A stretch of 64,000 nt of DNA, from positions 471 to 64,470 of the forward strand of contig JAABRT010000002.1 in assembly GCA_011390805.1 (NCBI GenBank). The letters are read 5' to 3'. Made by a program: the position numbers and the translations under genes. Positions 1-64,000 of this stretch are shown here, one piece after another; the stretch's first letter is position 1; every line of letters begins with the position of its first letter. Source of the stretch: Gemmatimonas sp. (GTDB taxonomy: Bacteria > Gemmatimonadota > Gemmatimonadetes > Gemmatimonadales > Gemmatimonadaceae). Below the pieces are notes generated by a model. It was not told the origin of the DNA and ran no database searches. It saw only the letters and a list, made by a program, of their open reading frames with translations.

Positions 1-2
1 GC

Positions 3-1754
3 TTTGAAAATCCCGGCACCGGCGACCTGCGCTTTTCCGCCATCTCCGCCGACACGGGCACGCACATACTCGAGCTGATTGCACCGTCAGGGAAACCGGC
101 GGCGTACATGCTTTCGCTCTTGCGACAGGAGCCGCTCGCGCGTGACCCGGCGCGGCGCGCCGACCAGCTGCTGGCGCGCTACGACGCACCGGGCATGCCG
201 GGCGGCGAAGTCCGTGTCTGGCGCAACGGTCGCGTGTTGTACACAAAGGGATTCGGCATGGCAGACCTGCGGCACGGGATCCCGTATCGCACCAATACGC
301 CTACAAACATCGGTTCAACGTCAAAACAGTTCACGGCGTTCGCGGTGTTACTGCAGGCCGAACGCGGTGCGCTGTCGCTCGATGACGACATCAGAAAGCA
401 CATTCCAGAGCTGCCGGAGCTGGGCGACACCGTGCGCGTGCGGCACCTCATCACGCACCAGTCAGGGCTGCGCGAGTTTCTCAATCTGCTCGCGATGACA
501 GATCGACAGGTCAGCACCGATTGGATCAACCGCGAGGAGCTTATTCAAATCGTGCAGCGTCAGCCCAGGCTGCAGAATGCGCCGGGAGCCGAGTTCAACT
601 ACAACAACACGGCCTTCGGATTGGCGGCGCTCATTGTGGAGCGCACGTCGGGCAAGTCGTTTCCGGATTACCTGCGCGACGAGCTGTTCAAACCGTTGGG
701 CATGACCCGCTCCATGGCGCGTGCAGACCGGGCCACGATTGTGCCCAACGCGGCGATGGGGTATGCCGCACGCCCCGCCGGTTTTGCTGAGATGGGCGAT
801 CTGGGCGGCGCGCTTGGAGCCGGCGGGATTTATACCACGGTGGAGGATCTGCAGCGCTGGGGGGAAAACATGCTGGCTGCAAAACCCCGCGTCGGGTCAC
901 GCGCAATCTTCGACACGATGATGACCAACGGCCAGCTCACCGACGGCCGGAAATCGGATTACGGGATGGGCGTGTTTGTGGACGAACAGCGCGGTGTTCG
1001 TCGTGTGCAACATGGCGGCTCGGATGTGGCGCACCGTTCAATGCTGGCGCTGTATCCCACGTTGAATGCCGGCGTGTCGGTACAGAGCAACAACGCCGGT
1101 TTCGCCTCGAGCGTGGCCTTTGAAATCGCGTCGGCATTTTTTGACGCGGAAATGCAATCGCCGTCCACAATAGCGCCCGTGGCATACGATCCTTCACGGA
1201 TGACGGCTGCGCGCTTTGACGCGTTCGTGGGGCGCTATGCCCTTGATGCCGCACCGGCGTTTGTGATTCGCGTATTTCGCGAAGGGACATCATTCTTTGC
1301 GCAGGCCACCGGTCAGGAGCGCATTGGTATCGTGCCAACGTCCGATTCGAGCTTCTCGCTCACCGGTGTTGAGGCGGCCCTTCGTTTCCGACGTGACGCG
1401 GCAGGCGAGGTTAGCGGACTGACGCTCGTACAGGGCGGCGAGCAGCGGGCAACGCGGCTCACTGATGCACCAGCCTTTGCTCCTACCGGTGCAAAGCTGG
1501 CCGAGTTTGCGGGACGCTTTTTCAGCGAAGAGCTCGAGTCGTTTATCACGATCGTGCAGCGGGGCGATACGCTTTTGCTCACGCAGCGGCGACATGAAGA
1601 TGCGCCGCTCAAGGCGTCGAATAAGTCAGACACGTTTGACGGGCGCGGTCTCACGCTGTCCTTCGAACGGGATCGCAACGGTGCGATCATCGGCTTTTAT
1701 GTTGCCAACGGACGCACGCGTGATGTGCGGTTTGGCAGAGTGAGGCCGTGGTGA
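3..1754 (+). CDS. Serine hydrolase, beta-lactamase class C / S12 family, 5' end outside window
   Basis: The frame is open from the first complete codon of the window, so the gene starts upstream; the ATG at 108 is internal. About 35 codons before it read as a folded segment running straight into the hydrolase domain. The hydrolase has the SxxK nucleophile motif in NIGSTSKQFTAFA, a Tyr-x-Asn motif in FNYNNTAFG and an HGG motif in VQHGGSDVAHRS, which takes the place of KTG. These are the three active-site elements of penicillin-binding-protein-like esterases and D-amino peptidases. Two C-terminal beta-barrel-like segments follow, starting FVGRYALD and FAGRFFSEE, as in DUF3471-type tails. It is probably exported, but the signal peptide is off-window. 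Substrate cannot be told from sequence. Its stop overlaps the next gene. Confidence 0.85.
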   Translation, partial: FENPGTGDLRFSAISADTGTHILELIAPSGKPAAYMLSLLRQEPLARDPARRADQLLARYDAPGMPGGEVRVWRNGRVLYTKGFGMADLRHGIPYRTNTPTNIGSTSKQFTAFAVLLQAERGALSLDDDIRKHIPELPELGDTVRVRHLITHQSGLREFLNLLAMTDRQVSTDWINREELIQIVQRQPRLQNAPGAEFNYNNTAFGLAALIVERTSGKSFPDYLRDELFKPLGMTRSMARADRATIVPNAAMGYAARPAGFAEMGDLGGALGAGGIYTTVEDLQRWGENMLAAKPRVGSRAIFDTMMTNGQLTDGRKSDYGMGVFVDEQRGVRRVQHGGSDVAHRSMLALYPTLNAGVSVQSNNAGFASSVAFEIASAFFDAEMQSPSTIAPVAYDPSRMTAARFDAFVGRYALDAAPAFVIRVFREGTSFFAQATGQERIGIVPTSDSSFSLTGVEAALRFRRDAAGEVSGLTLVQGGEQRATRLTDAPAFAPTGAKLAEFAGRFFSEELESFITIVQRGDTLLLTQRRHEDAPLKASNKSDTFDGRGLTLSFERDRNGAIIGFYVANGRTRDVRFGRVRPW

Positions 1755-2401
1755 TTCCGCTCGAGTTTTCCCGCCGTTCGCCGGCCGAATCGCTGGCTAC
1801 CGGGCAGGCGTTCTACGCCTCCATGCAGCGCCGTCGCACCACTCGGCATTTCTCCACCGATGCCGTGCCACGTGCGCTCATCGAGCTCGCGATCCGCACG
1901 GCGGGCACTGCGCCCAGCGGGGCGCATCAGCAGCCGTGGACGTTTGTGGCCGTCTCCGACGCCGGCACCAAACAGCGCCTGCGCACCGCCGCTGAACAGG
2001 AGGAGCGTGCCTTTTACAACGGCAAGGCTCCGGAGGAGTGGCTGTCGGCACTCGCGCAGCTTGGCACCGATGAACACAAAACACACCTCACCGATGCGCC
2101 GTGGGTGGTGGTGCTGTTCCGTCAGGTGTATGGCCTGCACGCCGACGGCAGCAAGCGCACGCACTACTACACTCAGGAATCGTGCGGTATTGCAGCGGGA
2201 CTGTTCATTGCGGCGGTACACCAGATGGGTTTGGTCACACTCACGCACACGCCAAGCCCCATGGGATTTCTATCGGAACTGCTTGAGCGTCCGGCTAATG
2301 AAAAAGCCATGCTGGTAATGCCGGTTGGTTATCCGGCGGCTGATGCTCGCGTGCCGGATATCGCACGCAAGTCGCTGACTGACATCGCCGTCTGGCGATG
2401 A
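1748..2401 (+). CDS. Nitroreductase-family flavoprotein, iodotyrosine deiodinase-like
   Basis: 217 residues with a GTG start at 1748, overlapping the hydrolase stop by 7 nt; a second GTG at 1751 is an alternative. The FMN-site signature is clear: an RRRTTRHF segment near residue 30 and APSGAHQQPW near 55-64. The lid region holds Glu86, Tyr90 and Lys111. This spacing (E-x3-Y-x20-K) is the same as the substrate-clamping triad of iodotyrosine deiodinases (Glu157, Tyr161, Lys182 in the human enzyme), which grips the zwitterion of a halotyrosine over the flavin. Established knowledge: bacterial members reductively dehalogenate halotyrosines. I infer the same activity here; a generic nitroreductase is the fallback. 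It converges on the histidine kinase gene with only 16 nt between stops. Confidence 0.85.
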   Translation: MVIPLEFSRRSPAESLATGQAFYASMQRRRTTRHFSTDAVPRALIELAIRTAGTAPSGAHQQPWTFVAVSDAGTKQRLRTAAEQEERAFYNGKAPEEWLSALAQLGTDEHKTHLTDAPWVVVLFRQVYGLHADGSKRTHYYTQESCGIAAGLFIAAVHQMGLVTLTHTPSPMGFLSELLERPANEKAMLVMPVGYPAADARVPDIARKSLTDIAVWR

Positions 2402-2417
2402 GGCGTGCAAACGATGC

Positions 2418-4568
2418 TTACTTCGCCAGCAACTGATCCACGGCTGTCACCAGATCACGCATGTTGAATGGCTTGGCCAGCATGGGCGTGCCTGAGTCCA
2501 CATCGCGCACGAGTTGCTCGCTGGTGGAGAAGCCGGTGATGTAGAGCACGGGGAGGTCACCGTTCTGCTCACGCAGTGACCGCACAAACACAGGCCCTGA
2601 TTCCGCCGGCAGCACCACATCGCTGATCACGCCGTCAATGCGACCAGCGTGTTCGTCGTACAGTCGTCTTGCTTCGGCTGCATCTCCGGCCTCAAGCACC
2701 GTGTACTTCGCTTCACGTAAGGCCCGTGCTGCAACCCGCCGGAGCGGCGCGTTGTCCTCAACCAGCAGCAGTACGCCGCCGGCAGTCGGTGGCCTCGAGC
2801 CAACAGCCGAAATCGCGGGCGATGCGACTGAAGACGAACACGCGGGCAGAAAGATGAAAAAGGTCGTCCCGGCACCGAGCGTACTTTCGACTGTCACAGC
2901 GCCCCGCATTTGCGCTGCCAGCGACTGCACCATGGCCAGTCCGAGTCCCGTACCCTGACCTACCTCCTTGGTGGTGAAAAACGGCTCGAAGATGTGCGGC
3001 AGGACATCGGCTGGAATCCCGCTGCCGCTGTCTGCTACAGAGATCACCACCCAAGGTCCTTCGAACTCACCATCGGTGACCCGGTTTGGCCCCGAGTTGC
3101 TCCCGGTGACCTCGAGGCGCAACGAGCCGCCTGAGGGCATGGCATCACGCGCATTCAAAGCCAGGTTGAGCAGCATCTGTTCAACGGCACCAGCGTCAGC
3201 CACGGCGGTGAGCGTTGGACTTTGCAGCTCCAGTGACACTGCGATGTGTTCGCCCAGCACACGCTGCAACAGTCCGGTGGTCCGGTTCAACACGTCGGCG
3301 ATTGCAACATCCGTTACGTGAATCCGTTGCTGGCGGCTCAACGCGAGCAGTTGTCGGGTGAGCGCGCGGGCACGCCCCGCGGCATCGTGTACTTCCACCA
3401 CGTCCAGTCGGAGCGCTTCCGGCAGTTGCCGGTCGGCGAGCATGATCTCCGTGATGCCGCCAATCACCGTGAGCAGGTTGTTGAAGTCATGCGCAACGCC
3501 ACCGGCCAGCCGGCCCACGGCCTCCATCTTCTGCGCCTGAATCAGCTGGGACTCGAGGGCGCGACGTTCAGTGACGTCTTCCACAATGCCGATCGTAGAA
3601 TCCACCTCGCCCTGCTCGGTGCGGAAGTACCGGGCGCGCAGGATGATTTCGCGAACGGCGTCATCACCACCACGCAGAATGCGAAAGGCGAACTCCGCTA
3701 CCTCGATGCTGCTGGCTCTGCTGGCCGTGCGATCCATTACCAGCTGATCGCGGTCCTGTGGATGTACGAAGTCGAACCAGCCGTTGCCTTTCAGCTGCGT
3801 AGCGGTGGCTCCGAATATTCGCTCCATCGTGGCGTTGACGAACGCCACCCGTCCATCCCGAGCATGCTGGAACACGCCCACAGGCAACTGCTCGGTGAGC
3901 ACACGAAACCGGCGCTCGCTTTCAATGAGCGCCCGCTGAGCGCTCGCCGTCTCGCGGTCGGCCGCACTCCATCGCACCCAGAGCAAGCCAAACAGCGCTC
4001 CCAGACCGAGAATGGTGGCCGCCAGGATGGTGAGCGCGAGTCGGTGTCGCTCGTCATCACGCTGCTGGGCCGCACTGCTGCTCTGGGCCACCAGCAGGTC
4101 GATGGTGTCGGCGAGGAACGCGAGGTCGGTGTACGCCGAGCGGAGTTGCACCGCGGTACGGGCCCCCCGGGGCAGACGCAGCAACGAGTCGAAGCGGGCC
4201 ACTTCGTTGGCCCACCGACCGACGGCATCGCGCAGTGGCGAGTCGGGCAACGGCACCACGGTGGGCACATTGCGGGATCCCTCGCGCCCTTGCTGCCAGT
4301 CGGTGAGCAGCAGTCGTGCACGCAGAATGGCGCCCCTCACCTGACTGGTGTCCACAGACGCGTCACCGCCATCCACGCGCGAACGCAACAGGAACGCTGA
4401 GGACACCTGATTGCGCACACCATTTGCCAGCCGGACGGCCGACGCGGCACGATCCAGCTCCTGGCGTGTCTGCTGGTGACGCCACTGCAGGGCGGCGGCC
4501 GCGGCGATGGCGGCCACCAGCATGCCGGCAACGATGGGCCACGCGATGCGGCGAAGAATGAGGCTCAT
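2418..4568 (-). CDS. Hybrid sensor histidine kinase with PAS domain and C-terminal receiver
   Basis: 716 residues. Two membrane segments (about 8-28 and 177-198) bracket a periplasmic helical sensor region. A PAS domain follows (about 215-335, with FVNATMERIFG and a PAC segment ending GIVEDVTERRALE). The dimerisation/phosphoacceptor motif is GGVAHDFNNLL with His360. The ATPase domain shows the N box LNLALNARDAM near 470 and G boxes VADSGSGIP and GQGTGLGLAMV. A receiver domain (about 598-716) has Asp650 in VISDVVLP and Lys699 in LAKPF. The enzyme should autophosphorylate His360 and pass phosphate to its own receiver. No separate output regulator lies nearby. The start overlaps the stop of the upstream binding-protein gene by 4 nt, so the two are co-translated and probably form one sensing unit. 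Confidence 0.93.
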   Translation of the reverse strand: MSLILRRIAWPIVAGMLVAAIAAAAALQWRHQQTRQELDRAASAVRLANGVRNQVSSAFLLRSRVDGGDASVDTSQVRGAILRARLLLTDWQQGREGSRNVPTVVPLPDSPLRDAVGRWANEVARFDSLLRLPRGARTAVQLRSAYTDLAFLADTIDLLVAQSSSAAQQRDDERHRLALTILAATILGLGALFGLLWVRWSAADRETASAQRALIESERRFRVLTEQLPVGVFQHARDGRVAFVNATMERIFGATATQLKGNGWFDFVHPQDRDQLVMDRTASRASSIEVAEFAFRILRGGDDAVREIILRARYFRTEQGEVDSTIGIVEDVTERRALESQLIQAQKMEAVGRLAGGVAHDFNNLLTVIGGITEIMLADRQLPEALRLDVVEVHDAAGRARALTRQLLALSRQQRIHVTDVAIADVLNRTTGLLQRVLGEHIAVSLELQSPTLTAVADAGAVEQMLLNLALNARDAMPSGGSLRLEVTGSNSGPNRVTDGEFEGPWVVISVADSGSGIPADVLPHIFEPFFTTKEVGQGTGLGLAMVQSLAAQMRGAVTVESTLGAGTTFFIFLPACSSSVASPAISAVGSRPPTAGGVLLLVEDNAPLRRVAARALREAKYTVLEAGDAAEARRLYDEHAGRIDGVISDVVLPAESGPVFVRSLREQNGDLPVLYITGFSTSEQLVRDVDSGTPMLAKPFNMRDLVTAVDQLLAK

Positions 4569-5455
4569 CGCGATGGTGGTGGCTGACGCAGCGTGCCGGT
4601 TACGGTGGCTTCGGGGAGGTTCTCAATACCGAACTGCTGTTTCACGATCTGATGAGCAGGGGTGCCCAGCACCTCGTTGAGCGCACCGTTGAGCGCGTCG
4701 CGGAAGTCGGTATCGTCAAGTCGCACGGCGTAGGCCGGCCGACCCTGCGCCATTTCCTGCAATGCGGTGTCGTTTGGGAACGCCAACGGAACAACCGCCA
4801 GATCAGCGCTGTCAGCGCGAGTGCGTCGCAGGTGTGCGAGCGAAATCATGGACAACATGAAGGCGTCGGCGTTTTGCGACTGCACGGCCACACGTGCGGT
4901 GGTTGGGTCTGGCACGTTCAGCAGTTGATCAGGCGCAAGACCGGCGGCGAGGGCCAACTGTTCTTCTGCAGATCCGGCGATGATGGCGAGCCTTGCTTGC
5001 CGATCAGCGGCGAATGCCTCCAGCGACCCGCCCACCTCCACGTCCGCGCTCCGTACCAGCAGGGCCGTGGGATCGCGCAGTGTGGGCCGGGTGAACAACA
5101 CCGATCGCTCGCGCTCCGGCGTGATGTACATGCCGGCGGCGATCACATCGAACTCGCCGCGCTGCAGCTCAAGAATCAGCGAGCGAAACTCCGTGGCCAC
5201 CCACTCGATGCTGTCCACGCCGAGATTTTTCATCACCAGCCGGAGTACTTCCGGACTCTCGCCCGACACGTGACCAGTCGAATCAACAAGCGCAAACGGC
5301 ACTTCCACGGCGTAGCCCACCCGCACAATACCGGTGCGGCTCACCCGTTCCCATGTACTGCGTTCCTCGGGGGTTGCACAAGCAGAGCTCAGCACGCCGA
5401 GCGCGAGTGCGCCGAAGATCAGTGTGGTGCACGCCTGGCGCCGAGTGGTGCGCAT
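4565..5455 (-). CDS. Amino-acid-type periplasmic solute-binding lipoprotein (SBP family 3)
   Basis: 296 residues. The N-terminus has an arginine-rich n-region, a hydrophobic stretch and a lipobox LSSAC with Cys26, so it should be a lipoprotein. The mature part shows the family-3 pattern: IVRVGYAVEVPFA at the start of lobe 1, SPEVLRLVMKNLGVDSIEW, then FDVIAAGMYITPERER, the usual signature after the ligand loop. The end (LNEVLGTPAHQIVKQQFG) matches the terminal helix of these proteins. There is no ABC permease or ATPase beside it. Instead, its last codons overlap the start of the hybrid histidine kinase by 4 nt. I therefore infer a ligand-presenting role for the kinase rather than import. The ligand is likely an amino acid or a related small polar molecule, but this is not resolved. 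Confidence 0.87.
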   Translation of the reverse strand: MRTTRRQACTTLIFGALALGVLSSACATPEERSTWERVSRTGIVRVGYAVEVPFALVDSTGHVSGESPEVLRLVMKNLGVDSIEWVATEFRSLILELQRGEFDVIAAGMYITPERERSVLFTRPTLRDPTALLVRSADVEVGGSLEAFAADRQARLAIIAGSAEEQLALAAGLAPDQLLNVPDPTTARVAVQSQNADAFMLSMISLAHLRRTRADSADLAVVPLAFPNDTALQEMAQGRPAYAVRLDDTDFRDALNGALNEVLGTPAHQIVKQQFGIENLPEATVTGTLRQPPPSR

Positions 5456-5520
5456 GCCGGGTAAGCTGGAGGGGTTTTGGCTGGCTTCCCGGAGAATATA
5501 GCCACTCGGCGCCGCCCGGT

Positions 5521-7152
5521 TCAGCTCCCCACAATCCGCGATGGAATAGCTCGGGGAGTCATCACTTTGTAGACGGGCGCCAGCGGCGGCTGCGCGGATT
5601 CGGCGCCGGGGAATCCGGTCTCCCGATCCGGGGTGGACGGAGGAGGTGGCATGATCCGGGACATGGGGATCCAGGCATCCATGGTATTCCAGTAGAACAC
5701 GTTGTCGTTGGTCTCCGGCTCGAGCATATGGGCGGCCAGGCGGCCCATCATCTGCCCGGTGCGAATGACGTAGCTGCCCTTGGGGAAGGTCTCGGTGCGC
5801 TGCACGGTCTCGTCGGCCAGCTTGAGCTTCACCGCTGCCGCGTGGTTGTACGCGCGCTCAAAGCCAACGCCCTCGATGACATATGCTTCAACCTGGGCTT
5901 CCATCGGTTCCATGAGGCGCTCCACCATAACGCCGGCGCGCTGCAACATGGCGACGGCGTCTACCGCGTCGCGCGGAAGAATGTATGCGTAGGGACGCGG
6001 ACGGGTTTTAGTAGCCACCGGACGCGTCATCATGGAATCGTTGGTCACCTTCACCCGCTTGCGCTCACCGCCCTCCATGACGCCGATTTCGTAGGTGACG
6101 GAGTAGGGCTGCGGCTGGTACTCCATCTCCACCACCACGTCGCCCTTAGCCTGCTGACCCATCTCCACCGTCTCGCGACGGGCACGGTTTACGGTTTCCA
6201 TGAGCTTGGCCGGGTTGTCGCGGGCGTACTCCACCACCGCCTTGTAACCCAGCACGCCCGCCTGCACGCCTTCATTCATGGGCTGCCGCGGCGGCGATTC
6301 AAAGAGGATGCCCACCATGTTGGCGAAGCCGCCAAAGTTGCGGCCGATGCGGGCGTCATAACCACCGCCGTTCCAGCGCGTGCGGGTTCCGCTCGCGTAG
6401 TACCAGGTGTCCATGCCCACCGCCTCAAGGCGCCGGTCGATGGCTGGAAAAATCTCCTCGTCGCACAGCGCCGTAATACGCTGGTCGGGCTCGGCGTGCG
6501 ACGGGCACTGATAGGTGAGCTGGTATGGGAACTGTCCGCCGTTGTGTCCGTCCACAAACATGTGAGGCATCCAGCGGCCGATCACGTTCTGCGCGTAGGC
6601 TGCCATGGAGGGCTGCTCCCGCTTCACCCAGTCGCGATTCATATCAATGCCCCAGGCATTTCCACGCGTACCGTTTGGAGAGGCCTCGAAGCCATCGGGG
6701 TTGATCTGCGGCGCCACCACGATCACCACATGGTCCAGGTAGCCGTTGGCCTCCGTGCCCGGCGTCGCCATCTCCCGCATGAGAATGAGCAACGATTCGC
6801 GAAGCGTGCGTTCTCCGCCGTGTACGTTGGCGTTGAGCACCACCACCGGACGTCCCAGCGACCAGGCCTCCCACGGCTCGCTCACCGCCGGGCGGGAGAA
6901 GACCATGTACGGCAGTTCGCGTCCCTCGTAGCTCTCCCCGTAGATGCCCATGCGCACTTCGGGGCTCATTCCCTGCAGCGTGCGCAGGTGCTCCATCATG
7001 GAAGCGTAGGGCGTGTATTCGGTGAAGCCTGAGCGCTCCGCGTGGGTCTGGGGCTCCTGGGCCGCGCCGGAGGAGATGGGTAGCACAAGCGCTGCGGCAA
7101 GCGCCAGCAGGCGGCCTGTGGAGGTAGAGGGCAGGCGGAAGTTCGACGTCAT
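5521..7152 (-). CDS. Secreted M14-family zinc carboxypeptidase
   Basis: The frame is open to 7572, but the ATG at 7152 is chosen because it gives a normal signal peptide (basic start, LLALAAALVLPIS, cleavage near GAAQ) and an AGGA sequence lies about 10 nt upstream; the earlier 140 codons have no protein-like character. The mature enzyme has the M14 zinc ligands HGGE (His111, Glu114) and a later His in VDGHNGGQFPY (His203). The substrate-binding segment GIDMNRDWVK is present, as is NPDGFE, which is usual before it. It should cleave C-terminal residues or amide-linked groups outside the cell. The C-terminal ~250 residues have no clear match to me; they may be a beta-rich accessory domain. It is transcribed away from the glycosyltransferase gene. 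Confidence 0.88.
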   Translation of the reverse strand: MTSNFRLPSTSTGRLLALAAALVLPISSGAAQEPQTHAERSGFTEYTPYASMMEHLRTLQGMSPEVRMGIYGESYEGRELPYMVFSRPAVSEPWEAWSLGRPVVVLNANVHGGERTLRESLLILMREMATPGTEANGYLDHVVIVVAPQINPDGFEASPNGTRGNAWGIDMNRDWVKREQPSMAAYAQNVIGRWMPHMFVDGHNGGQFPYQLTYQCPSHAEPDQRITALCDEEIFPAIDRRLEAVGMDTWYYASGTRTRWNGGGYDARIGRNFGGFANMVGILFESPPRQPMNEGVQAGVLGYKAVVEYARDNPAKLMETVNRARRETVEMGQQAKGDVVVEMEYQPQPYSVTYEIGVMEGGERKRVKVTNDSMMTRPVATKTRPRPYAYILPRDAVDAVAMLQRAGVMVERLMEPMEAQVEAYVIEGVGFERAYNHAAAVKLKLADETVQRTETFPKGSYVIRTGQMMGRLAAHMLEPETNDNVFYWNTMDAWIPMSRIMPPPPSTPDRETGFPGAESAQPPLAPVYKVMTPRAIPSRIVGS

Positions 7153-7485
7153 GCAGGTGTCCTGATCGGGATGGTGCGCACACGCGCTGAGGCGGGCCGC
7201 AGTGGAACGGGGAGGATGGCTGGAAGAATAGGAGTGGGGGGAGGGGAGGGCAATCTGCGCGCCGATCGCCAGATAGAGCGGACTTGCTCCCGGAAATGCG
7301 ACTACGGCATCGCGCAACGAAAGTTCGCGCTTGACCGGGGTGGCCGGAACCAGACGCTCGATGGCCGATCCGCCAATGGCGGGGAAGGGCTCCCACTGCG
7401 AGACTGCACGAATGCAACTGCGACCTGCAATTTTTCGTCTGACGCTGTGCGCAGCTAACGCCCTGACCAGCGCCGCGCCGCGCTC
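7153..7485. other. Divergent intergenic region, likely promoters for the M14 peptidase and glycosyltransferase
   Basis: 333 bases separate two divergently read genes, so promoters for both should lie here. I see no convincing gene: the reading frames that cross it are extensions of the peptidase frame, with no homology-like pattern. It has a purine-rich run near 7222-7250. I could not place -10/-35 elements with confidence. Confidence 0.4.
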
Positions 7486-8775
7486 GTGAGGCTTATCGTC
7501 TTCACCATCGGCACCACAGGCGACGTGCTGCCGCACATCGCGTTGGGCGCGGCCGCGCACCGCGCAGGCCATGCCGTTACGGTGTGTACAAGCACGCGCT
7601 ACGAGGCGCCGGTGAGGGCACGCGGGCTCGAGTTCGCACCGCTCTCCGACGATCTGGTGGCACTTGTGGAGACGCCTCAGGGGCGCCGCGCAATCGACGC
7701 TGCCGGCGGTGCGACGCGCGGCGTGCGGGACCTCGTGGGTCTTGTGAAGCAGTCACTCCGCATTCAGCGTGAGCTGTTCCGCGACGGCTGGGCTGCCGCC
7801 GAACATACCTCGCCCGATCTGCTCGTCTACCATCCCAAGATGGCAATCGCCCAGCACTACGCAGAGCGGCTGTCGGTTCCCGCCGTGATGGCGCCGCTGT
7901 TTCCCATGTTCCGGACAACGGGTGCGTATCCGATGCCCGGCTTCCCGGCCCTTGCACTCGGCGGCCCCCTCACGCGCGCCTACAACCGCGCCACGCATCG
8001 CTTGCTGCGCACCGTGGTGAGTCAGTCCAGCCGCATGCTCTTCGCGAAGTGGCGCCAGGCGCACGGTCTCCCACGGCAGCCACTGCGCGCGAGCGTGGTG
8101 CACGATCACGCGGGTGCACCGGTCCCCATTCTGAACGGCTGGAGCCGCCACGTGGTCCCCGAGCCGGAAGATGTGTCGGCCGACCGATCGTTCACAGGTG
8201 GTTACTGGTTCCCCTCGCGCGACGACGCGTGGGAGCCCCCTGACTCGCTGGTGGATTTTCTTGGTCAGGGACCGCCGCCGGTTTACGTCGGCTTCGGCAG
8301 CATGGCGCCGCGTGATCCCAAGCGTACCACGCGCATGGTGCTCGACGCCGTGGAGCGTGCCGGTTGCCGTGCCGTGCTCGCACGCGGCTGGGGTGGTCTC
8401 GAGACGCACGACCTGCCGCCTTTCGTGCACGGGCTTGGACAGGTGCCTCACGAATGGCTGTTTGCGCGCGTCGCCGCGGTTGTTCATCACGGTGGCGCGG
8501 GCACTACCGCGGCCGGGCTGCGCGCCGGCGCACCGACGCTGATATGTCCTTTTTTCGGTGACCAGCCCTTCTGGGGGCGTCGCGTGCAGCGGCTCGGCGT
8601 TGGGCCCGCTCCGCTGGCTCAGCGAACGCTGAGCGCGACCACGCTGGCTGCGGCGATCGGGGAACTCACGAGCCTTGTGGACTACCGCCAACGTGCGGAG
8701 GCGCTCGGTGCAAAGCTGCGCGAGGAGGACGGTGCGTCTGCGGCCGTTTGTTTTCTGGAGGAGACGGTTGCGTGA
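7486..8775 (+). CDS. GT1/MGT-type glycosyltransferase (sterol/antibiotic glucosyltransferase-like)
   Basis: 429 residues from a GTG start. The N-terminus, RLIVFTIGTTGDVLPHIALG, is the first strand and glycine loop typical of GT-B fold glycosyltransferases, followed by HAVTVCTSTRYEAPVRARGL. The C-terminal donor-binding half is clear: VYVGFGSM, then VPHEWLFARVAAVVHHGGAGTTAAGLRAG and PFFGDQPFWGRRV, the UDP-sugar signature of the UGT superfamily. It is therefore expected to transfer a nucleotide-activated sugar onto a lipid or small aglycone. No biosynthetic cluster surrounds it, so the acceptor is unknown. It stands alone and runs convergently into a truncated lipoprotein gene. Confidence 0.9.
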   Translation: MRLIVFTIGTTGDVLPHIALGAAAHRAGHAVTVCTSTRYEAPVRARGLEFAPLSDDLVALVETPQGRRAIDAAGGATRGVRDLVGLVKQSLRIQRELFRDGWAAAEHTSPDLLVYHPKMAIAQHYAERLSVPAVMAPLFPMFRTTGAYPMPGFPALALGGPLTRAYNRATHRLLRTVVSQSSRMLFAKWRQAHGLPRQPLRASVVHDHAGAPVPILNGWSRHVVPEPEDVSADRSFTGGYWFPSRDDAWEPPDSLVDFLGQGPPPVYVGFGSMAPRDPKRTTRMVLDAVERAGCRAVLARGWGGLETHDLPPFVHGLGQVPHEWLFARVAAVVHHGGAGTTAAGLRAGAPTLICPFFGDQPFWGRRVQRLGVGPAPLAQRTLSATTLAAAIGELTSLVDYRQRAEALGAKLREEDGASAAVCFLEETVA

Positions 8776-8930
8776 GGTCCGTCAGGCCGTGATCTGTACG
8801 TGACGACCTCGCTCCCGTCCGACAGCACCTCGCGCGCTGCATTCTCCGCGTCGGCGTCACTACAGCCGGTTGTGAGCGCGCAGACGAGCATGCAGGTGAT
8901 GAGACGCGGGTTGAGGTGCGTTGATATCAT
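8776..8930 (-). pseudogene. N-terminal remnant of a lipoprotein, possibly a 6-bladed beta-propeller type
   Basis: An ATG at 8930 opens a frame encoding a convincing lipoprotein signal: basic start, LITCMLVCALTTGC with a lipobox cysteine, then an acidic linker and LSDGSEVVTYRSRPDG. This last part resembles the opening strand of secreted 6-bladed propeller proteins common in Gemmatimonadota. The frame then runs into the 3' end of the convergent glycosyltransferase gene with no sensible continuation (it ends at 8682). I read it as the surviving 5' end of a gene cut off at the glycosyltransferase border. The propeller assignment is weak; the signal peptide is solid. Confidence 0.45.
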
Positions 8931-9054
8931 ATTTGTCCGCTGTGCCTCACGTTACGCTCGCGCACGCAGAGTGGTGAGCAGCTGTTCGCGCAACCGTTGT
9001 AAGGGCGTGAACAGCGGCTGGCAACGAAGCTGTTCAAGCAGGTTTTGCTGCCGG

Positions 9055-9291
9055 TCAATCCCGCGACCAGATGATATCCATGCCGTCGCGCCCTGTCATC
9101 GCCTTGCGCAGCATGTCAGTGAGCGATGCCGGCGCACCGTCTGCTTCCAACAGATCGATTGTTGCGAGGGTGATGAAATAATCCTGATCCCGGATCGATT
9201 CTTCTTCGAGTGAAGCCACAAGCGCCGCCAGCTCTTCTTCGGTGAGCGTTCCAAGCTGGGCCCCTGATGATTTGTCGCGCAGTGTGATCAT
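9055..9291 (-). CDS. Small conserved acidic protein, function unknown
   Basis: 78 residues. The sequence starts ITLRDKSSGAQLGTLTEEE and continues with an acidic, helical stretch (LAALVASLEEESIRDQDYFI) and a short C-terminal part ending in Trp-Ser-Arg-Asp. I recall similar small proteins as conserved hypotheticals in Acidobacteria and Gemmatimonadota, but know no function. It has no signal peptide or membrane segment, so it should be cytosolic. It lies alone between gene debris and the Ser/Thr kinase gene and is read in the same direction as that kinase. Confidence 0.65.
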   Translation of the reverse strand: MITLRDKSSGAQLGTLTEEELAALVASLEEESIRDQDYFITLATIDLLEADGAPASLTDMLRKAMTGRDGMDIIWSRD

Positions 9292-9384
9292 GGAAAGTGA
9301 GTGTCAGTGTGGATGAACGGCGTGCTCGCACAATCAGCCGATGATACACCACACGTGGACAGGAGGACCGCGCTTGTGCGCTGC

Positions 9385-12012
9385 CTACCGCTGTCGAAGC
9401 AGCCGCGTCCAGTTGACCGCCACGTCATAGGGGCGCGACACGTTCTCCGCATCAATCAGGTTCATCAGAAAGCGTTGACCGCCCGACGCGACATCGAACG
9501 AGCGAAACCGCCGCGGATCAACGCCGAACAGTCGCGACGGGACGCCGACGGCGGGCCGGCTGGTGGCGCCGGATTCGATCGGCACGGCCATGATGTCGCC
9601 ATTGGGCTGATAGAAAAAGAGCTCGCGGCCATCGTCGCCCCACACCGGCTCAGTACCGCCATCTACTGACACGCGGATCTGCCATGTGCTTTCCGGAAAC
9701 CCGCGCACGTACACTTCCGCGCCCCCCGACGCGTTCGATGTGTAGGCAAGCCACCGGCCGTTCGGTGACACGGCCGGCCGGTCCTCCTGAAATGGTGTGG
9801 CGAGGATAGCCCGGCGCGCGCCCGTTTCTACGTCCACTACCCAGATGTCCATACCATACGAGTCGTTACGCTTGGAATACACCACCTGCTTGCCATCGGG
9901 CGTCCATCCGCCCGCGTACTGCTGCGTGCGATCGAATGGCACCAGCACCTGCGGCTCGCCGCCGTCGGTATCCGTAACGTAGAGGTTTGGCGGTCCCTCC
10001 CAATCGGCAGAAAAGACCACGCGCGTGCCATCGGGAGACACACTCGGCGAAAACTCTGAGCGCGGTGACGAGGTCAACCTCACCGCTACGTTGCGATCGA
10101 GTTCGGCGATCCAGATGTCATACGTACTGCTCTGTGGATCGACGATCGTCACTGCCAGTCGCCGGTTGTCGACCGTCAGCCGGGCATCCAGATAGTACTG
10201 CGCATCGAGAACACTACCCGTTTGGCGCCCGTCCCGGTCGAACCATTGCAGTTGCGAGGGTGGCTCTCGACGACGGGAGATCAGCAAGCCGGTTTGGGAC
10301 ACCGAAAACCAGGCCGAACCGGTGGGCGAGAAAAAATCGACGTCATCCAGCAGGCGGATGGGCTCCCCGGTCGCTGTGCGCGTGTCGGCATCGAACGGCA
10401 GCGCGAGCAACGTTCCCCCGCGGACATACAGAATGAATCCGGAGGCGTAGACAGCGCGCGAGTCGGACGGCACGAGGACTTCCGTCTGATCGCTGTCAAC
10501 CGAGCCCACCATCAGTGTAGCCACGTTGTTTACGGGCTGCGTAAACAGAAAGTGATTGCCGTCGGGCAAAAATGACGGAAACGATTTGTCGGGATTGAGA
10601 GCGCGATTGCGCTCAAACGTTTTGATCTTTTTCAACGACGTTGCCCCGGGCGCGAGCAAGAACCAACCTTCGTTCTCCGGGCTTTCGGTGACCTCGACCA
10701 GAATTGTGCCATTGCTCGACCAGTTGCCGACGGGCCATCCCTCCGGTACCGTGGTCAGCGTTTGCGGCAGCCCGCCGGCGACCGACACTTTCTTAAGTTG
10801 GTCGCCTGCAAAGAACGCGATCCACTCGCTGTCAGGTGACCAGAAGGCTTCACGCGCACCCTCGGTGCCGTTCAGCCTGACTGCCTCGTCCTCGCTGAGC
10901 GCACGCAGCATCAGCCCATCGCCGCTGGCGTAGACAACATGGGTGCCGGCGGGCGACACCTCCGGAAAATCGACCGCGGACGCAGGAATCGTAAAGCGAT
11001 ACGCGGGGGTGTCCATCGTACCACCCGGGCGGCCGACCGCCCCCCAGGCACCGAGCGCCAGCACGAGGGTGGCCGCTGCTCCGTATGTGAACCAGCGCAT
11101 GGATGATGCGCGCGAAGCGCCCGCTGCAGCGCCGCCGCGCTGCGATTCCAGCATCGCACCGGTGATTCCAGCGACGTTGTTGCCGGTCTGAACCAGCGCC
11201 TCGGCGAACTTCGCGGCACTGCTCCACCGATCGGCGGGCAGCTTGGCCAGTGCCTTGTTCACCGCCGCCTCGACCGACGCAGGGACAGTGTCCCGCACCG
11301 CCGACAACCGTTGTGGCGGCTCCGTCAACAGCTTGGCTACCACGGCTTGCGCTGTCGCGCCGGCGAATGGTGGTTCGCCGGTCAGCATTTCATACGTCAC
11401 CGCGCCCAGCGCGTAGATGTCCGTGCGCGCGTCCACTGCGCGATCACCCATCGCCTGCTCCGGACTCATGTACTGCGGCGTGCCCAGCGAAAGCCCCGTT
11501 TGCGTCATGCGCTGTCCACCGGCTTGGCTCACCGCCAGCGCAATGCCGAAATCGGCTACTACCGCGTGGCCGCCCTGCAACAGAATGTTTTCCGGCTTGA
11601 TATCACGGTGCACGATGCCCAACGCGTGGGCCGCGCCCAAGGCGTCGGCTATTTCGCGCGCGATCTCAATGGCATCTTCGATCGGCAGCTGCAGCTCGCG
11701 CTCCAGGCGACCGCGCAACGTCTCGCCCGCCACGTACGGCATCACGTAGAAGAGCAATCCGTCGGCCGCACCGCTGTCGAGCAGCGGCAGGATGTGCGGA
11801 TGTTGCAGCTTGGCCGTGGTGCGGATCTCGCTCAGGAACCGTTCACCGCCGAGCGCCGCGCCGAGGTCGGGGTGCAGCACTTTGATGGCAACGTCGCGCT
11901 CGTGTTTGAGATCGTGCGCCAAGTAGACGGTGGCCATGCCGCCGGCGCCGAGCTCACGCTCAAGGCGGTAGCGGTCGGCGAGGGATGTGGTAAGGCGTTC
12001 AATTACGCTCAT
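9385..12012 (-). CDS. Membrane Ser/Thr protein kinase with C-terminal WD40/TolB-like propeller
   Basis: The frame is open to 12141, but the ATG at 12012 gives the standard short leader before the kinase fold (875 residues). The kinase domain is complete: glycine loop GAGGMATVY, Lys44 in VAIKVL, HRDIKPEN with Asp137, ADFG with Asp154, and GTPQYMSPEQ as the APE region. A single membrane helix lies near 306-325 (WFTYGAAATLVLALGAWGAV). The outer half has repeated PD40/TolB blades (for example SPSVSPDGTRVVFSAD and PAVSPNGRWLAYTSNASG). This architecture puts a cytosolic kinase under a periplasmic sensor propeller and is very common in Gemmatimonadota. Substrates and signal are unknown. It is divergent from the lipoprotein-aminopeptidase pair. 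Confidence 0.93.
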   Translation of the reverse strand: MSVIERLTTSLADRYRLERELGAGGMATVYLAHDLKHERDVAIKVLHPDLGAALGGERFLSEIRTTAKLQHPHILPLLDSGAADGLLFYVMPYVAGETLRGRLERELQLPIEDAIEIAREIADALGAAHALGIVHRDIKPENILLQGGHAVVADFGIALAVSQAGGQRMTQTGLSLGTPQYMSPEQAMGDRAVDARTDIYALGAVTYEMLTGEPPFAGATAQAVVAKLLTEPPQRLSAVRDTVPASVEAAVNKALAKLPADRWSSAAKFAEALVQTGNNVAGITGAMLESQRGGAAAGASRASSMRWFTYGAAATLVLALGAWGAVGRPGGTMDTPAYRFTIPASAVDFPEVSPAGTHVVYASGDGLMLRALSEDEAVRLNGTEGAREAFWSPDSEWIAFFAGDQLKKVSVAGGLPQTLTTVPEGWPVGNWSSNGTILVEVTESPENEGWFLLAPGATSLKKIKTFERNRALNPDKSFPSFLPDGNHFLFTQPVNNVATLMVGSVDSDQTEVLVPSDSRAVYASGFILYVRGGTLLALPFDADTRTATGEPIRLLDDVDFFSPTGSAWFSVSQTGLLISRRREPPSQLQWFDRDGRQTGSVLDAQYYLDARLTVDNRRLAVTIVDPQSSTYDIWIAELDRNVAVRLTSSPRSEFSPSVSPDGTRVVFSADWEGPPNLYVTDTDGGEPQVLVPFDRTQQYAGGWTPDGKQVVYSKRNDSYGMDIWVVDVETGARRAILATPFQEDRPAVSPNGRWLAYTSNASGGAEVYVRGFPESTWQIRVSVDGGTEPVWGDDGRELFFYQPNGDIMAVPIESGATSRPAVGVPSRLFGVDPRRFRSFDVASGGQRFLMNLIDAENVSRPYDVAVNWTRLLRQR

Positions 12013-12128
12013 GCGACTAATACTATCGTGCGTGCTGGCGGATTCATTTGAAATCTCGCGCTTGGTAATCTGGTGCCGGCGATGACCGAACATCCGGTCA
12101 CCATTCACCACGCGTCCCCGGAGGTCAT

Positions 12129-12749
12129 GTGATCCGCTCATTTCTCACCGTCCCCTTGCTCGCCCTCGGCCTGGGCGCTGCCGCCTGTGGCTCAGGTGAC
12201 ACGCCACCGGCCAACGCCGCTGATGCGCCGCCGTCGGTCAATCCAGCGGCGGATAGCGAGTCGGAGCCAGCGTCGGCCACCGGCACCGCCCGCATCCGCA
12301 TTTCGGGCGCCCGGAGCGCCGACCTTGAGGGCGAGGCCCACGTTGTTTTGGGCAAAGGGATGACCGGCGTAACGGCCGTGAACCTCAACCTGGCGGCGGT
12401 GGCCGACGGAGTGGTGCACGTGGTGTCCGTGGTCCGCATGAGCGATGCGCTGCCGGCCGTGGGCCTCCACCCGGTGGTGGGAATCGACGCCTTTGGAGAA
12501 CCGGGCAGCGACCCCGGGGGCGTGTTGGCCAGCTACGGCTACGGACGCGGCACGAGCGCCGAGGCGTTGGCACAAGATGTCAGCAACCTGATTGACTCGG
12601 GTTACGGCACCGCCGGCGAACTCACCGTTACGCACTCATCGGCTGATCGGCTGGCGGGTTCTCTGCGCTTTCGCGCTCTGCTTGACGAAGACGGTGGCGA
12701 GGTCACGGTAGAGGCCACCTTCGACGCCCCGCGGGTGGCGGGACCATGA
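12129..12749 (+). CDS. Lipoprotein of unknown function, calycin-like C-terminal part
   Basis: 206 residues from a GTG start. The lipobox LGAAAC comes after a short hydrophobic segment, followed by an Ala/Pro/Ser-rich linker typical of outer-membrane lipoproteins. The folded part has alternating beta pattern and ends with GELTVTHSSADRLAGSLRFRA and EVTVEATFDAP. This ending resembles DUF6252-like calycin-fold lipoproteins, where a final pair of strands repeats a test-of-fit motif; this resemblance is by eye. Its stop overlaps the ATG of the aminopeptidase gene (ATGA at 12746-12749), so the two are co-translated. Confidence 0.7.
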   Translation: MIRSFLTVPLLALGLGAAACGSGDTPPANAADAPPSVNPAADSESEPASATGTARIRISGARSADLEGEAHVVLGKGMTGVTAVNLNLAAVADGVVHVVSVVRMSDALPAVGLHPVVGIDAFGEPGSDPGGVLASYGYGRGTSAEALAQDVSNLIDSGYGTAGELTVTHSSADRLAGSLRFRALLDEDGGEVTVEATFDAPRVAGP

Positions 12750-14260
12750 ACCGTCGCCGATACACGTCGCTCTTGCTGCTGCTTGCCAGCGTCGGATCTT
12801 CCGCGCTTGCGCAGTCTGCGCTTGCGCAGTCTGCACCGACGTCGCTTCCGCGTGCGCAGTCTGCACCGGCATCACTTCCGCTCGAAGAGTTTGCGGCGAG
12901 GCGCGATGCGCTGGCCGCGCGCATTGACAGTGGTGTGGTACTCGCGTTCGGCGGACGCACGCTCGTGCACGACTTCAGCACATTTTATCAGTTGCCGGCC
13001 TTCCGGTACCTGACCAACTACGATGAACCTGATGCGGCGTTCGTGATGGTTGTACGAGGAGGCAAGGGAACGAGCACGCTGTTTCTGACGCCGCTCGATC
13101 CGCGCACCGCGTTCTATTACGGCACACGCGCCGATTCCACCAACAGTGAAGCGCGCTATGGACTGAAGGGACGTTCATTCGCCGCGCTATCCGGTGTGCT
13201 CGACTCGCTCGCCAACACCGGTCTGCCGTTCTACCACATCCCCGATGTGGAGACCACAGACTTTGCACGTCTCGACACGCTCACGCGCGGACGGGAGACG
13301 GTGAAGACACTGTCGCGCGCGCATCCGACGCTGCAGATCAGCAACGCGATGCCGCAGGTGTTGGAGATTCGCGCAAAAAAGAGTGACGCCGAGCTCCAAC
13401 TGCTGCGACGAGCGATCGAAATCACGAACGCCGGACATCGCGCGGCGATGCTTACCGCCAATCCGCAGCATGAATACGAACTCAAGGCGGCACTGGAGTT
13501 CGAGTTTACACGGCTCGGCGCAGAACGTCCGGCCTACGGTTCTATTGTTGGTGGCGGCGCCAACGCGGGCACGTTGCACTACATGCGCGACAGTGATCCG
13601 GTCAAGCCCGGCGACCTGGTGTTGATGGACGCTGGCGCCGAGTATCGCGGCTACGCAGCGGACGTTACGCGCACGATTCCCGTGACCGGTCGCTACACGC
13701 CACAGCAGCGTGAGATCTATGAGCTCGTGCTCGATGCACAAAAAGCGGCGGAGCGTAACTCGAAGCCCGGGATGAACGTGCGCGCCGCCGCTGATTCGTC
13801 GGAGGCCGTTCGCGTGCGCGGGCTGGCGGCTCTCGGCCTCATCGAAAATGAAGACGCCCTGTACGATCCACCGTGGCGCGTGAACTGCGAAAGCAATCCC
13901 GCGTCGTGCAAGCAGTCCAACCTGTGGATGATTCACGGCATCACGCACGGCCTCGGGCTCGCGGTGCACGATCCACTGCAGGGCACGTTCAGCGACGGTA
14001 CGTTTCAGCGAGGCGACGCCTTCACGATTGAGCCCGGGCTCTACATCAGCACCCGGTCGCTACAGGCGCTGCCTGACACGCCGCGCAACCGTCGGTTCAT
14101 CGCAGCGGTACGTGACAAGGTGAAGCTGTATGAGAACACCGGCGTGCGCATTGAGGATTCGTACATCATCACGCGGAACGGACTCGAGCGGGTGAGCGTG
14201 GTACCGCGCGAGATCGCGGAGATCGAGGCGCTTATGGCGCAGCGGCGGTTTCAGCCGTAG
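12746..14260 (+). CDS. Exported Xaa-Pro aminopeptidase, M24B family
   Basis: 504 residues with a signal peptide (LLLLLASVGSSALAQS). The N-terminal creatinase-like domain contains FRYLTNYDEPDAAFV. The catalytic pita-bread domain holds the five dinuclear-metal ligands: Asp295 and Asp306 in DAGAEYRGYAADVTRT, the His in HGITHGLGLAVHD, and Glu residues in FTIEPGLYI and GVRIEDSYII. It should remove N-terminal residues preceding proline in the periplasm or outside. The mature N-terminus carries a short Ala-Gln-Ser repeat caused by a DNA duplication (12802-12861), probably an unstructured linker. It follows the lipoprotein gene with a 4-nt overlap. Confidence 0.93.
   Translation: MNRRRYTSLLLLLASVGSSALAQSALAQSAPTSLPRAQSAPASLPLEEFAARRDALAARIDSGVVLAFGGRTLVHDFSTFYQLPAFRYLTNYDEPDAAFVMVVRGGKGTSTLFLTPLDPRTAFYYGTRADSTNSEARYGLKGRSFAALSGVLDSLANTGLPFYHIPDVETTDFARLDTLTRGRETVKTLSRAHPTLQISNAMPQVLEIRAKKSDAELQLLRRAIEITNAGHRAAMLTANPQHEYELKAALEFEFTRLGAERPAYGSIVGGGANAGTLHYMRDSDPVKPGDLVLMDAGAEYRGYAADVTRTIPVTGRYTPQQREIYELVLDAQKAAERNSKPGMNVRAAADSSEAVRVRGLAALGLIENEDALYDPPWRVNCESNPASCKQSNLWMIHGITHGLGLAVHDPLQGTFSDGTFQRGDAFTIEPGLYISTRSLQALPDTPRNRRFIAAVRDKVKLYENTGVRIEDSYIITRNGLERVSVVPREIAEIEALMAQRRFQP
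12802..12883 (+). repeat. Short tandem duplications inside the aminopeptidase signal/linker region
   Basis: A 15-bp unit (12802-12816) is repeated exactly at 12817-12831. A 30-bp segment ending in the same GCGCAGTCT core (12832-12861) is partly repeated from 12862 on. All units are multiples of three, so the frame is kept and only the linker length changes (ALAQS, ALAQS, then APTSLPRAQS and APASLP). Confidence 0.85.
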
Positions 14261-14293
14261 GAAAAACGATTTGGCCGAGTGTGGAATGCGGCT

Positions 14294-14770
14294 TCACGTG
14301 TTGCGTTCGAAGTACGCCGCGCCGGGCTTGCCGGCGAGCACCACGGCGGGATACGTAAACGTGATCCGGGCCAGCACGTCTTCAACCGGGAGGAAGGCGA
14401 GCTGCCTCGTCTCGTCGTCAACCGCGCGCAACTCGCCGCCAACGACCACGCATTCAAATACGATCACCGTGTATTCCACTTCGTCGCCGTTTGCATAGCG
14501 CACCCGGCACGACGGACCGCCCATCACGCCGGCCACGCGCTCCGGACGCACGACGAGGCCGGTTTCCTCGAATGCTTCGCGCGCGACGGCCGTTGCGGGA
14601 CTCTCGCCCGGTTCGATGGCGCCGGCCGGGAGACTCCATGGGCCGTCACGCTGCTGCTGCACCAGCACGCGTCCGTCGGCGGCACGGATCACGGCAGCAA
14701 CAGCGGGAATGAGCAGCAGGTCGGAGTCGACACGTTCACGAAGCCGTGCGTAGTGGTTCGATATGCTCAT
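14294..14770 (-). CDS. Nudix hydrolase
   Basis: 158 residues from the ATG at 14770; an upstream in-frame start at 14806 is less likely because the extra 12 codons have no family counterpart. The Nudix box is exact, running from GAIEPGESP through TAVAREAFEETGL and supplying the REXXEE glutamates that bind Mg2+. The N-terminal helix-turn and LLLIPAVAAVIRAADGRVLV are typical of the ADP-ribose/NTP-type branch. It should hydrolyse a nucleoside diphosphate linked to another group; the exact substrate cannot be read off. It converges on the aminopeptidase gene with about 33 nt between stops. Confidence 0.92.
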   Translation of the reverse strand: MSISNHYARLRERVDSDLLLIPAVAAVIRAADGRVLVQQQRDGPWSLPAGAIEPGESPATAVAREAFEETGLVVRPERVAGVMGGPSCRVRYANGDEVEYTVIVFECVVVGGELRAVDDETRQLAFLPVEDVLARITFTYPAVVLAGKPGAAYFERNT

Positions 14771-14816
14771 TGTGTGGCCATCGTAAGCTGTTAGCCGGTG
14801 CGCCACTGTGATGCGA

Positions 14817-14915
14817 TCAGCATTGCCAACGGGAGTTCCGGCGCGCGGCGTCCATAAGCAACAACGTCCGCAGGCGTCGCCGCTGTTTCGGTTGGTTGTT
14901 GTACGCTAGTCGCAT
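14817..14915 (-). other. Possible 32-codon ORF with strong ribosome-binding site
   Basis: An ATG at 14915 is preceded by GGAGGG (complement of 14924-14929) at good spacing. It encodes a short, basic peptide with RRRLRTLLL in the middle and ends at 14817-14819. It may be a relic of a gene start or a leader; nothing else supports a function. Confidence 0.2.
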
Positions 14916-14974
14916 GATGGGATCCCTCCAGTGATCCGCACCACAACGGCCAAACACGATGGTGGGCTGCCGAC

Positions 14975-15133
14975 TCATCGCTTCTCCACGTCCGCCAACA
15001 CCTCGAGGATCGCGGCACGCGTGATACGCTCCTGTTCCGCTCGGGTGATCGTTGCCTGGCCGTCGAACAGCTGGTGACCATAGCGTCCGAACTGTGAATG
15101 ATTGCCCCCGTCAATCTCGACCCACGGGCAACT
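14975..15133 (-). pseudogene. C-terminal remnant of an alpha/beta hydrolase
   Basis: In the frame whose stop is at 14975-14977, about 50 codons read as the end of a known alpha/beta-hydrolase type: VEIDGGNHSQFGRYG, then DGQATITRAEQERITRAAI and a final helix. The His in GGNHSQFG would be the catalytic histidine of the triad. Upstream the frame is closed by a stop at 15140-15142, next to the tandem repeat, and no start codon is available. This is the broken 3' end of a lost gene. Confidence 0.6.
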
Positions 15134-15150
15134 GTGCCCTCACGTCCATG

Positions 15151-15230
15151 TAGCCGCATGTAGCCGCATGTAGCCGCATGTAGCCGCATGTAGCCGCATG
15201 TAGCCGCATGTAGCCGCATGTAGCCGCATG
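15151..15230. repeat. 10-bp tandem repeat, eight perfect copies
   Basis: The unit TAGCCGCATG is repeated eight times without a mismatch from 15151 to 15230. A half unit CATG precedes it and a degenerate unit CAGCCGCAGC follows. The unit is not a multiple of three, so copy changes shift every frame. It lies exactly between two gene remnants in non-coding DNA. No spacers are present, so this is a minisatellite and not a CRISPR array. Confidence 0.98.
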
Positions 15231-15299
15231 CAGCCGCAGCGGATGGCGCACCCGCCGTGGGTCAGTTGAAGATGTCAGCTTCCACCTTGGCGTCGACCG

Positions 15300-15449
15300 A
15301 TCCACTGACTGGATGTGCTGCACGGTTTGCTGCCTCGCGAGCACCACGGTCTTCCCGTCGCGCGTGAACTCTGCGCCGCTTTCCGCCTCCGGTGTGGTGG
15401 TCAGACGTCGCGCCGATCCGCTGGCGACGTTCAACAAGCCCAGATCGTT
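15300..15449 (-). pseudogene. Remnant of a PD40/propeller protein, perhaps an S9 peptidase
   Basis: About 50 codons read as one propeller blade: NDLGLLNVASGSARRLTTTP, then AEFTRDGKTVVLARQQTV and HIQSVD. This is the blade pattern of TolB/DPP-IV-type N-terminal propellers. The blade is isolated: downstream the frame enters the tandem repeat, and no start, signal or second blade is found. I infer a decayed gene piece. It is not part of the adjacent S41 gene, which is read on the other strand. Confidence 0.5.
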
Positions 15450-15541
15450 CGCGCCGTTGAACGGTCGCGCTGCGCTGCAAGCCGGCAATGACCGCGGACT
15501 GTATGTTTTGCGGTGACCTCATGCTCTCAGGGAGATATCCG

Positions 15542-18500
15542 ATGTTGTGCACCGTGTCCGTCCGTTCTCACGCGCTGTGTTTGCTGCTGGTCCTGCTGAC
15601 GATCGCCCCGCCGCGTGCGGCTGCGCTGGGTGCGCAGGGTGCGCCCTCCTTGTATGAACCCGGCATCTCACCCGACGGCCGCGAGATCGCGTTCGTTTCA
15701 GGCGGCGACATCTGGACCGTGCCCGCGACCGGTGGCGCTGCTCGGCTGCTCATTGCGCATTCGGCGCACGAATCGCGGCCGCTCTATTCGCCCGACGGCT
15801 CCATGCTCGCGTTCAACTCCAACCGTAATGGCGGGCTCGATGTCTACATCATGGACCTCGCCAGCGGCGCCGTCCGCCGTCTGACAAACGAGTCAGGGAG
15901 CGAAGAGCTGAACGGCTGGTCGGCCGACTCGCGCTGGGTCTACTTCGCGTCCAATGGCGAAGATGTGGGCGGCATGAGCGACGTGTTCCGCGTGCGCGCC
16001 TCCGGTGGCACTCCGATGGCCGTGGCCGCCGATCGCTACGAGGGAGAGTTTTTTGCCGCTGCGTCGCGCGATGAACCGGGGTTGCTCGCGATCTCCACCC
16101 GTGCGCGGATGGCGCAGAGTCAGTGGTGGCGGAACGGGCACTCGCACATCGACGAAGCCGAACTCTGGAGCGTGCGCACCGCGCAGCGCGCGGGCGAGCG
16201 GCCCACCTACACGAAGATCACCACCGGCGGCAAGAACCTGTGGCCGATGTGGGGCACGGGCGGCGCGCTCATCTTCATGTCCGATCGCTCGGGCTCGGAA
16301 AACCTCTGGAGCGTAATGGCGGACGGCAGCAGAGCACGTCAGCTCACGAAGTTCACTGATGGCCGCGCGTTGTGGCCGAGCATCACCACGGATGGGCGCG
16401 TGGTGGCGTTCGAGCGCGACTTCGGCATCTGGACGCTTAATGTCGCGAGCGGCATCGCCAAACGTCTCGATATCCGGCTCGTGGGCAATATTGAGGGTGC
16501 AGCGCGTGAGCCGAAGAGCGCCAGGCAGGGATGGAGCGGCATCACCGTCTCGCCCGATGGCCGGAAGTGGGCGTTCGTCTCCGGCGGCGATGTGTGGGCC
16601 ACCAGGATGGACGACAGTGTGCCTGCAACGCGTGTGACGGAGACAGCAGCAGCTGAGGACGACATTGCATGGACGGCAGACTCGCGACAGGTGGTGTACA
16701 CCTCGTGGCGTACCGGCACACCCAAGTTGTACGCGTACGACTTTACGAAGTCTGCGGAACGACCCGTCACCACAGGCGATGGTCGCGACGGATCGCCCGC
16801 GTTCTCTCCCGACGGAAAGCATCTGGCCTTCGCGCGCAGCGTCGCGGAGCGGAACGAGCTGCACGTGATGGAGTGGCCGTCCGGCAAACCGCGTGTGCTC
16901 GCAACCGGTGTGTCGTCAGGACCCACATGGGCGCCTGACAGCCGCTGGATCGCCTACGCGGGCGAGACGGACGAGTTCCGCAACGTGATGGTGGTGCCGG
17001 TGACCGGCGGTGAGCCGCAGCAGGTGAGTTTTGTCGCCAACTCGTCTGTTGGCTCAATCGCGTGGAGTGCCAAGGGCGACTACATCGTGTATCGCACCGG
17101 CCAGCGCACCGAAGACAACCGGCTGGTCAAGATCGACCTCGTGCCGCTCCCGCCCACATTCGACGAGCAGCGTTTCCGCGACCTGTTCAATCAGCCGCGC
17201 GACTCCGCCAACACACAGCGTGATTCAGCCAACACGCCGCGGTCCGAACGTGCTGCGCCGCGCGACACGGCGGGTGGTGCGGTACCGCGACCAACGTCAA
17301 TCAAGATTGATTTCGACGCGATCCGGCGACGCGGCGCGTTCGTCAACACGTCGTTCTCCGTTGGCAGCGTGCTGCTCAGCCCGGACGGCAAAACCGGAGT
17401 ACTCACCGGCGACGGCGCGCTGCACCGCATCACGTTCGGCCCCAACGGCGACGTTGATATCTCGCGCATGGAAGGTGCCAGCGGTGCGCCCATCGCTTTC
17501 AGCAGCAATGGCCGTCAAGTCTATGTGTCGCAGGGTGGCCAGCTGCGCGTGGTCAACATGACGGGGGGGGGACAACCGCGCGTTGTCAGCACGCGTGTCG
17601 CGTGGACCGAGGACTTCGACGCGATCAAACTCGCGGCGTTCGAACAGGGCTGGGGCGAGATGCGCGATGGTTTCTACGACCGTGAGTTCCACGGCGCCGA
17701 CTGGAACGCCGTGCGCGATCGCTTCCGTCCGCAGATCGAGGGCGCACGCACACGCGCCGAGTTCAGTCGGCTCATGAATCTCATGCTCGGCGAGTTGAAC
17801 GCATCACACCTCGGTCATTCCGGACGCAGCGGCCCACCGCAACCCGGCGACACTGCCACTACCGCAGAACTCGGTCTGCGCTTCAATCGTCTCGCCTACG
17901 AAAACGACGGACGTTTTGTCATCACGGAGGTTGTCACACTCGGGCCGGCCGATATCGCGGAGGATATTGCGGTTGGCGATGAACTCATGACGATCGACGG
18001 CACGGCGCTCAACGGCCAGTCAGACCTGAATGCCCTGTTGCGCGGTCGCTCAGGCCGGCAGGTTTTGCTCGGCGTGCGTCGCGGCACTGCGCCCGCGCGC
18101 ACCGTTGAAGTGCGGGCGACGTCGGGCGGCGCGATGCGTCAGCTCAACTACCGGAACTGGGTAGAGAGTCGGCGTTCCTATGTGGACAGCGTCAGTGGTG
18201 GACGGCTCGGCTACGTGCACATTGCGTCCATGTCCGAAGGCGCACTGGACCAGTTCATCTTCGACCTCGACCAGCAGAACCATGCGAAGGAAGGTGTCGT
18301 GATCGATGTGCGCAGCAACAACGGCGGCTTTGTGAACGTGTACGCCATCGATGTACTTTCGCGGCGCAACTATTTCAGCATGCAGGGCCGAGGCAGCGCC
18401 ATGCGAGCGCCATCGCGCGTGGCGCTCGGGCAGCGCGCGCTGCTGGCGCCGACAGTGCTCGTCACCAATCAGCATACGCTCTCCGACGGCGAGGATTTTA

Positions 18501-18787
18501 CGGAAGGCTACCGTGAGCTTGGACTCGGCCAGGTCGTGGGCGAGCCGACCGCCGGATGGATCATCTTCACCGGCAGCCGTAGCCTCGTGGACGGCACGTC
18601 CGTGCGCATGCCCGGCACGTACATTCGCGACAACCGCGACCAGAACATGGAGCGGAACCCGCGCCCGGTCGATATTGAGGTCGAGCGTCCCGTTGGTGAG
18701 TGGTACAGCGGACGCGACAGTCAGCTTGATCGCGCGATGGAGGCGCTGCTGGCGCGGATCCGGGACACGGCGCCCGGCGGACGCTGA
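15542..18787 (+). CDS. Tricorn-like S41 peptidase with N-terminal propeller and PDZ domain
   Basis: The frame is open from 15488, but the ATG at 15542 is preferred: it has AGGGAGA about 9 nt upstream and begins a good signal peptide (HALCLLLVLLTIAP). The protein has 1081 residues. Two propeller sectors made of PD40 blades come first (for example EPGISPDGREIAFVSGGDIW and SPDGKHLAFARSV). A tricorn core follows (DFDAIKLAAFEQGWGEMRDG), then a PDZ domain (TAELGLRFNRLAYENDG through the GRSGRQVLLGVRRG region). The S41 catalytic part has VIDVRSNNGGFVN and the nucleophile segment HTLSDGEDFTEGYRE. It is expected to degrade peptides in the periplasm. A run of nine G at 17563-17571 lies in the coding sequence. 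Distances to neighbours suggest a single-gene unit. Confidence 0.92.
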   Translation: MLCTVSVRSHALCLLLVLLTIAPPRAAALGAQGAPSLYEPGISPDGREIAFVSGGDIWTVPATGGAARLLIAHSAHESRPLYSPDGSMLAFNSNRNGGLDVYIMDLASGAVRRLTNESGSEELNGWSADSRWVYFASNGEDVGGMSDVFRVRASGGTPMAVAADRYEGEFFAAASRDEPGLLAISTRARMAQSQWWRNGHSHIDEAELWSVRTAQRAGERPTYTKITTGGKNLWPMWGTGGALIFMSDRSGSENLWSVMADGSRARQLTKFTDGRALWPSITTDGRVVAFERDFGIWTLNVASGIAKRLDIRLVGNIEGAAREPKSARQGWSGITVSPDGRKWAFVSGGDVWATRMDDSVPATRVTETAAAEDDIAWTADSRQVVYTSWRTGTPKLYAYDFTKSAERPVTTGDGRDGSPAFSPDGKHLAFARSVAERNELHVMEWPSGKPRVLATGVSSGPTWAPDSRWIAYAGETDEFRNVMVVPVTGGEPQQVSFVANSSVGSIAWSAKGDYIVYRTGQRTEDNRLVKIDLVPLPPTFDEQRFRDLFNQPRDSANTQRDSANTPRSERAAPRDTAGGAVPRPTSIKIDFDAIRRRGAFVNTSFSVGSVLLSPDGKTGVLTGDGALHRITFGPNGDVDISRMEGASGAPIAFSSNGRQVYVSQGGQLRVVNMTGGGQPRVVSTRVAWTEDFDAIKLAAFEQGWGEMRDGFYDREFHGADWNAVRDRFRPQIEGARTRAEFSRLMNLMLGELNASHLGHSGRSGPPQPGDTATTAELGLRFNRLAYENDGRFVITEVVTLGPADIAEDIAVGDELMTIDGTALNGQSDLNALLRGRSGRQVLLGVRRGTAPARTVEVRATSGGAMRQLNYRNWVESRRSYVDSVSGGRLGYVHIASMSEGALDQFIFDLDQQNHAKEGVVIDVRSNNGGFVNVYAIDVLSRRNYFSMQGRGSAMRAPSRVALGQRALLAPTVLVTNQHTLSDGEDFTEGYRELGLGQVVGEPTAGWIIFTGSRSLVDGTSVRMPGTYIRDNRDQNMERNPRPVDIEVERPVGEWYSGRDSQLDRAMEALLARIRDTAPGGR

Positions 18788-18913
18788 GCGATCGAGAACT
18801 GCACCTGCGTCGAGCGGGCACGCGCGCTAGCTTCGCTCACTGTTCATGACACGTGGGGGCTCATCCAAAGGCCTCACACCGGTCACGTTGGCAACCCGGC
18901 AACAGGACAACAG

Positions 18914-19369
18914 ATGCCGCAAATCACCATCACGCGTCGGATCAGTGCCCCGGTTCATGTTGTCTGGGAAGTGCTCGATGACTTCGGCGACATCCAGCGC
19001 TGGAGCCCCAGTGTAAGACGTTCGAGGCTGACATCAGCCGGGCCAATCGGGGTGGGAACAACCCGGCATTGCGATTTCGGGTTTGGCGCTGCAAGCGAAC
19101 GCATCGAGGCCTATGTGCCCAACAGCCGCATGACGGTGCGACTGATCGAAATGTTCAAGCTGCCGATGTCGGAAGCCGTGGCCGACTTCACGCTCGTGCC
19201 AGACGCGGAAACGACGGCGTTGACCTTTACCTACCGCTTCACGCCAAACCTGATCGGGCGCCTGCTGGGGGGCGTACTCGACAAGCAACTGTCGAATGGC
19301 CTCGGTAAACTCGTGCACGGCCTGCAGGAGGAGAGTGAGCGCACGGCGGTCTCCCGAGCGCGCGGCTAG
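18914..19369 (+). CDS. SRPBCC-fold (polyketide cyclase/START-like) small protein
   Basis: 151 residues. The first strand and helix, ITITRRISAPVHVVWEVLDD followed by FGDIQRWSPSV, are the hallmark of the SRPBCC superfamily, whose members bind a hydrophobic ligand in a deep pocket. The rest alternates strand-like stretches (ERIEAYVPNSRMTVRLIEM) and a long last helix (LGKLVHGLQEESER). It has no signal peptide. The ligand is unknown and there is no partner gene nearby; the next genes converge from the type II secretion operon. Confidence 0.82.
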   Translation: MPQITITRRISAPVHVVWEVLDDFGDIQRWSPSVRRSRLTSAGPIGVGTTRHCDFGFGAASERIEAYVPNSRMTVRLIEMFKLPMSEAVADFTLVPDAETTALTFTYRFTPNLIGRLLGGVLDKQLSNGLGKLVHGLQEESERTAVSRARG

Positions 19370-19494
19370 ACCCAAAAACGCCAACACGAGCCCTCGCTGC
19401 AGCGCCTCTGTTCGCTGCGACAGATCACCAAGCGCTATGTCGCCTGGGTCGAGGGCGACGTCGCAGGCGAGGAAGGGGTGATTGACCTCTCACA

Positions 19495-21069
19495 TCACGC
19501 ACGAGCAACGCGCAGCACCTCATCGAGCGTGGTCACACCGGCACGCACGAGCCGCAGTCCATCGTCCCGCAGCGTGCGCATGCCGCTCGCAATGGCCAGA
19601 GCACGCAGTTCCTCGGAGCCGCGCCGCGCCTGTGTCTCGAGCCGCAGCTGGTTGTCCATGATCAGCAGTTCGTAGACGCCCTGCCGTCCGCGATAGCCGG
19701 TGTTTCGGCACTGATCGCAGCCCGTGCCCTTCCACACCGTATCAAGGTGCAGCGCCGAGAGATCAAAGCTGCGCGCGGCGCCCTGATCCGGCTTTGTAGG
19801 CGCCTTGCAATGCGTGCAGATCACGCGCACAAGACGCTGCGCGAGTACAGCATCAACCGTGCTCGCCACGAGGTATGACGCCACGCCCAGGTCGAGCAGC
19901 CGCGTGAGCGCGGTGGGCGCGTCGTTCGTATGCAGCGTGGACAGCACCAGGTGACCCGTGAGTGCTGCCTGCGTGGCGATGTTCGCTGTTTCGGCATCGC
20001 GGATTTCACCCACGAGCATGATGTCCGGATCCTGTCGCAGCAACGACCGCAGCGCCGACGCAAACGTCACGCCCACCCGTTCGTTCACCGGGATTTGCGG
20101 CACGCCCGGCAGTTCGTACTCCACCGGATCTTCTACGGTAAGAATCTTCTCGCGTCCGGTGCGCAACAACTCGATCGCGCCGTACAGCGTGGTGGTCTTG
20201 CCCGACCCGGTGGGCCCGGTCACGAGCACGATGCCGTGCGGTCGCACGATCGCCTCGTGAAAGAGCGCGAGCGTGTCCTCGGCCATGCCGAGTTCGGTGA
20301 GCGAAATGCGACCGCGTTCCTTGTCCAGCAGACGCAGCACCACGCTCTCGCCGTGCAGCGTGGGCACGGTTGACACGCGTACATCCACCTGCCGGTTCTG
20401 CAGGCGCAGACGAATGCGCCCGTCTTGCGGCAGTCGACGTTCGGCGATGTCGAGTTCCGCCATGATCTTGATTCGACTCACGATGGCGGCCGTAAGCTGC
20501 GGCGGTGGTGACGGCGCCGGCTGCAGCACGCCGTCCACTCGATAGCGCACCTGCAGTCCGTCCGCGTAGCCCTCGAGATGCACATCGGACGCACGGGCTT
20601 CAAGTGCTTCAATGATGAGCAGATTGACCAGGCGAACGACGGGCGCTTCGTTGGCGAGGTGCACCAGGTCGTCAAGTGCAATGTCGTCTGCACTGCCCAC
20701 GCCGGCACCGATTGTCAGCCCGGCAATCATACCTTCGGCCGTTGTCGCATCCGGCGCGTAGACGCGCCGGATCGCTCGGCGCACCTCCGGCTCCCGCGCC
20801 CGCACGAGCAACAGCTCGGCGCCAAAGGCGAGCTGCAGGTCATCGCCCGTAAGCGGTGCAATGCGGTCGAGCCACGTTGCGACTGTGAGCACACCGTTGG
20901 CGAGCAGCAATGGCAGCACGGCGTGCTGCTCGAGCCAGTCGGCCGAGGGCGCACCCGCGAGAGGCTGCGCATCGAGCATCAGTGCGTCTACCTGCGCGGT
21001 GGACAGCACATCTGCCGATTCGTGGGCGGACATGGCGGCGGTCAGCGCCGCCGCCTTGGGTTCCGACAT
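19495..21069 (-). CDS. gspE: Type II secretion ATPase GspE
   Basis: 524 residues. An N-terminal GspE-like domain (about 1-150) leads to the RecA-like motor. The motor shows Walker A in GPTGSGKTTTLYG, an Asp box (TVEDPVEYELPG), Walker B in DIMLVGEIRDAETA and the His box in TGHLVLSTLHTNDA. A zinc-binding cysteine set is present (CTHCKAP and CDQCRNTGYRGR). This hexameric ATPase powers pseudopilus growth at the inner membrane. It is the last gene of the secretion operon; its ATG overlaps the gspD stop by one base (TGATG). Confidence 0.95.
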   Translation of the reverse strand: MSEPKAAALTAAMSAHESADVLSTAQVDALMLDAQPLAGAPSADWLEQHAVLPLLLANGVLTVATWLDRIAPLTGDDLQLAFGAELLLVRAREPEVRRAIRRVYAPDATTAEGMIAGLTIGAGVGSADDIALDDLVHLANEAPVVRLVNLLIIEALEARASDVHLEGYADGLQVRYRVDGVLQPAPSPPPQLTAAIVSRIKIMAELDIAERRLPQDGRIRLRLQNRQVDVRVSTVPTLHGESVVLRLLDKERGRISLTELGMAEDTLALFHEAIVRPHGIVLVTGPTGSGKTTTLYGAIELLRTGREKILTVEDPVEYELPGVPQIPVNERVGVTFASALRSLLRQDPDIMLVGEIRDAETANIATQAALTGHLVLSTLHTNDAPTALTRLLDLGVASYLVASTVDAVLAQRLVRVICTHCKAPTKPDQGAARSFDLSALHLDTVWKGTGCDQCRNTGYRGRQGVYELLIMDNQLRLETQARRGSEELRALAIASGMRTLRDDGLRLVRAGVTTLDEVLRVARA

Positions 21070-22763
21070 CAGCGCGGCGGCCGTGGTGGACGCACCACCG
21101 GCACCGTTAATGAGTCGCCCACGCCGATGGACACGGTATCCGCGGCGGGCTGCACCCGACCGTCAATCTTCACGCCCTTGAGCAACTCGCTGCCGCTGCG
21201 CAGTGATTCGCGCAGGCGATCGATGTCTTCGTCGCTCGAGACAATGTGCGGCGTGAGGAACAGAAACAGTTCGGTGGAGCGGTTGCTGGTGCGCGTATTA
21301 CCGAACAGCCAGCCGAGCAGGGGCAGTCGGCTCAGGAACGGAATGCCCGAGGTGCTCTCCTCCGATGTGTTGTCGGACAATCCTCCAATGACCGTGGTCT
21401 GTCCGTCACGCACGAACACCGACGTCTGCGCCTCGCGCTGGTTGATGATCGGTGCATCGAACAGGATGTTGCTGCTCACGTCGTTGTTGGTTTGCACGAC
21501 GTCCATGTTCACGTAGCCGTCGGTGTTGATGGTGGGCGTGATGGTGAGCGTTGTACCGACGGGCAGATACTGAATGGTCTCCACGCGCGCATTCGGGTCG
21601 AAGCCACCCGCCTGCGTGACCTGCACGAAGGGCACACTGGAGCCCACGTTGAGCACAGACTCGCGGTTGTTCTGGGCAATGAGAATTGGCAGCGAGAGCA
21701 CCTTCACGTTGCCACGCGTCTGCAGCGCGTTGAGCGCCACGTCGTAATTCACTGAGCCCTTGCCACCGGCAAGCATGAACACGAAATCGCGTGCTGAGCC
21801 ATTGCCGGGCAGAATCGCGGCGGTGTCACCGGCGGTGCGGGTGGCCACACCGGACACACCGAGGTTGAGGTCGCGATTGCGCTCCACCTGCGCAATGGTG
21901 ACCTCAATGAGCACCTGCAGTGGCCTCAGATCCACCGACTGCACGAGCTGTTGCATGGCCGCGAAGTCTTCTGCGGTCGCCCGAACGATCAGCGAGTTGG
22001 TGAGCTCGTCGGCGACAATGCGTATGTCGGAGAACGCGAGGCCGCTTGACTGTGCGCTGGACTGCCCGCCGAACGCGTTACCGAGCGCTTCCCGGAATGC
22101 AATCACCGGGTTGACGTCCTGCGCGTCGATGGAAATCCCACCAACCACACCACCGCCGCCACCGCCACCACGGCCGCCGCGCTGGAGATTCTGGATGCCG
22201 CCCAGCTGCACACTTGTTCCGCGTCCCGGGTTCACCAGGCCTGTGCTGCCGCCGCCACCACTGCCGGTGAGCACGTTCATGAGCAGCGGTGCAATCGTGG
22301 TTGCGCTCGAGTGCTTGAGCCGCACCGTGTACAGGTTGAGCGCACGCTCCTGTCGGGCCTGCTGCAGCGCCTGAGCGGGCGATAGCCGCGTGTTTGTCGC
22401 CGCACGTGGCGGACCAACCAGGCGGATCACCGCGTCGCCTTCGGTGACGGTGATGTCGCTCCCTTCGGCCACGGCACGCAGTGCGTCAATGGCCCCCTCT
22501 CGCGACAGCGACTGCTGCAGGCGCAGCGACACGCGCGCCGATGGCATGTTGCTCAGCGTAATGTTGAGGCCCGCGGCTTCGGCAATCGCGCGCAACACAA
22601 CGGACACATCCTGATCGACAAAGTCGAGCACCAGGCCATCAGGAGCACGGCGGGTGTTCGCGGTGTCGCGCTGCGATGCGCGTCCGCTTCCCTGCGCCAG
22701 CAATGGCGTGGAAGCGAGACACAACAGCAACAACAGTCGGACAGGGACAGGCATGATGAACAT
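21069..22763 (-). CDS. gspD: Type II secretion outer-membrane secretin GspD
   Basis: 564 residues with a signal peptide (LLLLLCLASTPLLAQ). An N0/STN-like domain (LDFVDQDVSVVLRAIAEAAG) is followed by N-domain repeats, interrupted by a glycine-rich insert near residues 175-215 that includes a run of Gly. The C-terminal secretin domain has VEVTIAQVERN-type opening strands (VLIEVTIAQVERNRDLNLG), PFVQVTQAGGF, and the typical VPFLSRLPLLGWLFG-like end (IPFLSRLPLLGWLFGN). It is shorter than the proteobacterial homologue, with fewer N domains. It forms the outer-membrane channel for folded substrates. The start at 22763 lies 7 nt after the preceding stop; an internal ATG at 22754 is an alternative. 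Confidence 0.95.
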   Translation of the reverse strand: MFIMPVPVRLLLLLCLASTPLLAQGSGRASQRDTANTRRAPDGLVLDFVDQDVSVVLRAIAEAAGLNITLSNMPSARVSLRLQQSLSREGAIDALRAVAEGSDITVTEGDAVIRLVGPPRAATNTRLSPAQALQQARQERALNLYTVRLKHSSATTIAPLLMNVLTGSGGGGSTGLVNPGRGTSVQLGGIQNLQRGGRGGGGGGGVVGGISIDAQDVNPVIAFREALGNAFGGQSSAQSSGLAFSDIRIVADELTNSLIVRATAEDFAAMQQLVQSVDLRPLQVLIEVTIAQVERNRDLNLGVSGVATRTAGDTAAILPGNGSARDFVFMLAGGKGSVNYDVALNALQTRGNVKVLSLPILIAQNNRESVLNVGSSVPFVQVTQAGGFDPNARVETIQYLPVGTTLTITPTINTDGYVNMDVVQTNNDVSSNILFDAPIINQREAQTSVFVRDGQTTVIGGLSDNTSEESTSGIPFLSRLPLLGWLFGNTRTSNRSTELFLFLTPHIVSSDEDIDRLRESLRSGSELLKGVKIDGRVQPAADTVSIGVGDSLTVPVVRPPRPPR

Positions 22764-22769
22764 CCGTGC

Positions 22770-23264
22770 TCAGGAGGAAGTAGCCGCGATGGTGACCCGC
22801 TCGCCGGATGGCGTCGAGAACTCCACGGCACCGCGCGAGATCGATCGCACGGTGAAATCGCCCAGCTGGTCTCCCACGCGCAGTAGCACGCTGGGCGACC
22901 CATTCAGTTGACACATGGCGAAACTGCGGGTGCCCTCGCCCACCGCAGTGCCCAGTACCTCCGGCAGCACCACGGGCTCCGGTTCCTCGGCGAACACCGG
23001 AAACTCAGGCTCTCCCGTGAGCGAGTACCGCGTGACGGGGGCCGAACGATCGGGTGCGAACACGTTGAGATCCACTGCGTCGGAAATGCGCAATGCTGGC
23101 AGCGTTGCTCGGCCGGCAAGCGAATCGCGCGACGTGAACTGCGGTGCTGCGGCTTCCGCCGTTGGCGAGATGCGTAACGCTGCGGTCGCCGACCAGACGA
23201 AGAACAGCGCGGCGGCCGTCACCGCGCTCACCGACGCCATCAGCCAGCGATCACGCGCCTTCAT
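22770..23264 (-). CDS. gspC: Inner-membrane coupling protein, GspC-like
   Basis: 164 residues from the ATG at 23264, which overlaps the previous stop by 4 nt; the longer open frame upstream lies over gspM and is not coding. There is one N-terminal membrane helix (VSAVTAAALFFVWSATAAL), a linker and a short beta domain containing AVGEGTRSFAMCQLNGSPSV and VLLRVGDQLGDFTVRSISRG. This matches the homology region of GspC or PilP, which touches the secretin N0 domain. The PDZ domain of classical GspC is absent. Position just before gspD supports the assignment. Confidence 0.78.
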   Translation of the reverse strand: MKARDRWLMASVSAVTAAALFFVWSATAALRISPTAEAAAPQFTSRDSLAGRATLPALRISDAVDLNVFAPDRSAPVTRYSLTGEPEFPVFAEEPEPVVLPEVLGTAVGEGTRSFAMCQLNGSPSVLLRVGDQLGDFTVRSISRGAVEFSTPSGERVTIAATSS

Positions 23265-23908
23265 GGTGTCGTGTCCCGCACGGCGAATGGCCGCGTGCCG
23301 AGCACGGTGGTGGGCGCGGACGCGGCGGCCGCTTCCGGAAGCGCGAAGCCGGTGATGGTGGCCGAGATGGCCAGCGGTTCGACGCCCGACTCTCCGAAGG
23401 CATTCGACGCCACCGAGACGTCGAGCCGTTCGACCACGATGAGCTTGTTGCCGCTCTCCAGCGCACGCAGGAACCGCAACAGTCCCTCGATATCCGACTC
23501 GGCACGCAACGCCACATGCAGCGTACGCACGCCGGCTTCGCTCACCGAGGACGGACGAGTGGTGGCATTCTGAAGCCACACGTCATGCACCCGTGCGACC
23601 GTTCCGAGGTGCGATACCAGTTCGGCCGTCGCGATTACATCATCGCGACCCGTGAACAGCCGACTCGAAGCGGTGCGTACCAGCGAGTCGGCGAGTTGCT
23701 GCAAGCCCGGGTTCTCCGCCGCCGCGCGCACTGCCGCGCGTTCGCGCGAGAGCGTGAGTCGTTCAGCCGCGAGCAGTCCGCGCGCATCACCGAGCGCGGC
23801 GTGAAACGGACGGATGCCCCAAACGTACAGCAGGGCCGGCAGCAGCACCGCCGCACCAATCAGGAGAGCGCGACGATCACGCGCACCGAGCGTGCGCCGA
23901 CCGGTCAT
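23261..23908 (-). CDS. gspM: Type II secretion inner-membrane protein GspM-like (PilO-type)
   Basis: 215 residues. It has a short cytosolic basic start, one membrane helix (ALLIGAAVLLPALLYVWGI), a coiled-coil-prone segment (RGLLAAERLTLSRERAAVRA) and a ferredoxin-like domain (RTLHVALRAESDIEGLLRFL). This is the layout of the GspM/PilO family, which pairs with GspL on the periplasmic side. The gene starts inside the end of gspL (4-nt overlap) and ends inside the start of gspC, consistent with one assembly platform operon. Confidence 0.82.
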   Translation of the reverse strand: MTGRRTLGARDRRALLIGAAVLLPALLYVWGIRPFHAALGDARGLLAAERLTLSRERAAVRAAAENPGLQQLADSLVRTASSRLFTGRDDVIATAELVSHLGTVARVHDVWLQNATTRPSSVSEAGVRTLHVALRAESDIEGLLRFLRALESGNKLIVVERLDVSVASNAFGESGVEPLAISATITGFALPEAAAASAPTTVLGTRPFAVRDTTP

Positions 23909-25260
23909 GGCTGCCGCCTCGCGGTAGTGGCACCGCGTGCTTCCCGTGCACGCATCAGCGCAGAGAGCTGAAAGCGCTCCAGTGCCTCTCCTTCGGGCGT
24001 GGTTTCGCGGCGCACCGGCGCGCTGGCCTGCACGGCCTGCAGCGAAGGCACACGTTCCACCGACTCGAAGACGCGCGCCGCGGAACGCGCCAGACCATCA
24101 ATGCCCACCGTGTCCGCCCGCCCGCGAAAGCCGGTGAGATAGGATTCGCTCGGCAGCTGTGTGCTGAGTTCCGCGATCACCGCCGACCAGATCGGCGCAT
24201 CCTGCTCCGCACGCGCAAGCACCGCCAGCTGCCTGAATGCGGTCTCGACAGTTGTTCGGCCCACCAGCGTGCTGCCGAGTTGCGGCGCAAGCGCCGCACG
24301 TTCGGCGCGCACCGCACTCAGCTCCCGCCGCACATCCCAGAGTTGCAGAGCAGCGCCAGCCACGAGCAGAATGGCCGCCGCCGCCGCGAAGCGCACAGCC
24401 AATGAACGCACCCGCGCCGTGCCCGCCGCCCGCTCGCGTTCGGTAATCAACAGTGGAGCGGTTGCGCGCGATGCGCCGACCGCGGCCAGTGCATCGGGTT
24501 GTGACCCCAACGCAGCGAGCACTCCGGTGGCGGGCTGCACACGCATGAGCGCTTCAGCCTCGCGGCGAGCGTCCGGCGCGGCGGCGAGGAACACGGACGT
24601 GGTGTCCGCAAGCATCGCCTCCGCCAGTCTCGCGGCGTCAAGCGCGAGCGATCGGAAGCGGCGCAGCGACACAAGTTGCCCCTGCTCGACCGTCAGCACT
24701 GTGCAGTGCGCCTGATCAACCACCACCATACTGGCGCGCGCCTCGCCGCCGTTCGACTTTGCATTTCCCGTCCGTGCGAACATGGCCCACGCCGCCGGTG
24801 CAGGTACCACCTGTCTCACCGACAAGCCGGCGGTGCTCGCCGCCGCATGAATGCTGTGCAGCAGCGGTGCCGAGGTCGCGGCGACGAGACGTCCCATGAC
24901 GGACGTTGAACGCGCACCGGCGCCCACAACCTGCGCGCCACGGGCGCTCGTGAAATACTTGCCGGCGTTTCTCGCGAGCAGCAGTCGCAGCTCGTGTTCC
25001 GCCATGGGCGGCAGCTCCACCATCTGCACTTCAGCCAGTGCCGGCATGAGTGCGACACTCACGCCCGCTGCAGGAGCGGGCGCCTCGTTGAGCAGCGCGG
25101 CAAATGCAGCCGCGAGTGACGGCCACGCTTCGTCTCCCGGAGCCCGTGGCTCCAGCGCCGTGCGCCAAACGCGCGGCGCACTGCCGGCGTCCGCGCCGAC
25201 AACCGCACACAGCTGATCCGCGGCCAGCGACACTCCTTGAATGCTCACCACTCTTGCCAC
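23905..25260 (-). CDS. gspL: Type II secretion inner-membrane protein GspL-like (PilM/PilN-type fusion)
   Basis: 451 residues from GTG at 25260; a GTG at 25248 forms a GTGA overlap with the gspK stop and may be the true start. The N-terminal ~270 residues are the actin-like cytosolic domain (APAPAAGVSVALMPALAEVQ, ELPPMAEHELRLLLARNAGK), which binds GspE. One membrane helix follows near 285-305 (AVRFAAAAAILLVAGAALQL). The periplasmic part has a coiled coil (RRELSAVRAERAALAPQ) and a ferredoxin-like end. This is the classical GspL plan. It bridges the motor ATPase to GspM. Confidence 0.83.
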   Translation of the reverse strand: MARVVSIQGVSLAADQLCAVVGADAGSAPRVWRTALEPRAPGDEAWPSLAAAFAALLNEAPAPAAGVSVALMPALAEVQMVELPPMAEHELRLLLARNAGKYFTSARGAQVVGAGARSTSVMGRLVAATSAPLLHSIHAAASTAGLSVRQVVPAPAAWAMFARTGNAKSNGGEARASMVVVDQAHCTVLTVEQGQLVSLRRFRSLALDAARLAEAMLADTTSVFLAAAPDARREAEALMRVQPATGVLAALGSQPDALAAVGASRATAPLLITERERAAGTARVRSLAVRFAAAAAILLVAGAALQLWDVRRELSAVRAERAALAPQLGSTLVGRTTVETAFRQLAVLARAEQDAPIWSAVIAELSTQLPSESYLTGFRGRADTVGIDGLARSAARVFESVERVPSLQAVQASAPVRRETTPEGEALERFQLSALMRAREARGATTARRQP

Positions 25261-26327
25261 CTGATGTTCACGCGATTGTTGTTGGCCCGTTGCAGCACGG
25301 CCACGAGTTTCGCGGGCTGCGCGGTGAGCGAATCGCGGACCGTAAGCACAAGTTGCAAGTCACGCGTGTCAACCGTGGCCGCCGCGGCAAGCTGCCGTTC
25401 TGCCTGCGACCCGCCGCTGTTGCCACCGTCGTCCCCACCGCGGCCGCGACCACGACCACGTGTGGACCGCTCCACGGCCACCGAAATCGCGTTGAGCGAT
25501 TCGATGCGCCGACCGGCCGAGCGCATGGAAAGGATGTTCGCGATCACGACATCAGTCATGCCCGGCAGCGAGCGCAGCACCGCTTCCGGCGCCGTGTTCA
25601 CGTTCACGCGCGCGGTGAAAGCAAACGCGGAGAGATAGGGGCTCACGCGCTCCAGGTCGTTTGCCGTCATGCCGGCAACGTGCACCAGATCATGCACACG
25701 GCGAAACGGTGCGTTGGACGGCAGCACGAGACGGCTATCGCGCAGATACTCGGCCTGCTCGCCGCCTGCCACACGCGCGAGATCATCGATGTCGCGCCAG
25801 TCCATGATGGACTGCGCGAGCGCGTCGGCACGCGTGTAGTCACCGAGCACAAACGAAAAGAGCGTGCGCAGCTCCACCTCGCTCATCTGGTTGACATTGC
25901 GTGTGGCGCCCAAATCGTCCACCTCGACATTCACGGCCACGCCACCCAACTCCACCTCGCCCGAATAGATCGAATCGGCATCAATCCACGGATCCGTGGA
26001 TCGCAGCGAGGCCGCGGCACTGTTGGTGGTGCGCGTGCGCAAGTCGTACTCGAGGCGGGCAATGCTCACCGCGAGCGCTCCCTGCAGCGCCGCACGATCG
26101 CGAGCGCGGTCGGACGCGTTCAGCCCGAGCGCACGACGCTCGCGCGCGGCGAGCGAGAACTGCATGGCCACCGTCGCAATCATGACCACCATCCAGAGCG
26201 CGGCGAGCATCGCCACGCCGCGTCGTCGCACAGGTGACGTGCGGCGCAACAGAGGTAATGCGCGGCGCGGCGCGGGAGATGCGAGACGCGGCCGCACGCG
26301 CAGCGCCGGACGGCGATCCACACTCAT
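25245..26327 (-). CDS. gspK: Type II secretion minor pseudopilin GspK
   Basis: 360 residues from the ATG at 26327 (overlapping the gspJ stop by 4 nt). The N-terminus has RRRGVAMLAALWMVVMIATV, a prepilin-like cleavage site and hydrophobic helix; position +5 is not the usual Glu, as is normal for GspK. The large head contains RNVNQMSEVELRTLF and a helix-hairpin-helix stretch (VNVNTAPEAVLRSLPGMTD), the GspK signature. A Gly/Arg-rich loop (RGRGRGRGGDDGGNSGG) interrupts the head. GspK caps the pseudopilus tip with GspI and GspJ. Confidence 0.9.
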   Translation of the reverse strand: MSVDRRPALRVRPRLASPAPRRALPLLRRTSPVRRRGVAMLAALWMVVMIATVAMQFSLAARERRALGLNASDRARDRAALQGALAVSIARLEYDLRTRTTNSAAASLRSTDPWIDADSIYSGEVELGGVAVNVEVDDLGATRNVNQMSEVELRTLFSFVLGDYTRADALAQSIMDWRDIDDLARVAGGEQAEYLRDSRLVLPSNAPFRRVHDLVHVAGMTANDLERVSPYLSAFAFTARVNVNTAPEAVLRSLPGMTDVVIANILSMRSAGRRIESLNAISVAVERSTRGRGRGRGGDDGGNSGGSQAERQLAAAATVDTRDLQLVLTVRDSLTAQPAKLVAVLQRANNNRVNIRWQEW

Positions 26328-27094
26328 CGCGTCCCCCCCCCCACGCCCACGACCGATGCTTCTTCGTCGGCCGTTTGCGCATCGAGCGCGTTGGCGGCAC
26401 CCGGCAGTACGAACAGCAGCGGCATCTGCAGCAGTGCAGGCGTCGGTGCGTCCTCTCCCATGCCGAGCGTCACTCGCGCAGCCACACGACGCACGCCAGC
26501 CGACTCCGCATCGGGCACCCAACGCTGCGTGGTCGCGTCGAGATACTCCACCGCTATCTGCACAATCGTGGAGTCGAGTTCACGGCGGAACAGCGGGGAC
26601 GTCGGATTCACCTGGTACTCGATGGTCAATCCACGTTCCGGGGTGTTGTCATCGCCATCAACGAACAGGCGCACGTTCACGTTCGGCGACGGCAGGTCGA
26701 GCAGTGCGCTGGTGCTGAATCGCAGTTCGTCGCCGGTGGCGATGGCCGGAGTCACGCCGTTGCTGGCCGCACCTTCGGACACCCGCATGGCCGCGAGCCC
26801 GCTGGCACTCAGACGTGTGGTTCTGCCACCCGCGGTTACCCGGACGCCCTGCGCCTGCGACTGAATTGAACCCGACGCGATCCAGTGGCGGATCATCTCA
26901 CGCACGGCACCCGCCCGCTCCGCCTCACGCGTGGCGTCGAGTACCACCGCACGGTGCCCGATCACGTTGCCGAATGTCACGGCACCAATCGAGGCCATGG
27001 CTCCGGTGATGACGAGACCCACCACGAGTTCGAGCAGCGTCATGCCGCGACGCTCACGCCGCTCGCGACTCGCGCGCTGTCGGATCGTGGTCAT
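26324..27094 (-). CDS. gspJ: Type II secretion minor pseudopilin GspJ
   Basis: 256 residues. Class III prepilin signal: ERRG then MTLLELVVGLVITGAMASIG, with Glu at +5 after the glycine cut site. The globular part has beta-rich GspJ character but low recognisable identity. The 3' end of the coding strand has a run of ten G (complement of 26333-26342), reading Gly-Gly-Gly before the last codons and placed just 5 nt before the gspK start codon, where a ribosome-binding site should be. The assignment rests on order and on the prepilin signal. Confidence 0.82.
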   Translation of the reverse strand: MTTIRQRASRERRERRGMTLLELVVGLVITGAMASIGAVTFGNVIGHRAVVLDATREAERAGAVREMIRHWIASGSIQSQAQGVRVTAGGRTTRLSASGLAAMRVSEGAASNGVTPAIATGDELRFSTSALLDLPSPNVNVRLFVDGDDNTPERGLTIEYQVNPTSPLFRRELDSTIVQIAVEYLDATTQRWVPDAESAGVRRVAARVTLGMGEDAPTPALLQMPLLFVLPGAANALDAQTADEEASVVGVGGGTR

Positions 27095-27486
27095 CGCCCG
27101 CCCCGCGTGGCCAGCGGCGGCCTCCGGTACACGGCTGTGCTGACCGACGCCTCACCGGTGCCCCATGACACGGTCACCTGTACGTCGTACAGTCCCGCGT
27201 AGGCCGTGCTGGGCGCGCTGGTCGTCGTCCAGCGGTACTGCTCCAGCGGAGCGGCAAACTGGCCATCAGCCACGGTGTCGGGAAGGCTTTGCAGATCGCG
27301 GTCGGTGAGCAGTTCAAGAAAGCTCAAGCGCTCGTTGAGCAGCGCTTCCGTTTCCACAGCCCGACGTGCGCGATCCGCCGCACGCAGCTCCGCGCCCACG
27401 GTGCGCAACGCCGCAATCGACGTGACGGCAACGATCGAGAGCGCGGCCACGGCCTCGAACAGCGACACACCTCGCCTAGCGCGCAT
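27091..27486 (-). CDS. gspI: Type II secretion minor pseudopilin GspI
   Basis: 131 residues from the ATG at 27486. Prepilin signal: RARRG then VSLFEAVAALSIVAVTSIAA, with Glu at +5. The rest is short, with a helix (AADRARRAVETEALLNERLS) and a strand pattern ending in VQVTVSWGTGEASVSTAVYR, as in GspI or GspV pilins. It overlaps its neighbours on both sides (11 nt with gspH, 4 nt with gspJ). It would form part of the pseudopilus tip. Confidence 0.82.
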   Translation of the reverse strand: MRARRGVSLFEAVAALSIVAVTSIAALRTVGAELRAADRARRAVETEALLNERLSFLELLTDRDLQSLPDTVADGQFAAPLEQYRWTTTSAPSTAYAGLYDVQVTVSWGTGEASVSTAVYRRPPLATRGGR

Positions 27487-27922
27487 GGACCACCGTCTTT
27501 CCGTCCCATGGATCGATGGTGATGAGCCGCGCACCGTTCTGCCCACGCATCAGCACGGTGTCACCCGACGCCGCTCCCGAAGGTCTGAACACGTAATGCA
27601 GACGGTTCCGGTCGGTCTCCGCCGACTCGAGCGCGCCCAGCGGCAGCACACCGTCTGTCACCGGCCCTGTGCCTGAGACACCCGTGGTGTCGACGCGATA
27701 GATGCCCGACACCGGATCCAGATGAACGTGCACCACCTGGCGAGCCGTGATCGCCAGTGCACGGGACTCTCGCAGCAGCTGCAACAGCGCATCCGTGCTG
27801 TCCCGGTCGGATGCGTCGTTCATGCGCAGCCACTGGGGCAGCACGATGAGCGCACTGACCGCGAGCACGGCGAGCACGGTTGTCATTTCCCAAAGCGTGA
27901 AGCCACGGCGGTGCGCGCTCAC
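27476..27922 (-). CDS. gspH: Type II secretion minor pseudopilin GspH
   Basis: 148 residues from GTG at 27922, which overlaps the gspF stop (GTGA). The longer open frame upstream lies over gspF in another phase and is rejected. Prepilin signal: HRRG then FTLWEMTTVLAVLAVSALIV, with Glu at +5. A helix and strands follow (LLQLLRESRALAITARQVVH), matching the GspH family signature near the residue after the membrane helix. It would be the minor pseudopilin that links the tip to the GspG filament. Confidence 0.85.
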   Translation of the reverse strand: MSAHRRGFTLWEMTTVLAVLAVSALIVLPQWLRMNDASDRDSTDALLQLLRESRALAITARQVVHVHLDPVSGIYRVDTTGVSGTGPVTDGVLPLGALESAETDRNRLHYVFRPSGAASGDTVLMRGQNGARLITIDPWDGKTVVHAR

Positions 27923-29121
27923 GCGAACGAACCCGCGTTGATGCCGTAAATCGCTTGCAACAGCGACAGCGCAATAAGCGCCACGATCGCACCGAAGATC
28001 ACAATCATCGCCGGCTCGGCGAGTGTGGCCAGTCGCTGTGTCGCGCGTTCCGTACGCTCCTGGAAGATGTCCGCCGCTTTGAGCAGAAACTCGCGCAGCC
28101 GACCCGACTCCTCGCCCACGCCAATGAGCTGTGCGAGTAGCGGCGGAAACACCGTGCTTTCGGCCGTGGCGGCGCGCAGCGAACTGCCCTCGCGCACCCG
28201 GGCGCGAATGGCGATGGCGTGTTCGCGTGCGACGGGATCGGTGAGTGACTCCACCGTATCGTCGAGTGCGGACAGCAGCGGCGCGCCGCCGCCCACGAGC
28301 ACGCCGACCAGTCGCGAAAAGCGCGCGGCGAGCGCGTACCGCCGCAGTGTGCGCACCATGGGCAGCCAGAGCAGCAGGCGCGCACCGGCGTGGCGGCCGG
28401 CCGGTGTCTGCTGCATCCACACGCCAACGGCCACGAGCGCCGCCGGCAACAGGAGGAACAGCAACCAGTTGTCGCGCAGCATCGTTGACGCGCCCAGCAG
28501 GATGCGCGTGGACGTGGGCAGCTGTGCGCCAGTGTCTTGCAGAAGCTCGGCAAACTGCGGCAGCACAAAGCCGAGCAGCACGATCACCGCGACCACGCCG
28601 GCCACGGCCAGCAGCAGCGGATAGATGGCCGCCGAGAGCACACGGCCGCGCAGCTGTTCATCACGTTCGAGCTGTGCCGACAGGCGCTCAAAGGCATCGG
28701 CCAGTTCGCCACTGCGTTCACCGGCCCGCACCACGCCCACGTACAGCGGCGGGAAGAATGCCGGAAAGGAGGCCAGCGAATGGGCCAGCGTCTCGCCTCG
28801 CTCCACCCGCGCGCGCACCTCCTGCACGGTGGCGCGTACTTCGCCCGAGGTCACTCCGGAGGCGGCACCGAGGGCCTGCGCGAGCGGCATGCCGGCGGGC
28901 AGCAGTGCGGCGATGGCGCGCGTGAGTTCGAGCACCTCTCGGCGGCTGCCAAACCGCGGGCGTGCGCCCGGTGCGGCGTCGTTGGGGGCATCGCTGATGT
29001 CGAGCACCAGGAGGCCGCGCGCCTCGAGCGCCTGCGCCAGTGCTCCGGCACTGGCGGCGTGCTCCACGCCTCGCGTACGTGATCCGGAGGCGTGAATGGC
29101 CTTGAAGGCGAAGGTCGGCAT
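27919..29121 (-). CDS. gspF: Type II secretion inner-membrane platform protein GspF
   Basis: 400 residues. The two tandem GspF domains are visible: the first contains LTRAIAALLPAGMPLAQAL, the second LVGVLVGGGAPLLSALDDT and FPPLLAQLIGVGEESGRL. Three membrane helices lie at about 170-195 (LLLAVAGVVAVIVLLGFVL), 220-245 and the C-terminal one (IVIFGAIVALIALSLLQAIY). GspF is the polytopic hub that the ATPase turns or pushes during pseudopilus assembly. It sits between gspG and gspH. Confidence 0.94.
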   Translation of the reverse strand: MPTFAFKAIHASGSRTRGVEHAASAGALAQALEARGLLVLDISDAPNDAAPGARPRFGSRREVLELTRAIAALLPAGMPLAQALGAASGVTSGEVRATVQEVRARVERGETLAHSLASFPAFFPPLYVGVVRAGERSGELADAFERLSAQLERDEQLRGRVLSAAIYPLLLAVAGVVAVIVLLGFVLPQFAELLQDTGAQLPTSTRILLGASTMLRDNWLLFLLLPAALVAVGVWMQQTPAGRHAGARLLLWLPMVRTLRRYALAARFSRLVGVLVGGGAPLLSALDDTVESLTDPVAREHAIAIRARVREGSSLRAATAESTVFPPLLAQLIGVGEESGRLREFLLKAADIFQERTERATQRLATLAEPAMIVIFGAIVALIALSLLQAIYGINAGSFA

Positions 29122-29145
29122 GGCTCGGTTCCGCGCGACCGGCGG

Positions 29146-29589
29146 CTACTGCCAACCAAGCAGATCGGCGTCTTCGCCTTCACCGCCGGGCTGGCCATCG
29201 GCGCCCAGCGAAATCAGGTCGAACCCGTTCGGATTCGATTCACCCGGGAAAATGTAGATGTACGCGCGTCCCCACGGATCGATCGGTACCGCTTTGCGCA
29301 GGTACGGCCCGCGCCAGTTGGCGGGCGGATTGATCGACGGTGCTTCCCAGAGGGCATTCAGCCCCTGTTCCGTGGACGGGTAGGTGCCATTGTCGAGACG
29401 ATACGCGTCCAGGGTGGTGCTGAACATCTCCATCTGCGAGCGGGCCGTGGCCGATTTTGCCGCTCCCACGTGCTGGAAGACGTTGGGTGCCACCAGCGCG
29501 GCGAGAATGGCGATGACCACGATCACTACGAGAATCTCGATCAGGGTAAAGCCTGTGCGATTTATGGAGCGGCGGGAAGCATTCGTCAT
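29146..29589 (-). CDS. gspG: Type II secretion major pseudopilin GspG
   Basis: 147 residues. Prepilin signal: INRTG then FTLIEILVVIVVIAILAALV, with Glu at +5. The long helix continues into KSATARSQMEMFSTTLDAYR, and the family signature YPSTEQGLNALW is present. The calcium-loop end has DLISLGADGQPGGEGEDADL, the most conserved GspG motif. It is the first gene of the operon, so the promoter should lie between 29590 and about 29700; I could not define it. No prepilin peptidase (GspO) is in the window, so processing must use an enzyme encoded elsewhere. Confidence 0.95.
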   Translation of the reverse strand: MTNASRRSINRTGFTLIEILVVIVVIAILAALVAPNVFQHVGAAKSATARSQMEMFSTTLDAYRLDNGTYPSTEQGLNALWEAPSINPPANWRGPYLRKAVPIDPWGRAYIYIFPGESNPNGFDLISLGADGQPGGEGEDADLLGWQ

Positions 29590-29845
29590 ATCGCGTTGGA
29601 CGGGGGATGAAGCTGAACGTTACTACGCTCGTGACGATCGAGGGTAGGGCAGGACGGCCGGTGCAGTGTACTTATTACGGATCGGCCATGTGCGCTGTGT
29701 CACCTCGTTCCGGGATGGTGATGGCGTACTGTTCAGCGGACACCGATATTGTTCGCTCAGTGCGCCGAAATCCGGCGAATTCTCGCGAGAGCTGGCGCAT
29801 CTTCGATGCGTTGACCGCGCGCAGGCAAACCATGGAGAGTGGCGG

Positions 29846-31336
29846 GTGAGCATGCAGCAGCAGGACCCAGTGTCCGTTCCCGCCGGCAGCTCTCGCCGGG
29901 ACTTCCTGCGGAAAGCGATCGGTCGTGCCGACGCGGCGACTGAAAACACACCTCTGGCTTCGACACCGTCGAGCGCCTTGGCGTTGCCGGCCCCACCACA
30001 ATGGAATGATGTGCGCGTGCGCCTGCTGCGTCGCGCGACAATGGGGCTGCGCAGCGCCGACGTTCAGGACATCGGCAACATGGGCTACCAGCAGTGGCTC
30101 AACGAGCAGGTGAACTACACGCGCATTGATGACAGTTCCGTAGAGGCGCAGGTTGCAGCGCGCTGGCCGCTGCTGTCGCAACCGGCATTGCAGCTGGCCG
30201 CTGTGAACTCCGGTACGCTGCGCACGCAGCTGCAGCAGGCCACGCTCTTTCGCGCCGCGTACTCATCACGCCAGCTCTACGAACGCATGGTGGAGTTCTG
30301 GAGTGACCACTTCAACATCTCGATGGACAAGGTCGGCTATCTGAAGGCCATCGAAGATCGTGAGGTCATTCGCAAGCACGCGATGGGGCGGTTCTCCGAT
30401 CTGCTCAAGGCGAGCGCACACAGTCCGGCCATGCTCGCATATCTCGACCAGAACCAGAGCCGCAGCGGATCGCCCAACCAGAACTACGTGCGCGAACTGA
30501 TGGAACTGCACACCATCGGCGTGGACGGCGGCTACACGCAGGCCGATGTGGACGAACTCGCTCGCGTGTTCACGGGCTGGACATTTACAGGCGCCGGCGA
30601 GTTCTCATTCAACGCCTCGCGCCACGACTTTGGCGCCAAGACCGTGCTGGGCGTGAACATTCCCGCGACGTCACCGTCGATCGGTGCGGAAGGAGTGAAG
30701 GAAGGCGAGATGATGCTCGACTTTCTGCTCACGCACCCGAGCACCGGCCGGTTTCTCGCCACCAAGATGCTTAAGTGGCTGCTGACGCCCGATCCCACCG
30801 AACAGCAGATCGAGGCCATTGCCGGCGCGTATCGGGCCACGCGCGGCGACATCAAGCGCATGGTGCGCGCGATCCTGAATGAGGGCTGGATGGCCGATGC
30901 GCCGCTCAAGCTCAAGCGCCCGTTTCACCTGGTGGTCTCCGGCGTGCGGGCAACCGGTGCCACGATGGCCAACGTGGGCAGCGTGCTGTCGCAGGTGGGC
31001 ACGATAGGGCAGCAGATTTTCCGCTACGAGACGCCGGAAGGGTATTCCGACCTCACCGAGTTCTGGGTGGGCAACCAGGCGCCGCGCTGGGCCTTCGGGG
31101 TGTCGCTCGCCAACTCGTCGAATGTGAACACGGTGAACGTGGACGTCTCTGCGTACCTGGCCGGCACCGCCGACGCGGCGATCGATCGCATCGACGCCGA
31201 ACTGTTTGGCGGCGAGCTGGCACCGGCGACGCGCGGCGCGCTGCTCACGTATCTCAAGGCCGGAACATTCAATAATGCGCGCGTGCGGGAGACCATCGGG
31301 CTCGCGCTGAGCGGCCATGAATTCCAATGGTACTGA
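29846..31336 (+). CDS. DUF1800 family Tat-exported protein
   Basis: About 496 residues. The frame is open from 29666, but GTG at 29846 is preferred because GGAGAG lies 8 nt upstream; ATG at 29852 is a close alternative. The N-terminus carries a twin-arginine motif (SSRRDFLRKAIG). The body shows DUF1800 features: LLRRATMGLRSADVQDIG, FWSDHFNISMDK, NYVRELMELHTIGVDGGYTQ and DVDELARVFTGWTF. The family is exported and nearly always encoded beside DUF1501. Established knowledge on its biochemistry is scarce; a role in surface or periplasmic chemistry is only a guess. It is translationally coupled to the next gene. Confidence 0.9.
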   Translation: MSMQQQDPVSVPAGSSRRDFLRKAIGRADAATENTPLASTPSSALALPAPPQWNDVRVRLLRRATMGLRSADVQDIGNMGYQQWLNEQVNYTRIDDSSVEAQVAARWPLLSQPALQLAAVNSGTLRTQLQQATLFRAAYSSRQLYERMVEFWSDHFNISMDKVGYLKAIEDREVIRKHAMGRFSDLLKASAHSPAMLAYLDQNQSRSGSPNQNYVRELMELHTIGVDGGYTQADVDELARVFTGWTFTGAGEFSFNASRHDFGAKTVLGVNIPATSPSIGAEGVKEGEMMLDFLLTHPSTGRFLATKMLKWLLTPDPTEQQIEAIAGAYRATRGDIKRMVRAILNEGWMADAPLKLKRPFHLVVSGVRATGATMANVGSVLSQVGTIGQQIFRYETPEGYSDLTEFWVGNQAPRWAFGVSLANSSNVNTVNVDVSAYLAGTADAAIDRIDAELFGGELAPATRGALLTYLKAGTFNNARVRETIGLALSGHEFQWY

Positions 31337-32628
31337 ACATGAAACGCATCAGAGAGACAGGTTGCGACGAGTACCAATTGCTTTCCAGGCGGCATTTCGT
31401 GAGTGCCACCGCAAAGCTGTCGGCGGCCGCGGCGGTGTTCCCTTCATGGCTGCCCCGAATCACGTTGGCCAATCATTATTCGTCGTCACGCGATGTGATG
31501 GTGTCGATCTTCATGCGAGGTGGCACCGATGGCCTCTCGCTGGTGGTGCCGTTTGGGGAGAGTGCGTACTACAACTTGCGGCCATCGATCGCGGTGCCGC
31601 GTCCCGATGCGGCGTCAGCCAACCGCTCGCTGGCGCTCGATGATTTCTTCGCGTTGCCGCCCGGCATGCAGGGACTGATGCCGGCGTACATGGAGCAGGA
31701 TCTGCTCGTCGTTCATGCCGTGGGTCAGCTGCAAAGCAAGTCGCGTTCGCACTTCGACGCGCAACGCTACATGGAAGTGGGCAAGCCGGTGGATCCGGAT
31801 CTCACCTCCGGCTGGCTCGGACGACACCTGGCGAGCGTGCCGCCACTCCAGCCTGGCGCGGCGCTGCGCGGCATTGGCATCGGCTCCGGTCTGGCCAAGA
31901 CACTCGTGGGTGGACCGAGCACACTACCGATTGCCGACCCCGGCAACTACGGCATTGGCGGATCGAGTAGTACGCGGGCCGCGCGCACCGCGGTGTTGGC
32001 CGCCGACTACGCACTCACCGTCGATCCGCTGCGCGCCTCGGCACTCGATAGCATCAGCACCATGGGCTTGCTCTCGCAGCTGAACATCAGCAGCTACGTC
32101 GCGGCCAACGGCGTGACCTATCCGAACACGTCGTTCGGGCGGGCACTCAAGTCGGTCGCAGCGCTCATCAAGAGCGACATCGGACTCGAGGCGGCGTCTA
32201 TCGATATCGGCGGCTGGGATACGCACGCGGCGCAGGACCCGAACGGAGGCAGCATGTTCAACCTCATGGTGGGTTTCTCCGCAGCACTCGGCGCGTTTTG
32301 GGCCGACGTGATCGCGAGCGACTATCCGGTTACGGCAGTGGCGCTCTCGGAGTTCGGCCGTAACGCGAAGGAGAACGGCAGCGCCGGCACCGATCACGGT
32401 CGCGCCACGGCTATGTTTGCGCTTGGCCGCAGCATTGCCGGTGGGCGGGTGCTCACCAACGGCTGGCCCGGGCTGGCGACTGACCAGCTCGAGGACCGGC
32501 GCGATCTGCGAGTGACGATGGACTACCGCGACGTGCTGGCGGAGATCGTGTCAAAGCGCCTGGAGAACAACAACGTCGATTTCGTGTTTCCCGGCTTTAC
32601 GCCCACCGTGCGTGGGGTGGTGCGGTAG
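31327..32628 (+). CDS. DUF1501 family Tat-exported protein (sulfatase-like fold)
   Basis: 433 residues from ATG 31327, overlapping the DUF1800 stop; ATG 31339 is an alternative start. A twin-arginine-like motif is present (LSRRHFVSATAKLS). Family marks: VMVSIFMRGGTDGLSLVVP, the segment SKSRSHFDAQRYME, and DIGGWDTHA followed by VALSEFGRNAKENGSAGTDHG, the alkaline-phosphatase-like metal site of DUF1501. The protein should fold like sulfatases and phosphatases, but its substrate is unknown. The 3' end was tandemly duplicated (see repeat at 32614). Confidence 0.9.
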   Translation: MVLNMKRIRETGCDEYQLLSRRHFVSATAKLSAAAAVFPSWLPRITLANHYSSSRDVMVSIFMRGGTDGLSLVVPFGESAYYNLRPSIAVPRPDAASANRSLALDDFFALPPGMQGLMPAYMEQDLLVVHAVGQLQSKSRSHFDAQRYMEVGKPVDPDLTSGWLGRHLASVPPLQPGAALRGIGIGSGLAKTLVGGPSTLPIADPGNYGIGGSSSTRAARTAVLAADYALTVDPLRASALDSISTMGLLSQLNISSYVAANGVTYPNTSFGRALKSVAALIKSDIGLEAASIDIGGWDTHAAQDPNGGSMFNLMVGFSAALGAFWADVIASDYPVTAVALSEFGRNAKENGSAGTDHGRATAMFALGRSIAGGRVLTNGWPGLATDQLEDRRDLRVTMDYRDVLAEIVSKRLENNNVDFVFPGFTPTVRGVVR

Positions 32629-32641
32629 GGGTGGTGCGGTA
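32614..32641 (+). repeat. 14-bp perfect tandem duplication across the DUF1501 stop codon
   Basis: GGGGTGGTGCGGTA occurs at 32614-32627 and again at 32628-32641. The stop TAG is in the junction, so the second copy is non-coding and repeats the last codons in a shifted phase. Confidence 0.95.
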
Positions 32642-32765
32642 AGGCTCGTGATCAGCGCATGATGCACGCAGCATAAATGCAGAATGAGTTCAGCGTTTAT
32701 GCATGCATGAACGCATCCATCAAGCGCATCCATGAACGCATCACAAGCGCAGCGTAGACGAAACA
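32642..32765. repeat. GCAT-rich intergenic stretch with short direct repeats
   Basis: This gap holds several short repeats: GAACGCATC occurs twice, GCGCATCCAT and CGCATCCATC overlap, and TGCATGCATG is present. No gene or clear terminator is seen. Confidence 0.6.
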
Positions 32766-33200
32766 TCAATGCACGATCACTTCACCCACCATGCCGGGAT
32801 GCACGGTGCAGAAATACTCGAAGCTGCCGGCTGTGTTGAAGGTGCGCGACACGGTGGTGTCTTTGACGATGGGCACATCGGGCGGGGCGCCGGTCTGGCC
32901 GCCAAAGAGTGCGTTGTGGCCGTCGCCGTCCGGTGATTCGGTGATGCGGAAGTTCACGCGGCCGCCACGTGCAATGTCAGCCACCGGCGGGCTGAACACG
33001 TTGCCAGGCGTGAAGATGTCAATGGACATCGGGTATTCGTCGCCCGGATCTACGGGGTCGGAGCCGCTGCACGCGGTGAGCCCGACGAGTGCAGCCACCG
33101 CCACAAGTCCGGCGAAAGGGCGCGCATTTGTGAAAAACGAGCGACGGCGCGCGCAGGTAATAGCGCGAGACACACGTGATGTGCTACGAAACCGATTCAC
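32766..33200 (-). CDS. Cupredoxin (plastocyanin-like) lipoprotein
   Basis: 144 residues from GTG at 33200. A long basic start precedes a hydrophobic segment and lipobox LTAC with Cys44. The mature fold has type 1 copper ligands His95 (GDGHNALF), Cys131, His134 and Met137 (FCTVHPGMVGE), in the spacing of plastocyanin-like domains. It should carry electrons in the periplasm, anchored to a membrane. It converges on the DUF1501 gene and is divergent from the next lipoprotein gene with only about 27 nt between starts. No oxidase or nitrite reductase partner is nearby. Confidence 0.9.
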   Translation of the reverse strand: MNRFRSTSRVSRAITCARRRSFFTNARPFAGLVAVAALVGLTACSGSDPVDPGDEYPMSIDIFTPGNVFSPPVADIARGGRVNFRITESPDGDGHNALFGGQTGAPPDVPIVKDTTVSRTFNTAGSFEYFCTVHPGMVGEVIVH

Positions 33201-33227
33201 AGGATGTCCCGAATGAAGGAAGTCGAC

Positions 33228-33758
33228 ATGAGCTCCGAACAGTTGCGCCGCTGCCCACGCGTCAGCCTGAAGACGCGCGTCACCCGGCTCACGAAACGCT
33301 GGTTGGTGCGCGGCGTGTCAGTGAAGCTACTCGCCGCAGTAAGTCTGGCGAGCGCGGTGGCGTGCAGCGACTCCGGTCCGGCTGGTCCGGAGACGCCGGT
33401 GCCCGGGCCGAACGATTCCGTGGCGGGCGCGTTTACGCTTACCACGGTGAATACGATGGCGCTGCCGTACACGTTGTTCAACGACAGCGGATTCCAGCTG
33501 GAGATTGCAAGCAGTACGCTGGCAATGCAGACCGGCGGGCAGTTCGTGCTGGCGCTCGTCTCGCGCGAGACGGTGGGAGGGCAGGTGTCGCTGTTCGCGG
33601 ATACGACGCGCGGCACGTATACGCAGAATGCGGGCACGATAAGGCTCACGGACACCGATGGAGTGACCGCGCCGGCCACGTGGGATGGAGAGCGGTTGGC
33701 GTTCCAGATGGATAGTGAGGATGGGCTGCTGGCGCTGGTGTACCGGAAGCAGCCGTAG
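33228..33758 (+). CDS. Lineage-type lipoprotein of unknown function
   Basis: 176 residues from the ATG at 33228, chosen because AAGGAAG lies 5-10 nt upstream; an ATG at 33204 is also in frame. The signal is long and basic, with a lipobox AVAC. The mature part, beginning GAFTLTTVNTMALPYTLFND, has a beta-barrel pattern including TTRGTYTQNAGTIRLTDTDG. I recall lipoproteins with this opening in other Gemmatimonadota but no function. It may share a divergent promoter region with the cupredoxin gene. Confidence 0.65.
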   Translation: MSSEQLRRCPRVSLKTRVTRLTKRWLVRGVSVKLLAAVSLASAVACSDSGPAGPETPVPGPNDSVAGAFTLTTVNTMALPYTLFNDSGFQLEIASSTLAMQTGGQFVLALVSRETVGGQVSLFADTTRGTYTQNAGTIRLTDTDGVTAPATWDGERLAFQMDSEDGLLALVYRKQP

Positions 33759-33826
33759 ACGGGAGTTCGCGGGTGGCTGACAGTTCCGCCCAGCGTGCTG
33801 GTCCATCTTGACCGACCGAGCAGCAC

Positions 33827-34288
33827 CTAACCAAAATGTTCTCCTGACGCCAGCTTCTGCAGCGGGCGTTTCCATAAAATGCGAGCGCAGCGAGCTTCCA
33901 TTTCCGCCGGCGTCGCTCCGTGTGCCATGCACCCGGGCAGCTCAGGTACGTCGGCCACGAAGACCATGTCCTCGGCGCTCCAATAGACGATCAGTTCGTA
34001 CTTGTAGGCGTTCACTCGTCGCCCCCGCTCGATCGTGGTCAGCCCATAGCGCACCAGCACAGCGCGAGCCTGTCTGATTTGGCACACCTTCGCCTTGGCG
34101 CCGTCGCGCTGCAAGTTGAGCGGCTCCTCAACGCCTTTCCGTCGGAACACGTGGTGACTACCGCGCGTGCGCTTATGGAAGCCAAGGCGCCGCAATAGCG
34201 CGCAGATCGCCTCGAAGCTGACGTTCGCATCGGCACGACCTCCGAGGAGTTGCGCGAGCAGCCTGTCACGGCGTCCCGTGCCTGCCAT
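33827..34288 (-). CDS. HicA toxin fused in frame to a truncated HicB antitoxin
   Basis: 153 residues. Residues 1-83 are a complete HicA-type RNase: SFEAICALLRRLGFHKRTRG, the catalytic His45 in GSHHVF, and DGAKAKVCQIRQARAVLVRY. A linker of about 10 residues follows, then the N-terminal half of HicB (94-128): AYKYELIVYWSAEDMVFVAD followed by VPELPGCMAHGATPAE. The HicB helix and DNA-binding C-terminus are missing; the last ~25 residues (from about 129) do not fit the family. HicA normally cleaves mRNA and is blocked by a separate HicB. Here the partial antitoxin is tethered to the toxin. The gene abuts the upstream DUF5615 remnant directly. Confidence 0.8.
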   Translation of the reverse strand: MAGTGRRDRLLAQLLGGRADANVSFEAICALLRRLGFHKRTRGSHHVFRRKGVEEPLNLQRDGAKAKVCQIRQARAVLVRYGLTTIERGRRVNAYKYELIVYWSAEDMVFVADVPELPGCMAHGATPAEMEARCARILWKRPLQKLASGEHFG

Positions 34289-34387
34289 TTACCCGAGGGG
34301 CGGACATCCGGCTACGAGGGGGAGCGCCTGCTCGGTAAGAACCACTCGCGCGGCGCGCGGCAGATTCTCGTCGAGCTTGAATCGCAC
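34289..34387 (-). pseudogene. Truncated DUF5615 (PIN-like toxin) gene
   Basis: GTG at 34387 opens a 32-codon frame starting FKLDENLPRAARVVLTEQ, the exact opening of DUF5615 PIN-like proteins, whose first Asp is a catalytic acid. The family is about 110 residues; this one ends after 32, with a tail (ALPLVAGCPPLG) that does not match. It lies 2 nt after the DUF433 stop, the usual position of the toxin. I read it as an inactivated toxin gene joined to the hicA start. Confidence 0.7.
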
Positions 34388-34389
34388 GT

Positions 34390-34611
34390 CTATGCTGGAA
34401 TCGGTACGATGTGATCGTGCGCTAACGCTGCGGCGAACGCGAGTGCTGCACGAATATGCGTGCGTGTCAAACTCGGATACTCCGCGAGAATGTTCTCTTC
34501 GCTCTCGCCGGCTGCGAGGTTGTCCAAAATTACGTACACTCGCGTTCCGCGCATACAAGGCTGTCCGCCTTGGCGTCCCGCATCAACAACAATATGTTCG
34601 CGCCAATCCAT
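34390..34611 (-). CDS. DUF433 antitoxin-like protein
   Basis: 73 residues from ATG 34611; an extended frame to 34707 is not needed. The sequence shows the full DUF433 domain: WREHIVVDAGRQGGQPCMRG, TRVYVILDNLAAGESEENIL and YPSLTRTHIRAALAFAAALA. DUF433 proteins have a winged-helix DNA-binding fold and are found next to DUF5615 PIN-like toxins, as here. The adjacent toxin is truncated, so this antitoxin may be an orphan. Confidence 0.85.
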   Translation of the reverse strand: MDWREHIVVDAGRQGGQPCMRGTRVYVILDNLAAGESEENILAEYPSLTRTHIRAALAFAAALAHDHIVPIPA

Positions 34612-34658
34612 AGAAACCTGCGAAGGCTGATTCTGGATCCTGGAGCATACGATGTGCG

Positions 34659-34913
34659 TCAGGCGACGATGCGATCGTACTCGGCGTGCGATCCGATCCA
34701 AAACCACAGTAGGCCGTCCGGTGCGTCAACCGCGAGTGCTCGATAGTGAGCGCCCACGCGCACCGAGTAGAAGCGACGCACTCGCTTGAAGTGCAGCGAC
34801 GGGTGACGTGAATCCTGCTTCAGGAGCTCGAACTGCTTGTCGGCCAGCGTGCGCACGGCGGCCGGAAGCGCGTCGTAACATGACCAGAAGCTGGGGGAAG
34901 CGTGATGCGTCAA
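34659..34913 (-). CDS. RelE/ParE-superfamily toxin-like protein
   Basis: 84 residues. The pattern FELLKQDSRHPSLHFKRV followed by RRFYSVRVGAHYRALAV is that of small RelE-fold proteins that cleave ribosome-bound mRNA or bind gyrase. The core strands VRVGAHYRAL and LLWFWIGSHAEYDRI match the ends of that fold. It begins inside the antitoxin stop (4-nt overlap), in antitoxin-first order. Target unknown. Confidence 0.82.
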   Translation of the reverse strand: MTHHASPSFWSCYDALPAAVRTLADKQFELLKQDSRHPSLHFKRVRRFYSVRVGAHYRALAVDAPDGLLWFWIGSHAEYDRIVA

Positions 34914-35110
34914 AGCGGTCGGGAACGTCCGGCCGCATGGTCTGCGAGCGCTGCGTCAGCTGCGGCATCAAGCCGACCGCTCTGCGCATCCATTTCGAAC
35001 TGTTCGTCCCAGCGCGCGGCATCATATTCGCTAAACCACGCGCGAAACGTGGCGAACTCCTGATCCGACAACTTCCGAACATCGCGCTCGATCTGCTCAA
35101 CTTTGCTCAT
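34910..35110 (-). CDS. Antitoxin partner of the RelE-like toxin
   Basis: 66 residues, acidic and helical: SKVEQIERDVRKLSDQEF, then FRAWFSEYDAARWDEQFEMD. Short proteins of this kind (sometimes called addiction-module helices) pair with RelE-type toxins. The start is supported by GGAGG (complement of 35116-35120) about 6 nt upstream. The four-base overlap with the toxin gene supports coupling. Confidence 0.8.
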   Translation of the reverse strand: MSKVEQIERDVRKLSDQEFATFRAWFSEYDAARWDEQFEMDAQSGRLDAAADAALADHAAGRSRPL

Positions 35111-35251
35111 CAGTGCCTCCGTGGTGATTCGTCAAATCTACATAATCGACCGACGTTTCCCTAAGGTCACGCAATGCGGCAGGTCCCGATAAATGTGTGC
35201 TAGGCGAACGAAATGAGCCAGTTGCGATGGGGCACGGCGCATTCGAGCCCC
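35111..35251. promoter_or_regulatory. Promoter-bearing gap upstream of the antitoxin gene
   Basis: 141 bases between the antitoxin start and the imuB stop. It contains the antitoxin ribosome-binding site and an A/T-richer stretch near 35140-35160, where a promoter for the toxin-antitoxin genes is likely. No terminator is evident. Confidence 0.3.
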
Positions 35252-36982
35252 TCAATCAAACCACCCCTGCACAAACCAGCTCCCCCCCTCCTGATACAAC
35301 AACAAATCCCCCTCACCCTCCGCCACACACCGCCAGTAATCCCGCGCAAACGAATCAGCGCGCCACCAGTCACCGGTCAGTCGCTCAGGCCCGCTCGCGT
35401 GCGACACCGCCACACGACGCTGCTGCCACTCGAACGCACTCGGCACACCGTGCGCACATTCCACGGCCACAGGATCGGGCGTTTCAAGTAAACGCAGCGC
35501 GGCGACGTCGAGGGCGGGGGGGGGAGTCGTTTGGTGCTCATGCCGAGCCTGCTCCGCCAACGCCCACGCATCGGCACGCACCCACACACCGGCGCGATCA
35601 TAGCGATGCGCATCGCTCGCTTGCGGATGCACCACCACATCGCCGCGCCCTTCCGGATCAAGCGCCGCCGACAAACGCGCTAACGCTGCTTCAACACTCG
35701 ACGCGGCATCACGCCACGACGGTTCAAGCAAATCACCCTGATCGGCACTCAACGGTGCAGTGGCTGGGATGTGCACCGTTACACCGGTCACGGCAGCGGG
35801 CAATGTCCATCGCTCAAGCAATGCGCGACACTGCTCCACCAACGGCTCCACACGCGCCAGCGGACGTGCCGGACGCACTTCGCGTGTGATGCTGCGAGTG
35901 GCACGGTCCCAACCGTCTAGACGCTGCGCATCACCGCCCACTAGTGCTTCGAGATGTGCTTCGGTGTTGTGACGCGCAACATCAAGTTCGAGCGTGATCG
36001 CCACTGACGCCGCCGATCGTCCATCACGCACAAGATCGTGCACCAGCCGTTCAAGCGCCGCACGCACCAGAAAGCCCACCGGTGTTACCGTCTGCGCCGG
36101 CGTGGGCAACTCGGCGTGCACCGCGCGTGGTGCGTCAACACGCACCAACCCCGGACGACGTGGATCAATGCCGCGCGCCAGTCGCCAACTCGCGAGTCCA
36201 CTCGCGCCCCATCGCGCTTCGACATCACCCGAATCGAGCGCCGCAAAAGCACCCAGCGTACGAATGCCCAGCGCACTGAGCGCGGTGCGCAGATCGGCGT
36301 CCATCGGAATCAAACCAAGCGGCGCACCTGCGAGATACTCGGCGCATCCACCCGGCGGCACAATGATGATGGGCGGACCTTTGGGCGGATTCCACGTGGC
36401 CGCGCGCGCCGACACACACGAATCGGCCAGCGCCACACGCGCCTGCGGATGCCAACGCTGCGCAATCGTGAGCAACGTCTCCAGCAGCGCCTGTTCGCCA
36501 CCGGGCCGGTTGGCAAATCCGTTGGCGCCCACCCACCAGGTGCCCGCCGCACCCGCGGCCGGCGTGACCTGTGGACTGGCCACCAGAAACGACGCGGTGG
36601 TCTGTGTGATGGCGCGCGTGATCACATCGTGGTCCCACGGCCGCACATCGAGCGCCGAACAGCGCGCCCGCGCCTCGGGCAACCGCATGGCCGCCGTCAC
36701 CCCCGCCCGCGCCGCGGCCGCGGATACGGCCTTGAGTCGCTGTCCGTCGCTCAGCGCGCGCGGAACGCTGTCCCAATGTTCAGCCGCCGGCGCCTTGGCG
36801 TCAGGCTGGGCCACGGCCTCCATGGCCAGCGCCAGCGTGAGCTGCACGGGCGGCGCGGGCGCCGAACGCCAGATCGCGCCGAGTGGGAAGCGCGGAATGC
36901 GAACGCAGGCGATGCGCCACGGGCCAGGGCTAGGGGTGGGGATGGCAACGGCGGGCGGAAACGGAGGCAGCTGGGCAGACAT
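35252..36982 (-). CDS. imuB: ImuB, Y-family DNA polymerase-like mutagenesis protein
   Basis: 576 residues from the ATG at 36982; the open frame extends to 37138, but the extension would cross the candidate SOS operator. The N-terminus (WRIACVRIPRFPLGAIWR) and later DGQRLKAVSAAAARAGVTAA and MRLPEARARCSALDV match ImuB/DinP-type proteins. The mid part shows helix-hairpin-helix-like LRTALSALGIRTLGAFAAL. Catalytic acidic residues of true Y-family polymerases are not evident, as is normal for ImuB, which recruits the DnaE2 polymerase to the clamp. A C9 tract on the coding strand (35516-35524) sits in the C-terminus. It is separated from imuA by 17 kb; dnaE2 is not in the window. Confidence 0.88.
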   Translation of the reverse strand: MSAQLPPFPPAVAIPTPSPGPWRIACVRIPRFPLGAIWRSAPAPPVQLTLALAMEAVAQPDAKAPAAEHWDSVPRALSDGQRLKAVSAAAARAGVTAAMRLPEARARCSALDVRPWDHDVITRAITQTTASFLVASPQVTPAAGAAGTWWVGANGFANRPGGEQALLETLLTIAQRWHPQARVALADSCVSARAATWNPPKGPPIIIVPPGGCAEYLAGAPLGLIPMDADLRTALSALGIRTLGAFAALDSGDVEARWGASGLASWRLARGIDPRRPGLVRVDAPRAVHAELPTPAQTVTPVGFLVRAALERLVHDLVRDGRSAASVAITLELDVARHNTEAHLEALVGGDAQRLDGWDRATRSITREVRPARPLARVEPLVEQCRALLERWTLPAAVTGVTVHIPATAPLSADQGDLLEPSWRDAASSVEAALARLSAALDPEGRGDVVVHPQASDAHRYDRAGVWVRADAWALAEQARHEHQTTPPPALDVAALRLLETPDPVAVECAHGVPSAFEWQQRRVAVSHASGPERLTGDWWRADSFARDYWRCVAEGEGDLLLYQEGGSWFVQGWFD

Positions 36983-36999
36983 GGCAGTTCGGTTAAGGC

Positions 37000-37018
37000 A
37001 CCGAATAAATACCGAAGT
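37000..37018 (-). promoter_or_regulatory. Candidate SOS operator upstream of imuB
   Basis: On the coding strand this reads ACTTCGGTATTTATTCGGT, a direct repeat TTCGG-N6-TTCGG, 18 nt upstream of the imuB ATG. The same pattern with the same spacing lies in front of imuA at 54043-54061. The 11-bp period resembles known direct-repeat LexA boxes (for example GTTC-N7-GTTC of Alphaproteobacteria). The role is inferred. Confidence 0.6.
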
Positions 37019-37128
37019 TCGCCGCTTAGTGCCAGTGTCCGTTGGAGCCGGTCTCGATCGACTTCCTGGTGCAGGTGACCAAAGGCGACCGCCCAATCCC
37101 GGGCGTAACTTTTGCCACCAAACACCCA

Positions 37129-37134
37129 CAAGGA
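37129..37134 (+). promoter_or_regulatory. Strong ribosome-binding site of the DGPF protein gene
   Basis: AAGGAG lies 6 nt before ATG 37141 and decides this start over the longer open frame from 37042. Confidence 0.75.
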
Positions 37135-37140
37135 GCACTC

Positions 37141-37494
37141 ATGGAATACATGATCATGTTCAATCAGCCGGCCGCTGAACTTGAACGTACGCCTGACGAC
37201 GCCGAATCGGCGGGTTACTGGGAGTCGTGGCGTGCGTACATGAGCGACGTGTACGCAGCGGGCATTGTGCGCGCAGGAAACGCGCTGCAGCCACCGTATT
37301 CGGCCACCACGGTTCGCGTTCGTGATGGCAAACGACAGGTACAGGACGGACCCTTCGCCGAGACCAAGGAGATGATCGGCGGCTATCTCATTATCAATGT
37401 GCCGTCGCTGGATGACGCGCTTGAATGGGCCGCGCGTGCTCCAAGTTCAGTCACGGGCAGCACTGAAATACGTCCGGTTGTGAGCCGCGGATAA
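37141..37494 (+). CDS. YCII-related DGPF-domain protein
   Basis: 117 residues. The family motif QDGPFAETKEMIGGY is intact, preceded by MEYMIMFNQPAAE and followed by the C-terminal INVPSLDDALEWAARAP helix. DGPF proteins form dimeric alpha-beta barrels and are the standard neighbours of ECF42 sigma factors; genetic work in other genera links the pair to antibiotic or oxidative stress, but the biochemical task is unknown. The sigma gene begins 2 nt after its stop. Confidence 0.92.
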   Translation: MEYMIMFNQPAAELERTPDDAESAGYWESWRAYMSDVYAAGIVRAGNALQPPYSATTVRVRDGKRQVQDGPFAETKEMIGGYLIINVPSLDDALEWAARAPSSVTGSTEIRPVVSRG

Positions 37495-37496
37495 GC

Positions 37497-38741
37497 ATGC
37501 AGTTGCCTCATGCCGCCAACGCGCATGCAACGGCAGATCACCTGGCACGCGAAGCGTACGGGCGACTGCTGGCGTATCTGGCCGCGCGTTGGCGTGACGT
37601 TGCAGCGGCGGAAGACGCGTTGAGTGAGGCATTCGCCGCGGCGCTTGAGTCGTGGCCGCGTAACGGTGTGCCGAATAAGCCCGAAGCGTGGTTGCTCACG
37701 GTAGCCAGGCGCAAACTGAGCGATGCAGCACGAGGTGAAGCGGTGCGCGAGCGACACGATGTGCTGGCGCGGTTGCTCGAAGACGCCGAAGATGTGGTGC
37801 AAAGTGACACACCGATGGGCGATGAACGTCTGCGTCTTATGCTCGTGTGCGCACATCCCGCAATCGACGCAAGCGTGCGACCGGCGCTCATGTTGCAGCT
37901 TGTGCTCGGTGTCGAAGTGAAGCAGATGTCATCGGCGTTTTTGCTCTCGACAGAAGCGCTCACGAAACGGTTGGTGCGCGCGAAGGCCAAGATCAAACTC
38001 ACCGGCATGCGCTTTGAGGAGCCTGATGAAGCAGATCTTGAACCGCGGTTGCACGCGGTGCTGGAGTCGGTGTATGCGGCGTACTTTATTGGTCGGGAGG
38101 GCGCGACGGTTGGCGAAGATGCTCATGACCAGCTGCGCAGTGAGGCGGTGTACCTGGCGCGTGTCATTGCGACGGCGCTGCCGGCCAATTCAGAAGTGCT
38201 TGGATTTCTCTCATTGCTGCTGTTCTGTGAATCGAGACGTGCCGCACAAGTGAATGCATCGGGCGAGTACGTGCCGCTTCTTGAGCAGGATGCAGCAGTG
38301 TGGGATCACTCACTTATGCGATCCGCGTATGAACTGCTGAGCGAAGCAGCCGCACTACGTACGCCCGGTCCGTATCAGCTTGAGGCGGCGATTCAGGGTG
38401 CGCACTGCTATCGGGCGCATTCGGGTGAGGTGCCCTGGCGGGAGATCGCTGAACTCTACGAGCAGCTGGTGCAGCGCGACGCGACGGTTGGAGCACTGGT
38501 TGGTCACGCAGTTGCCCGTGCGTACGCGTCAGGTGATGCGTTGCTTGGCGTGCAGCTGCTGCGTGAGATGGATCCTGAACTCACGCGCACGTACCAGCCG
38601 TATTGGGCGGCGATGGGGCACTTGCTTGGCCTGGCCCGCGATTATCAAAACGCGCGCCGCTGTTTGGAGCGTGCGATTGAGCTCACGTGTCAGCCGCAGG
38701 TGAAGCGGTATTTGCAGCGGGTGATCAGGACGATCCAGTAA
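37497..38741 (+). CDS. ECF42-type RNA polymerase sigma factor with C-terminal TPR-like extension
   Basis: 414 residues. Region 2 is visible in YGRLLAYLAARWRDVAAAED, EAFAAALESWPRNGVPNKPE and AWLLTVARRKLSDAAR, region 4 in SSAFLLSTEALTKRLVRAKA. After this lies the DUF6596 domain (HAVLESVYAAYFIGREGATV and FLSLLLFCESRRAAQVN) and a helical-repeat tail ending ARRCLERAIELTCQPQVKRY. The long extension replaces a separate anti-sigma factor and is needed for activity in studied members. The upstream DGPF gene is its usual partner. Confidence 0.92.
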   Translation: MQLPHAANAHATADHLAREAYGRLLAYLAARWRDVAAAEDALSEAFAAALESWPRNGVPNKPEAWLLTVARRKLSDAARGEAVRERHDVLARLLEDAEDVVQSDTPMGDERLRLMLVCAHPAIDASVRPALMLQLVLGVEVKQMSSAFLLSTEALTKRLVRAKAKIKLTGMRFEEPDEADLEPRLHAVLESVYAAYFIGREGATVGEDAHDQLRSEAVYLARVIATALPANSEVLGFLSLLLFCESRRAAQVNASGEYVPLLEQDAAVWDHSLMRSAYELLSEAAALRTPGPYQLEAAIQGAHCYRAHSGEVPWREIAELYEQLVQRDATVGALVGHAVARAYASGDALLGVQLLREMDPELTRTYQPYWAAMGHLLGLARDYQNARRCLERAIELTCQPQVKRYLQRVIRTIQ

Positions 38742-38752
38742 GCGCAAAGAAG

Positions 38753-40378
38753 CTAATCCGCACCCATCGCCGTGATCGGAACGGACAACGCACCGACCGG
38801 CTCCCAACGCACGATCACCAGCTCCGCGTCGCGCAGCCAGGCATCATCGAGTTGCGCAGAGTTGGTGCCCTCGTACCGTGGCACAAGCAACCATTCAATC
38901 ATGAGCGTCGCAGACGGCAAAAACATCAAATCTGGATTCTGATACTTTGTCGCCATGGTGGCGGTGCTGAGTTCTACTGCTTCGTTTCTCGACGCGTTCA
39001 CCCACGCGAAGGCAAGCGAGGAGTTGTCAACCATAAGCTCACTGCGCAACTGCAAGTTTACGAGAGTTCCCGTTGGATACGACTCGTTGCAGCGCGAAGA
39101 CATTTTTGCGCAAAGTAGCTCACTGCCGCCGTGCTCGACTATTCGCCACTGTTGGTTGAGCGCGCTATTGAATGTGCCATTTTCAATTTGCAGGCGGGCA
39201 ACGATGGCGGGTTGACTGAATCGCACGACTCCGTCAACGGGATTCTTTCCCCTTTCCGGATTCTTTAGTTCGCCTGCTTGCACAGACCAAAAGTCAGGGA
39301 AAGCCGCTCTCCGTGCCGACACCGACGTACCGTCAGTTCGCAACCCGCCAAGCCAGCGTGTATCGGGAGCGAGCGGCAGTGATGGCGTGTACAGCGTTGA
39401 ACTGAACCTGGTTCGCCCAGGTCCGCCGGACGTGACAACAGTTTTCGAAATATCTTTCAGCGCTTCAGTCTCAGCCGTGTGCGATGTAAAGATCCAATCG
39501 GCACGCAGGTTCTCTGGTGCGCCTTCCATATTTAAGCGCAGCGTAGTGTAGCCTGCGTTCAGTGAATCATTCCATCTCGGGTCATACTCGGCGAAGACGG
39601 TAACTTTCGCCAGACGATCTGCTGTTGCACTCTCGCGCAGAAGTACGAGTGACGGGTCTTCAGAGAGATAAACGATGGACGGTTGTCGTGATACGATAAC
39701 GCTTGCAAAGAGGAGGGCGCTGCCCGTCACTACGCGGATCACTATTGTGCGCGAAACGCTGCGTTGGTGATACAGCCACCAACTGGTCAAAGCGGCCAGC
39801 ATTGTCGCGAAGAGCACAACAAAAGGATGGAACAGAGCATGCGTGACTTCGTCCATCAACAGCAAAAACGCCAGTAGCACGCACGCGACGCTGATCAGGG
39901 GAAGCGTGAGCAAGATCAGCAACACCGTTCGAAGTTCACGTTTGATAGACGCGACGAGTGCAGCAGCAGCGATCGCGGCTGAAAGCGATGCCGCTCGTGC
40001 GTAGGTGAAGGGTCTGATCATTCCGTTCGGATCAGGCTGACCATTCACCGAGATCAGTAATGCTGTGACACCGCACACGAGCAACATCGCCAGCACGATC
40101 CACTTGGCTGCCCATACCGCAGAGCGCTCATGTGGCAAACCGCTCCAGTGCGCTGAGGGCGACGCTGGCGTGTGGCGGTGTATAAGCAGCGTGCTGCACA
40201 GCATTGCAGAGCCGTACAGAAGAAATATGCCAACCCCGCTGCTAGCGCCGACATCTACCACGCCGCGTGCTTGCAGCACACCATAGATCAGCACCGCAAC
40301 GTACAACGAAGAAAACGGCCACAATGCGCGCATGTCGTTGCGCAGCACAAGCAGCACATCGCGCTGCCACCGCGTCAT
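38753..40378 (-). CDS. Permease-like membrane protein with large C-terminal domain (third copy)
   Basis: 541 residues. About seven membrane helices fill residues 15-215 (for example LWPFSSLYVAVLIYGVLQAR, FLLYGSAMLCSTLLIHRH and LRTVLLILLTLPLISVACVL). A soluble part of ~320 residues follows, beta-rich with WNDSLNAGYTTLRLNMEGAP, and ends in a shared signature WLRDAELVIVRWEPVG. With the N-terminus in the cytosol, seven helices would place this domain outside the membrane. It is very similar to the next gene, so these two are a tandem duplication. Start overlaps the preceding stop by 4 nt. It resembles ABC-2 type permeases only in the membrane part; the C-terminal domain has no family I recognise. 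Confidence 0.82.
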   Translation of the reverse strand: MTRWQRDVLLVLRNDMRALWPFSSLYVAVLIYGVLQARGVVDVGASSGVGIFLLYGSAMLCSTLLIHRHTPASPSAHWSGLPHERSAVWAAKWIVLAMLLVCGVTALLISVNGQPDPNGMIRPFTYARAASLSAAIAAAALVASIKRELRTVLLILLTLPLISVACVLLAFLLLMDEVTHALFHPFVVLFATMLAALTSWWLYHQRSVSRTIVIRVVTGSALLFASVIVSRQPSIVYLSEDPSLVLLRESATADRLAKVTVFAEYDPRWNDSLNAGYTTLRLNMEGAPENLRADWIFTSHTAETEALKDISKTVVTSGGPGRTRFSSTLYTPSLPLAPDTRWLGGLRTDGTSVSARRAAFPDFWSVQAGELKNPERGKNPVDGVVRFSQPAIVARLQIENGTFNSALNQQWRIVEHGGSELLCAKMSSRCNESYPTGTLVNLQLRSELMVDNSSLAFAWVNASRNEAVELSTATMATKYQNPDLMFLPSATLMIEWLLVPRYEGTNSAQLDDAWLRDAELVIVRWEPVGALSVPITAMGAD

Positions 40379-41997
40379 TGCGTACCTGCCATTGCCCGCT
40401 TTGGCATCTCAACAGGCAGCTCACCCACCACCACCCAGTCAATAACCACCAGCTCAGCCCCCCTTAGCCATTGCTCATCAATAGGCAGCGATGCTTTCTC
40501 GTTTGCCGATGTGACATAGGGGCCAGGAACCAGCAACCATTCATTGATCCATACACCCGAGGGGACGAACATCTGGTGTGATGAGTAGTCCCGCCGTTTG
40601 TCTATACGGCCGTTGGTGCGGATCGCTTCCCCTCGTTCTGTATTCACCAGCGCAAACGACAAGTCCGGCGCTGCACTATTGCTCTCGCGCAGTTGCAGTC
40701 GTATCACCGCCCCTTCGGGATACGTGGCACCGCACAGCTCAACAAGCTGTGGTTCATCGCAGAACAGCTGTCCGCCGCCGCGTTTGAAAATGCGGAACTG
40801 ACGCGTGGCTGATTCGACGAGCGCTCCGTCAGCGAGCGGTAATCGCGCAACAACCGTAGGCCTGCTGAAGCGCACCGCTGCGCTCACCGAGAGCTGCTCG
40901 CCACCTTTTCTGGTCACCGCACTGCGAACATTCCACTCCGTTTGTTCAAGCGGACTTATTGAATCGTCGCTGCCTGATGCACCGAGCCACACCGGGGTGG
41001 GCTGAATCGGCAGCGGCGGCGTGTAGAGCGGCCTTCCTGTGCCGGAGCCGATATAGCTCATTGATAGTCTCGTTCGGACAACGCGCTTTGACGACGAGCT
41101 CCACTCTGCGCGAAGATCGCTTGGGGCTCCTTCCATGCGAAGCAGGAGTGCTCGCTCGTCCGGGCTGTTTAACACCGGATCAGACACTTCGTCGTCTATT
41201 GTGGTCACCGTGACGTTAGCTAGCTCCTCAAGCATCGGCATGATGCGCACGGTGGATGGATTGACGCGTGCCTCTCTGCTGTACGGATCCGATGCGCTCA
41301 TTGCGCCCGCCATCAGTATTACGGCGCCCGACAGCACCCACACGGCTGACACTTCCGGAGCGCCGCGACGTCGGTACATCCGGAGCGTGAGAAGCATCGC
41401 GCCGGCGGTGCCTAACAAGAGCACGCCTGGACTATTGAGACCACCGAAGTTGAAGGCGATTGTTGCACCGATCGGCCCTGTAAATACTGACAGCAGAAAT
41501 AGCACGGTGGCGGCCAAGGGGAGGCCCAGCAACAGCAGCAGCACAGTACGCAGCTTTCGGTTGAGTGCGCCTACGAGCGCCGCAGAAGCGATCACCGTGC
41601 ACAGCGTCGTGATTTTCATCATGACGTACGCCGAAGCCCGTTCCTCGGACAAAGGCAGATCGCCGATCGCCAGCGTCGTAGCTGTCAAACCGCACCCGAG
41701 CAACGCCGCCAGCATGCTCCATTTGGCCGCCCACACTGCCGTTTCTTTCTGCGGCAGTGCGCTCCAGTGTGCTACCGGTGAGTTCGGCGCATGACGATGC
41801 AGAAGCAGTGCGGCGAATAGCATCGCACTTCCATAGAGCAACAGCGGGGCGGAGTTGAGCCCGTCTCTCACGGGTAGTTCACCGCGCGCTTGCAGTACAC
41901 CATACACGAGCACACAAACGTGCAATGCAAAGAACGGCCACATCGCGCGAGCGTCATAACGCAGCACATGTACGACCTGACGGAGCCACGATGTCAT
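40375..41997 (-). CDS. Permease-like membrane protein with large C-terminal domain (second copy)
   Basis: 540 residues, closely parallel to the previous copy: MWPFFALHVCVLVYGVLQAR, LLYGSAMLFAALLLHRHAPN, HWSALPQKETAVWAAKWSML and LRTVLLLLLGLPLAATVLFL all align with it. The C-terminal domain starts near residue 230 and ends with WLRGAELVVIDWVVVGELPV. It probably pairs with the other copies around one ATPase. Overlaps of 4 nt on both sides indicate a single transcript with coupled translation. No substrate clue is visible. Confidence 0.82.
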   Translation of the reverse strand: MTSWLRQVVHVLRYDARAMWPFFALHVCVLVYGVLQARGELPVRDGLNSAPLLLYGSAMLFAALLLHRHAPNSPVAHWSALPQKETAVWAAKWSMLAALLGCGLTATTLAIGDLPLSEERASAYVMMKITTLCTVIASAALVGALNRKLRTVLLLLLGLPLAATVLFLLSVFTGPIGATIAFNFGGLNSPGVLLLGTAGAMLLTLRMYRRRGAPEVSAVWVLSGAVILMAGAMSASDPYSREARVNPSTVRIMPMLEELANVTVTTIDDEVSDPVLNSPDERALLLRMEGAPSDLRAEWSSSSKRVVRTRLSMSYIGSGTGRPLYTPPLPIQPTPVWLGASGSDDSISPLEQTEWNVRSAVTRKGGEQLSVSAAVRFSRPTVVARLPLADGALVESATRQFRIFKRGGGQLFCDEPQLVELCGATYPEGAVIRLQLRESNSAAPDLSFALVNTERGEAIRTNGRIDKRRDYSSHQMFVPSGVWINEWLLVPGPYVTSANEKASLPIDEQWLRGAELVVIDWVVVGELPVEMPKRAMAGTQ

Positions 41998-43664
41998 GGT
42001 GCACCGCCATCGTGCCCCGTTCCAGGAACGTTGGCATCTACACTCTTCGCTTTTGCATCAATTACGCCGAGCAGTTTCCACTCAAAGACCACCAGCTTGG
42101 CGCCGCGCAGCCAGCTGTCAAACTCGCGCTCGTTTGCGAATCCGTGCAGCTGCCAGATGTCGCGCCTTTCCGACGTGCTCTCAGTCGCTACGGTCGTGGA
42201 ATCATCAAGGAAAAGGTGCAGATCATCATGGGTCACAGGTCCTCCGACACGCGAGTATTGTATCTCACGGGCCTCCAGGGGAATTGCTTCGCGCAGCTGC
42301 TCGTGCAGCAGCACGTACGACAGCGGACGCCCGCGATACAAGTCAACGGGATTCCTCGGAACGCTCGTTGATTGCTCAACAGTTGCGAGCCGCTGTGGCG
42401 TGACATTCCCTGATGCGTCACCGGGCCCTCGATCCGTGTTTCGTACGATCACGCGGAAACCATCACGGGTGAAAGACGCACCTGTTTCAAGCGGTATGCT
42501 TGAAAGCAGGTGTGGTTCGCGAACGTGCACTCGTACGCTTGCCACTGGTATGCAGTTGGCAGGCAGTCTGCTGTCGGGAAGCCACTCACGTATCCACACG
42601 CTGTCCGGGGCGAACGCATGCCGAGGCTCCCTGCCGCGCCAGCGCAACGACGGGCCCGGTATTGGGAGCACGGGCGATTGTAGCGCACTGTAAGGAGCCG
42701 CAAGGCTGACAACCGGTTTGCATTCTCCAGTTCCCTCTAGCGCGATCACCGGAATCTGAATGCCGGCCTGCAGCTCAGGTGAAAGTCCTTGTACCCGCAC
42801 ACGCCAGGTGTAGCTGTCTTTCACTCCAGTAGGCGCTTCGTTTCGCCGCAACTCCGCCGAGACACGGATATCGCGCAACCGCTCGGGCCGGGAAGGGTCG
42901 CCCGCGGGGAAGTCGGCTACAGCTCCCCCCAGCTGCACCAGCACCAGCGCAAGCAGCGCGACCCAGCGTGTCCAGCTACGCAGTCGCGTGCGATACACCC
43001 GCCAGGTTGCGAACAGCACCAACAGCATCAGTGCCACGCTTACCATCTGAAAGGCGGATGTCGAGAGCTGACTTGAACGTGAGCCGATGTTGCCCAAAGC
43101 TATGAAAAGTGTGCGAGACAGTGAGTCAATAACGAACAACGCACCGGCAAACAGCAGCACAGCCCAAAGAATGAATCCGCGCAGATCGCGCAGCAGTGCA
43201 GCCAGTGACAGCGCCAGAACGAGCGTCAGAAAGACTCTTTTGGTGCCTTGCACTGCGTACGGAATCAGATCGCGCACCGGCACATCAAAAGACAGGTGCA
43301 TGGCTGCAGTCGCGACGACCGCTATGAGCGGCATGAGCCCCAGAACAAACAGCAGCTTGGCACCGAATACGGCGTCGCGACTCAGTGCCAGGGTGGGCCA
43401 CCACGCATGAGACTCAGTTGGGGCATCGTCAAGCACCACCATGGCCGAAAGCAGCGCGGCGGTCACCGGCAAGGTGAGGTACAGAAAGAACACCGTTGTT
43501 ATGACACGTTCACCTGCTTCAAGGCTGACGTCTGGAATTGCCAGTCCCATGGTGGCCGCAAAGGCATGCACCACAAACACCACCAACATCCACCAGTGTC
43601 GCCGCACATCCTTGGCAAAGACATGCCACACCTGACGCAACCACGGCATGCTCTCGCTCATCAC
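41994..43664 (-). CDS. Permease-like membrane protein with C-terminal domain (first, divergent copy)
   Basis: 556 residues. Six or seven membrane helices in residues 20-235 (WWMLVVFVVHAFAATMGLAI, TTVFFLYLTLPVTAALLSAM, RVFLTLVLALSLAALLRDL, SVALMLLVLFATWRVYRTRL). The soluble part contains SYTWRVRVQGLSPELQAG and ends with a related signature WLRGAKLVVFEWKLLGVIDA. It is more distant from the other two copies but has the same plan. The gene starts inside the ATPase stop (4-nt overlap). Likely one of the permease subunits. Confidence 0.82.
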   Translation of the reverse strand: MMSESMPWLRQVWHVFAKDVRRHWWMLVVFVVHAFAATMGLAIPDVSLEAGERVITTVFFLYLTLPVTAALLSAMVVLDDAPTESHAWWPTLALSRDAVFGAKLLFVLGLMPLIAVVATAAMHLSFDVPVRDLIPYAVQGTKRVFLTLVLALSLAALLRDLRGFILWAVLLFAGALFVIDSLSRTLFIALGNIGSRSSQLSTSAFQMVSVALMLLVLFATWRVYRTRLRSWTRWVALLALVLVQLGGAVADFPAGDPSRPERLRDIRVSAELRRNEAPTGVKDSYTWRVRVQGLSPELQAGIQIPVIALEGTGECKPVVSLAAPYSALQSPVLPIPGPSLRWRGREPRHAFAPDSVWIREWLPDSRLPANCIPVASVRVHVREPHLLSSIPLETGASFTRDGFRVIVRNTDRGPGDASGNVTPQRLATVEQSTSVPRNPVDLYRGRPLSYVLLHEQLREAIPLEAREIQYSRVGGPVTHDDLHLFLDDSTTVATESTSERRDIWQLHGFANEREFDSWLRGAKLVVFEWKLLGVIDAKAKSVDANVPGTGHDGGAP

Positions 43665-44632
43665 ACCGCTCCGGCTCGAGTTGTCTGCGACTGCACAGTC
43701 GCAGTCTTCTCTAATGCACTCGCTGCTCCTCGCCCCGCATGCCCCTGCCGAGTAAGCGCCACAAACACATCACGCAACGATGCATCGTGCAGCTCCACCC
43801 GCTGCGCATCGGGAAACCACTCATCTGCGCGACGTCGCAGCAACTCTTCATCAGGCTCCGCCAGCAACACGCGCACCCTCGGCCCGGCGCTCTCAGACCA
43901 CACCCAGTCCGCCGGCTTCACACGCGGCAACTCTGCTTCGCGCGATGAAGTGATCACCTCGAGCCAGCGATAGCGCGAACGCACCGATTCCATAGGCTCA
44001 TGCAACTGCAACCGGCCGTTATGTAAAAAGCCCACCCAGTCGGCCAGCAACTCGAGTTCGGCGAGATCATGTGATGCAATCACCACCGTCCATCCTTCGC
44101 GTCCCGACATCTCCAGCACGCCGCGCACCAGATCGTCCTTTACCACCGCATCCATGCCGGTAAACGGCTCGTCCATGATCAGCAACTCGGGGCGTGGCGC
44201 CAGTGCACACAACATCGCGGCCTTCATATGCTCTCCGCGCGACAACGTACGAATGCGACGCGATGGATCGAGCTGAAAGCGGTCGCGCAATGCATTGGCC
44301 AGCGTGTTGTCCCACGTGGGATAGAGCGGCGCTACATACTTCTCGAGCTGTGCCAGCGTCATGGACGACGGCAACCGTACGCCCTCCGCGACGTAGCCCA
44401 TGCGTGCACGATGCGCCGCGGTGAGCGCCGATGCGGACGTATTGAGCACGTTCACCTGTCCCGAGGTCTGCGGCAGCAATCCCATGAGAATCTGCAGCAA
44501 CGTGGTTTTGCCCGACCCGTTGGGACCGAGCAGCGCGTACACCGAGCCCGCTTCGATGTCGAAGGACACATCGCGCAGCGCCACGTGCTTGCCGTATTCG
44601 TGCGTGAGATTGCGAACGTGAATCACGGACAT
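43661..44632 (-). CDS. ABC transporter ATPase
   Basis: 323 residues. Walker A is LLGPNGSGKTTLLQILMGL, the signature loop is LSRGEHMKAAML (LSxGE variant), Walker B is ELLIMDEPFTGMD and the switch histidine lies in VVIASHDLAELE. The C-terminal ~100 residues form an extra domain common in ABC-2 exporters (DRWEVITSSREAELP-like region and LRDVFVALTRQGHA). It drives the three permeases downstream, probably for export or extraction at the membrane. It starts at the last base of the GntR stop (TGATG). Confidence 0.93.
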   Translation of the reverse strand: MSVIHVRNLTHEYGKHVALRDVSFDIEAGSVYALLGPNGSGKTTLLQILMGLLPQTSGQVNVLNTSASALTAAHRARMGYVAEGVRLPSSMTLAQLEKYVAPLYPTWDNTLANALRDRFQLDPSRRIRTLSRGEHMKAAMLCALAPRPELLIMDEPFTGMDAVVKDDLVRGVLEMSGREGWTVVIASHDLAELELLADWVGFLHNGRLQLHEPMESVRSRYRWLEVITSSREAELPRVKPADWVWSESAGPRVRVLLAEPDEELLRRRADEWFPDAQRVELHDASLRDVFVALTRQGHAGRGAASALEKTATVQSQTTRAGAV

Positions 44633-45057
44633 CAGACGTGCTCCGGTGGGCGGTGGGATGCGGCCATGTCGGCGGGGGGGGGAGTCAGCGCGAGCCAGTG
44701 CGCGTGCACTGCGTCGGTGACATCGTGCAGACTGAGTCCAAGTCGGCGCGCGTCGACCAGCAACCGCTCGATCTCGTCGGCCAGCAGCCGTTCACGTTCC
44801 TCGGCGCTGGCCCGCCAATCAGCCGACACAACTGTGCCAACCCCCGGCATGACCTCGATCAACCCGATGCGCACCAGTTCGGCCACCACCTTGTGGGCCG
44901 TGTTGGGGTTGATCTTGAGCTCTTGGCTCAGCTCCCGCACCGACGGGAACGGCAGCCCCGCCCGCATTTCGCCCGATACAACCGCACGGGTGGCGGCGTA
45001 GACGATCTGGCGGAACGGCGAATCGCCGGTGCTGAGAGAAACCCTGAACGGCAGCAT
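44632..45057 (-). CDS. GntR-family regulator, YtrA-type
   Basis: 141 residues from the ATG at 45057; the frame runs to 45159, but that would cover the operator. The winged-helix domain shows SPFRQIVYAATRAVVSGEM, PSVRELSQELKINPNTAHK and ELVRIGLIEVMPGVGTVV. The C-terminal part is a short helical domain (ERERLLADEIERLLVDARRL), typical of the small YtrA subfamily that controls a downstream ABC operon in response to envelope stress. A run of nine C on the coding strand (44674-44682) gives Pro-Pro-Pro near the end. First gene of the operon. Confidence 0.92.
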   Translation of the reverse strand: MLPFRVSLSTGDSPFRQIVYAATRAVVSGEMRAGLPFPSVRELSQELKINPNTAHKVVAELVRIGLIEVMPGVGTVVSADWRASAEERERLLADEIERLLVDARRLGLSLHDVTDAVHAHWLALTPPPADMAASHRPPEHV

Positions 45058-45060
45058 GTG

Positions 45061-45083
45061 GTGTACTATGTGTACTAGTACAC
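45061..45083 (-). promoter_or_regulatory. Palindromic operator upstream of the GntR-ABC operon
   Basis: GTGTACTAGTACAC (45070-45083) is a perfect 14-bp palindrome. A further GTGTACTA half-copy at 45061-45068 creates a direct repeat. The element sits 4-26 nt upstream of the GntR start codon, so binding there would block its own operon. It fits the site type of YtrA-like regulators. Autoregulation is inferred. Confidence 0.7.
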
Positions 45084-45214
45084 CTGCCGTCAAGCGTTGG
45101 TCAAAATGCTTCCTGTTTTGTTTCGCGGATTCCGGCTTCGCAGGCGAGTTCAGCGGCACAAAGTGAGGCAGACGCGACAGGCGCCCACCTCATCATGTGG
45201 CAGCCAGAGCACTT

Positions 45215-46915
45215 TCAGTTGCGCTCGACCGCGTTTGCACCGAGACCAAGCTCCCTCAGCGTCACCTCGCGGTAAACAGATCCATCGGGGCGAGTCGCTC
45301 TGACCTCCACGCGGACTACGCCAGGTTGGGATGGATCACGACCGAGTGCCCTGAGCAGAACGCCAAGGGGCTGCCCAGTCCATCGGTGAGTAGAGAACTG
45401 CATCATGCGATCCTGCATTCGCCCGAGTCGTCCGCCGAAGCTTTCAGACTGCCGCTCTACCTGACGCACGAAAAATGGATCGCTTCCGGGCGCCCAAGCG
45501 AGAGGTTGCCACGGACCGTCGTCAAGCCGGAGTTCCACATGCGTTCCAGCTCCGGCGTTGAAGACGTTGACCGAGATCGCTTCCCGCTCGAGAGCTTCCA
45601 CGAATGCCCCCGCCTCAGGAGCCGACAGACGCAGTTGTTTGTCTCTCTCCGGTCCCTGAGCCACAAGTCGTTCCCGGTAGCTGCCGCCCTGAAACTCGAA
45701 CAGATGATAGCCGTGCGGACCGCCGTCGCGTTGCGTCGCCATGGGAATGCCGTCGCTCGCGATCGGTCCGGTCCACCAGCCACCGGAGGCCGCGGTCACA
45801 TTCACATGCTGGGTTCCTTCAGCGCCGTACCAGCCGTCGGTGCGCTTCAGAATCTGATGTTCGGTCGTGTGCGTGTGTCCTGCGAGAAACAGCACGTTGG
45901 GCCGTTGTTCGAGCAACTTGTACAACTCAGCGACGTCGTCTGTCATGATACCTGGATTGTCGCTGCCGAAAAAACTGAAAGGGACGTGCGCCATGAAGAC
46001 GAGTCGATCTCTCGGAGGAATGTGAGACAACGTCTCTTCAAGCCACTCCAGCTGCTCAGCACCCAAATGGCCGCGGAACTTCCCGCGCTCGTCGTAACTC
46101 TTGCCCTCATAAAACACGTTATTCAGCGCGATGAAAACAACGTCGTCCATTCGTACACTGTACCAGCTTGGCCCGAACCAGCGCACAAATGTTTCGGTGG
46201 CGTACCTGCGCTCTGGTGCATCAAAGTTCAGATCGTGGTTTCCAACAACGTGAAAGGTAGGAATTCCCGTTTTCGCGTTCAGTCGGATGTACCGGGGAAA
46301 CAACGCCAGATTGTCGTTCATGATGTCGCCAAGAACAAACGCTACATCAACCTCTTTTTCTGCCGATAGCGGCGCCAGAATCCGGTCTCGACTCCAACTC
46401 AGTTCGCTATCATTTGCAGTTTGCGGGTCGGCGAGCATCGCTGCACGGACGAGCCCATTCGAGCTCGCCGGAGCGAGCTCCAACGGAAACTCAATCACTT
46501 CCGGCAATTGGCCTGTGGGCGCAACCCCTTCAAAGCGGAGCCGCGGCGATCCCGTCGGCCTGTGCACATGGTAGAACTGCGGAAGATTCAGCGAATCCAC
46601 CGGCACCCGGTACCCGCGGGGAGCAGTCACGAAGGTCACCATTTCCGGATACGCCGGGAGCGCCCACCGACCGCTGCCGTCGGTAACGGTAACCTCACGT
46701 TGATTGCTGACCAGCGCTCCCGCGACGGGAGGGTCGTCCAGGTCTCGCACGCCGTTGGATGACAAATCGAGATAGACGATGCCGCGAATGGAATCACTGG
46801 CCAGCGCGACGGTTTCGCGTGCGCCGGTGGAAAGGTCCACCTCTTGAGCGGCTGTTGCCCCGGAGGTGGAGATTGCGAGCAGAAAAAGGGCGAAGGTTCC
46901 GGCCGCGCGCTTCAT
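45215..46915 (-). CDS. Exported calcineurin-like metallophosphoesterase
   Basis: 566 residues from the ATG at 46915, overlapping the SusD stop by 4 nt. Signal peptide: FALFLLAISTSGATAAQE. An N-terminal SdrD-like beta domain follows (GIVYLDLSSNGVRDLDDPPV). The phosphoesterase core holds AAMLADPQ (D-x-Q instead of D-x-H), FVLGDIMND, VVGNHDLN, FMAHVPF and LAGHTHTTEHQ, the five metal-binding motifs. A C-terminal MetallophosC-like beta domain ends the chain. It should release phosphate from an extracellular or periplasmic substrate. Being coupled to SusC/SusD suggests that the substrate or product is taken up by that pair. Confidence 0.93.
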   Translation of the reverse strand: MKRAAGTFALFLLAISTSGATAAQEVDLSTGARETVALASDSIRGIVYLDLSSNGVRDLDDPPVAGALVSNQREVTVTDGSGRWALPAYPEMVTFVTAPRGYRVPVDSLNLPQFYHVHRPTGSPRLRFEGVAPTGQLPEVIEFPLELAPASSNGLVRAAMLADPQTANDSELSWSRDRILAPLSAEKEVDVAFVLGDIMNDNLALFPRYIRLNAKTGIPTFHVVGNHDLNFDAPERRYATETFVRWFGPSWYSVRMDDVVFIALNNVFYEGKSYDERGKFRGHLGAEQLEWLEETLSHIPPRDRLVFMAHVPFSFFGSDNPGIMTDDVAELYKLLEQRPNVLFLAGHTHTTEHQILKRTDGWYGAEGTQHVNVTAASGGWWTGPIASDGIPMATQRDGGPHGYHLFEFQGGSYRERLVAQGPERDKQLRLSAPEAGAFVEALEREAISVNVFNAGAGTHVELRLDDGPWQPLAWAPGSDPFFVRQVERQSESFGGRLGRMQDRMMQFSTHRWTGQPLGVLLRALGRDPSQPGVVRVEVRATRPDGSVYREVTLRELGLGANAVERN

Positions 46916-48390
46916 CGCGCGTCCCACCATTTGCGGGCGAGCAGATTGTCGTCGCCGCCGAGACGCCCGACGGCATCGCTCCACGAAGCGTTGTTCACCG
47001 CCTGTTCTGCCACCGGGTACTCAAAGCGGCGTGGGTATGACTGAATGACCGCGTCCGGGCCCGGTGCGATAGACGTCGGAAACCCTGTGCGCACCCAGTC
47101 GTGCCAACCCTGAAACTCAAAGTCAAAAAAGGAAATCCATTTTTGAGTGATGATGCGTTCCAGGCTGCCGTTGTACGCCACAGCAGGTCGCGTTGGATAG
47201 TCGTCGGGCATGGTGAGCCCGGTGAAGCTGAACGCGGCCGCTAAAGCGTCGCGGTAGAGCGCGGAGGGATCTCTGTCGATCCACCCTCTGTGAGCTGCCT
47301 CAGTCAACAGAAACAGCACTTCGTGATACGGAAGAAACTTCGCCGGACGGGTGGGCTGGAAGAACAGCGCCGGGTTGAAGTTGCTGGCCGGAAAGTCACG
47401 CGAACTGGCGTCGTTGAGTCCGGGAGGCATGGCTCGGATTTCAAGCGGAGTTCCGAACGGAATGGCCCAATGCGCCAGCCTCGGGTCTTCAGTTTGCACC
47501 AGAGCATCAAACAGACGGGTGCTCAGCACCATCACATTAAAGCCAATCTGGGCACCCGCTCCCGACCAGGGATGGGCATTCGGTGGTCCGCTCAAATACT
47601 GCAATCGCATTTCGTCGGTGAGGGCACGCGGAATCGGGAAGCGCGCCGGGTCTTGAAAAATGCGCTGGAATCCCGCGCGTGATCCCGACGGATCAACCTC
47701 GGAGGTGCGCATGTACATGCGAAGTCGAAGCGCGTTTGCAAAGCGGCGCCATTTGTCGTAGTTGGAACTGTTGATGATGTCACCACGGACCGGAGAGACC
47801 CCCGCTGCGATCTGATCGTTGGCACGCTCCAGCAGCAAATGAATGGCGGCGTACACATCTTCCTGCCGATCGTACGCCGGCGTGAAGTTTGCGTCGAGTC
47901 GCGCTCTCGTCGCTTCACTGAACGGAATATCCCCGTAGAGATCAGTGAGCATGAGCCCGGCCCAACCCTTGATGATGTCCGCGATGGCACCGTAGCCTGG
48001 GTGACCGAGTTCCGACATGATTTCTGCGTCCCGGATAAGCGTGTAGAGACCATTCCACACACCGGGATTTGATCCCCACTGCAGAAGCTCGAATGCAGTA
48101 AATCGGTCTTTGGCCGAATATTGACCAGTGAGATTACCGATTTCCCACGACTGCTGGCTGATCAAGTCACCCGCGCTCTTGGTTACGCGGGTCATGAGCA
48201 ACGCGGGATCGTCGATGCGCTCGGGCTGATTGGGGTTGATGTTGATGTCCACTAGCCCTTCTGAGCATCCGAGCACGGAGCTTAGCGAAGCCGTGAGCAG
48301 GGCCATTCGTGTCAACCGCGAGACGCGGTGGGCGCTTCCACGGGTCCATCCAGCGCCCGTGCGGCGCATATTCGATTGTGTCTGTCGCAT
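46912..48390 (-). CDS. SusD/RagB-family outer-membrane lipoprotein
   Basis: 492 residues from the ATG at 48390, 22 nt after the SusC stop; an open extension to 48441 exists. A lipobox SVLGC follows the signal sequence. The body shows the SusD pattern: DININPNQPERIDDPALLMT, the WNGLYTLIRDAEIMSE helix, LTDLYGDIPFSEA and the C-terminal WISFFDFEFQGWHDWVRTGF. This is the closer SusD group often found with a RagB-like N-terminus (SusD-homologous lid proteins). It binds ligand at the surface and hands it to SusC. Confidence 0.92.
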   Translation of the reverse strand: MRQTQSNMRRTGAGWTRGSAHRVSRLTRMALLTASLSSVLGCSEGLVDININPNQPERIDDPALLMTRVTKSAGDLISQQSWEIGNLTGQYSAKDRFTAFELLQWGSNPGVWNGLYTLIRDAEIMSELGHPGYGAIADIIKGWAGLMLTDLYGDIPFSEATRARLDANFTPAYDRQEDVYAAIHLLLERANDQIAAGVSPVRGDIINSSNYDKWRRFANALRLRMYMRTSEVDPSGSRAGFQRIFQDPARFPIPRALTDEMRLQYLSGPPNAHPWSGAGAQIGFNVMVLSTRLFDALVQTEDPRLAHWAIPFGTPLEIRAMPPGLNDASSRDFPASNFNPALFFQPTRPAKFLPYHEVLFLLTEAAHRGWIDRDPSALYRDALAAAFSFTGLTMPDDYPTRPAVAYNGSLERIITQKWISFFDFEFQGWHDWVRTGFPTSIAPGPDAVIQSYPRRFEYPVAEQAVNNASWSDAVGRLGGDDNLLARKWWDAR

Positions 48391-48412
48391 GAAATATCTC
48401 AGCAGCTCGGAA

Positions 48413-51400
48413 TCAGAAGTCAATTGAGAAGTTGAGGCCAACGCTGCGCGTTGACGGCAGAGCGAAATCTTCGTATCCGGGGAGAATCTTGGACTTGAAT
48501 GAGAGCACTTCCGGATCGAAGTGCGGGTTATCTGTCCACAAAAACAGATCGCGGCCTACCAGCGAAACGCGGGCGCTTTGAAATCCTGTCGGCCGCAGCA
48601 AGCGGGCAGGAATCCGGTAGGAAATCGCCAGCTCCCGGAGCTTGACGAATCCAGCGTCGTAGACTTGCTGTTCGGTGGCCGCGCGATCGTACAGTGTGCT
48701 CCAGTGAATGAAGGCGTTCGTGCGCACGTCGTTAGGCGCGTAGCCAGTCAGGTTGCCATTGGCATCGAACACTTCCTTGACACCCTTTCCGATAATTCCA
48801 TCCTCTCGTCCCTCGAGCGTTTCCTCGAGCAGGCCATGCTGCGTCAGGATTGCGCGGGAAAAACTGACGAACTGGCCTCCCGCCCGAATGTCGAACAAGG
48901 GGCGGATGGAAAGCGCACCGACTCTGAACTCCGAGGAGACGCCGGCCGTCCAGTCCGGGTTGTAGTTGCCGATAGGACGGATAGTGTTATCCGGAACCGC
49001 ACGGCCGTTCCGCCACACCACTTCTCCCTCGTGGCGCAGAAGTCCGCGGCCATACATGGTTCCCATACGCTCACCTTCGCGCACAATCAGATCAGGGGTG
49101 GGATTGGTGGTTGCTGTGTTCACCTGAATGGTGTAGCTCTCCACACCCTCTGGCAGCGACGAGACGTAGCTCCGGTCGCGCGCAGCAGAAACGCCCAAGG
49201 ACCATCCAAACGAAGACCGATCAATCAGACGAACGTCGGCGACAACTTCCAACCCGCGGGAGTCGATTGCTCCGGCGTTGATCACCCGCTGGCCATAGCC
49301 GGATGCACGCGACACCTCGACGGCGAGGATCTGATTCCGCGATCGGGCGTTGTATAACGTCATGTCCAGGCTGACCCGCCCGCTGAACAGGCCAATGTCG
49401 GCACCCACCTCGTACGAGGTGACAATCTCGGGTTTGAGCTCAGCGTTGTTGAGTGTTGCCGACTGCGTCGCTTGCGGGTTCGTTCCGAAAGGCTGACCAA
49501 ACGAAAACGTGTTGCGCAGGCGGTAGGGATCGGTATCGGTGCCCACCTGCGCGGCGCTGAGTCGCAGCTTGGCAAAGCTCAGCACACCGTCCTCCGGCAG
49601 GTTAAAGAGCTCACTCGCCACCACGCTGAGCGACGCGGACGGGTAGAAGTAGCTCAGGTTGTTTGCCGGAAGTGCGCTTGACCAGTCGTTCCGTCCCGTC
49701 ACTTCGAGGAACGCGACGTTTCGCCAACCGAGCTGCGCCCGTCCGAACAGGCTTCGCAACTCGCGCTCACTGCGATCGTTGTTGCTGATGATCGGGACTG
49801 CTGCGTTTGAAAAATTATACAGATTCGGAATCACCAGCTCGTCGGCACGAACACGATTGAAGCGATTTGACTGACGTAGCAGATTCGCTCCCGAGAACAG
49901 GTCGAGCCCGAAGTCTTCGCTTATCGCGCCGCTCCAACGCAGCTCGGCGGCCACGTTGACTTCCCGGGCTTGCAGCATGTCTTCGCGGAACTGCCCGCGG
50001 GGACGGGCACGCTGGCTGAAGGCCCGTTCAAAGGTGAGCTGTTCTGACAGATTTTCAACAGACGCCAGCAACGTCGCTTCCACGCCGCGGCCCAGGCTGA
50101 TATCCGTGCCGAGCGAACCGAGCAAACGATCGCGGTCCATCGCGTTGGTGTTTTCGTAGCTGATGAAGTACGGATTATCGATTCCCGTTAGCGGGGTGAA
50201 CTGTTCGAATCCTTCCCGGTCAGCAGCCCAGTAGTTGCGTAGCTGCCGAACGTCGAGATCAGGGCTCACCCAACCGAAGTAGTACATCGGCGTCTCAGAC
50301 CCGTAAGTCGCGATCACGCGGTTCGGGGATCCCGTGTTCACGTATGACGCGTTGGCGCGAACTGAGACGCGGTCGGACAGCACCACCCGGGAGTTCAGTG
50401 CAACAGTGCGGCGGTTAAGGCCGGTATTGGGAACGATATCCCGGTTGCGAAAGTCGGTGAACGAAAGTCGGAAGTTGCCTAGATCGTTCGCACCGCTGAC
50501 AGACAAACTGTTTGAAACGGTCTGACCTGTCTCAAAGAAATTTCGCGCGTTGTTGTATCCGGTGAGCCGCTCGGGAGTAACCGCTCCTCGAAGACCCAGA
50601 TTGATTTCGCCGCCCGGACCGAACACATCTCCGCCACGTCGGCCATTTTCCGTCTGTGAACCTACCTGAGGAAACACGGCTCCATCGGCAATCCGGGGCC
50701 CCCAGCCGTGCAGGTGCAGAATGACACCGGTTGGCAAAGTCACTGGGTTGCCGGGAGCGAGACCGGCCCCGTATTCAGTCTGATAGCGAGGTAGACGGAG
50801 TACCGATTCGTTGGTTACAGACGACGTCGCGGTGAAGCCCAATCCATTGCGCTTGGTGCCCCGCTTGGTTTGAATGAGAATGACACCGTTGGCGGCCCGA
50901 GAACCGTAGAGCGCTGCAGCGTTTGGCCCCTTCAGCACAGTGACGTTTTCAATGTCTGCCGGATTCAGGTCCGCAGCACCGTTTCCAAAATCCACAGCAA
51001 AGTTTCCACCACCTTCGCCTCGGCGGTCCGTTCCACTTCTGAGTGGAACACCGTCAACGACGAACAGCGGTTCGGAGCTGCCGGCGAGAGAGCGCTCGCC
51101 ACGGATGATGACTCGGGCCGTGGAGTTGGCACCACTAGATCCCGATGTGATCTGTACTCCGGCCAACTTGCCCGACAACATGTTGGTAAAGTTTGGCGCA
51201 ATCGCTTCGCTAATGTCCTTCTCTCCCAAGCTCTGAACAGCGTAGCCTAGCGAGCGCTGTTCCCGCTCCACGCCGAGCGCGGTGACCACCACTCCGTCAA
51301 GAGTGAGCGGCACGGAGAGTAGCTGGATTTCGACACGGGTCGTATCACCTGCCGTAAGCACAACCTGCTGCTCGGAGGGACGATAACCCAGCGATGCGAC

Positions 51401-51658
51401 GGTGAGTGTGTAGCGTCCGGGTGCAACACCATCGAAGCGGAATACGCCGTTGGGTGCGGCGATGGCGCGCACGCTGAGTTCGCGGATTGTCGCCGCGGCC
51501 CCTACGAGTGCCCGGCCATCTTCAGCGGACCTGACGCGTCCTTCAAGGATTGCGTTTGACTGCGCCTGCAATATCCCTGAGGAAAACGCAAGCAGAAGAA
51601 ACGGAGCAGCTATTGCGCGGCCAAAGCTGCGACTACGCAGCAAAGCTCTGGAAGGCAT
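48413..51658 (-). CDS. SusC/RagA-family TonB-dependent receptor
   Basis: 1081 residues from the ATG at 51658; the frame is open to 51763. Signal peptide with PFLLLAFSSGILQAQ. A carboxypeptidase-like regulatory domain (LEGRVRSAEDGRALVGAAAT and VAPGRYTLTVASLGYRPSEQ) precedes the SusC signature VVTALGVEREQRSLGYAVQS and the plug (LSGKLAGVQITSGSSGANST and PLFVVDGVPLRSGTDRR). The rest is a 22-stranded barrel ending with aromatic NFSIDF. It imports oligomers or phosphate-bearing compounds with energy from TonB. It starts an operon with SusD and the phosphoesterase. Confidence 0.95.
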   Translation of the reverse strand: MPSRALLRSRSFGRAIAAPFLLLAFSSGILQAQSNAILEGRVRSAEDGRALVGAAATIRELSVRAIAAPNGVFRFDGVAPGRYTLTVASLGYRPSEQQVVLTAGDTTRVEIQLLSVPLTLDGVVVTALGVEREQRSLGYAVQSLGEKDISEAIAPNFTNMLSGKLAGVQITSGSSGANSTARVIIRGERSLAGSSEPLFVVDGVPLRSGTDRRGEGGGNFAVDFGNGAADLNPADIENVTVLKGPNAAALYGSRAANGVILIQTKRGTKRNGLGFTATSSVTNESVLRLPRYQTEYGAGLAPGNPVTLPTGVILHLHGWGPRIADGAVFPQVGSQTENGRRGGDVFGPGGEINLGLRGAVTPERLTGYNNARNFFETGQTVSNSLSVSGANDLGNFRLSFTDFRNRDIVPNTGLNRRTVALNSRVVLSDRVSVRANASYVNTGSPNRVIATYGSETPMYYFGWVSPDLDVRQLRNYWAADREGFEQFTPLTGIDNPYFISYENTNAMDRDRLLGSLGTDISLGRGVEATLLASVENLSEQLTFERAFSQRARPRGQFREDMLQAREVNVAAELRWSGAISEDFGLDLFSGANLLRQSNRFNRVRADELVIPNLYNFSNAAVPIISNNDRSERELRSLFGRAQLGWRNVAFLEVTGRNDWSSALPANNLSYFYPSASLSVVASELFNLPEDGVLSFAKLRLSAAQVGTDTDPYRLRNTFSFGQPFGTNPQATQSATLNNAELKPEIVTSYEVGADIGLFSGRVSLDMTLYNARSRNQILAVEVSRASGYGQRVINAGAIDSRGLEVVADVRLIDRSSFGWSLGVSAARDRSYVSSLPEGVESYTIQVNTATTNPTPDLIVREGERMGTMYGRGLLRHEGEVVWRNGRAVPDNTIRPIGNYNPDWTAGVSSEFRVGALSIRPLFDIRAGGQFVSFSRAILTQHGLLEETLEGREDGIIGKGVKEVFDANGNLTGYAPNDVRTNAFIHWSTLYDRAATEQQVYDAGFVKLRELAISYRIPARLLRPTGFQSARVSLVGRDLFLWTDNPHFDPEVLSFKSKILPGYEDFALPSTRSVGLNFSIDF

Positions 51659-51872
51659 CAGATTCTGGGAGGATGTAATGATCAGAGAGGTGCATGGCGG
51701 ACGAGCCAAGCCTACCAGCACCCGCTGCACATTCTCCCAATCATTCGGTATCGCCGCGGTCACCTATCAGTCACGACCGAGCTTCGTCACCCTGTCGTCA
51801 CCTTTGTGTTTCGTCGGTGTCGCGTTTGTCTCCCAGTCCTGCGTGAAGAGCGCCCTGCTCCGAAGCTCCGCG

Positions 51873-53156
51873 TCACATCTCCGCTTTCTTCTCGTGCCGC
51901 GTACCCAACCACGCACCCACTCCCGCCCACGCCAGCGCGGCACCGGCTCCCATGAGCGCAATCGTGGCGCCCGTGGCGCCGCTGTCGCGCACCGCGTTCT
52001 GGAACTGCGCCACCAGCGCGTCGGCACCGCGATACACCGGCACGTCAATGAGATTCTTGGCCTTGTACTTGGACTCGGTGTCGAGCTTGCTGAACAGCAT
52101 CTCACGACCCGGACGGATGAACGCGTACTCGCCCCAGCGACGCACCACCAACACCACGGCCAGCACGGCAAACGTGCCGCTGGCCGCAATCGCGAAAAAG
52201 CCCACGGTGATGATCAGCGGCACCGCGACCAGCAAGGCCGTGACACCCAGTCGTGCCGCAATGCGACCGGTCAGGAAAAACTGCGAAAGAATGGTGAGCG
52301 TCTGCACCACGTAGTCGATGCGCGCAAACACCTGCGTGCGTTGGTCGCGGTCTTCAAAGGTGCGCGCAACAATCTCAAGCTGTTCGAAATACAGCAACGT
52401 GTTGGCAGTAGACAGCAGCACTACAAACACGGCAATCATGATCAGGTACGGTGATTTGAGCACGATCCCGAATCCGGCAAACGGATTGCCGCCGATGGGC
52501 CGATCACTCGTGACACCGGCATTGCCCGGCGCGGTCCACACATTGATGAGAATGCGCTGACAAATCACCGCCCCCACAAACATTGCCGAGCCAATGAACA
52601 GCACACCGCTCGTGCCCACACGTTGCACACTGAGGTCAGTAATGAGCGGGCCTACAAGCGCACCAAATGTGCCGCCGGCCGCAATCACGCCAAACAGACG
52701 CTTGGTTTGCTGACTGTTGAACAGCTCAAGCAAAAAGCTCCAGAATACCGACACCAGCATGAGATTGAGCACGCTGATGCCAACGTAGAACGTGGACCCG
52801 AGCGTCTCGTTTTCCGGAGTGCGCGCAAACAATACGCCAAACACCGCGAATGCCACGGCCACAAAAATGTAGATCGCCGGCAACAAGACGGATCGCTTGA
52901 TCTGCCCCACGAGCCATCCGTACAGCGGCACAATGACAATCGCGCCGATCGATGTCAGAATCCACAAATCACTTACACGATCTGAGCCGAGCACACTGCC
53001 GATCGTTTCGCGCACCGGTCGCACGGCGAAGTATCCGCCAAGCACAAAGAAAAACAGTCCGAACGCCGCCATCACGGCGGGCGCTTCACTGGGTTCGACT
53101 TTGGCGTATTTGCCGAGCAGACGGGCGAACAGCGATGGCTGGGGCGTTGTTTGCAC
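51873..53156 (-). CDS. MFS carrier related to nucleotide (ATP/ADP) translocases
   Basis: About 427 residues from GTG at 53156; the open frame continues to a TTG at 53234, and the true start is unclear. Roughly eleven or twelve membrane helices are visible (FGLFFFVLGGYFAVRPVRET, SLLLPAIYIFVAVAFAVFG-like and LMLVSVFWSFLLELFNSQQT). The segment ELFNSQQTKRLFGVIAAGGT followed by FGALVGPLIT is typical of the Npt1/nucleotide translocase branch of free-living bacteria. Substrate is uncertain. It stands alone, transcribed toward the SusC region with a gap of 214 bases. Confidence 0.85.
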   Translation of the reverse strand: MQTTPQPSLFARLLGKYAKVEPSEAPAVMAAFGLFFFVLGGYFAVRPVRETIGSVLGSDRVSDLWILTSIGAIVIVPLYGWLVGQIKRSVLLPAIYIFVAVAFAVFGVLFARTPENETLGSTFYVGISVLNLMLVSVFWSFLLELFNSQQTKRLFGVIAAGGTFGALVGPLITDLSVQRVGTSGVLFIGSAMFVGAVICQRILINVWTAPGNAGVTSDRPIGGNPFAGFGIVLKSPYLIMIAVFVVLLSTANTLLYFEQLEIVARTFEDRDQRTQVFARIDYVVQTLTILSQFFLTGRIAARLGVTALLVAVPLIITVGFFAIAASGTFAVLAVVLVVRRWGEYAFIRPGREMLFSKLDTESKYKAKNLIDVPVYRGADALVAQFQNAVRDSGATGATIALMGAGAALAWAGVGAWLGTRHEKKAEM

Positions 53157-53275
53157 GGAGTAGTGGCGGGAGGAGCGCGTGGGGAGAGCGGCGAAGGGCG
53201 TGCGGCGGAAGCATGCCGATTGACACGCGATCAATCAACCGCACGCAGGCTTAACGCGCACCCTGCTGCTATCGC

Positions 53276-54040
53276 TCAGTGAGTCGCCTCCGCCAACGGC
53301 GGCGGAGTCCCCGCCCGCCGTGTGCCCCACGGTCGGCGTGACTGCCTGGCCGCTCCGCGACGGTCGGCGCCCGTCATGGTATTGGGCAGCCGCACGGTAA
53401 TGCCCACCACGCGCGGCATCACGGCCCGCGCCGGTGCTGCTCCTTTATCAATCACCACGGTGCGGGTATTCATGGACGGCGGCGACCGACGTGACGAGCG
53501 ACGCACACTTGCACCTGACTCGGGCGTCACCAGCCGCAGCCGTATGCCGGCCCCGCCAGCTGTCGCCGCGTGCCCGGTGCCCACCACCAGCAATGCTGCA
53601 TCACGGTCGCGCGCCAGCTGACTGAGCCGGAAGGTGAGCGGCCGAGGCAGCACCGGCGCCCCGTCAAGCACCACGAGGCCGAACACCCCGCTGCGCAGCA
53701 ACCGGTCGGCACACCACGTGGCCCGCCCCGGATCGCGCGGACGGATCACCACCAGACGCGATCCCAGCGACGCCCAGGCCTGCGGCGCGAGCGTGCGGGT
53801 GGCGTCCACAATGGCCACCCAGCCGCCCGACTGCAGCACCTGCGCCACCACACGACGGGCCAGGGTAGTGCGGCCGCTGGCACGCTCGCCTACCAGCTCG
53901 GTGAGGCGGCCACGGGGAATGCCGCCGCCCAGCGCGGCGTCGAGTGAGGGAATGCCGGTAGACCAGGCAGGGCCGGCCGGTGGCGGCGTGGGAACGAGGG
54001 CCTCAAGACTGGCCCGGATGGCGGCGACCGTGGAGTTCAT
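53276..54040 (-). CDS. imuA: ImuA, RecA-like mutagenesis protein
   Basis: 254 residues from the ATG at 54040; the extended frame to 54142 would run over the operator. Motifs: STGIPSLDAALGGGIPRGRL and TELVGERASGRTTLARRVVA (a RecA-like P-loop region with a degenerate Walker A), WVAIVDATRTLAPQAWASLG, and a Walker-B-like GLVVLDGA. A basic C-terminal tail is rich in Arg and Pro. ImuA normally works with ImuB and DnaE2 in damage-induced mutagenesis. Here it is alone, 17 kb from imuB. The candidate operator lies 3 nt before its ATG, hinting at a very short leader. Confidence 0.88.
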   Translation of the reverse strand: MNSTVAAIRASLEALVPTPPPAGPAWSTGIPSLDAALGGGIPRGRLTELVGERASGRTTLARRVVAQVLQSGGWVAIVDATRTLAPQAWASLGSRLVVIRPRDPGRATWCADRLLRSGVFGLVVLDGAPVLPRPLTFRLSQLARDRDAALLVVGTGHAATAGGAGIRLRLVTPESGASVRRSSRRSPPSMNTRTVVIDKGAAPARAVMPRVVGITVRLPNTMTGADRRGAARQSRRPWGTRRAGTPPPLAEATH

Positions 54041-54042
54041 AT

Positions 54043-54061
54043 ACCGAATATACGCCGAAGT
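54043..54061 (-). promoter_or_regulatory. Candidate SOS operator upstream of imuA
   Basis: On the coding strand this reads ACTTCGGCGTATATTCGGT, the direct repeat TTCGG-N6-TTCGG seen before imuB. It begins 3 nt upstream of the start codon, in the gap shared with phhB, so it may also touch the phhB promoter. Confidence 0.6.
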
Positions 54062-54167
54062 CTGACAGTCGGGTCCCACCGTTGGGGGGCGCACCCGGGG
54101 GGCTGCCGTCGCCGGTCCGTACCCCCGCCGACTGGCGCCCATTCGCCGGAGAGGCTAGCCTAGAACC

Positions 54168-54470
54168 ATGCACTCCCTCTCTGATATCGAAATCCAGCGC
54201 TCGCTGGGCACCCTGCCGGGGTGGGCGCGCAAGGGCAACACGCTTACGCGCACCTATCAGTTCGATGCGTTCCCCGCAGGCATCGACTTTCTGCGCAAGG
54301 TGGCCGATATCGCCGAGTCGCAGCAGCACCACCCGGATGTCGATGTGCGCTACACCAAGCTCACCTTCAATCTGAGCACGCACGACGCGGGCGGCATTAC
54401 CGAGAAAGACTTCGCGCTCGCGCGCGCCGTGGATGCCCTGTACGAATCAGACGTCAGCCCGCACGCTTAA
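54168..54470 (+). CDS. phhB: Pterin-4a-carbinolamine dehydratase
   Basis: 100 residues, full length for the family. Active-site motif: SQQHHPDVDVRYTKLTF, with His54, His55 and Asp57, and THDAGGITEKDFALA with the third His (72) and Asp73. The enzyme dehydrates 4a-hydroxytetrahydropterin formed by aromatic amino-acid hydroxylases. No hydroxylase gene is nearby. Its 3' end overlaps the convergent DUF4097 gene by 17 nt. Confidence 0.96.
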   Translation: MHSLSDIEIQRSLGTLPGWARKGNTLTRTYQFDAFPAGIDFLRKVADIAESQQHHPDVDVRYTKLTFNLSTHDAGGITEKDFALARAVDALYESDVSPHA

Positions 54471-55287
54471 GCGTCACGCTGCCGTTCACCGTGCTGGCCT
54501 TGAGCTCTCGGCCGCCTGATCCAATCGTACCGCGCAGCCGCTTGCGACTGATCGATCCCTGCACCGTGACAGGGAAATCGGTATTCACGCTGCCATTCAC
54601 AGTAGAGATATCGAGGTCGGCGTTGCTGTTGGCCGGCAGCTCAAGCGTGATCGCGCCATTCACCGTGCTGTAGCGCAGATCTTCGCCACCCAGCGAACTC
54701 ATCGCAGCAGCAATGGAGCCGTTCACGGTTTGCGCATGCACCGGTCCGCCCGTGCTGCGCGCATCAATGCTGCCGTTCACTGTCTTGACTTCCACCATAC
54801 CGGAAACGTCGTCAATGTCCACGCCGCCGTTCACGGTTTGCATGTTCACATGCACGCCATCGGGCACGCGCACGGTAAACTGCACTGACACATCGTTGTC
54901 GCGTCCGTTGCGGATGGACGAGTTGCCACGAATGCCGTCGTCGGTGCACTCGGCGTCGTTCCACAATGCGCACACCATGATGCCGCCATCACGTGCGGCT
55001 ACCTGCACAATGCGCACGTTGGCGGGGTCACCACGCCGCCAGCGCTTGTCGGCGCTCACTTCAACCCGGCCCGACGTGCTGCGTTCAACCGAGATGGCGC
55101 CGTTGATATTGCGCACGTGTACGGTGCGACCGGCGTCGAGCTGACCGGTGTACGAAAACGCGTTGCGTTCAACTTCCTGCGCCTGAGCAGCACGAGGTGC
55201 AACAACGAGCAATGCTGACACGGACAACGCAACGGCGGCACCTGTTGCCCGGCGCCAGCGACGGGATGCAAACCTGGGATATGACAT
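54454..55287 (-). CDS. DUF4097 beta-solenoid protein with TVNG repeats
   Basis: 277 residues from ATG 55287; the open frame to 55383 is not needed. The signal is VALSVSALLVVAPRAAQAQE. The body has six TVNG repeats (MQTVNGGVDI, VKTVNGSIDAR, AQTVNGSIAA, YSTVNGAITL, ISTVNGSVNT, ASTVNGSVTL), spaced about 22 residues apart, one per solenoid coil. Such proteins are exported and often follow ECF sigma/anti-sigma pairs; function is unknown. Last gene of the sigma operon. Confidence 0.9.
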   Translation of the reverse strand: MSYPRFASRRWRRATGAAVALSVSALLVVAPRAAQAQEVERNAFSYTGQLDAGRTVHVRNINGAISVERSTSGRVEVSADKRWRRGDPANVRIVQVAARDGGIMVCALWNDAECTDDGIRGNSSIRNGRDNDVSVQFTVRVPDGVHVNMQTVNGGVDIDDVSGMVEVKTVNGSIDARSTGGPVHAQTVNGSIAAAMSSLGGEDLRYSTVNGAITLELPANSNADLDISTVNGSVNTDFPVTVQGSISRKRLRGTIGSGGRELKASTVNGSVTLKRAG

Positions 55288-55318
55288 GTGTCTGATGGTT
55301 TGAGGATGAAAAATCAAC

Positions 55319-56467
55319 TCAGCGACGACGGCTACCGGTGTCCGCACTTCCCACCACGATGTTGCCGCTGAACGTGGAGACACTCACGAGCGGGCCACCA
55401 GCCGCACCCAGCTGAAAACGCCGCGCCCGCGAGTTGCCGGCGTCGGAGAACGAGAGCGACAAGGAGGAAAGGCTCTCAGCCACACCGCTGAGCACCGACT
55501 CTACAAGCTGCGAAACACTGCGCTCCAGATTGCGCTCCCACGATGCGCTGTCCCGGCTGTTGCGCGAGGTGTCGCTGCGACGCATGGAATCCTGCAGAAC
55601 GCGGCGCACGGAATCACGTAGCCGGCTGCGTTCGCGATCACGCTCGCGCTGCTCTGCCGCAGTTGTATCACGCTGTGCGGCACCGGGGGAGGGCAGCAGT
55701 ATGAGTGGCAGGTCGGTGGTGCTGACTTCCCCGCTGAAGCTCTGCACGTCGAGCAGTGCGCGCGCGTTGGCTGGCACCTGCAGTCGCACTTCGCCGGAAT
55801 GCGAGTTGAACTCATAGCGACCCGAATCATCGAAACCGCTCGTCCACCGCACATCACCGCTTACAACCTGAATCTGTACTCGGCGCGAGGTGACGTCGCG
55901 CAACGTGATGTCAGAAGACGTGCCCGCCACGTCGACATCACCGGTGACATTCTCGAGCACGATGTCGCCACTGGTGGTGGAGATCCGCACGCCATCGCTG
56001 ATGGTGCGTGCGATGATGTCACCGGCTACGGTCGCCACACGCAACTGTCGCGCATTGGTGACCGCGATGTCACCGGAGGTGCTGCGTACTTCAACATCGG
56101 CGTCTGTACCAGCCACCGAGATATCACCGCTGTGTGATCGAATCAACACCACGGTACCGCGCGGCAGTTCAACCGACAAATCAACATCGCCGCGCAAACG
56201 ATCACGGGAGCCATCAATCCGGAATGCACGACCGCTGCCCGAGACCAGAGATCGCGCCTCACCCCCGTCGCTGCGCACTGCGAGTCGGCCGTCTGCGCCT
56301 GTTCGAACCCTGATGTCTCCCCCACGCGACGAGATTTCCACAGTGGCTGACGCATCGATGGAGAGGGTTGTATCACTGCGCGACTGCGCAGATACCGACC
56401 AGGGCGCAGCGAGAAGAGCTGCTGCGAGCCCAACGGTGAACGGAACGTATTTCACTGAGCGATTCAT
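55319..56467 (-). CDS. DUF4097 beta-solenoid protein with SGD/SGE repeats
   Basis: 382 residues. Signal: FTVGLAAALLAAPWSVSAQS. The repeated core is Ser-Gly-Asp/Glu in place of TVNG (IRSHSGDISVAG, RSTSGDIAVTN, VSGDVRWTSG, SHSGEVRLQV, SFSGEVSTTD, TFSGNIVVG), a solenoid again. An Arg/Asp/Ser-rich linker (about 275-335: REQRERDRERSRLRDSVRRV-like) separates the last coils. It lies between the anti-sigma gene and its shorter paralogue. Function unknown; a cell-surface or envelope role is likely. Confidence 0.9.
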   Translation of the reverse strand: MNRSVKYVPFTVGLAAALLAAPWSVSAQSRSDTTLSIDASATVEISSRGGDIRVRTGADGRLAVRSDGGEARSLVSGSGRAFRIDGSRDRLRGDVDLSVELPRGTVVLIRSHSGDISVAGTDADVEVRSTSGDIAVTNARQLRVATVAGDIIARTISDGVRISTTSGDIVLENVTGDVDVAGTSSDITLRDVTSRRVQIQVVSGDVRWTSGFDDSGRYEFNSHSGEVRLQVPANARALLDVQSFSGEVSTTDLPLILLPSPGAAQRDTTAAEQRERDRERSRLRDSVRRVLQDSMRRSDTSRNSRDSASWERNLERSVSQLVESVLSGVAESLSSLSLSFSDAGNSRARRFQLGAAGGPLVSVSTFSGNIVVGSADTGSRRR

Positions 56468-56479
56468 AAAAGGAGTGAA

Positions 56480-57331
56480 CTAGAGAAACGCCAGACGGCG
56501 CAGTAGATCGACTTTGCGTTCATACGCGCGGTCAAGTTGCTCAAGCAGAAAGCCGCTGTTGGGATCACTCTCCAACGCTGCTCTGCTTTCCAGAATGGCA
56601 TTGTCAATGATGTCAAGATTGCGACGCACTACGCTCACCGTGCTGCTGTCGAGCATGTCGAGCTGTGATTCGGCAATTGTGCGCAGCTTGGCGATCTCAC
56701 GTCCGTACAGTGTGTCCATCGTGATCATGCGTTCGCTGTCGGTTACACTGCCGGCTGTGGGCGCGCGATCGGCAACGAGTGTGATTCGCCCGCGGTCCGG
56801 GGCGTCGGTGCCTTCGCCAACGGAGTCGCCGGTCGGGCCGAGCGACGCGGCGGGAGCTGTGGCCATGGTCTGCGCAAACGCATCGGCCGCCTCAGTTCCT
56901 CCCCGCACCGTGTCACGGTTGAGCGCGAGTGCCGGCACTTCCACGGTCGCCGCTGTGTTGCGCGCCAGCGTCCACGTAGCGCCCGCGCTCGCGGTTACCA
57001 GCACCGCTGCGGCGGCGGCTAACGCTCGCCAGCTCACAGTGCGCGACTGCCGCGTGGACGCCTCACCCGTTGGCAGCCGGAGCACGGCAGGGTCCAGGCG
57101 CGCTTCAATGTCCGGCCACAAGTCACGTGATGGCGCGATCGGCGGCAGTACACCCGCGGCATGCACAATGCGATCGAGGTCGGCAACCATCGCGCGGCAG
57201 GGCGCACAACCGGACAGGTGCCGCTCCGAGAGTGCGCGCTCACGTTCGGTAAGCCCGCCCTCAAGAAACTCCCCGAGCGTGCTCTCGAATGTGTCGCATG
57301 TCATGCGTGGTGTCTGACCCGACTCACTCAT
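56480..57331 (-). CDS. Zinc-containing anti-sigma factor
   Basis: 283 residues. The N-terminal ZAS motif HLSGCAPC follows the helix LTERERALSERHLSG, giving His, Cys and Cys ligands for zinc, with a first Cys in TCDTFE. One membrane helix lies around 105-125 (ALAAAAAVLVTASAGATWTL). The outer part is helical (LRTIAESQLDMLDSSTVSVV and the helix ERKVDLLRRLAF). It should hold the partner sigma factor until a signal destroys or alters it. Start overlaps the sigma stop by 4 nt. Confidence 0.92.
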   Translation of the reverse strand: MSESGQTPRMTCDTFESTLGEFLEGGLTERERALSERHLSGCAPCRAMVADLDRIVHAAGVLPPIAPSRDLWPDIEARLDPAVLRLPTGEASTRQSRTVSWRALAAAAAVLVTASAGATWTLARNTAATVEVPALALNRDTVRGGTEAADAFAQTMATAPAASLGPTGDSVGEGTDAPDRGRITLVADRAPTAGSVTDSERMITMDTLYGREIAKLRTIAESQLDMLDSSTVSVVRRNLDIIDNAILESRAALESDPNSGFLLEQLDRAYERKVDLLRRLAFL

Positions 57332-57954
57332 TTGGAAAGTGCCTCGCGCAGCAGCATGCGGGCGCGATGAAGCTGCGCTTTGCTGCCGCCAGATGAAATG
57401 CCAAGAAACGAACCAATCTCGTCGTGCGTGTAACCTTCTACATCGTGCAGCACGAAGATGCGTCGCGCGCCCTCGGGGAGTTCTGCAATGGCCGATTCCA
57501 GATCAACACGATCGGCCACCGTCACCGGCCGTGCCGGTGCATTGTCGAGGGCCTGCTCGTCATCGACCGTGCGCCTCTTGTGTACGCCACTCTTCTGGCG
57601 ATGCGACAGCACAACGTTCACGGCCACCCGATGCAACCACGTGCCGAACGCAGAGTCTCCCCGAAACAACGTCAGCTTCTGCCACGCCCGCACAAACACA
57701 TCCTGTACCAACTCTTCCGCCACCGCGCGTTCACCGGTCATTCGCAAACAGAGCGCGAAAATGCGCTCACAGTATTTGCGGTACAGCCGCTCGAATGCGC
57801 GCCGATCACCAGACACTGAGGCGGCAATATCTGCGGCGTCGGTGTCCGGCCCATCCGACGTTGCTGCGATCGCCGAGACACCGGCGCCAAACGCCGATAC
57901 TCTATGCGGTCGAGAAAAGTCAGGAATGGATCCGGTCACTGTCAGCGTGTGCAT
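57328..57954 (-). CDS. ECF-family RNA polymerase sigma factor
   Basis: 208 residues with about 45 extra residues at the start. Region 2: DRRAFERLYRKYCERIFALC, AEELVQDVFVRAWQKLTLFR and GTWLHRVAVNVVLSHRQK. Region 4: AIAELPEGARRIFVLHDVEG, YTHDEIGSFLGISSGGSKAQ and LHRARMLLREAL. It heads the operon and is co-translated with its anti-sigma factor. The family and partner suggest an envelope-stress regulon, including the DUF4097 proteins; autoregulation is likely. Confidence 0.95.
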   Translation of the reverse strand: MHTLTVTGSIPDFSRPHRVSAFGAGVSAIAATSDGPDTDAADIAASVSGDRRAFERLYRKYCERIFALCLRMTGERAVAEELVQDVFVRAWQKLTLFRGDSAFGTWLHRVAVNVVLSHRQKSGVHKRRTVDDEQALDNAPARPVTVADRVDLESAIAELPEGARRIFVLHDVEGYTHDEIGSFLGISSGGSKAQLHRARMLLREALSK

Positions 57955-58118
57955 GGCCCCCGTGTTGGTGATGCCCCGTTTGACGGAGCGAGGGCGGAAA
58001 GGGTTTGAATCCGAAGCCAGCAGCCTGGCTGGTCGGTGGTGGACGCTGTATCAGCAAACCCTACGGCGGGCCGGTGCGCGGGGATTCTGCGAGCTGTGCA
58101 GTAGTTCAGATTTGAGGC
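57955..58118. other. Divergent gap, likely promoter of the sigma operon and the YdjM-type gene
   Basis: 164 bases between divergent starts. I saw no gene. A promoter recognised by the sigma factor itself may lie here, but no element is clear enough to mark. Confidence 0.3.
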
Positions 58119-59372
58119 ATGGACAACATGACTCATGGCCTGGCCGGCCTGCTGATGGCCGATCTGGCGTTGCGCGCCTACGAGTCGCGCGAGCGGATGC
58201 CCGCCGCCACCGGCCTGCGCAGAACCGCTGTTGCACTGGGCATTAGCGCCGCGGAGTTTCCGGACGCAGACCTCTTGTACTCGGGTGGCGTGCTGGGCAT
58301 CGGCAAGCTCGGCTATCTGTTGCACCACCGTGGACATACGCACACGGTGCTGTTTGCGGTGGTTATCGCGCTGGCGTTGTGGGCGCTGGTGCTGCTGATC
58401 CGTAAGGAGGCCCGGAAACCGGCTGAGCGCGGCCTGTTGCTCGCGCTGGCATTAGCCGGCACGCTGTCGCACATACTGCTCGACTTTACCAACAGCTACG
58501 GCGTGCATCCGTTCTGGCCGCTGGACAACCGATGGTTTTATGGGGACGCGATTTTCATTGTGGAGCCCTGGTTGTGGATTGTGGCCATTCCACCGTTGCT
58601 GTTTGGAAAACGCAGTGCGTTCGGGCGGATTGTGTTATCGCTCGCGCTGGCGGGCATTCTGGCGGCGGCGTGGTATGTAGAGCAAGTGGGCACCGATGTG
58701 GCGCTGGTCCTCACCATTGGTGCAGCACTCTGGACAGTGATGATGTGGCGTCTGCAAACCGCTCAGCGATTGTCGATGGCTGTTGGTGCCTGGCTACTGG
58801 TCGAAACTTTCGGATTCGTATCGTCATCGACAACGCGCGCGCACCTCGTACGGGCCACAACCGATGCCCGATTCATAGACGCCGTGATCAACTCGGCGCC
58901 GGGCAATGCCCTCTGTCAGAATGTGCTGGTGATTGAACTCAACGGCGACAAGTATGATGTGACGTCGGGAGTAGTGGCTCCGTGGCCGACGGTCCGGTCG
59001 GCCATGTCATGTGCAGGTGGTGAAGCGGAGATTGCGCAATCGCGCCTGCCGCAGCGCGGATTGGGCGATGGATTGCAGCCTTCACCGCGTGTGTCCAACG
59101 ACACAATCGTCTGGTTGCGCAGATGGCGTGGTGCACGTTCTGAACTGCAGCAGCTGGCGGCGACGCGCTGTGAAGTGGCGGCGGCGCTGGAGTTCATGCG
59201 CGCTCCGGTGTGGGAGCTCTCGGAAAACGGCGCGGTGAGGCTCTCCGACCTGCGCTACGGATTTGGTGGCAACGGCTTTGCCGACATGAGCTTCGATTCC
59301 GCGTCAAACACATGTCCACCGTATGTACCGGGATGGATTCCACCACGGGCCGATGTGATTGATGGAGACTAG
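58119..59372 (+). CDS. Membrane-bound metal-dependent hydrolase, YdjM/DUF457 family
   Basis: 417 residues. The N-terminus has MTHGLAGLLMADLALRAYES, the Asp-rich FPDADLLYSGG, then HHRGHTHTVLFAVVI and LSHILLDFTNSYGVHPFWPL, the metal site of the family. Five to six membrane helices fill residues 85-240. A C-terminal soluble part of ~150 residues, ending near VPGWIPPRADV, is longer than in YdjM. The enzyme type is inferred; substrates of this family are mostly unknown. Its 3' end was duplicated (see repeat at 59356). Confidence 0.88.
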   Translation: MDNMTHGLAGLLMADLALRAYESRERMPAATGLRRTAVALGISAAEFPDADLLYSGGVLGIGKLGYLLHHRGHTHTVLFAVVIALALWALVLLIRKEARKPAERGLLLALALAGTLSHILLDFTNSYGVHPFWPLDNRWFYGDAIFIVEPWLWIVAIPPLLFGKRSAFGRIVLSLALAGILAAAWYVEQVGTDVALVLTIGAALWTVMMWRLQTAQRLSMAVGAWLLVETFGFVSSSTTRAHLVRATTDARFIDAVINSAPGNALCQNVLVIELNGDKYDVTSGVVAPWPTVRSAMSCAGGEAEIAQSRLPQRGLGDGLQPSPRVSNDTIVWLRRWRGARSELQQLAATRCEVAAALEFMRAPVWELSENGAVRLSDLRYGFGGNGFADMSFDSASNTCPPYVPGWIPPRADVIDGD

Positions 59373-59434
59373 CCAGTCGGGCAGCGCGCGCATGATCTGA
59401 TTGATGGCCACTAGTCGGGCAGCGCGAGCATGAT
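59356..59434. repeat. Imperfect tandem duplication at the convergent stops of two genes
   Basis: The segment 59356-59396 (41 bp, starting TGATTGATGGAGACTAG) is repeated at 59398-59434 (37 bp) with a 4-bp deletion and three substitutions. The first copy holds the stop of the YdjM-type gene, the second the stop of the helicase gene on the other strand, so the duplication created part of the gap between them. Confidence 0.85.
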
Positions 59435-61819
59435 GACCTCAGGCGCCGACGTCGCACCCGGATTTGCTGCTGAAGGGCTCACTCCTTCGCTGCCATCTGT
59501 ATTCCGGCTCAGCTGTACCAGTAGCTTCAACCACTCGTCGGCCGGCGCTTTCGCTGGCGCGTTCTTGAGCAGCGCCTCCAGCTCGCGTTCATCACCCGCA
59601 CCACGCAGCGTTTGCACGGAATGCGATGCGGCGGAGGCGAGCGGTCTCAGGCGAAGACGTTCTTGCAGCGTGGCGCCGGCCAGGATGTTGCGGATATGTC
59701 GCTGCGCGCGATGCACGGGTGATTGCAGCGTAGGCACAAGCGTGTGTCGCTCAGCACGCTCAACCTCACGACGCAGCGCCCGGTGTACGGCGGCGAGGTG
59801 TGCGCTTATGCGCGACCGGGTGTGCGCGTGCTCAGACGGGACATCCGACAGCGACTCGATGCGCTGCAGCACAGCTGTTGTTGGATGTTGCGCGTAGCAG
59901 CCTGTGACTCCCACGTGCTCACTCGCCTGGTCAATTGTTTGCACGAGCTTCGCCAGCCCTTTTCGCTGACGCAGCGCACGCGTTCGCGTTCCCACAAACC
60001 AACCCCCCATCAACTGCGATTGATGCGAGGCCAGCCAGCCGGCCCGGGCGTGGTGCAGCACCACAATGGTGGTGCTGTGGCCTGCATGCACCACGGGAAC
60101 CACGCGGTCGGTGTCGCCGCAATCATCACGATTGCTTCGAGGATGGCTTTGGTCGTACGTGGGAGCGCTCAATGCCACCCAACGCCGAAATGTGCGCTCC
60201 AAGGCCGACGATCCACTCGGCAGTGCCATCAAGCGACGCGGCTGCCGCGGCGCGGCGTCAGATGCAAGTACCACCGATGCCGCACGCGCTTTAACACGCA
60301 GTCGCTCGGCAAGTCGCAGCAGGGCCGTTCCGCCACCCGGTGGTGAGACCGCGTACGCGTGCACCTCGCGAAATGCCGAACCAAGTCGCGCCACGCGACC
60401 CTCCCGCTGTGCAATCGCGGCCGGAGTCCAAGGCCAGTCCAGATGCACCACAACGCCCGCGTCCTGGAGATTCACTCCTTCGGCCAGCAAATCGGTAGTG
60501 AGCAGCAGATACACACGTTCATGCGCAGGTGGCGCACTCACGCCATGTGCCCGGGGTGCGACACGCTGCAGCAGCTCCCGGCGCGACAGCGGACCGCTGG
60601 CAATCCTACCGCCACGTGAGGTCAGCGTGGCCACACCCGCGTCCCATTGCAATACGCGGCCGATCGCGCGCACCGTGTCGGCGTACTGTGAGAACGCAAT
60701 GATCGTTACACCGCCATGGGCACGTCTCACACGGCGGAGCGCGTTGCCTCGTGCTCGATCAATCACTGCACCGGTCGCGCGCAACAGATGCTCAAGGGAT
60801 TCAAGTGCCGCACGATGACGCGTCAGTTGCGCCCGGGCATCGATCAGCGCAGCGGGCGTCACCTGCTCTGAACGCGAGACAAGCATGGACGTGAACCCCA
60901 GTTGTATCGTGTCTTCGGTAACAGTCCATGCGCGCAGCTCCGCGTGACTTGGCCATCGCCCTTCGGCCAGAATACCGTCGAGCGCCAGCGCGCGTGCACG
61001 ACGACGCTGCACCGCTGCGAGACAGGCGGCACTGCTCGAGCACCACGCTCTCACGAGGCCCAGGTTCACCAGCGCCCCGGCTGCTGTACCATCACGAGTA
61101 GGTACGGGTGGCGGAAGTTGCGCGAGCGCCCGCGTGATCTCGGCGTTGTCTCCCACGGGAATGGTCGGATGCGCTACCACGCGCGGCCTGGGCGATGAGT
61201 GTTGCTCGTCGCGCCGAATCACGTATTGGTACAAGTGATCGAGCGGAAGTGACACCGCCGCCTGTCCGAGAAACAACGCCAGCATGTGTGCGAGGTCTGA
61301 CGACCTGTTGTGAATCGGTGTTGCCGACAGGAGCAACACCTTGGCCCCCCGACAGATTTCAGCCACGCCCGCGTATCGTCGGGTGAACGGATTACGCAGA
61401 TGGTGTGCCTCGTCAATGATCACCAGCTTCGGGGCGACTGCTGTGCGAGCACCTGATTCCTGATTGCCGGTGTTGGCAGTCGAGAACTTGTGCAATGACC
61501 GCACGTGTACGTTTGCTGCCGCGCGACGCGCGGTGTCGCGCCACATGGGAACCAGTGCCGCAGGCGCGATCACGCAGGTTGACGGATGTTCAAGGGAGAG
61601 CGTCAGCGCGACCAGGGTTTTACCAAGACCCACGGCATCGGCCAGCAGGGCGCCTCCGTGTGTGGCGAGCATGGGGCGCAATCGCTCCACTGCCTCGGAC
61701 TGATGCGGCAGCAGCGTGTACTCGCCCAATCGCCGAGCATCGTGCGTCGCGGCAGCGGCCGACAGTCCCAGGCCAGCGCGACCAAGTGATGAGAGTGCGC
61801 GCGCCAATTCCTCGTGCAT
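59411..61819 (-). CDS. SNF2/DEAH-type helicase, defence-associated
   Basis: 802 residues from ATG 61819, whose first base is the last base of the recognition ORF stop (TAATG); a GTG at 61834 is less likely. Helicase motifs: Walker A ADAVGLGKTLVA, DEAH box LVIIDEAHHLRNPF, motif III LLLSATPIHNRSS, and in the second lobe LLTTDLLAEGVNLQDAG and TPAAIAQREGRVARLG with the arginine fingers. The C-terminal ~250 residues are helical and basic, with no known nuclease motif seen. This SNF2-like enzyme is co-translated with a modification ORF and a methyltransferase, as in restriction-like or DISARM-type defence loci. It is the third gene of that unit. Confidence 0.93.
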   Translation of the reverse strand: MHEELARALSSLGRAGLGLSAAAATHDARRLGEYTLLPHQSEAVERLRPMLATHGGALLADAVGLGKTLVALTLSLEHPSTCVIAPAALVPMWRDTARRAAANVHVRSLHKFSTANTGNQESGARTAVAPKLVIIDEAHHLRNPFTRRYAGVAEICRGAKVLLLSATPIHNRSSDLAHMLALFLGQAAVSLPLDHLYQYVIRRDEQHSSPRPRVVAHPTIPVGDNAEITRALAQLPPPVPTRDGTAAGALVNLGLVRAWCSSSAACLAAVQRRRARALALDGILAEGRWPSHAELRAWTVTEDTIQLGFTSMLVSRSEQVTPAALIDARAQLTRHRAALESLEHLLRATGAVIDRARGNALRRVRRAHGGVTIIAFSQYADTVRAIGRVLQWDAGVATLTSRGGRIASGPLSRRELLQRVAPRAHGVSAPPAHERVYLLLTTDLLAEGVNLQDAGVVVHLDWPWTPAAIAQREGRVARLGSAFREVHAYAVSPPGGGTALLRLAERLRVKARAASVVLASDAAPRQPRRLMALPSGSSALERTFRRWVALSAPTYDQSHPRSNRDDCGDTDRVVPVVHAGHSTTIVVLHHARAGWLASHQSQLMGGWFVGTRTRALRQRKGLAKLVQTIDQASEHVGVTGCYAQHPTTAVLQRIESLSDVPSEHAHTRSRISAHLAAVHRALRREVERAERHTLVPTLQSPVHRAQRHIRNILAGATLQERLRLRPLASAASHSVQTLRGAGDERELEALLKNAPAKAPADEWLKLLVQLSRNTDGSEGVSPSAANPGATSAPEVIMLALPD

Positions 61820-62796
61820 TACACCGACTGCCACGTGAGCAAGGGCTCGAGTTGCTGCACTGTGACACCGTACGCAGATGCTACCACGGCAAGGTGTTCT
61901 TCAGGAGACGGATAGTCTCCCGCTGCCCGCCTGCGTCCGAGTGGTGCCAGCATCACGCGCGCGCGCAGCCAGTTGTGCGGAACGGGCAATGAGCACACGG
62001 TCCACCCGAGGTACCGACGCCAACCTCCGCGGGCGGGTTCGGCGATTGCGTCCAGCCATGCGCCGGCAATCTGTGATGACAGCAGTGCATCAATCGCGTA
62101 GGCGTCATCGAGGTTGGCGGTGCGCAAGACATAACAGGTGTTGAGTGGAACAGTGGGATCACCGCTGTTGAGTACAACAGTGCGCAATGCCCGTCCAAAA
62201 TCGGCCCACACCAGCCTGGGCGTTTCGGCGCGCGCGGCGTCGGTGCGGAACAGTGTCCACCACGGCAGTCTGTGGGTGGCGTCGCGTCGTCCTTCGAGTT
62301 TAGGCTTCCAGCGTTGCATCCAGCGAGCGGCGCGTGGCGGCAGAGCGGTGAGCGGGCGCCCCTCTCGATCATGGGTCCATACAATGCGCAACGCGTGATC
62401 GGCCGCACGCGTGGCCTCATTTCGGGCGGAGTTGCCGAGCGCCTGGCCAGTGAGGGCGGGACGCAGCAGGGTGCGTTCAATTGTACCGGTGCGCTCACCG
62501 GCGGAGACAGTTGCGAGATGATCGTCGTGTTCATGCGCCGCCACCAGAAACGCATCGTTGCATCCGCATTTCACGCCAAGTGTGGGTCGCCCGAGGCCGG
62601 CGTCGCCGAGTGCGGGGCCTGACTGGCGAAGCAGTTCAAACACTGTTCGTACCTCTGGCGGCAGCAGCAGCCACGGAGCGGCGGGCTCCCCACCGAGCGG
62701 CAGCAAGCTGGCCGGAAGGTTGAACGCATGCTCACGCGTGCCGCGCACAACGTGCACGCGTATCTGGTCACCGTTGGTCAGGTGATCCGTGGGCAC
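61819..62796 (-). CDS. Target-recognition/C-terminal part of a DNA methyltransferase
   Basis: 325 residues from GTG 62796; its start overlaps the end of the methyltransferase frame by 19 nt in another phase. The sequence (PWLLLPPEVRTVFELLRQSG, LGVKCGCNDAFLVAAHEHDD, LVWADFGRALRTVVLNSGDP, CYVLRTANLDDAYAIDALLS and WLDAIAEPARGGWRRYLG) is typical of the specificity half that follows the catalytic domain in Eco57I-like or BREX-like methylases. In homologues it is one chain with the catalytic half, as I recall. The frame is open upstream to a stop at 62908-62910, so a single frameshift could rejoin the two. Confidence 0.8.
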   Translation of the reverse strand: MPTDHLTNGDQIRVHVVRGTREHAFNLPASLLPLGGEPAAPWLLLPPEVRTVFELLRQSGPALGDAGLGRPTLGVKCGCNDAFLVAAHEHDDHLATVSAGERTGTIERTLLRPALTGQALGNSARNEATRAADHALRIVWTHDREGRPLTALPPRAARWMQRWKPKLEGRRDATHRLPWWTLFRTDAARAETPRLVWADFGRALRTVVLNSGDPTVPLNTCYVLRTANLDDAYAIDALLSSQIAGAWLDAIAEPARGGWRRYLGWTVCSLPVPHNWLRARVMLAPLGRRRAAGDYPSPEEHLAVVASAYGVTVQQLEPLLTWQSV

Positions 62797-64000
62797 GCCT
62801 GCATTGGCGTTGACGTTTGCGGTTGCATGCCATTTGTATTCACATGTGCATTCACATGTGCATGCATGCTCGCCTTGATCGGTGCATTCGCCAGCGCGTT
62901 TGCACGTTCATTTGTCTGAGCATGCGCCGGTGCATGTAACTGCAGCAGCGGCTGCGCTCGCAGTTGTGCCGTTGTCTGTCGCTGTGCCACGATCAGCGAC
63001 GGATACGTGGCGGCGTCAAAGAGTGACGGGGCGTCGCTCCAATCCACCACCACGTGAAGGCGTGTCTCGCTGGCCAGCAACCGACGCACGCCGCCGCCGG
63101 CCAGCGCACGCCACAGCTTGGCCGGCACCAGGAGCGCTGCAACACCGCCATCGCGCAGAAGCCCGATACCGCGCTCAACAAAAGCCGCGGCGAGATCCGC
63201 TTGTGCAGCAAACCCGGTATTCGCACCTGCGCGCGCGGCCCCCACGCGCCATGAGGCATCGCGCATGCTGCGGAAGTCGCGACGCAGCGCGATGCGCTCC
63301 GCTACCGGCAGCTGGTGCGGTCGCACCCACGGCGGATTGCCGATCACCAGATCAAAGCCGCCGCCCGCTCCCACATCGGCAAGATGCGAGGCAAATCTGA
63401 AGGGCAGGGCGCCGCCCAACGCGAGCTTGCGTTCACGAGCCTGCAACTCGCGCAATCGAACACGCAACGCCTCGAGTCGCACACGATCGGCACGCGTGGG
63501 TTTGGTGCGTTCACCGAACAAGTCACGACTGCGCAGGTGGTTGAGCAACGCTGCCCGTGCGCTCCTGACGTGCTGTATGATGGCTGACAGTTCCGCACGC
63601 GCTCGACTGCGCTCCTCGCGATCAAGTGCCAGGGCCAGCGTGCGTTTGCGCACGCCAACCGCCTGTACGTATCGCCCGCGCAGCTGTTCAAGACGGCGTC
63701 CGGTGGCCGGTGTGAAGGTGAAGTCACCCCCGCTCAGCGAATCCCCCACACGTACATGGTGATCGAGGTTGGGCAGTGGTGGCACCAGCAGCGGGTCTGT
63801 CTCGTCGCAATCAATCACCACGGCCAGCCACAATCGCAGCTCGCACAGCCACACGGCTATGGGATTGCGGTCAACACCAAAGATTGACGAGCAGAGTACG
63901 GCGCGTCGCACCTCGTATGGGGAGCGGGGATCGCCCGCTTGGAGTCGCAAGCGTGTCAGACGTTCAAGCACGTGCACCAGGAAGGCACCCGATCCGCACG
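62778..64000 (-). CDS. N6-adenine DNA methyltransferase catalytic part, 5' end outside window
   Basis: The frame is open to the window end. The visible codons at 63978-63998 give CGSGAFL, the SAM-binding motif I (normally DPxCGSGxFL), so the true start lies beyond. Further motifs: SIFGVDRNPIAVWLCELRLW (motif II-like), VRVGDSL (motif III-like) and the catalytic motif IV in DLVIGNPPWVRPHQLP. A helical insertion (RALALDREERSRARAELSAI-like) separates them. After GVAALLVPAKLWRALAGGGV and TYPSLIVAQRQTTAQL, the end becomes low complexity (HAPAHAQTNERANALANAP, then HAHVNAHVN). The target-recognition half follows in another frame. Confidence 0.85.
   Translation of the reverse strand, partial: CGSGAFLVHVLERLTRLRLQAGDPRSPYEVRRAVLCSSIFGVDRNPIAVWLCELRLWLAVVIDCDETDPLLVPPLPNLDHHVRVGDSLSGGDFTFTPATGRRLEQLRGRYVQAVGVRKRTLALALDREERSRARAELSAIIQHVRSARAALLNHLRSRDLFGERTKPTRADRVRLEALRVRLRELQARERKLALGGALPFRFASHLADVGAGGGFDLVIGNPPWVRPHQLPVAERIALRRDFRSMRDASWRVGAARAGANTGFAAQADLAAAFVERGIGLLRDGGVAALLVPAKLWRALAGGGVRRLLASETRLHVVVDWSDAPSLFDAATYPSLIVAQRQTTAQLRAQPLLQLHAPAHAQTNERANALANAPIKASMHAHVNAHVNTNGMQPQTSTPMQACPRIT
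62838..62861. repeat. 12-bp direct repeat at the methyltransferase frame junction
   Basis: ATTCACATGTGC occurs twice in direct contact (62838-62861) in a GCAT-rich stretch of about 150 bp (62797-62945) that encodes low-complexity sequence in the methyltransferase frame. Confidence 0.9.

Follow-up and report, generated by a model that had tools for sequence, protein, structure and literature searches.

Results

An IYD-type nitroreductase gene and its surroundings

The DNA analysed here, which we refer to as the window, is a stretch of 64,000 nucleotides from Gemmatimonas sp. Positions 1748–2401 of its forward strand hold an open reading frame of 217 amino acids and a stop codon, which we assign to the FMN nitroreductases of the iodotyrosine deiodinase (IYD) type from the frame itself, PDB matches, an alignment and a structural overlay. 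Two start codons are equally possible, GTG at 1748 and GTG at 1751, and a GAGG is located 5 nt before the latter. The first-pass annotation of this DNA had described a nitroreductase with Glu86, Tyr90 and Lys111 in the spacing E-x3-Y-x20-K and with an APSGAHQQPW flavin segment, and both descriptions are exact: the three residues, scripted from the translation, are found at these positions, and the segment spans residues 55–64 (positions 1910–1939, forward strand). This FMN- and phenolate-side segment reads APSGAHKQPW in the IYD of Haliscomenobacter hydrossis (HhIYD) and APSGAHTEPW in mouse IYD. The triad is encoded on the same strand by GAG (2003–2005), TAC (2015–2017) and AAA (2078–2080), positions which we take to form the substrate clamp of IYD, where the lid meets the zwitterion, and Thr168 is encoded by ACG (2249–2251).

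Upstream, and not part of the enzyme, a serine hydrolase of the beta-lactamase family identified by Pfam (3–1754, forward strand) is cut by the window start, and its stop codon overlaps the start of the IYD frame. Downstream, on the opposite strand, follow a PAS hybrid histidine kinase/response regulator (2418–4568) and an EhuB-like family-3 solute-binding protein (4565–5455; 175.6 bits against a cut-off of 190.9). The frame of the binding protein runs into the start of the kinase, and the two are perhaps a ligand-sensing pair rather than part of a transporter. Further along, an M14 peptidase frame on the opposite strand (5521–7572) has a called start that overlaps a forward-strand glycosyltransferase (7486–8775), which resembles the rifamycin-inactivating Rgt at 135 bits, far under the cut-off of 800.

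Neighbourhoods were compared for the window and 84 distinct loci, and for 37 further Gemmatimonadota loci, some of them from genomes in the first set. In neither set did we find a widely shared neighbour of IYD or a conserved neighbour linked to halogens. The serine hydrolase was not seen beside IYD in any of the 84 other loci, including that of the closest relative (L031); a relative of it lies several kb from IYD on the other strand at one locus (L055). Some neighbours are specific to a lineage, such as a GCS2-CBS protein downstream in five of the 37 loci and a DinB protein downstream in three. In a small sub-lineage of window-type loci (L053, L058, L059, L062, L063, L135 and L151) arginine-biosynthesis genes lie just upstream of IYD; argC, argB and argD were recognised in just two representatives, L151 and L135. 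A weak linkage could be missed in this comparison, since the crude greedy choice of open reading frames mis-called IYD itself in some loci, with 73 of 85 loci in the IYD cluster under these calls. As the hydrolase is not kept and the other neighbours are lineage-specific, the enzyme looks free-standing, and the lack of conserved neighbours means that the context does not point to a natural halogenated substrate.

Sequence and structure place the protein among the IYDs

In a phmmer search of the PDB, HhIYD (5KO7, listed there as 'Nitroreductase' but an IYD by its entry title) was the top match with an E-value of 1.6e-68, followed by mouse and human IYD at about 1e-52 and, further down, by the IYD of 6PZ0 (2.2e-18), while the first chain without an IYD label reached 2.8e-9. 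A profile built from a 51-row alignment (A1) gave the same order of IYDs, with top matches that were all IYD. Sequence identity of the window protein amounts to 51.4% with HhIYD (210 columns) and 43.7% with mouse IYD (213 columns). Pfam assigns it to the general nitroreductase family alone (PF00881, 71 bits against a cut-off of 23.5), which together with the overlay described below places it on the FMN-binding fold of the nitroreductase superfamily. The NCBIfam search gave no match above cut-off, and no curated IYD model was matched; its best match, BluB (5,6-dimethylbenzimidazole synthase), was rejected at 54.1 bits against a cut-off of 150, as was the C-terminal domain of the F420 ligase FbiB at 48.4 bits against 249.55.

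An AlphaFold2 model, predicted from alignment A1 as a single chain without cofactor, had a pLDDT of 90.8 and a pTM of 0.88, with the weakest confidence at residues 91–110, within the lid; in solved HhIYD, 202 residues are resolved without iodotyrosine (5ko7_A) versus 218 with it (5ko8_B). In a Foldseek search with the model, IYD chains filled ranks 1 to 25, the iodotyrosine-bound 5ko8 being the top one. The overlay on IYD that had been proposed as a check of the first-pass reading was carried out with VIA-align, and on 5ko8_B it gave a Z of 28.7 at 1.1 Å over 217 of 217 residues, compared with 27.8–28.0 for ligand-bound mammalian IYD, 18.5 for the best chain without an IYD label and 18.3 for BluB. 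Because the overlaid ranges, 1–217 on 6–222, leave no gap, residues 86, 90 and 111 correspond to HhIYD residues 91, 95 and 116, an offset of +5. For human IYD the offset is +71 and the triad falls on residues 157, 161 and 182; the human range in the overlay (72–289) contains one extra residue, which the phmmer alignment places after residue 172 for mouse. The triad is thus in register with the solved IYDs, and Thr168 lies, by the structural overlay, on human Thr239, presumably the contact to flavin N5. The location of the triad relative to the flavin is predicted from this register with 5ko8, and by the same register a triad lying away from the flavin, one of the two outcomes named in advance as speaking against the IYD reading, did not turn up.

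The bare E-x3-Y-x20-K pattern arose in 175 of 20,000 shuffles of the window protein (about 0.9%), so the spacing by itself is weak evidence. Glu86, Tyr90 and Lys111 are invariant in all 51 rows of alignment A1, and in a 130-row MAFFT alignment each of the 128 IYD-type rows has the triad E/Y/K. The two remote nitroreductases, G001 and G006, which come from the same taxonomic family as the window and are 26–29% identical, both have Q/R/P at these sites. Some of this conservation is to be expected, since rows were picked by similarity to the window protein. A count from pairwise BLAST gave EYK in 109 of 110 loci and EEK in L085, in which MAFFT restores the tyrosine, pointing to an effect of gap placement. 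Residue 168 is Thr in 127 of the 130 MAFFT rows, Ser in one and a gap in the two non-IYD rows. We consider that register and conservation lift the triad above chance, and that homology, as read from the sequence comparisons, settles the identity of the protein.

Two apparent IYD lineages in the Gemmatimonadota

A careful tree was built from 130 rows and 215 columns; its bootstrap had not settled. The 128 IYD-type rows were split from the two other nitroreductases by a long branch at 100/100, with an outgroup that consists of those two rows only, and the separation of IYD from other nitroreductase subgroups rests on the PDB matches and the structural comparison. A position in some other nitroreductase clade, which had been named in advance as speaking against the IYD reading, did not materialise: G001 and G006 branch outside all IYD-type rows. 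The window protein groups with those of L031, L037, L046 and L032 (100/92), inside a window-type clade (type W) of 51 rows (99/93) made up of Gemmatimonadota together with L042 and L064. The latter two are MAG records labelled Acidobacteriota and Actinomycetota, respectively, and may reflect gene transfer or mis-binning.

The sister of the window-type clade (94/88) consists mainly of Chloroflexota, Acidimicrobiia and Myxococcota, and not of the other Gemmatimonadota IYDs, which suggests that IYD is present in the phylum as two distinct lineages, one of them possibly gained by transfer. The other type (type D, or type-2) is found phylum-wide outside the window clade and is about 50–62% identical to the window protein; it forms one group in only 67% of bootstrap trees, and one locus (L123, genome G309) fits neither type. 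The labels were fixed after the quick tree had been seen, and the careful tree is therefore not an independent test of the division. By majority rule the two types differ at 15 alignment positions. At the flavin-side residue 60, His is found in 49 of 50 window-type rows and Asn in 25 of 30 type-2 rows (type-2 loci L122–L161), and this replacement, seen at the level of sequence, suggests that substrates may differ within the IYD family.

IYD genes are common in the phylum

The window IYD is the single PF00881 gene in its own genome (3.96 Mb, 88% complete). At the family level 60 of 179 genomes gave matches; leaving out the non-IYD G001 and G006 makes this 58, of which a few are partial. In the phylum sample it was 184 of 395 genomes, or 182 after the same two were dropped. 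Any implication of the first-pass annotation that the gene is unusual is thus not borne out. A contig scan with six peptide patterns of the window protein led to 372 loci that could be confirmed, and the 80 best of them were retained. Among these best 80 of 372 are records of Chloroflexota, Actinomycetota (Streptomyces, Amycolatopsis, Nocardia), Myxococcota, Verrucomicrobiota, Planctomycetota and Rhizobiales, and the nearest named relatives are Gemmatimonadaceae MAGs at 75–82% identity, which upholds the label Gemmatimonadota.

Tyrosine catabolism and sources of halogenated tyrosine

The window's own genome encodes 4-hydroxyphenylpyruvate dioxygenase (HPPD; E 4.0e-138). No homogentisate dioxygenase (PF04209) turned up in this genome at its 88% completeness, and its tyrosine route may thus have gaps. 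A pterin-4a-carbinolamine dehydratase (PF01329, 103 bits) is encoded at 54168–54467 on the forward strand; in other bacteria this protein is a helper of phenylalanine hydroxylase, and it has a possible bearing on tyrosine metabolism. Among the 255 of 395 genomes outside the window's family, HPPD was found in eight of 12 with a window-type IYD (seven of 11 if G255, absent from the tree, is set aside), in 10 of the 129 that carry the other type and in 24 of the 114 that have no IYD, where types were set by identity (60% or more being window-type) and counts were made by hand. Inside the family it was found in 41 of 41 genomes with IYD and in 86 of 99 without. Fisher tests of the co-occurrence of IYD type and HPPD outside the family gave p-values of 5e-6 and 0.002 with shared ancestry ignored; the association of window-type IYD with HPPD is confounded by ancestry and is a lead only.

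As to the origin of halogenated tyrosine, the animal-type heme peroxidase PF03098 had no match in the genome, in a search that matched no control either. A match to Trp_halogenase (PF04820; 22.9 bits) is no evidence of a halogenase, as it covers only 59 positions and the same search gives matches in E. coli.

Discussion

We consider it very probable that the window protein is a soluble bacterial iodotyrosine deiodinase, a reading for which fold, register and residues are computed, and for which we infer the dimer, the cofactor, the chemistry, the electron donor and the physiological substrate. As regards family membership, the original suggestion of an IYD is borne out by PDB matches, structure and residues alike, all of which group the protein with the IYDs. 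By analogy with solved IYDs, it would be a domain-swapped FMN homodimer in which a halotyrosine is gripped at its amino-acid end by Glu86, Tyr90 and Lys111 of the lid, and in which the APSGAH segment would position the phenolate above the flavin. Thr168 at flavin N5 would favour one-electron steps, and the reduced FMN would then strip the ortho halogen (I, Br or Cl) to give tyrosine and halide. The tyrosine could feed the 4-hydroxyphenylpyruvate route.

Closest among the known systems is HhIYD (5KO7, 5KO8, 5KRD), which has the same triad, the same APSGAH and THTPSP segments and the length of the window protein in its catalytic domain, but belongs to another bacterial phylum and has Met at lid position 94, where the window protein has Ala. 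Mammalian IYD/DEHAL1 (3GB5, 3TNZ, 4TTB, 4TTC, 5YAK) shares the triad and the equivalent of Thr239, at a Z of about 28. The mammalian enzyme carries an N-terminal membrane anchor; the window protein begins directly with its catalytic domain and is therefore without an anchor of this kind. The structure 6PZ0 (IYD with L-tyrosine), presumably from Thermotoga neapolitana, bears the IYD label and has the same fold at a Z of 23.6, but with 26% identity and a shorter chain (192 amino acids). BluB and the C-terminal domain of FbiB share the nitroreductase fold, with Z about 18 and scores far under the family cut-offs, and are not IYDs.

Could the protein instead be an ordinary oxygen-insensitive nitroreductase (NfsB-like) or a flavin-cleaving enzyme of the BluB type, with a triad that arose by chance? 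Pfam gives no more than the general family, BluB tops the NCBIfam matches and the motif does turn up in shuffled sequence, but the BluB score is about one third of its cut-off, the structural Z favours HhIYD by a wide step over BluB, and both non-IYD nitroreductases in the comparison are without the triad and sit far from the IYD-type rows in the tree. We regard this explanation as extremely improbable, and as largely refuted by PDB matches, alignment, structure and tree. Somewhat less remote, yet still very unlikely, is that IYD is translationally coupled to the upstream serine hydrolase and that both act on one substrate, for example a halogenated peptide; the overlap of start and stop codon would fit such coupling, but the pair was not seen in the 84 other loci, some of which are short, so that a neighbour could lie outside them.

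A minor but real possibility is that the protein is an enzyme of the IYD fold with another natural substrate, such as a phenol-bearing amino acid or a nitro or quinone compound, whose clamp binds a tyrosine-like zwitterion and for which deiodination is a side activity. The supply of iodotyrosine in soil or fresh water is uncertain, the compared loci offer no halogen-linked neighbours, and the type-2 proteins of the phylum keep the triad while most have Asn at residue 60. On the other hand, the triad, Thr168 and His60 of the window protein are all as in HhIYD, a protein solved with iodotyrosine, and at the sites printed around them mouse IYD also matches except at position 167. We favor the deiodinase reading, and we infer that halotyrosines are dehalogenated in the cell; by analogy, the likeliest role would be salvage or detoxification of environmental halotyrosines.

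According to a passage of PMC13078365, citing Phatarphekar 2014, IYD occurs from mammals to bacteria, and an excerpt of PMC6017928 describes Iyd as a specialised subgroup within the nitroreductase superfamily; the worm orthologue is treated in PMC3930498 and plant nitroreductases in PMC7538488. We found no paper in the open-licence literature pairing 'Gemmatimonad' with 'iodotyrosine'. Bacterial IYDs are already established by the three PDB entries from H. hydrossis, and it is well supported that the window protein is an ordinary, intact member of low surprise.

In the human thyroid, the setting in which IYD is best known, iodine is removed from tyrosine by an enzyme of this kind. The window protein lends itself well to an assay, though it is not surprising in itself, and the presence of IYD in nearly half of the sampled Gemmatimonadota genomes suggests an ordinary environmental role in the turnover of halogenated tyrosine. 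It is conceivable, if rather unlikely, that the two unlike IYDs of the phylum serve different ends, with type D, mostly without HPPD, in detoxification of halide or phenol compounds and type W, mostly with HPPD, in drawing carbon from halotyrosine. If true, the split into two kinds would make the Gemmatimonadota a test bed for the role of IYD outside animals.

Follow-up and report, generated by a model that had tools for sequence, protein, structure and literature searches.

Among the hicAB toxin-antitoxin classes described by Gerdes (2024; PMC10865869), class 1 has the toxin gene first, overlapping genes and a HicB of 60-90 amino acids without a DNA-binding domain. Fused modules make up classes 11 to 13 of the same catalogue: class 11 is a HicA-HicB fusion with a full HicB and a C-terminal DNA-binding domain, and class 12 is HicB-HicA, a small HicB fused in the hicBA order. 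HicA-HicB fusion proteins are also mentioned in a review of the field (PMC4826407). As such proteins are already on record in both sources, a fused HicA-HicB is not a new idea. The toxicity of HicA in B. pseudomallei requires Gly22 and His24 of the Gly-Ser-His motif (PMC3969222).

A merged reading frame with HicA and HicB homology

We analysed a 64,000-nucleotide stretch of Gemmatimonas sp. DNA, here called the window. Its ORF listing contains a minus-strand frame (34288..33827) that starts with ATG and encodes 153 amino acids. Residues 4-87 are HicA-like, residues 92-129 are HicB-like and residues 130-153 match neither. The features below were defined by comparison with C138 in the same genome, with L039, a Gemmatimonadetes MAG, and with the relatives G034, G310 and G370.

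33827..34288, minus strand: fused ORF, running from hicA through the 5' half of hicB into a tail without hicB homology (ORF listing, own-genome search)
34277..34279, minus strand: old hicA start position, ACG here and ATG in C138 and G034 (aligned start regions)
34027..34279, minus strand: what remains of hicA (residues 4 to about 87), GSHH with His45 kept; the Tyr of relatives is Cys at residue 69
34027..34027, minus strand: extra base relative to C138, L039, G310 and G370 (blastn alignments), shifting hicA into the hicB frame
33902..34015, minus strand: hicB, 5' half only (residues 92-129), with Val92 at the place of the GTG start of C138 hicB
33847..33901, minus strand: tail, similar to the centre and the right arm of the attC-like site that follows hicB in relatives
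33825..33831, minus strand: candidate right core GTTAGGT, like the consensus GTTRRRY, just past the tail; it gives the stop codon and is weak evidence

In Pfam the ORF matched HicA_toxin with E = 3.5e-4 and 21 bits, under the 27-bit cut-off, and UPF0150/HicB with E = 0.009. The weak HicA score is a trait of the subfamily, since the intact HicA of G034 reached just 22.4 bits and likewise fell under the cut-off. A search of NCBIfam gave no match, and a PDB sequence search gave spurious TAL-repeat matches to the tail and nothing else. We also searched the own genome, a draft of 170 contigs that is 88% complete, with the ORF protein. It matched one adjoining gene pair on C138, with 78% identity to hicA (E = 5.5e-39) and 83% identity to hicB (E = 3e-22). 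At the level of sequence the resemblance to HicA and HicB is real, and the match to this gene pair is decisive.

The Gly-Ser-His motif of HicA is present as G43 S44 H45. A preliminary description of the locus had reported a HicA domain with His45, joined to about the first 35 residues of HicB and followed by about 25 residues foreign to the family. The Pfam and C138 matches bear this out: the HicB part, residues 92-129, is 38 amino acids long, and residues 130-153 do not fit HicB.

The same description held that the HicB helix and a DNA-binding end were both missing, and only the first half of this claim stands. HicB homology ends at residue 129 and the positions of the helix and last strand are not homologous, which leaves the partial RNase H fold of HicB (beta-beta-beta-alpha-beta) incomplete. 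Intact HicBs of the subfamily are 71-78 amino acids long and lack a DNA-binding domain, so no DNA-binding end was lost from the window HicB. A domain of the class 11 type is absent from the ORF and from the HicB of close intact relatives. Judged from the alignments, the missing parts are the helix and the last strand of the HicB core.

Immediately upstream of this hicAB remnant, window positions 34390-35110 (minus strand) encode a DUF433 protein and a ParE-like toxin that is preceded by a small partner. After the DUF433 gene, at 34300-34390 (minus strand), the peptide VRFKLDENLPRAARVVL resembles the start of DUF5615 and is cut off just before hicA; a Pfam search with this peptide did not confirm the resemblance. 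The region from about 33770 to 35240 has the appearance of a small cluster of toxin-antitoxin cassettes in partial decay.

Separate hicA and hicB genes in paralogues and relatives

Besides the window copy, the genome holds two further hicAB pairs, the one on C138 and a more distant one on C128 (53% and 54% identical for hicA and hicB, respectively). The C138 hicA (88 amino acids) and hicB are separate, lie in different frames and overlap by 4 bases. The same overlap occurs in L039 and in G034 (hicA 92 amino acids, hicB 78 amino acids), and in G310 the two genes likewise lie in different frames.

Over about 380-420 bp the window DNA is 85-86% identical to C138 and L039. Shortly 5' of the hicB start codon the window reads GAG[C]GGGG, where the bracketed C is extra. 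Because this one base was gained at 34027, just before the hicA stop, hicA reads into hicB. Comparison with relatives, also proposed earlier, showed that they carry separate hicA and hicB genes of very similar sequence, as does the paralogue on C138, and that the window junction departs from them by a one-base frameshift; in substance, this is the outcome that the preliminary description had named as refuting its interpretation. Among 198 relatives and, in an overlapping set, 395 phylum genomes, matches to hicA and hicB were separate stretches or had stop codons between them, and no unbroken HicA-HicB fusion was found. The ATG used by the ORF sits three codons 5' of the relatives' hicA start position, which is now ACG.

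The sister copies are broken at other places. In G310 (L078) hicA has an internal TAG stop, in G370 (L079) it is reduced to its 3' third, and in L039 it lacks its first codons and has GSD for GSH, with Asp replacing the key His. Decay is therefore common in this hicAB family, and the window fusion would be one instance of it.

In G310, L039 and G370 hicB is intact while hicA is broken, the pattern that would be expected from loss of the toxin ahead of the antitoxin. On C138, unusually for a toxin-antitoxin pair, hicA is intact and an 8-bp deletion cuts hicB to 52 amino acids. In genomes of the same genus, the neighbouring lipoprotein and cupredoxin-like genes are present with different genes beyond them; none of these genomes has a clean empty site.

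The tail and the integron context

The tail matched the site behind the G310 hicB with a local score of 55, compared to a mean of 20.3 for shuffled sequences, and none of 2000 shuffles reached this score. Lower scores were obtained with the sites behind hicB in C138 (36, p = 0.001) and G040 (35, p = 0.006) and with a site close to the C83 integrase (27, p = 0.02); two further sites gave no significant match. The 21 bases identical between the tail and the G310 site occur once in the window, where 0.01 occurrences are expected with up to 3 mismatches. As a query, the site behind the G310 hicB found C138 and the window. The stretches after hicB in C138, G034 and G040 are imperfect inverted repeats with ends such as GCCGAAC/GTTCGGT or GCCTAAC/GTTGGAC; in this respect they are attC-like, an attC site having RYYYAAC/GTTRRRY cores and inverted arms.

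The tail alone, folded as DNA, formed nothing distinctive (z 0.48), a result that initially looked like a point against derivation from an attC. This result lost its weight because the tail matches the sites behind the relatives' hicB, and the odd end of the ORF was probably read from old integron attC-like DNA. Only the attC centre and right arm remain in the window copy, and the core is degenerate: the one in register with relatives reads GTCAGGA and lies earlier in the tail. Relative to G310, the alignment coordinates indicate a deletion of about 140 bp from mid-hicB to mid-attC. Complete attC-like repeats were looked for across the whole window; there were none at the locus, and the one marginal candidate lies far off, at 29612-29737.

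Two other origins of the tail were considered and rejected. As a frameshifted hicB 3' end it scored 22, where shuffled sequences averaged 22.1 (p = 0.49), and as a genomic repeat it would need a good second copy, which the tail DNA does not have in this genome.

An integron integrase (TIGR02249, 410.9 bits, cut-off 265) is encoded on C83 at 3281-4225 (L084). The hicAB pair of C138 is flanked on both sides by attC-like inverted repeats, at 10453-10529 (score 28) and 11105-11205 (score 33); in a control, shuffles of a 20-kb C138 stretch gave 0-1 matches at the lower threshold of 22. Given these flanks and the integrase in the genome, hicAB of this family appears to be a travelling integron cassette.

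An attC-like site lies close to this integrase on C83, at 2411-2533. In C138 10453-11205 (L085), hicAB is followed by DUF433 and DUF5615 genes and is part of an array of toxin-antitoxin cassettes on a different contig from the integrase. A literature search for integron integrases and attC sites in Gemmatimonadetes found no paper.

Probable decay, its alternatives and known systems

The ORF is very probably a decayed hicAB integron cassette whose genes were merged by a frameshift. The starting state would have been a two-gene hicAB with the toxin first, a small HicB without a DNA-binding domain, a 4-base overlap and an attC behind. The hicA start codon would have changed to ACG, one base inserted a few codons ahead of the hicA stop would have made hicA run straight into hicB, and a deletion of about 140 bp would have joined mid-hicB to mid-attC and removed the second half of hicB. 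The frame would have stayed open through the attC remnant by chance. The separate layout in relatives and in the same genome, the extra base, the ACG, the missing 3' half of hicB and the similarity of the tail to attC are all observed. We infer the order of events, and also that whatever protein is produced, if there is any, does not work as a toxin-antitoxin unit. The points counted against decay are a frame open for 153 codons, an intact His45, low dN/dS and a fairly confident AlphaFold2 fold.

One alternative is a sequencing or assembly error at the junction, in which case the genome would truly have a separate hicA and a truncated hicB here. The extra base adjoins a G run in a draft genome, and errors of this kind usually take the form of a single indel. 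However, the loss of the ATG would still stand, as would the deletion reaching into attC, so that the module would be damaged in any case, while the divergence of about 15% from the paralogue speaks against the collapse of two copies. We consider an error at this position unlikely.

Lineage changes in hicA were assigned by majority rule among the window, C138 and L039. The nonsynonymous/synonymous counts, which are small, were 9/6 for the window, 6/11 for C138 and 2/7 for L039, and one of the nine window replacements is the change to Cys of the Tyr kept by C138, L039 and G034. Pairwise dN/dS was about 0.22-0.24 for the hicA part and about 0.06-0.08 for the hicB part. From these small numbers, the comparison suggests that constraint on the window hicA is relaxed, not absent. 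As pairwise dN/dS is still low, either the decay is recent or constraint persisted long after divergence.

It could be speculated that a residual toxin survives, that is, an active HicA made from the upstream ATG and checked by the HicB of C128 or the N-terminal HicB of C138. The HicA domain is complete with His45, and the more distant HicB on C128 is intact; this is nevertheless quite improbable, as the C128 HicB shares just 54% identity across 37 residues, inspection by eye revealed no clear ribosome-binding site before the ATG, and there are the signs of relaxed selection.

An AlphaFold2 model built from a 13-row alignment had a mean pLDDT of 83.5 and a pTM of 0.57. It has a HicA fold (H25-34, E38-42, E45-50, E53-62, H68-80) and three HicB strands, then a tail helix where the HicB helix would be; the linker and last ten residues are of low confidence, and the mutual placement of the HicA and HicB parts is uncertain. 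The tail helix may be due to the input alignment, in which the tail had been aligned to the helices of relatives. Foldseek returned the HicAB structures 6g26, 6g1c, 4p78 and 1wv8 at high probability, with no E-value <0.001; chain 6g26_E of the B. pseudomallei HicAB complex had a probability of 0.99 and a TMt of 0.70 with an E-value of only 0.2.

This predicted succession of elements, the single open frame and the conserved His45 would suit a functional self-neutralised toxin, in which, in the manner of EzeT or the fused HicAB classes, the attached HicB half covers the HicA active site until freed by cleavage or a trigger, and there are precedents both for fused HicA-HicB proteins and for antitoxins that act in cis (PMC10865869, PMC4826407). 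On the other hand, the fusion was found in no relative, the junction comes from a shift by one base, the second half of HicB is missing, the relatives' start codon is lost, replacement changes are in excess in HicA and the tail derives from attC-like DNA, all of which make such a toxin highly unlikely. The preliminary description had left the choice between a self-neutralised fusion and a decaying module. Decay is favoured by the one-base frameshift, the truncated HicB, the signs of relaxed selection and the attC-like tail, whereas the self-neutralised fusion has no positive support. That cassette merger by frameshift and deletion into attC created a new self-inhibited HicA, with a C-terminal helix encoded by a recombination site and kept as useful or harmless, is barely credible.

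Read as a decayed cassette, the locus is a caution, in that what seems a new toxin-antitoxin fusion comes down to a single inserted base and a single deletion when its paralogue and the flanking attC are taken into account. It would also be a clear case of toxin-antitoxin cassettes wearing out in a Gemmatimonadota integron, with several sister copies each broken elsewhere.

With integron toxin-antitoxin cassettes the locus shares small toxin-antitoxin genes followed by attC-like DNA, an integrase in the genome and, on C138, an attC-like-flanked copy, although the window copy has just part of one attC. The Phd-RelE of Ralstonia eutropha, as cited in PMC4826407, is likewise a truncated toxin-antitoxin fusion and a suspected evolutionary dead end, but belongs to other toxin and antitoxin families. 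EzeT, thought to derive from a two-gene operon, also has toxin and antitoxin on one chain; it differs in its unrelated kinase toxin, in an antitoxin domain that comes first and was shown to quench, and in its presence in many strains (PMC4826407). Classes 11 and 12 resemble the window ORF in having HicA and HicB domains in one chain, whereas in the window the fusion is shared by no relatives and HicB is incomplete, which places the ORF outside the fused hicAB classes. The layouts of C138, L039 and G034 fit class 1 (PMC10865869), and the window copy differs from that class in its merged frames, in a HicB cut to 38 residues and in the extra replacements of its HicA.
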